Made by a program: the position numbers and the translations under genes
The notes under the pieces: generated by a model
What the model saw: only the letters and a program-made list of their open reading frames with translations
Databases searched by the model: none
What the model was told of the DNA's origin: nothing
NCBI GenBank assembly: GCA_017553665.1
Contig: JAFZKM010000176.1
Coordinates: 1 to 9,917, forward strand
DNA from: Lachnospiraceae bacterium
Lineage (GTDB): Bacteria > Bacillota_A > Clostridia > Lachnospirales > Lachnospiraceae
Direction: 5' to 3'
DNA: 9,917 nt
Shown: positions 1 through 9,917 of the stretch, in pieces
Position numbering within the stretch: position 1 is the first letter of the stretch
Layout: the number at the start of each line of letters is the position of its first letter

Positions 1-11
1 ACTTTTTTCAT
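1..11 (-). CDS. First codons of a divergent gene leaving the left edge
   Basis: On the minus strand an ATG at 11-9 is followed by two lysine codons and runs off the window after three and two-thirds codons (M-K-K-...). A ribosome binding site, AGGG, lies about seven bases upstream, and a strong minus-strand promoter lies further upstream at 116-88. A Met-Lys-Lys start is common for genes of this kind of organism and is typical of exported proteins, but nothing about the product can be seen here. The call rests on the start signals only. Confidence 0.4.
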
Positions 12-53
12 AACTGTTCCCTGTCTGCCTTATATAATACTTTGCTTCCGTCC

Positions 54-167
54 CTAAGGAACCGCCTTCCGGGCAAAAGCATTGTCCACTATACTCGTCT
101 TGGGAAACTTTGTCAAGCGTTTTGGTTTCCAGATTTCGGGTGTTCCAAATTCATTTTTACCGTTCAT
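54..167 (-). CDS. Doubtful 37-residue basic small ORF
   Basis: On the minus strand an ATG at 167-165 sits six bases behind a near-perfect Shine-Dalgarno AGGAGG (179-174). It opens a 37-codon frame ending in TAG at 56-54. The peptide begins MNGKNEFGTPEIWKPKR, is rich in lysine and arginine, and has no membrane segment or recognisable domain. Against it, a consensus promoter pointing the same way lies inside the frame (116-88), so the DNA could simply be the control region of the gene at the left edge. It could be a real small protein, a leader peptide, or a chance frame behind a chance ribosome site. Confidence 0.3.
   Translation of the reverse strand: MNGKNEFGTPEIWKPKRLTKFPKTSIVDNAFARKAVP
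88..116 (-). promoter_or_regulatory. Sigma-A type promoter facing left
   Basis: On the minus strand a perfect -35 box TTGACA (116-111) is followed, after exactly 17 bases, by TATAGT (93-88), which matches the -10 consensus at five of six positions. The expected transcription start is near 81, giving a leader of about 70 bases to the ATG at 11. It is the best consensus promoter in the window. Confidence 0.55.
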
Positions 168-280
168 ATGCTCCCTCCTACCGCTCATGTCAAAACTGTT
201 CCATTTCCCGCGCGGATAACGTATATTGAGCGCGTAGCAAAGGAAAAAGCTTCTGCAGCTTTAAGCGAAAGGATAATGAC

Positions 281-1012
281 ATGGAAAAGATAGTATTGAA
301 CAATCTTTCAAAGTACTACGGAGAGAAGCATGCGGTGGACGGCATCAGCCTCACGGTAAATGACGGCGAGATGCTTGCGCTGCTTGGTGTCAACGGTGCC
401 GGAAAGACCACGACGATAAAGATGCTCTCGTGCCTTACGAAGCCCACGGGCGGAACCGCGAAGGTCGGTGGATACGATGTTGTGGCTGACAGGGAGAAAG
501 TAAAGGAGATCGTCGGGATATCCACTCAGGATACCGCGATAGCCAGAAACCTTACGGTTGAGGAAAACCTGCGCTTCATGGCTGAGATCTATCTTGATCC
601 GAAGAAATACGGGAAAAAGGAGATCAATGCCAAGGTGGAGGAAGTCATAGAGGATTTCAAACTTGAGGAAGTGCGAAAGACTCACTCGTGCAAGCTTTCG
701 GGCGGATGGCAGCGCCGCCTTTCGATCGCGATGGCGATCATCGGCAATCCCGAGGTAATACTCCTCGACGAGCCCACGCTCGGGCTGGACGTTCTGGCGC
801 GCAGGGAGCTCTGGAAGGCGATAGAAAAGCTGAAAAAGGGCCGCACGATCATCCTCACGACGCATTACATGGAGGAGGCCGAGGCACTGGCCGACAGGAT
901 CGCGATCATGATCGCGGGCAAGATCATCATGACCGGAACACTTGCGGAGCTTGAGGAAAAAACAGGTCAGAAGGGCCTTGAAAATGTATTTGTTTCGGTT
1001 GCGGAGGGATAA
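281..1012 (+). CDS. ABC-2 type exporter ATP-binding subunit
   Basis: This 243-residue protein is the ATPase of an ABC exporter of the DrrA/NatA/CcmA class and should power the permease encoded directly after it. Visible motifs are Walker A GVNGAGKTT (36-44), the Q-loop glutamine 83 in STQD, the ABC signature LSGGW (139-143, with Trp where Gln or Met is usual), Walker B with VILLDEPT (159-166), and the H-loop His195 in TTHYMEEA. The length is that of a minimal ATPase without the C-terminal extension seen in some family members. The ATG at 281 has AAAGGA seven bases upstream. A weak promoter candidate, TTCCAT (199-204) plus TATATT (222-227) with 17 bases between, lies in front. The stop at 1010-1012 lies four bases before the permease start, so the two are co-translated. 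The cargo is unknown; drugs, peptides, lipids or sodium are all handled by relatives. Confidence 0.93.
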   Translation: MEKIVLNNLSKYYGEKHAVDGISLTVNDGEMLALLGVNGAGKTTTIKMLSCLTKPTGGTAKVGGYDVVADREKVKEIVGISTQDTAIARNLTVEENLRFMAEIYLDPKKYGKKEINAKVEEVIEDFKLEEVRKTHSCKLSGGWQRRLSIAMAIIGNPEVILLDEPTLGLDVLARRELWKAIEKLKKGRTIILTTHYMEEAEALADRIAIMIAGKIIMTGTLAELEEKTGQKGLENVFVSVAEG

Positions 1013-1016
1013 TGAT

Positions 1017-1784
1017 ATGAACAGAACACTGACATTTGCAAAAAGAAATCTTATAGAACTTTCGCGAGACGCGCTCGGCTATATCTTCTGCATCGCGTTC
1101 CCGCTGGTAATGCTGATAGTCATGTCCGTGGTAAACGAGAGCATTCCCGCAGAAGCTGGCATGACGACATTCAGGATCGATAATCTTTCGGGCGGCATCA
1201 TAATGTTCGGACATACCTTTGTAATGCTGTTCACGGCGATCCTCGTGGCGACGGACCGCACCAGCTCATTCCTGATGAGACTTTTCTCTTCGCCGATGAA
1301 GAGCAGGGATTTCACGAACGGATACATGATCCCGATGGTTCTGATCGCGATAGTTCAATCTGTCCTGACTTTGGGCGTATCGATCATCATCGCGAACATG
1401 ACCAATGTTGATCTTGAAATCAGCGGCCTCCTGTTCGCGGTGCTCGCGAGCATTCCTTCGGCGCTGATGTTCATTTCGATAGGACTCATCGCGGGTTCGC
1501 TGTTCACCGAAAAGGCGGCTCCCGGCATCTGTTCGGTCATCGTTTCGGTCGGAACCTTCCTCGGCGGAGTATTCTTCGACGCGGAAGGCGTGGGCGGCAC
1601 CATTTACAAGATCTGCAAATACCTGCCCTTTATTTACTGCACCAAAGTTGAGCGCAGCTGCATCGCTCTCGATTTCAGCTTTGACTCGTTCGGAAAGCCG
1701 CTCCTGATCGTAAGCGGTGCCGCCGTGATCGCGATGGCCCTCGCGGTGCTCACATTCAGGGCAAAAATGAGGACCGACAAATAA
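1017..1784 (+). CDS. ABC-2 type exporter permease
   Basis: This 255-residue integral membrane protein should form the transport channel with the preceding ATPase. The chosen start is ATG 1017 (MNRTLTFAKRNLIEL), with GGAGGG at 1003-1008 as ribosome site and only four bases after the upstream stop. An earlier in-frame ATG at 942 lies inside the ATPase gene and has no comparable signal. The chain has the usual ABC-2 layout. A first helix runs at roughly residues 20-40, followed by an extracytoplasmic stretch. Helices then lie near 60-80, 105-130, 140-165, 170-195 and 225-248, with a short basic tail. The cytoplasmic loop containing FSSPMKSRDF after helix 2 is typical of this family and contacts the ATPase. 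It is a half-size permease, so the exporter is probably two ATPases plus two permeases. Confidence 0.88.
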   Translation: MNRTLTFAKRNLIELSRDALGYIFCIAFPLVMLIVMSVVNESIPAEAGMTTFRIDNLSGGIIMFGHTFVMLFTAILVATDRTSSFLMRLFSSPMKSRDFTNGYMIPMVLIAIVQSVLTLGVSIIIANMTNVDLEISGLLFAVLASIPSALMFISIGLIAGSLFTEKAAPGICSVIVSVGTFLGGVFFDAEGVGGTIYKICKYLPFIYCTKVERSCIALDFSFDSFGKPLLIVSGAAVIAMALAVLTFRAKMRTDK

Positions 1785-1810
1785 AGCATACGTTTAATCT
1801 GTTCTTGCAC

Positions 1811-1861
1811 GCGCCGCGTAAAAGACTTAATATTCAATTAAGAGCGATTACGCGGCGTTTT
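1811..1861 (+). terminator. Nested inverted repeat between exporter and LytTR gene
   Basis: A perfect 10-bp inverted repeat, CGCCGCGTAA (1812-1821) and TTACGCGGCG (1848-1857), encloses 26 bases. These contain a second perfect repeat, CTTAAT (1826-1831) and ATTAAG (1837-1842), around the loop ATTCA. The outer stem is followed by only four T (1858-1861), so it is a weak intrinsic terminator or attenuator at best. It may instead be DNA-level control: TTGCAC (1805-1810) and TAATAT (1828-1833), 17 bases apart, form a poor promoter whose -10 box lies between the outer arms. The structure is certain; its role is not. Confidence 0.5.
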
Positions 1862-1886
1862 GCCGTTCAGGACGTGAGGTGCGACA

Positions 1887-2345
1887 GTGCAGATCAGACC
1901 GGAAATTGATGAGAGATACAAAGAAATAGAGATTCATGTCTGCAATGACAGGATGAACGAAGAAGTAAAAGGTGTGGTACAACAGCTGCACTCTTTTTTC
2001 GATTCGACCATTAAGGGCATTGATGAAGCGGGGAACCGCTGCATGATACGCCCCGCGGAGGTGTTTTCGTTCTACGCGGAAGGCCAGCGTGTGATCGCGA
2101 TGGACGCGGCGAAACGCTATTCCGTACCGCAAAAGCTCTACGAGCTCGAGAAAGAATACGAAAGCCTGCATTTTGTGCGGATATCCAAATCGGAGATAGT
2201 TAATTACAAAAAGATAAAGAGCCTGGATATGAGCCTTACGGGAACGATAAAAGTTACGATGAAGAACGGGTACGAAACATATTCTTCGAGGCGGAACGTG
2301 GCAAAGCTCAAGGAACTGCTTCTTCAGAACAGGAAAGGAGAATGA
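1887..2345 (+). CDS. LytTR-domain DNA-binding regulator
   Basis: This 152-residue protein is a small cytoplasmic transcription regulator without a receiver domain. Residues 1-45 are a short helical lead. From about 50 to 148 it reads as a LytTR DNA-binding domain, with the characteristic stretch FVRISKSEIVNYKKIKSLD (96-114) and the late SRRNVAKLKELL (134-145). LytTR proteins of this size are commonly encoded next to a DUF3021 membrane protein, exactly as here. Those pairs, like the HdrRM and BrsRM systems of streptococci, are understood as a regulator restrained by a membrane partner. The start is a GTG at 1887 with GAGGT (1876-1880) six bases upstream; no in-frame ATG gives a longer protein. 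The stop overlaps the possible ATG at 2342 (ATGA), indicating translational coupling to the membrane gene. Likely targets are its own promoter and that of the ABC exporter, but no binding site was identified. Confidence 0.87.
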   Translation: MQIRPEIDERYKEIEIHVCNDRMNEEVKGVVQQLHSFFDSTIKGIDEAGNRCMIRPAEVFSFYAEGQRVIAMDAAKRYSVPQKLYELEKEYESLHFVRISKSEIVNYKKIKSLDMSLTGTIKVTMKNGYETYSSRRNVAKLKELLLQNRKGE

Positions 2346-2350
2346 CGGGG

Positions 2351-2809
2351 ATGATAAAAGATATTCTCAAAAGAGGCGCGATAAGCTTCGCGTTCTCAGC
2401 CTTTGCGGGACTTATGATAAATCTGATCATAGACTTCGTCGCGAACGCGGCCGGAGCGAAGGATTTCTGCTCAATATCGCCGGATTTCATGGCGCTGTTC
2501 CCTACCGCGGCATTGGCCGCGTATGTCAATATACTGCTTTACGGCCTCATCGGCGCGACCTTCGCGGTGATGACCTTTATCTACGAGTTCGAAAGGATCG
2601 GATTTGTGATCCAGAGCATAATCTACTGCCTGGTTACGGGCGGTGTGTGCATGCTGATAACTATCCTGCTCTGGCAGCTCCAGCGCCACCCCGAAGCGTT
2701 TGTCTCGACCTGTCTCGGGTATCTCGCGGCGCACGTGATAATGATAGTTGTACAGTACCGCGCGCTGAAGAAGGATATCAGCGTGATCAATACGGAGCTT
2801 CAGCATTGA
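2351..2809 (+). CDS. DUF3021-type four-helix membrane protein
   Basis: The product is a 152-residue membrane protein with four predicted helices, near residues 10-30, 55-78, 85-108 and 118-138, and a charged tail. Its size, its opening MIKDILKRG and its place directly after a LytTR gene fit the DUF3021 family, whose members probably bind and restrain the LytTR regulator at the membrane. Two starts are possible. ATG 2342 overlaps the upstream stop but sits one base after AAGGAG (2335-2340), which is too close. ATG 2351 is ten bases from the same site and gives the family-like N-terminus, so it is preferred; using 2342 would add three residues. What the protein senses cannot be told from the sequence. 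No clear terminator follows. Confidence 0.8.
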   Translation: MIKDILKRGAISFAFSAFAGLMINLIIDFVANAAGAKDFCSISPDFMALFPTAALAAYVNILLYGLIGATFAVMTFIYEFERIGFVIQSIIYCLVTGGVCMLITILLWQLQRHPEAFVSTCLGYLAAHVIMIVVQYRALKKDISVINTELQH

Positions 2810-2822
2810 CTTAAATGTGTTT

Positions 2823-2849
2823 TTGCATCTCACCGAAAGGTGGTAAAAT
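2823..2849 (+). promoter_or_regulatory. Extended -10 promoter for the 482-residue gene
   Basis: TG-G-TAAAAT at 2841-2849 is an extended -10 element (TGN followed by TAAAAT). A weak -35-like TTGCAT lies at 2823-2828, 15 bases upstream. Transcription should start near 2856. A small perfect hairpin, CACC-GAAA-GGTG (2831-2842), overlaps the spacer and may be incidental. The gene downstream has AAGGAG at 2859-2864. Confidence 0.4.
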
Positions 2850-2874
2850 ATAGTTTAAAAGGAGTGAGGATACT

Positions 2875-4323
2875 ATGTTCACCTGCGATCACAAAAAACT
2901 GAGACTGTCATTTAATAAGTTCCACAATTTTGAAAAAAACTATCTGCCGGAACACGGCGAATTCTGCCTGCTTGAACTGAAGGACGGACGCTATACCGGA
3001 GGAGAATGGTGGCCGGGCGATAATAACGGCAAAGGAAAGAAGATATCCGGCAAATTCATCCGCGGGACCGCGGATACCGTTCAGCCCGAAGAAGTCGCGA
3101 AATGGCATACGCTGGACAAGGACGATCTTACAAACTGCCTGGAGAACAGTGAGATCAACTGGATCAATATCGGCCCTGAGGGAGAAGGCGTCTGCTCGGT
3201 AGTGTTCAAGGACTTCAAGTCCACAAGAGACGGTAAATATCCGAAAGACGATCAGTACTGCCTTCTGATACTGGCAGACGGAGGACTGGGCGCCGGAAGA
3301 TGGGAAAAGTATAATACCAAATATGTAAAGGCAAAGGGGACATTTATCTACGCGCCGGCTCTCGCGCAGCACAGTATCGACCGGGTGTGGGCATGGACGC
3401 CGCTGAGCCCTGACGATACCTTTGAGCGGAAACAGGAAGAGGAAAAAGAGCTGCGGCTAGAAAGGAAGCTGAACAGGGATCCTTCGGCCGATCCGGAGAA
3501 ATTCAAATACGGAACGGATATCAAGGTTTATTACGAAAAAGCGCTTGAGAAGCTCCGCAAGGATTATCCGTGGGCAACCGTTACCCAGATGAAGAAGAGC
3601 GGGGAATGGATCATCACGCCCGTTCACGGGCAGTATGTTTTCGGCCAGGATCACGGGATGATCATGAACTACAGGCAGATCAATGAATGGAAGGACGGAA
3701 GCACAGCGGACGAGTTTATTGATTTCCTGTGTAAGTACACGGAAGAATCCGTCCGCAATTCCAATCCCGATAAGAAATTCAGTATGGGAATGGATATCGG
3801 CGTATACCTCGATCAGGCATTCGGGAATGTCAAAAAGGATTATCGCTGGGCCGACAGGGCAGCGCTCGATAAGGCCTGCCGTTACGTGATAAAAAAGGTT
3901 AAAGGGGATTGGGAATTCGTAAGAGATTACGGCGGAAAGAACGGCGAATATGTCTGCAACTGTCCTACCGCGGAAGAATTCATCAGGCATGTGGAGAATG
4001 ATTACCAGAACGCGGCGCTCCGCGCGAATCCCGTTGTGGATGTATATCAGCCTGAGTTCGGGCATGTTGATCTTCACGGATGGTATCTGGAACGGTATCA
4101 ATTCTCAAAGCTGGAGTCGGGTGACTACAAGGTTGATGTACAGGCCGGCGACCGCGTTACGGGCGGCGGAAGAGAATTCTTTATCACGCCGCATTGCTTT
4201 GAGGCAAAAACATACGATGAGTTCCTGGACCGTTATCTGGAGATAGTTCCCGGCGGGAGCTTCGGTCTTTGCAAAGAACAGCTTATTAATGACGCGAAGC
4301 TTAAGAGCTTTCTCGGGTATTGA
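2875..4323 (+). CDS. Unrecognised 482-residue protein built of internal repeats
   Basis: I do not recognise this protein. It has no signal peptide or membrane helix and should be cytoplasmic. It divides into two halves joined by a charged helical linker (about 182-201, many Glu, Lys and Arg). The first half is a pair of related units of about 70 residues (roughly 12-80 and 107-180), each with a CLLxLxDGxxxGxW core: CLLELKDGRYTGGEW at 31-45 and CLLILADGGLGAGRW at 129-143. The second half contains two clear repeats of about 85 residues (about 207-292 and 297-380). They share a start like FKYGTDIKVYYEKA/FSMGMDIGVYLDQA and an end like TADEFIDF/TAEEFIRH. A weaker third copy (about 385-460) ends in TYDEFLDRY. 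The ATG at 2875 has AAGGAG ten bases upstream and its own promoter, so it is probably a separate unit from the LytTR genes. The many Trp and Tyr residues suggest compact beta-rich modules or a binding role; no catalytic motif was seen. Confidence 0.85.
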   Translation: MFTCDHKKLRLSFNKFHNFEKNYLPEHGEFCLLELKDGRYTGGEWWPGDNNGKGKKISGKFIRGTADTVQPEEVAKWHTLDKDDLTNCLENSEINWINIGPEGEGVCSVVFKDFKSTRDGKYPKDDQYCLLILADGGLGAGRWEKYNTKYVKAKGTFIYAPALAQHSIDRVWAWTPLSPDDTFERKQEEEKELRLERKLNRDPSADPEKFKYGTDIKVYYEKALEKLRKDYPWATVTQMKKSGEWIITPVHGQYVFGQDHGMIMNYRQINEWKDGSTADEFIDFLCKYTEESVRNSNPDKKFSMGMDIGVYLDQAFGNVKKDYRWADRAALDKACRYVIKKVKGDWEFVRDYGGKNGEYVCNCPTAEEFIRHVENDYQNAALRANPVVDVYQPEFGHVDLHGWYLERYQFSKLESGDYKVDVQAGDRVTGGGREFFITPHCFEAKTYDEFLDRYLEIVPGGSFGLCKEQLINDAKLKSFLGY

Positions 4324-4336
4324 GAAAAGCCTGTAG

Positions 4337-4345
4337 TGCTATAAT
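4337..4345 (+). promoter_or_regulatory. Extended -10 promoter for the sensor-cyclase-galactanase gene
   Basis: TGC-TATAAT (4337-4345) combines a perfect -10 hexamer with the TGN extension, 14 bases after the upstream stop codon. TTGAGA (4320-4325) resembles a -35 box but is only 14 bases away, so the extended -10 probably carries the activity. The expected start near 4352 gives a leader of about 23 bases including AAGGGAG (4357-4363), 11 bases before the ATG. The large gene is therefore likely transcribed on its own. Confidence 0.55.
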
Positions 4346-4374
4346 GGGAGTGTATGAAGGGAGAAGCTTAAAGC

Positions 4375-7300
4375 ATGAAAAAGATCGCATTGATAACCGA
4401 CGGATGGCGCAGATATGTGACTTACGCATGGGTTGTGGGCATCACGCAGAGAGCCGCGCAGCTGGGCGTGGACATATGCCTTTATACTTTCAACACCAAC
4501 GGCAATCTGAGCCATGACGAAAAGTATAACGAAGGCGAGTATTCCCTTAATGAACAGATAGATTTCAACGTTTTTGACGGAATAGTGTTCGACTGCTCGA
4601 ACACCGAGGATCCCAAGGTCATCGAAGCTACCGTGGAGAGACTGAAGGCTTCGAAGGTGCCTGTCGTGAGCATCTCTTACTATGTCGAGGGCTTTCATTA
4701 TGTCGGCAATGACAATAAAAACCTTATCCGCGCGATGGTAAGGCATATGTACGAGGAGCACGGCTGCCTGAACATGGTATTCGCCGGAGGACCGGAGCAC
4801 AATTACGAGAATATCCAGCGTTTTGAGGCTTTCTGCGAGACACTGCGGGAGATAGGTCTCCCTATTTCCGAAGAGTCATATATGTTCGGCGACTATGGTT
4901 TCGACACCGGAGTCAGATATTTCCGCGAGTGGATCGAGGCAGGGAAGCCGCTTCCCGACGTCTTTATCTGCGCGAATGACAATATTGCCGCGGGCATGTG
5001 CAAAGAGGCGCTGAGGCTGGGTTATGAAGTTCCGAAGGATTTCAGGGTCACGGGTTTTGACAATCTGGACAAGGCCGCATATTACAAGCCCCAGATCGCC
5101 AGCGTGAACCATAACCGCGGTACGCTCGGAAACCGCGCCTTTGACGTGCTGAACGCGCTGATGAACCATGAGAAGGTCGATATCTACACTTACATGCAGA
5201 GCGAGATCGTTCCGGCCGAGACCTGCGGATGTCCGAATACCGGTCTGGTGGATTACCGTGATTACGCGAAGTGGCAGATCGACTGGCGCGTGGACCTGGA
5301 CCGTCATGAGGAACACATCCTCGAGCTGGAGAAGCGCTTCGCCGAATGCCGCAATATAAGCGGACTGATCGAGAGTTTCGTGAGCTATATCAGAAATCTG
5401 GACTGCTCGGGCATATTCATCTGTGTGGACAAGGCGCTCCTCGAAGCCATGCCCGAGAGCAGATTCTCGGAGGATAAGCTCGATCATGATTCCCTGGTAG
5501 TGGCGGCGGGAGAGGACCATGGCAGGCGTCTGTATTCCGTGAGGAATTTCAAGGACGTCAAAGAATATCTCGCGTCGGCCGACAGGCCCAGGGATTACAT
5601 GTTCTTCCCGATCCATTTCCGTGATCAGAGAGTGGGAACGACCATACTTTTGGAACCCGATTTTCTGTATGACCACCCGCTGTTCTATGACGCGCATAAT
5701 ACATTCATCAACAGACTCCAGAACCTCTTTATCCGGACGCAGCTGGAAAACGCGGCCGCGAGGATGAGAGGTCTCTATAACCGCGATGTCCTGACGGGCC
5801 TGTATAACAGAATAACCTACAATGAGATGATCGTGCCGAAGTTCGCGGATTACCGCAGGGACGGCATTGTCTGCGCGATGTGCTTCTTTGACGTCGATCA
5901 TTTCAAAAAGATAAACGACAGCTACGGACATGATTTCGGCGACAAGGTACTGCTGATGATCGCCCGGGCGATAAAGACCTCCAAGCCCCGTGATTCGTAC
6001 GCGTACCGTTTCGGCGGGGATGAGTTCGTGGTATTTATCCCTTATGCTACGGAGGAGAAGGTAAACAGGTTCATTTCTCGCGTTCAGGACACTTTGACCT
6101 CGAGGAATATTGAGGTGAGCAGCGGAGTTATCTATACGGATCCCGATTCAGACCGCACGTCCGACGATTATCTCGTAATGGCCGACAAGCATATGTACGA
6201 GGTCAAGCGCGCGCGTAAGAGCGAGATGGGCGAAAAACCCGATGTGGACAGACCGATAAAGGGAATCGGGTTCTTTAAGGGAGCCGATATATCGAGCATA
6301 CCCGAGAAAGAGGAAAAGGGCCTCGTCTTCAAGGATATGGACGGGACCGTGAAAGACCCGCTGGAGCTCCTCGACGAGTACGGCCTGAATTCCGTGCGCC
6401 TGCGCATCTGGAACGATCCGTCGAAGGTACCGGAAGCGGGCGGCTACTGCGATCTTAAGCATACGGTCGCTATGGCCCGCAGGATAAAGGAGCGCAATAT
6501 GCACTTCCTCCTGGACTTCCATTATTCCGACTACTGGGCGGATCCGGGGCAGCAGAAAAAGCCCGCCGCGTGGGAAGGACTGGATTTTGACGATCTGACG
6601 CAGGCCGTTTATGACTATACGCATGATGTTCTGGTCGAGCTGTCAAAGAACGATGCCCTGCCCGATATGGTGCAGATAGGCAATGAAGTCAGGAGCGGCA
6701 TACTCTTCCCCGACGGCGCCGTTCCGAATTACCGTTCGCTCGCGAAACTGATCAATGCCGGTATCCGCGCCGTGCGCGATATATCGGAGAACATCGAGGT
6801 AATGATACACCTCGACCAGGGCGGACGCTTCTTCTACCTGCGTGAGTGGTTTGACGCGATGTTCGCGGCCGGCATGGATAAGATCGATGCCATCGGCATT
6901 TCGTTCTATTCCTTCTGGCACGGCACCTTTAAGGATCTTAAGGATTCCATGGCGCAGCTCATTGACAGATACGATCTGCCGGTATACGTGGTGGAGACAG
7001 CGCATCCCTGGAGGCACTGCGAGCTCGAGCATGTCAACAGCGATATGATGAAGATGGCGGGCTTCCCCGCGGGACCCGAGGGACAGCGGAAGGCCCTGCA
7101 GCTGATCATGCAGATCGCGGCTGAGGTTTCGGGCGACCGCAAGACCGGAGTATACTACTGGGAGCCGCTTTGCATCACCGACCATGACCTGGGCACCTGG
7201 GATGAGAATATGGGCATGATGGACACCGAAGGCAGGCTGCTTCCTTCATTCGCGGTATTTAAGGACTTTGATCCCGCGAACCCGGCCATTCCGGATGTTG

Positions 7301-7776
7301 ATAAGTATATTGCTTCTCTTTACGAGAAAAAGACCGAGGAGCTTCCGCCCGCCGGGACGAATCTGATACCGAACGGCGATTATACCGACATCACTTCGGG
7401 CTGGTGGATCACGAAGGAGCCCGCGGATGTGAAGGTTACGCTCGAGAACGGGGAGCTGGTACTGTCCAGTCTTTCGAATTTCTCGCTGGAGGTATGCCGC
7501 GACGTCCGGATAGAAAAGCCCGGCAAGTACCGTCTTTCGGTGGATTACCGCGGCACGAACACGACAGGCGTAAAGGTACAGCTCTTCCTGAAGCGGATCA
7601 CCTGCGACGGGGAGGTGTCCGGCACGAAGAACATTTATCCTTCGGATATAGATTTTGAGACGACTTCGCTCGTTCTGGACATTCCCGAAGCAGTGAACAC
7701 GAGAGTGGGAATCAAGATAGACGCTCCGCCCGTATCGGGAAGGATCAGGAATTTCAGGCTTGTGGAGATCCAATGA
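4375..7776 (+). CDS. LacI-type sensor / diguanylate cyclase / GH53 galactanase fusion
   Basis: The 1133-residue protein is one uninterrupted frame with no signal peptide or membrane helix. Residues 1-285 form a LacI/GalR-type sugar-binding domain lacking the helix-turn-helix (DVFICANDNIAAG at 195-207, RVTGFDN at 224-230), ending in a CGCP motif (284-287). Residues about 330-455 look GAF-like. Residues 465-615 are a GGDEF domain: DVLTGLYNR (471-479), FFDVDHFKKINDSYGH (504-519), GGDEF (547-551). It should make cyclic-di-GMP from two GTP; the usual RxxD inhibitory site is absent. Residues about 632-965 are a complete family 53 endo-beta-1,4-galactanase: DFHYSDYWADPGQQ (714-727), acid/base Glu771 in QIGNE, SFYSFWHG (843-850), nucleophile Glu874 in VVETAHPW, YYWEP (927-931). 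Residues 995-1133 resemble a carbohydrate-binding jelly roll (NLIPNGDY). Sensor-GGDEF proteins without the hydrolase occur in clostridia; joining GH53 is unusual. It probably reads and trims imported galacto-oligosaccharides, which is inference. Catalytic labels come from family knowledge. Confidence 0.92.
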   Translation: MKKIALITDGWRRYVTYAWVVGITQRAAQLGVDICLYTFNTNGNLSHDEKYNEGEYSLNEQIDFNVFDGIVFDCSNTEDPKVIEATVERLKASKVPVVSISYYVEGFHYVGNDNKNLIRAMVRHMYEEHGCLNMVFAGGPEHNYENIQRFEAFCETLREIGLPISEESYMFGDYGFDTGVRYFREWIEAGKPLPDVFICANDNIAAGMCKEALRLGYEVPKDFRVTGFDNLDKAAYYKPQIASVNHNRGTLGNRAFDVLNALMNHEKVDIYTYMQSEIVPAETCGCPNTGLVDYRDYAKWQIDWRVDLDRHEEHILELEKRFAECRNISGLIESFVSYIRNLDCSGIFICVDKALLEAMPESRFSEDKLDHDSLVVAAGEDHGRRLYSVRNFKDVKEYLASADRPRDYMFFPIHFRDQRVGTTILLEPDFLYDHPLFYDAHNTFINRLQNLFIRTQLENAAARMRGLYNRDVLTGLYNRITYNEMIVPKFADYRRDGIVCAMCFFDVDHFKKINDSYGHDFGDKVLLMIARAIKTSKPRDSYAYRFGGDEFVVFIPYATEEKVNRFISRVQDTLTSRNIEVSSGVIYTDPDSDRTSDDYLVMADKHMYEVKRARKSEMGEKPDVDRPIKGIGFFKGADISSIPEKEEKGLVFKDMDGTVKDPLELLDEYGLNSVRLRIWNDPSKVPEAGGYCDLKHTVAMARRIKERNMHFLLDFHYSDYWADPGQQKKPAAWEGLDFDDLTQAVYDYTHDVLVELSKNDALPDMVQIGNEVRSGILFPDGAVPNYRSLAKLINAGIRAVRDISENIEVMIHLDQGGRFFYLREWFDAMFAAGMDKIDAIGISFYSFWHGTFKDLKDSMAQLIDRYDLPVYVVETAHPWRHCELEHVNSDMMKMAGFPAGPEGQRKALQLIMQIAAEVSGDRKTGVYYWEPLCITDHDLGTWDENMGMMDTEGRLLPSFAVFKDFDPANPAIPDVDKYIASLYEKKTEELPPAGTNLIPNGDYTDITSGWWITKEPADVKVTLENGELVLSSLSNFSLEVCRDVRIEKPGKYRLSVDYRGTNTTGVKVQLFLKRITCDGEVSGTKNIYPSDIDFETTSLVLDIPEAVNTRVGIKIDAPPVSGRIRNFRLVEIQ

Positions 7777-7908
7777 ATAACGACATTACAACAGGTAAGA
7801 CAGCTATGCAGGGCCTGCACCGACAGGGTCTGCATGAAGGAGTGCGGGAGGCACCTGTACATTCCGGAGGTGATCGAGAGGGTACACAGGCTGCTCGGGG
7901 CGTATTGA
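7773..7908 (+). pseudogene. Frameshifted small cysteine-rich ORF
   Basis: An ATG at 7773 overlaps the stop of the large gene and has GTGGAG (7762-7767) five bases upstream. It opens MNNDITT and then continues into an unconvincing frame ending at 7920-7922. Removing one G of the pair at 7794-7795 moves translation into the +1 frame. That frame reads VRQLCRACTDRVC and continues with MKECGRHLYIPEVIERVHRLLGAY to a TGA at 7906-7908. The result would be a 44-residue protein with four cysteines spaced C-x2-C-x4-C-x3-C, suitable for metal binding, and an amphipathic C-terminal helix. The good frame has no start codon of its own apart from ATA at 7777. It may be a recent pseudogene, a base-call error, or a site of +1 frameshifting. 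No family was recognised. Confidence 0.45.
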
Positions 7909-7914
7909 CCTGTG

Positions 7915-7923
7915 TGATATGAT
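7915..7923 (+). promoter_or_regulatory. Extended -10 promoter before the lipoprotein gene
   Basis: TGA-TATGAT (7915-7923) is a -10 hexamer with one mismatch plus the TGN extension. No good -35 box lies at the right distance; TTGACC at 7905-7910 is only seven bases away. The predicted start near 7930 coincides with the first base of the 11-bp repeat array. Confidence 0.35.
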
Positions 7924-7930
7924 TGGGGTT

Positions 7931-7974
7931 GCAGGAATTTAGCAGGAATTTAGCAGGATTTTAGCAGGGTTAAG
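7931..7974 (+). repeat. Four tandem 11-bp repeats in the lipoprotein leader
   Basis: Four consecutive 11-base units are seen: GCAGGAATTTA (7931-7941), GCAGGAATTTA (7942-7952), GCAGGATTTTA (7953-7963) and a diverged GCAGGGTTAAG (7964-7974). The first two are identical and the third differs by one base. The last runs into the ribosome site AAGGGAG (7972-7978) of the gene at 7989. The period is close to one DNA helical turn, and each unit contains a Shine-Dalgarno-like AGGA or AGGG. Confidence 0.85.
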
Positions 7975-7988
7975 GGAGAACAAACAGT

Positions 7989-9917
7989 ATGGAAAACAAA
8001 AGAAAGGTTTTTGCGGGCTGCCGGGGAGGCATGCTCGTATTGGTTGTTTTGCTGTGCGTCGCGGTAATTGCCGGATGCCGCAAAAACACCGGAGACGGCA
8101 ATAACGGACAGGACGTGATCACAGAGGCGACGGCGACGCCGCAGCCTACTGCGACGCCTACACCCACGCCGATGCCTACGCCTACGCCGATACCTTTCGT
8201 GCAGCAGGCTTATGAGACACATGGAAGGGATGACGTATACCTGATCCCGATAGAGCAGGCGGGTGAGAATCAGGCGAGGATAGCCACGATCTGCGCCGGA
8301 GAATATGTACTCAACTGGTATTCAGTGTGGGGAGAGGAAGAAGACGCGCAGGCATCGAACGTTCTGATCCTCATGAGCCCGGGGATAAATACGGATCAAT
8401 ACAAAGCTTTGCCCGATTATTCGTTCAATCAGCCTTCCGTGCTCCGGGACGGAACGGTCATCCTTACGGAATATGAAAACGGGATGGTCCATGTACTGGA
8501 CAGCACCCTGACGGAGATCTGTTCATTCATTCCCGGCGGGGAAGGGGAAAATATACCGAGTACGGTCGGAGTGACCGATGACGGAACGATCTGGACCACC
8601 TGCGAGGGCAGCGCGAAGCTTTGCGCCTATGATCTTACGGGTGAGTTCAAAGCTGAGTATGACTACGACGATCTGCTTCTCGTGACCATGTATCTGGGCC
8701 GGCAGGACGGCAGGGAGTGCTTTTACACGAGCACCACGGGTGAAGTGTATCGCAACGGATACATGTATCTTTCCGCGGAGACGGGCGAGACCGAATACAG
8801 GGAGCGGAAAGAGACGGATCTGGGAGATGACTGGGACAGAAGCTCCTCGCTGCCGACGGGCGGATGGATCATGAACTGGTCAGAGTCGACATGGTTCCTT
8901 CATAAGCCGGGTTACGGTCTCGAAGGCATTACATTCCCGATGACCGACCGGGATGAAGGCATGAACTTCCTGGACGGAAACATTCTGTGCAGCTGCGCGG
9001 GCCATTGGATCAACGGCGTTGATGAGGGCAGGGATTACAGGATTTATGACCTCGAAAAGAGGACTGTATCCGGAATGCTCAAGGAGTCGGATATCCCGGA
9101 CTGCAGCTTTCTTTCGGCACAGGGAATGATCGGAGACGATTATGTCCTGATGCTCGCGCTGCATGAGGAGGAAGGGGAAGACCTGCTCTTATGGGCACCC
9201 GGAAAGGAGCGCGCTCCGATCGGCGGATTCTGCGATTTCGCGAAGGACGATCCGGATGAATACATTGCGGAGCGCCTCGAAATACTTAAGAATGAATACG
9301 GGATCGAGGTCACTCCCGACGCGCCTTCGGAAGAAAACGATACTCTCGGCGAAAAGATGGCAGAGATCGAGTATATCAATACTTTGATCCTTGCCGCTGA
9401 GGATGATCCCGATCTGTTCAGGACGGCGTCAGGTGAACCGGCCCGTCCAGAGAACATGCGCAGCAATGACGGAGCGCATTACGAATTCAACCCGCATGTT
9501 TTTTCAAAGTACTATCTGATGGAGCACGGTGAAGAGAGACGCGACACTTTCTACAGATATGTCGACGCGCTCAGGGCCGGCGAGGACAGTTTTGAATGCC
9601 CGAATATCGGCGCGGCGAGCTGGTCAAGCGGAAGGCTTGCGACATATTTCTTCCCTGTCGGGGCGGTATACTGCTACGCGGAATACGACGGGAACGGCAG
9701 GGCAAATATCACCTACAGCATCCCCAAGGAGGAGTTCCTCGAAAAAGAGCGTGAATTCGAAAAGATGGTCAAGGATATCGTCAATGATGTCGTGGAGGAT
9801 GATTATACCGACCTTGAGAAGGCATTGGCGCTGTATGAGTTCATGACCGAGTACTGCGTTTACGATTATGATATGCTGTACAATATCACCGATTGGATGG
9901 ACAGGCAGTCCGGCTAC
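7989..9917 (+). CDS. Lipoprotein with propeller-like and transglutaminase-like regions (partial)
   Basis: The frame is open from ATG 7989 to the window edge (643 codons, no stop), so the C-terminus is missing. AAGGGAG lies ten bases before the start. Residues 1-29 are a lipoprotein signal peptide (MENKRK, then a hydrophobic stretch) with lipobox IAGC, so Cys30 should be lipidated and anchor the protein outside the membrane. Residues 45-69 are a Thr-Pro-rich spacer (TATPTPTPMPTPTP), as in many cell-surface proteins of Lachnospiraceae. Residues about 70-430 contain repeated strand-turn patterns such as GTVILTEYENGMVHVLD and GTIWTTCEG, resembling a beta-propeller, though no blade count is claimed. 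The end, about 604-643 (LEKALALYEFMTEYCVYDYD), matches the helix that opens transglutaminase-like domains. The Cys-His-Asp residues would lie beyond the window. Cell-wall or surface-protein processing is possible but unproven. Transcription is probably separate from the upstream gene. Confidence 0.85.
   Translation, partial: MENKRKVFAGCRGGMLVLVVLLCVAVIAGCRKNTGDGNNGQDVITEATATPQPTATPTPTPMPTPTPIPFVQQAYETHGRDDVYLIPIEQAGENQARIATICAGEYVLNWYSVWGEEEDAQASNVLILMSPGINTDQYKALPDYSFNQPSVLRDGTVILTEYENGMVHVLDSTLTEICSFIPGGEGENIPSTVGVTDDGTIWTTCEGSAKLCAYDLTGEFKAEYDYDDLLLVTMYLGRQDGRECFYTSTTGEVYRNGYMYLSAETGETEYRERKETDLGDDWDRSSSLPTGGWIMNWSESTWFLHKPGYGLEGITFPMTDRDEGMNFLDGNILCSCAGHWINGVDEGRDYRIYDLEKRTVSGMLKESDIPDCSFLSAQGMIGDDYVLMLALHEEEGEDLLLWAPGKERAPIGGFCDFAKDDPDEYIAERLEILKNEYGIEVTPDAPSEENDTLGEKMAEIEYINTLILAAEDDPDLFRTASGEPARPENMRSNDGAHYEFNPHVFSKYYLMEHGEERRDTFYRYVDALRAGEDSFECPNIGAASWSSGRLATYFFPVGAVYCYAEYDGNGRANITYSIPKEEFLEKEREFEKMVKDIVNDVVEDDYTDLEKALALYEFMTEYCVYDYDMLYNITDWMDRQSGY

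Follow-up and report, generated by a model that had tools for sequence, protein, structure and literature searches.

A LacI-type sensor, a GGDEF diguanylate cyclase and a GH53 galactanase domain fused in a single protein of Lachnospiraceae

A sensor-controlled diguanylate cyclase of new make is encoded in the 9,917-nucleotide Lachnospiraceae contig analyzed here (the whole stretch is referred to as the window). It joins a LacI-type sensor and a GGDEF domain to a GH53 endo-beta-1,4-galactanase domain in one chain, and the same sensor-cyclase core is found in independent fusions with GH3 and GH16 domains. Little is known of how gut and rumen bacteria tie the degradation of fibre to a decision between attaching and moving, and few diguanylate cyclases have a known ligand; here the attached hydrolase names candidate ligands for the cyclase. 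Most sensibly, the fusion is read as connecting the turnover of galactan with c-di-GMP.

Domain Architecture of the Fusion Protein

The gene is a single open reading frame at 4375..7776 of the forward strand (as are all features given below), with an ATG start, 1133 amino acids and no internal stops. Direct reading of the sequence also revealed a possible ribosome-binding site, AAGGGAG, at 4357..4363 (+), 11 bases 5' of the ATG. An earlier note, written from the sequence only, had described a LacI-type domain, GGDEF, GH53 and a carbohydrate-binding-like domain in this order in one unbroken 1133-codon frame, and the reading frame and Pfam matches bear this out. An AF2 model of the whole protein (mean pLDDT 86.6, pTM 0.68) completes the picture of a LacI-type binding domain, middle domain, GGDEF, GH53 and beta-sandwich; a further model covers residues 1-470 only (pLDDT 81.3). 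In a fold search with the whole-protein model, the well covered parts were residues 1-286 and 631-965. Conservation of active-site residues was counted in 63 fusion proteins of at least 1000 residues, and domain identity, hydropathy, inhibitory site and linker in 62 of at least 1080 residues, with identity means over 61.

Residues 1-275 (4375..5199, +) form a LacI/GalR-type, periplasmic-binding-protein-like sensor with the Peripla_BP fold (Pfam Peripla_BP_3, residues 128-272, E 3.9e-19). The helix-turn-helix of LacI regulators (PF00356) was not among the Pfam results of the 1133-residue protein, and a sugar is the likely ligand class predicted for such a domain. Residues 276-465 (5200..5769, +) have no Pfam match and were delimited by the secondary structure of the model as a mixed alpha/beta domain (about 276-436) together with most of a long helix (437-468) that runs into the GGDEF domain. 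This middle domain and helix, which the earlier note did not name, follow the sensor directly, and the domain is common to unfused LacI-GGDEF proteins.

The GGDEF diguanylate cyclase domain was placed by profiles and alignment at residues 466-620 (5770..6234, +), with a Pfam GGDEF match at 469-615 (E 1.4e-30, 106.7 bits) and an NCBIfam TIGR00254 score of 112.8 bits against a cut-off of 37.4. The RFGGDEF motif lies at residues 545-551 (6007-6027), and both the GGDEF motif and residues D506, D508, N514 and D515 are kept in all 63 fusion proteins. By motif, the active site looks intact and c-di-GMP synthesis is predicted. A canonical RxxD inhibitory I-site, which is common in GGDEF cyclases without being required, was found in none of 62 fusion proteins. 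The fusion thus resembles cyclases with soluble sensors of the PleD, WspR and DosC type in its intact RxGGDEF, its four conserved residues and its TIGR00254 match, but differs from them in this missing I-site (62 of 62), in the LacI-type sensor in front and in the complete glycoside hydrolase behind.

That hydrolase begins after a linker at residues 612-633 (6208..6273, +), which ranges from 9 to 65 residues in the 62 fusions and has no invariant columns at residues 621-630. The GH53 domain (residues 631-965; 6265..7269, +) is complete, since its Pfam match (Glyco_hydro_53, residues 635-962, E 8.2e-102) covers profile positions 2-340 of 340; profile, alignment and fold search together gave a complete profile, a barrel fold and two catalytic glutamates. 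E771 in the motif QIGNE (6685..6687, +), which we take to be the acid/base, is present in all 62 rows with a residue at this position (one further row has a gap), and E874 in VVETAHPW (6994..6996, +), presumably the nucleophile, is present in 63 of 63 and aligns with the ET-motif glutamate of three solved GH53 enzymes. These counts, with those for the cyclase, confirm the hallmark residues of both domains that the earlier note had reported. GH53 is also the best conserved part of the fusion, with 87 of 335 columns invariant and a mean identity to the 1133-residue protein of 71.7%, as compared to 66.5% for LacI, 65.6% for GGDEF, 56.5% for the middle domain and 53.7% for the tail. The active site looks intact by motif, and galactan hydrolysis is predicted. 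In contrast to known GH53 galactanases (2gft/1ur0 from Bacillus licheniformis, 7osk from Ignisphaera and 6gp5 from Bacteroides), the domain is joined to a cyclase and has no signal peptide by eye; compared with 1r8l, its stretch past the YYWEP strand is shorter.

The C-terminal region (residues 986-1133; 7330..7773, +) is a CBM4/9-like beta-sandwich. The case for a carbohydrate-binding-like tail is weaker than the earlier note had it: ten strands are modelled at residues 1011-1131, and a homologue of the tail in protein P0019 barely passes CBM_4_9 (26.5 bits, cut-off 25.9), but the tail of the 1133-residue protein itself has no Pfam match at E<=0.01. Related tails also occur in free GH53s (loci L034-L036).

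Inspection by eye revealed no signal peptide in the GH53 fusion protein, and its hydropathy gave no evidence of a membrane segment. The maximal 19-residue hydropathy among the 62 fusion proteins is 1.6, and in the AF2 model the N-terminus is the binding domain's first strand; the entire protein is therefore expected in the cytosol, which fits a cyclase that must use GTP. An extracellular action was rejected on the missing signal peptide and the same hydropathy values.

Occurrence of the GH53 Fusion

The GH53 fusion is real, diverged and patchy in distribution. Among 5.8 billion proteins searched, 292 matched, and GGDEF and GH53 were both present in 69 of the best 120 of these, at 47-92% identity to the 1133-residue protein, and 8 of these 69 carry Lachnospiraceae in their source name; one cluster, P0064, has 25,058 member sequences. 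Since only the best 120 of 292, 215 and 464 matches were considered in the three protein searches of this study, all fusion counts are lower bounds. In a genome scan, 14 of 15 loci encode the fusion, some only as a part cut by a contig end; 12 of the 14 are labelled Lachnospiraceae and two Clostridia, five name a rumen sample, and two pairs of loci (L009 with L013, L006 with L014) share an assembly. Within one family, the fusion was found in 4 of 299 genomes, including the centre genome, with at most two candidates scored per genome among the matches listed, and two of the four are cut by contig ends. It was present in two of four genomes of one genus, the centre again counted.

Neither a join near 6226-6270 nor absence from every close relative, the two points on which the earlier note had staked its claim, was found, and an assembly artefact or chance join is rejected by the identical domain order in many independent assemblies. 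None of 4431 matching plasmid records held 80% of the query in one place, and no stretch of the viral contigs searched with P0064 matched. The neighbours of the fusion gene differ among loci (few were tested with Pfam), and no common galactan-use neighbourhood was seen around it.

Since these proteins are already in databases, where their domains are labelled automatically, the fusion is unnoticed rather than unseen. No description of it was recognised in open-access PMC full text, judged mostly by title and the start of the abstract, with most subscription papers and bioRxiv outside this scope. Two papers were considered as prior reports and rejected: in the sections available, the 'GH53' assigned by an automatic tool in PMC5457731 is a HAMP-GGDEF protein, a different architecture, and PMC6912079 mentions GGDEF once, in passing.

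Unfused LacI-GGDEF Proteins and Fusions With GH3 and GH16

Free LacI-GGDEF proteins (P0071-P0121) have no hydrolase but are 39-48% identical in the LacI, middle and GGDEF parts. R149, N201 and D229, which we take to be pocket residues as in LacI, are kept in 51, 50 and 51 of these 51 proteins, respectively, while 17 other positions are specific to the GH53 fusions. As the pocket residues are common to the unfused proteins, the sensor's ligand could be independent of GH53 and could predate the fusion.

Long frames in related genomes included a 1435-residue LacI-GGDEF-GH3 protein (L057). A search with its N-terminal part, restricted to proteins of similar length, returned among the best 120 of 215 matches four GH3 fusions (one being the query's own cluster), seven GH16 fusions, three LacI-GGDEF-EAL proteins and a fourth, P0140, which adds PAS; a further search yielded 17 more GH16 fusions among the best 120 of 464. 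The hydrolase is C-terminal in the GH3 and GH53 fusions and N-terminal in the GH16 fusions, which also have no signal peptide by eye. These proteins resemble the GH53 fusion in carrying a glycoside hydrolase on the same core, but the hydrolases belong to other families, the GH16 domains mostly have no catalytic pair, and the cores fall on separate branches. In a tree of 73 core sequences, comprising 25 of the 62 GH53 fusions of at least 1080 residues, 20 of the 51 listed unfused proteins and 11 of the 24 GH16 fusions among its rows, the GH16 fusions and the GH3 fusions form a clade each, at a great distance from the GH53 fusions. The latter also group together, apart from P0071, which is nested among them but has no GH53. 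Some of the deep branches are long, and the joining of the GH16 rows with an EAL row is possibly false. This branching suggests at least three captures, with the core fused separately to GH53, GH3 and GH16, and probably one loss of GH53, in P0071.

The captured hydrolases differ in their catalytic residues. The glutamate pair of GH16, which we take to lie in an ExDxxE motif, is present in one of the 24 fusions (P0128), compared with 99 of 99 non-fused GH16 among the matches listed. The losses vary (S..S, R..D and Q..S), and four fusions keep one glutamate. Loss of the pair suggests that in these proteins the hydrolase has probably turned into a binding part. P0128 diverges close to the base, as expected had a live enzyme been captured first and then lost its activity, with at least two losses if P0129 groups with P0128. 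That grouping has bootstrap 91 and SH-aLRT 82 in a core tree of the GH16 fusions, which was built without 7 of the 24 rows because their start pattern was not found, and is left unresolved by the GH16-domain tree, which holds 10 of the 99 non-fused sequences. In the GH3 fusions, SDA and E..DR motifs, which presumably hold the catalytic residues (SDW being the usual form of the first), occur in four of four. The same chassis would thus have kept GH53 alive and made GH16 a probable binding part. The earlier note's premise that cyclases are usually under non-catalytic sensors becomes less clear-cut with this family, as the hydrolase carried by the GH16 fusions is itself mostly dead; the earlier interpretation as a whole is partly supported.

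Free GH53s and c-di-GMP Proteins in Related Genomes

In related genomes there are free GH53s in which no signal peptide was seen by eye. The nearest to the fusion (L064-L066; 561-573 amino acids, 53-55% identity) also lack one by eye and end in a tail related to that of the 1133-residue protein. Pfam tests of five neighbouring proteins at L064 and two at L065 identified a GH42 beta-galactosidase, two LacI-HTH regulators, an ABC permease and a DUF3502 protein, taken for a binding protein, at L064, and GH42 and GH35 at L065; the neighbours at L066 appear similar as judged from N-termini and lengths only. The first two neighbourhoods resemble galactan-oligosaccharide operons and may be such. A GH53 with an N-terminus of lipoprotein type was also found in three of five fusion genomes; of the other two, one has a second GH53 that is truncated at the N-terminus, and one has the fusion only. 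In genome G081 (L059), both halves stand side by side, unfused: immediately upstream of a lipoprotein GH53 gene are two ORFs in neighbouring frames, one LacI-type and one GGDEF, 41% and 27% identical, respectively, to the corresponding parts of the 1133-residue protein. The split between LacI and GGDEF may be real or a sequencing error. A 1407-codon LacI and GH53 frame in the same genome was ruled out as a fusion, there being stops between what are neighbouring genes.

All six fusion genomes examined encode PilZ proteins (1-3 each) and EAL proteins (6-19 each), meaning that c-di-GMP can be read and cleared. A c-di-GMP-I riboswitch search of six genomes was empty, as were its controls, and has no bearing on the question.

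Possible Roles of the Fused Hydrolase

That galactan turnover and c-di-GMP are linked is suggested by the GH53 glutamate pair kept in every full fusion examined, by the closest free GH53s, which lack signal peptides by eye and at the two loci tested have galactan-use-like neighbourhoods, and by the unfused LacI-GGDEF region directly upstream of a GH53 gene in G081. A partial precedent is found in Bacillus subtilis, where, according to the part of the study available, galactobiose from galactan is the inducer of the LacI-type repressor GanR and galactan promotes pellicle biofilm (PMC5472308). GanR and the galactanase GanB likewise pair a LacI-type reader with a galactan cutter, but as separate proteins with a DNA-binding output, whereas the fusion is one chain with no helix-turn-helix and a cyclase output.

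Our preferred reading, which we hold tentatively, is a cytosolic, sugar-regulated diguanylate cyclase with its own ligand-processing enzyme that would report galactan flux as c-di-GMP. A secreted GH53 would cut galactan outside the cell, galacto-oligosaccharides would be imported, and the tethered GH53 would shorten them to a product, with galactobiose as the best guess, that the LacI-type domain may bind. Binding would change c-di-GMP synthesis by way of the middle domain and the 437-468 helix, which would pass the signal to the GGDEF domains of a dimer, and the flux could in this way be reported to PilZ proteins and other receptors, with staying on plant fibre or moving on as a possible outcome. 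Whether sugar would raise or lower c-di-GMP is not readable from sequence. The linker length of 9-65 residues suggests coupling by local supply of ligand instead of a rigid mechanical link. We counted in favour of this reading the intact GGDEF and GH53 residues, the high conservation of GH53, the nearest free GH53s with their neighbours, the LacI-GGDEF region next to a GH53 gene in G081, the lipoprotein GH53s, PilZ and EAL, the three hydrolase recruitments, the linker and the GanR precedent, and against it the shared LacI pocket residues, the lack of a common galactan neighbourhood, the rarity of the fusion and P0071.

A wider version, rather doubtful at present, would be a class of second-messenger enzymes whose ligand is processed by a hydrolase in the same chain, with repeated capture of GH53, GH3 and GH16, in which c-di-GMP reads the flux of glycan breakdown and not sugar concentration and GH16 has become a second glycan sensor. 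If true, it would make visible a path from metabolic enzyme to signalling pseudoenzyme.

In the feedback proposed by the earlier note, intact galacto-oligosaccharide would be the ligand of the LacI-type domain and GH53 would destroy it and end the signal. The anatomy is the same, GH53 is intact, and tethering the enzyme would make the signal a timer-like pulse; the sequence does not distinguish this from the ligand-making reading. We consider it unlikely, as the effector in the one LacI/galactan case considered is a product of galactan hydrolysis (PMC5472308, as above), and this GanR/galactobiose precedent is the sole ground on which GH53 as ligand maker is favoured over ligand clearer.

We think it similarly improbable that the parts do not communicate and that the chain serves only to match a galactanase and a sugar-regulated cyclase in amount and location. 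A variable linker without conserved columns and the existence of GH53 with a related tail as a free enzyme would be expected from such a protein, but fusions of this kind arose at least three times, with three hydrolase families and at both ends of the core, and the GH16 domains stay attached after losing their catalytic residues, which co-localisation does not explain.

In trigger enzymes, which also signal, the catalytic state controls signal output. That GH53 is itself a glycan sensor, with substrate in its cleft altering the cyclase, or a controlled output, with the LacI/GGDEF state altering hydrolysis, is less probable still: the GH16 fusions do keep the fold with the catalytic pair lost in 23 of 24, as a binding sensor would, but the GH53 glutamates are intact (62 of 62 and 63 of 63), the GH3 motifs are present in all four proteins and the linker varies in length. 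Catalytic mutants could tell whether GH53 makes the ligand, clears it or is simply co-localised, and the same core with an intact GH53 in one line and a mostly dead GH16 in another is a ready natural experiment.

Genes surrounding the fusion

The gene just 5′ of the fusion gene encodes a 482-aa protein (window 2875-4323, forward strand) for which profile searches of Pfam and NCBIfam returned no match. The genome scan gave 14 loci that encode the fusion or a contig-cut part of it (L001-L014); four of them (L001, L009, L010 and L012) have a homologue of this protein, with 54-63% identity, close to the fusion, and in L009 the homologue lies directly 5′ of the fusion. In three of these 14 loci, a second diguanylate cyclase gene adjoins the fusion or is one gene away (L002 621-2081, L003 5702-7225 and L012 1668-3308), with PAS or TPR as the sensor.

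The window also carries a LytTR regulator gene followed by a DUF3021 membrane protein gene (1887-2809, forward strand), and an ABC-2 transporter adjoins this pair. In L008, a LytTR-like ORF and a neighbor of similar size (6569-7443) were observed 3′ of the fusion, together with an ABC ATPase homolog. A lipoprotein-like ORF with a proline/threonine-rich linker (window 7989-9917, forward strand) is open at the window end; it had no match in Pfam or NCBIfam searches, and a homologue at 58% identity is present in L013.

Related architectures

In the core tree, P0071, a LacI-GGDEF protein without GH53, was nested in the GH53-fusion clade; the absence of GH53 is probably a secondary loss. P0070 (719 residues), near the fusion cluster P0064, diverges in sequence and ends early within GH53, reflecting either a truncated gene or a sequencing error; its cluster stands for 356 sequences.

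In a related genome, L058 encodes a LacI-GGDEF-EAL protein of 1266 aa (2871-6671, reverse strand). Its GGDEF motif looks degenerate, and its C-terminal 387 residues, repetitive in appearance, had no Pfam match. Histidine kinases fused to LacI-type domains (P0151, P0155 and P0180) were observed among the best 120 of 215 matches to the N-terminal part of the LacI-GGDEF-GH3 protein of L057.
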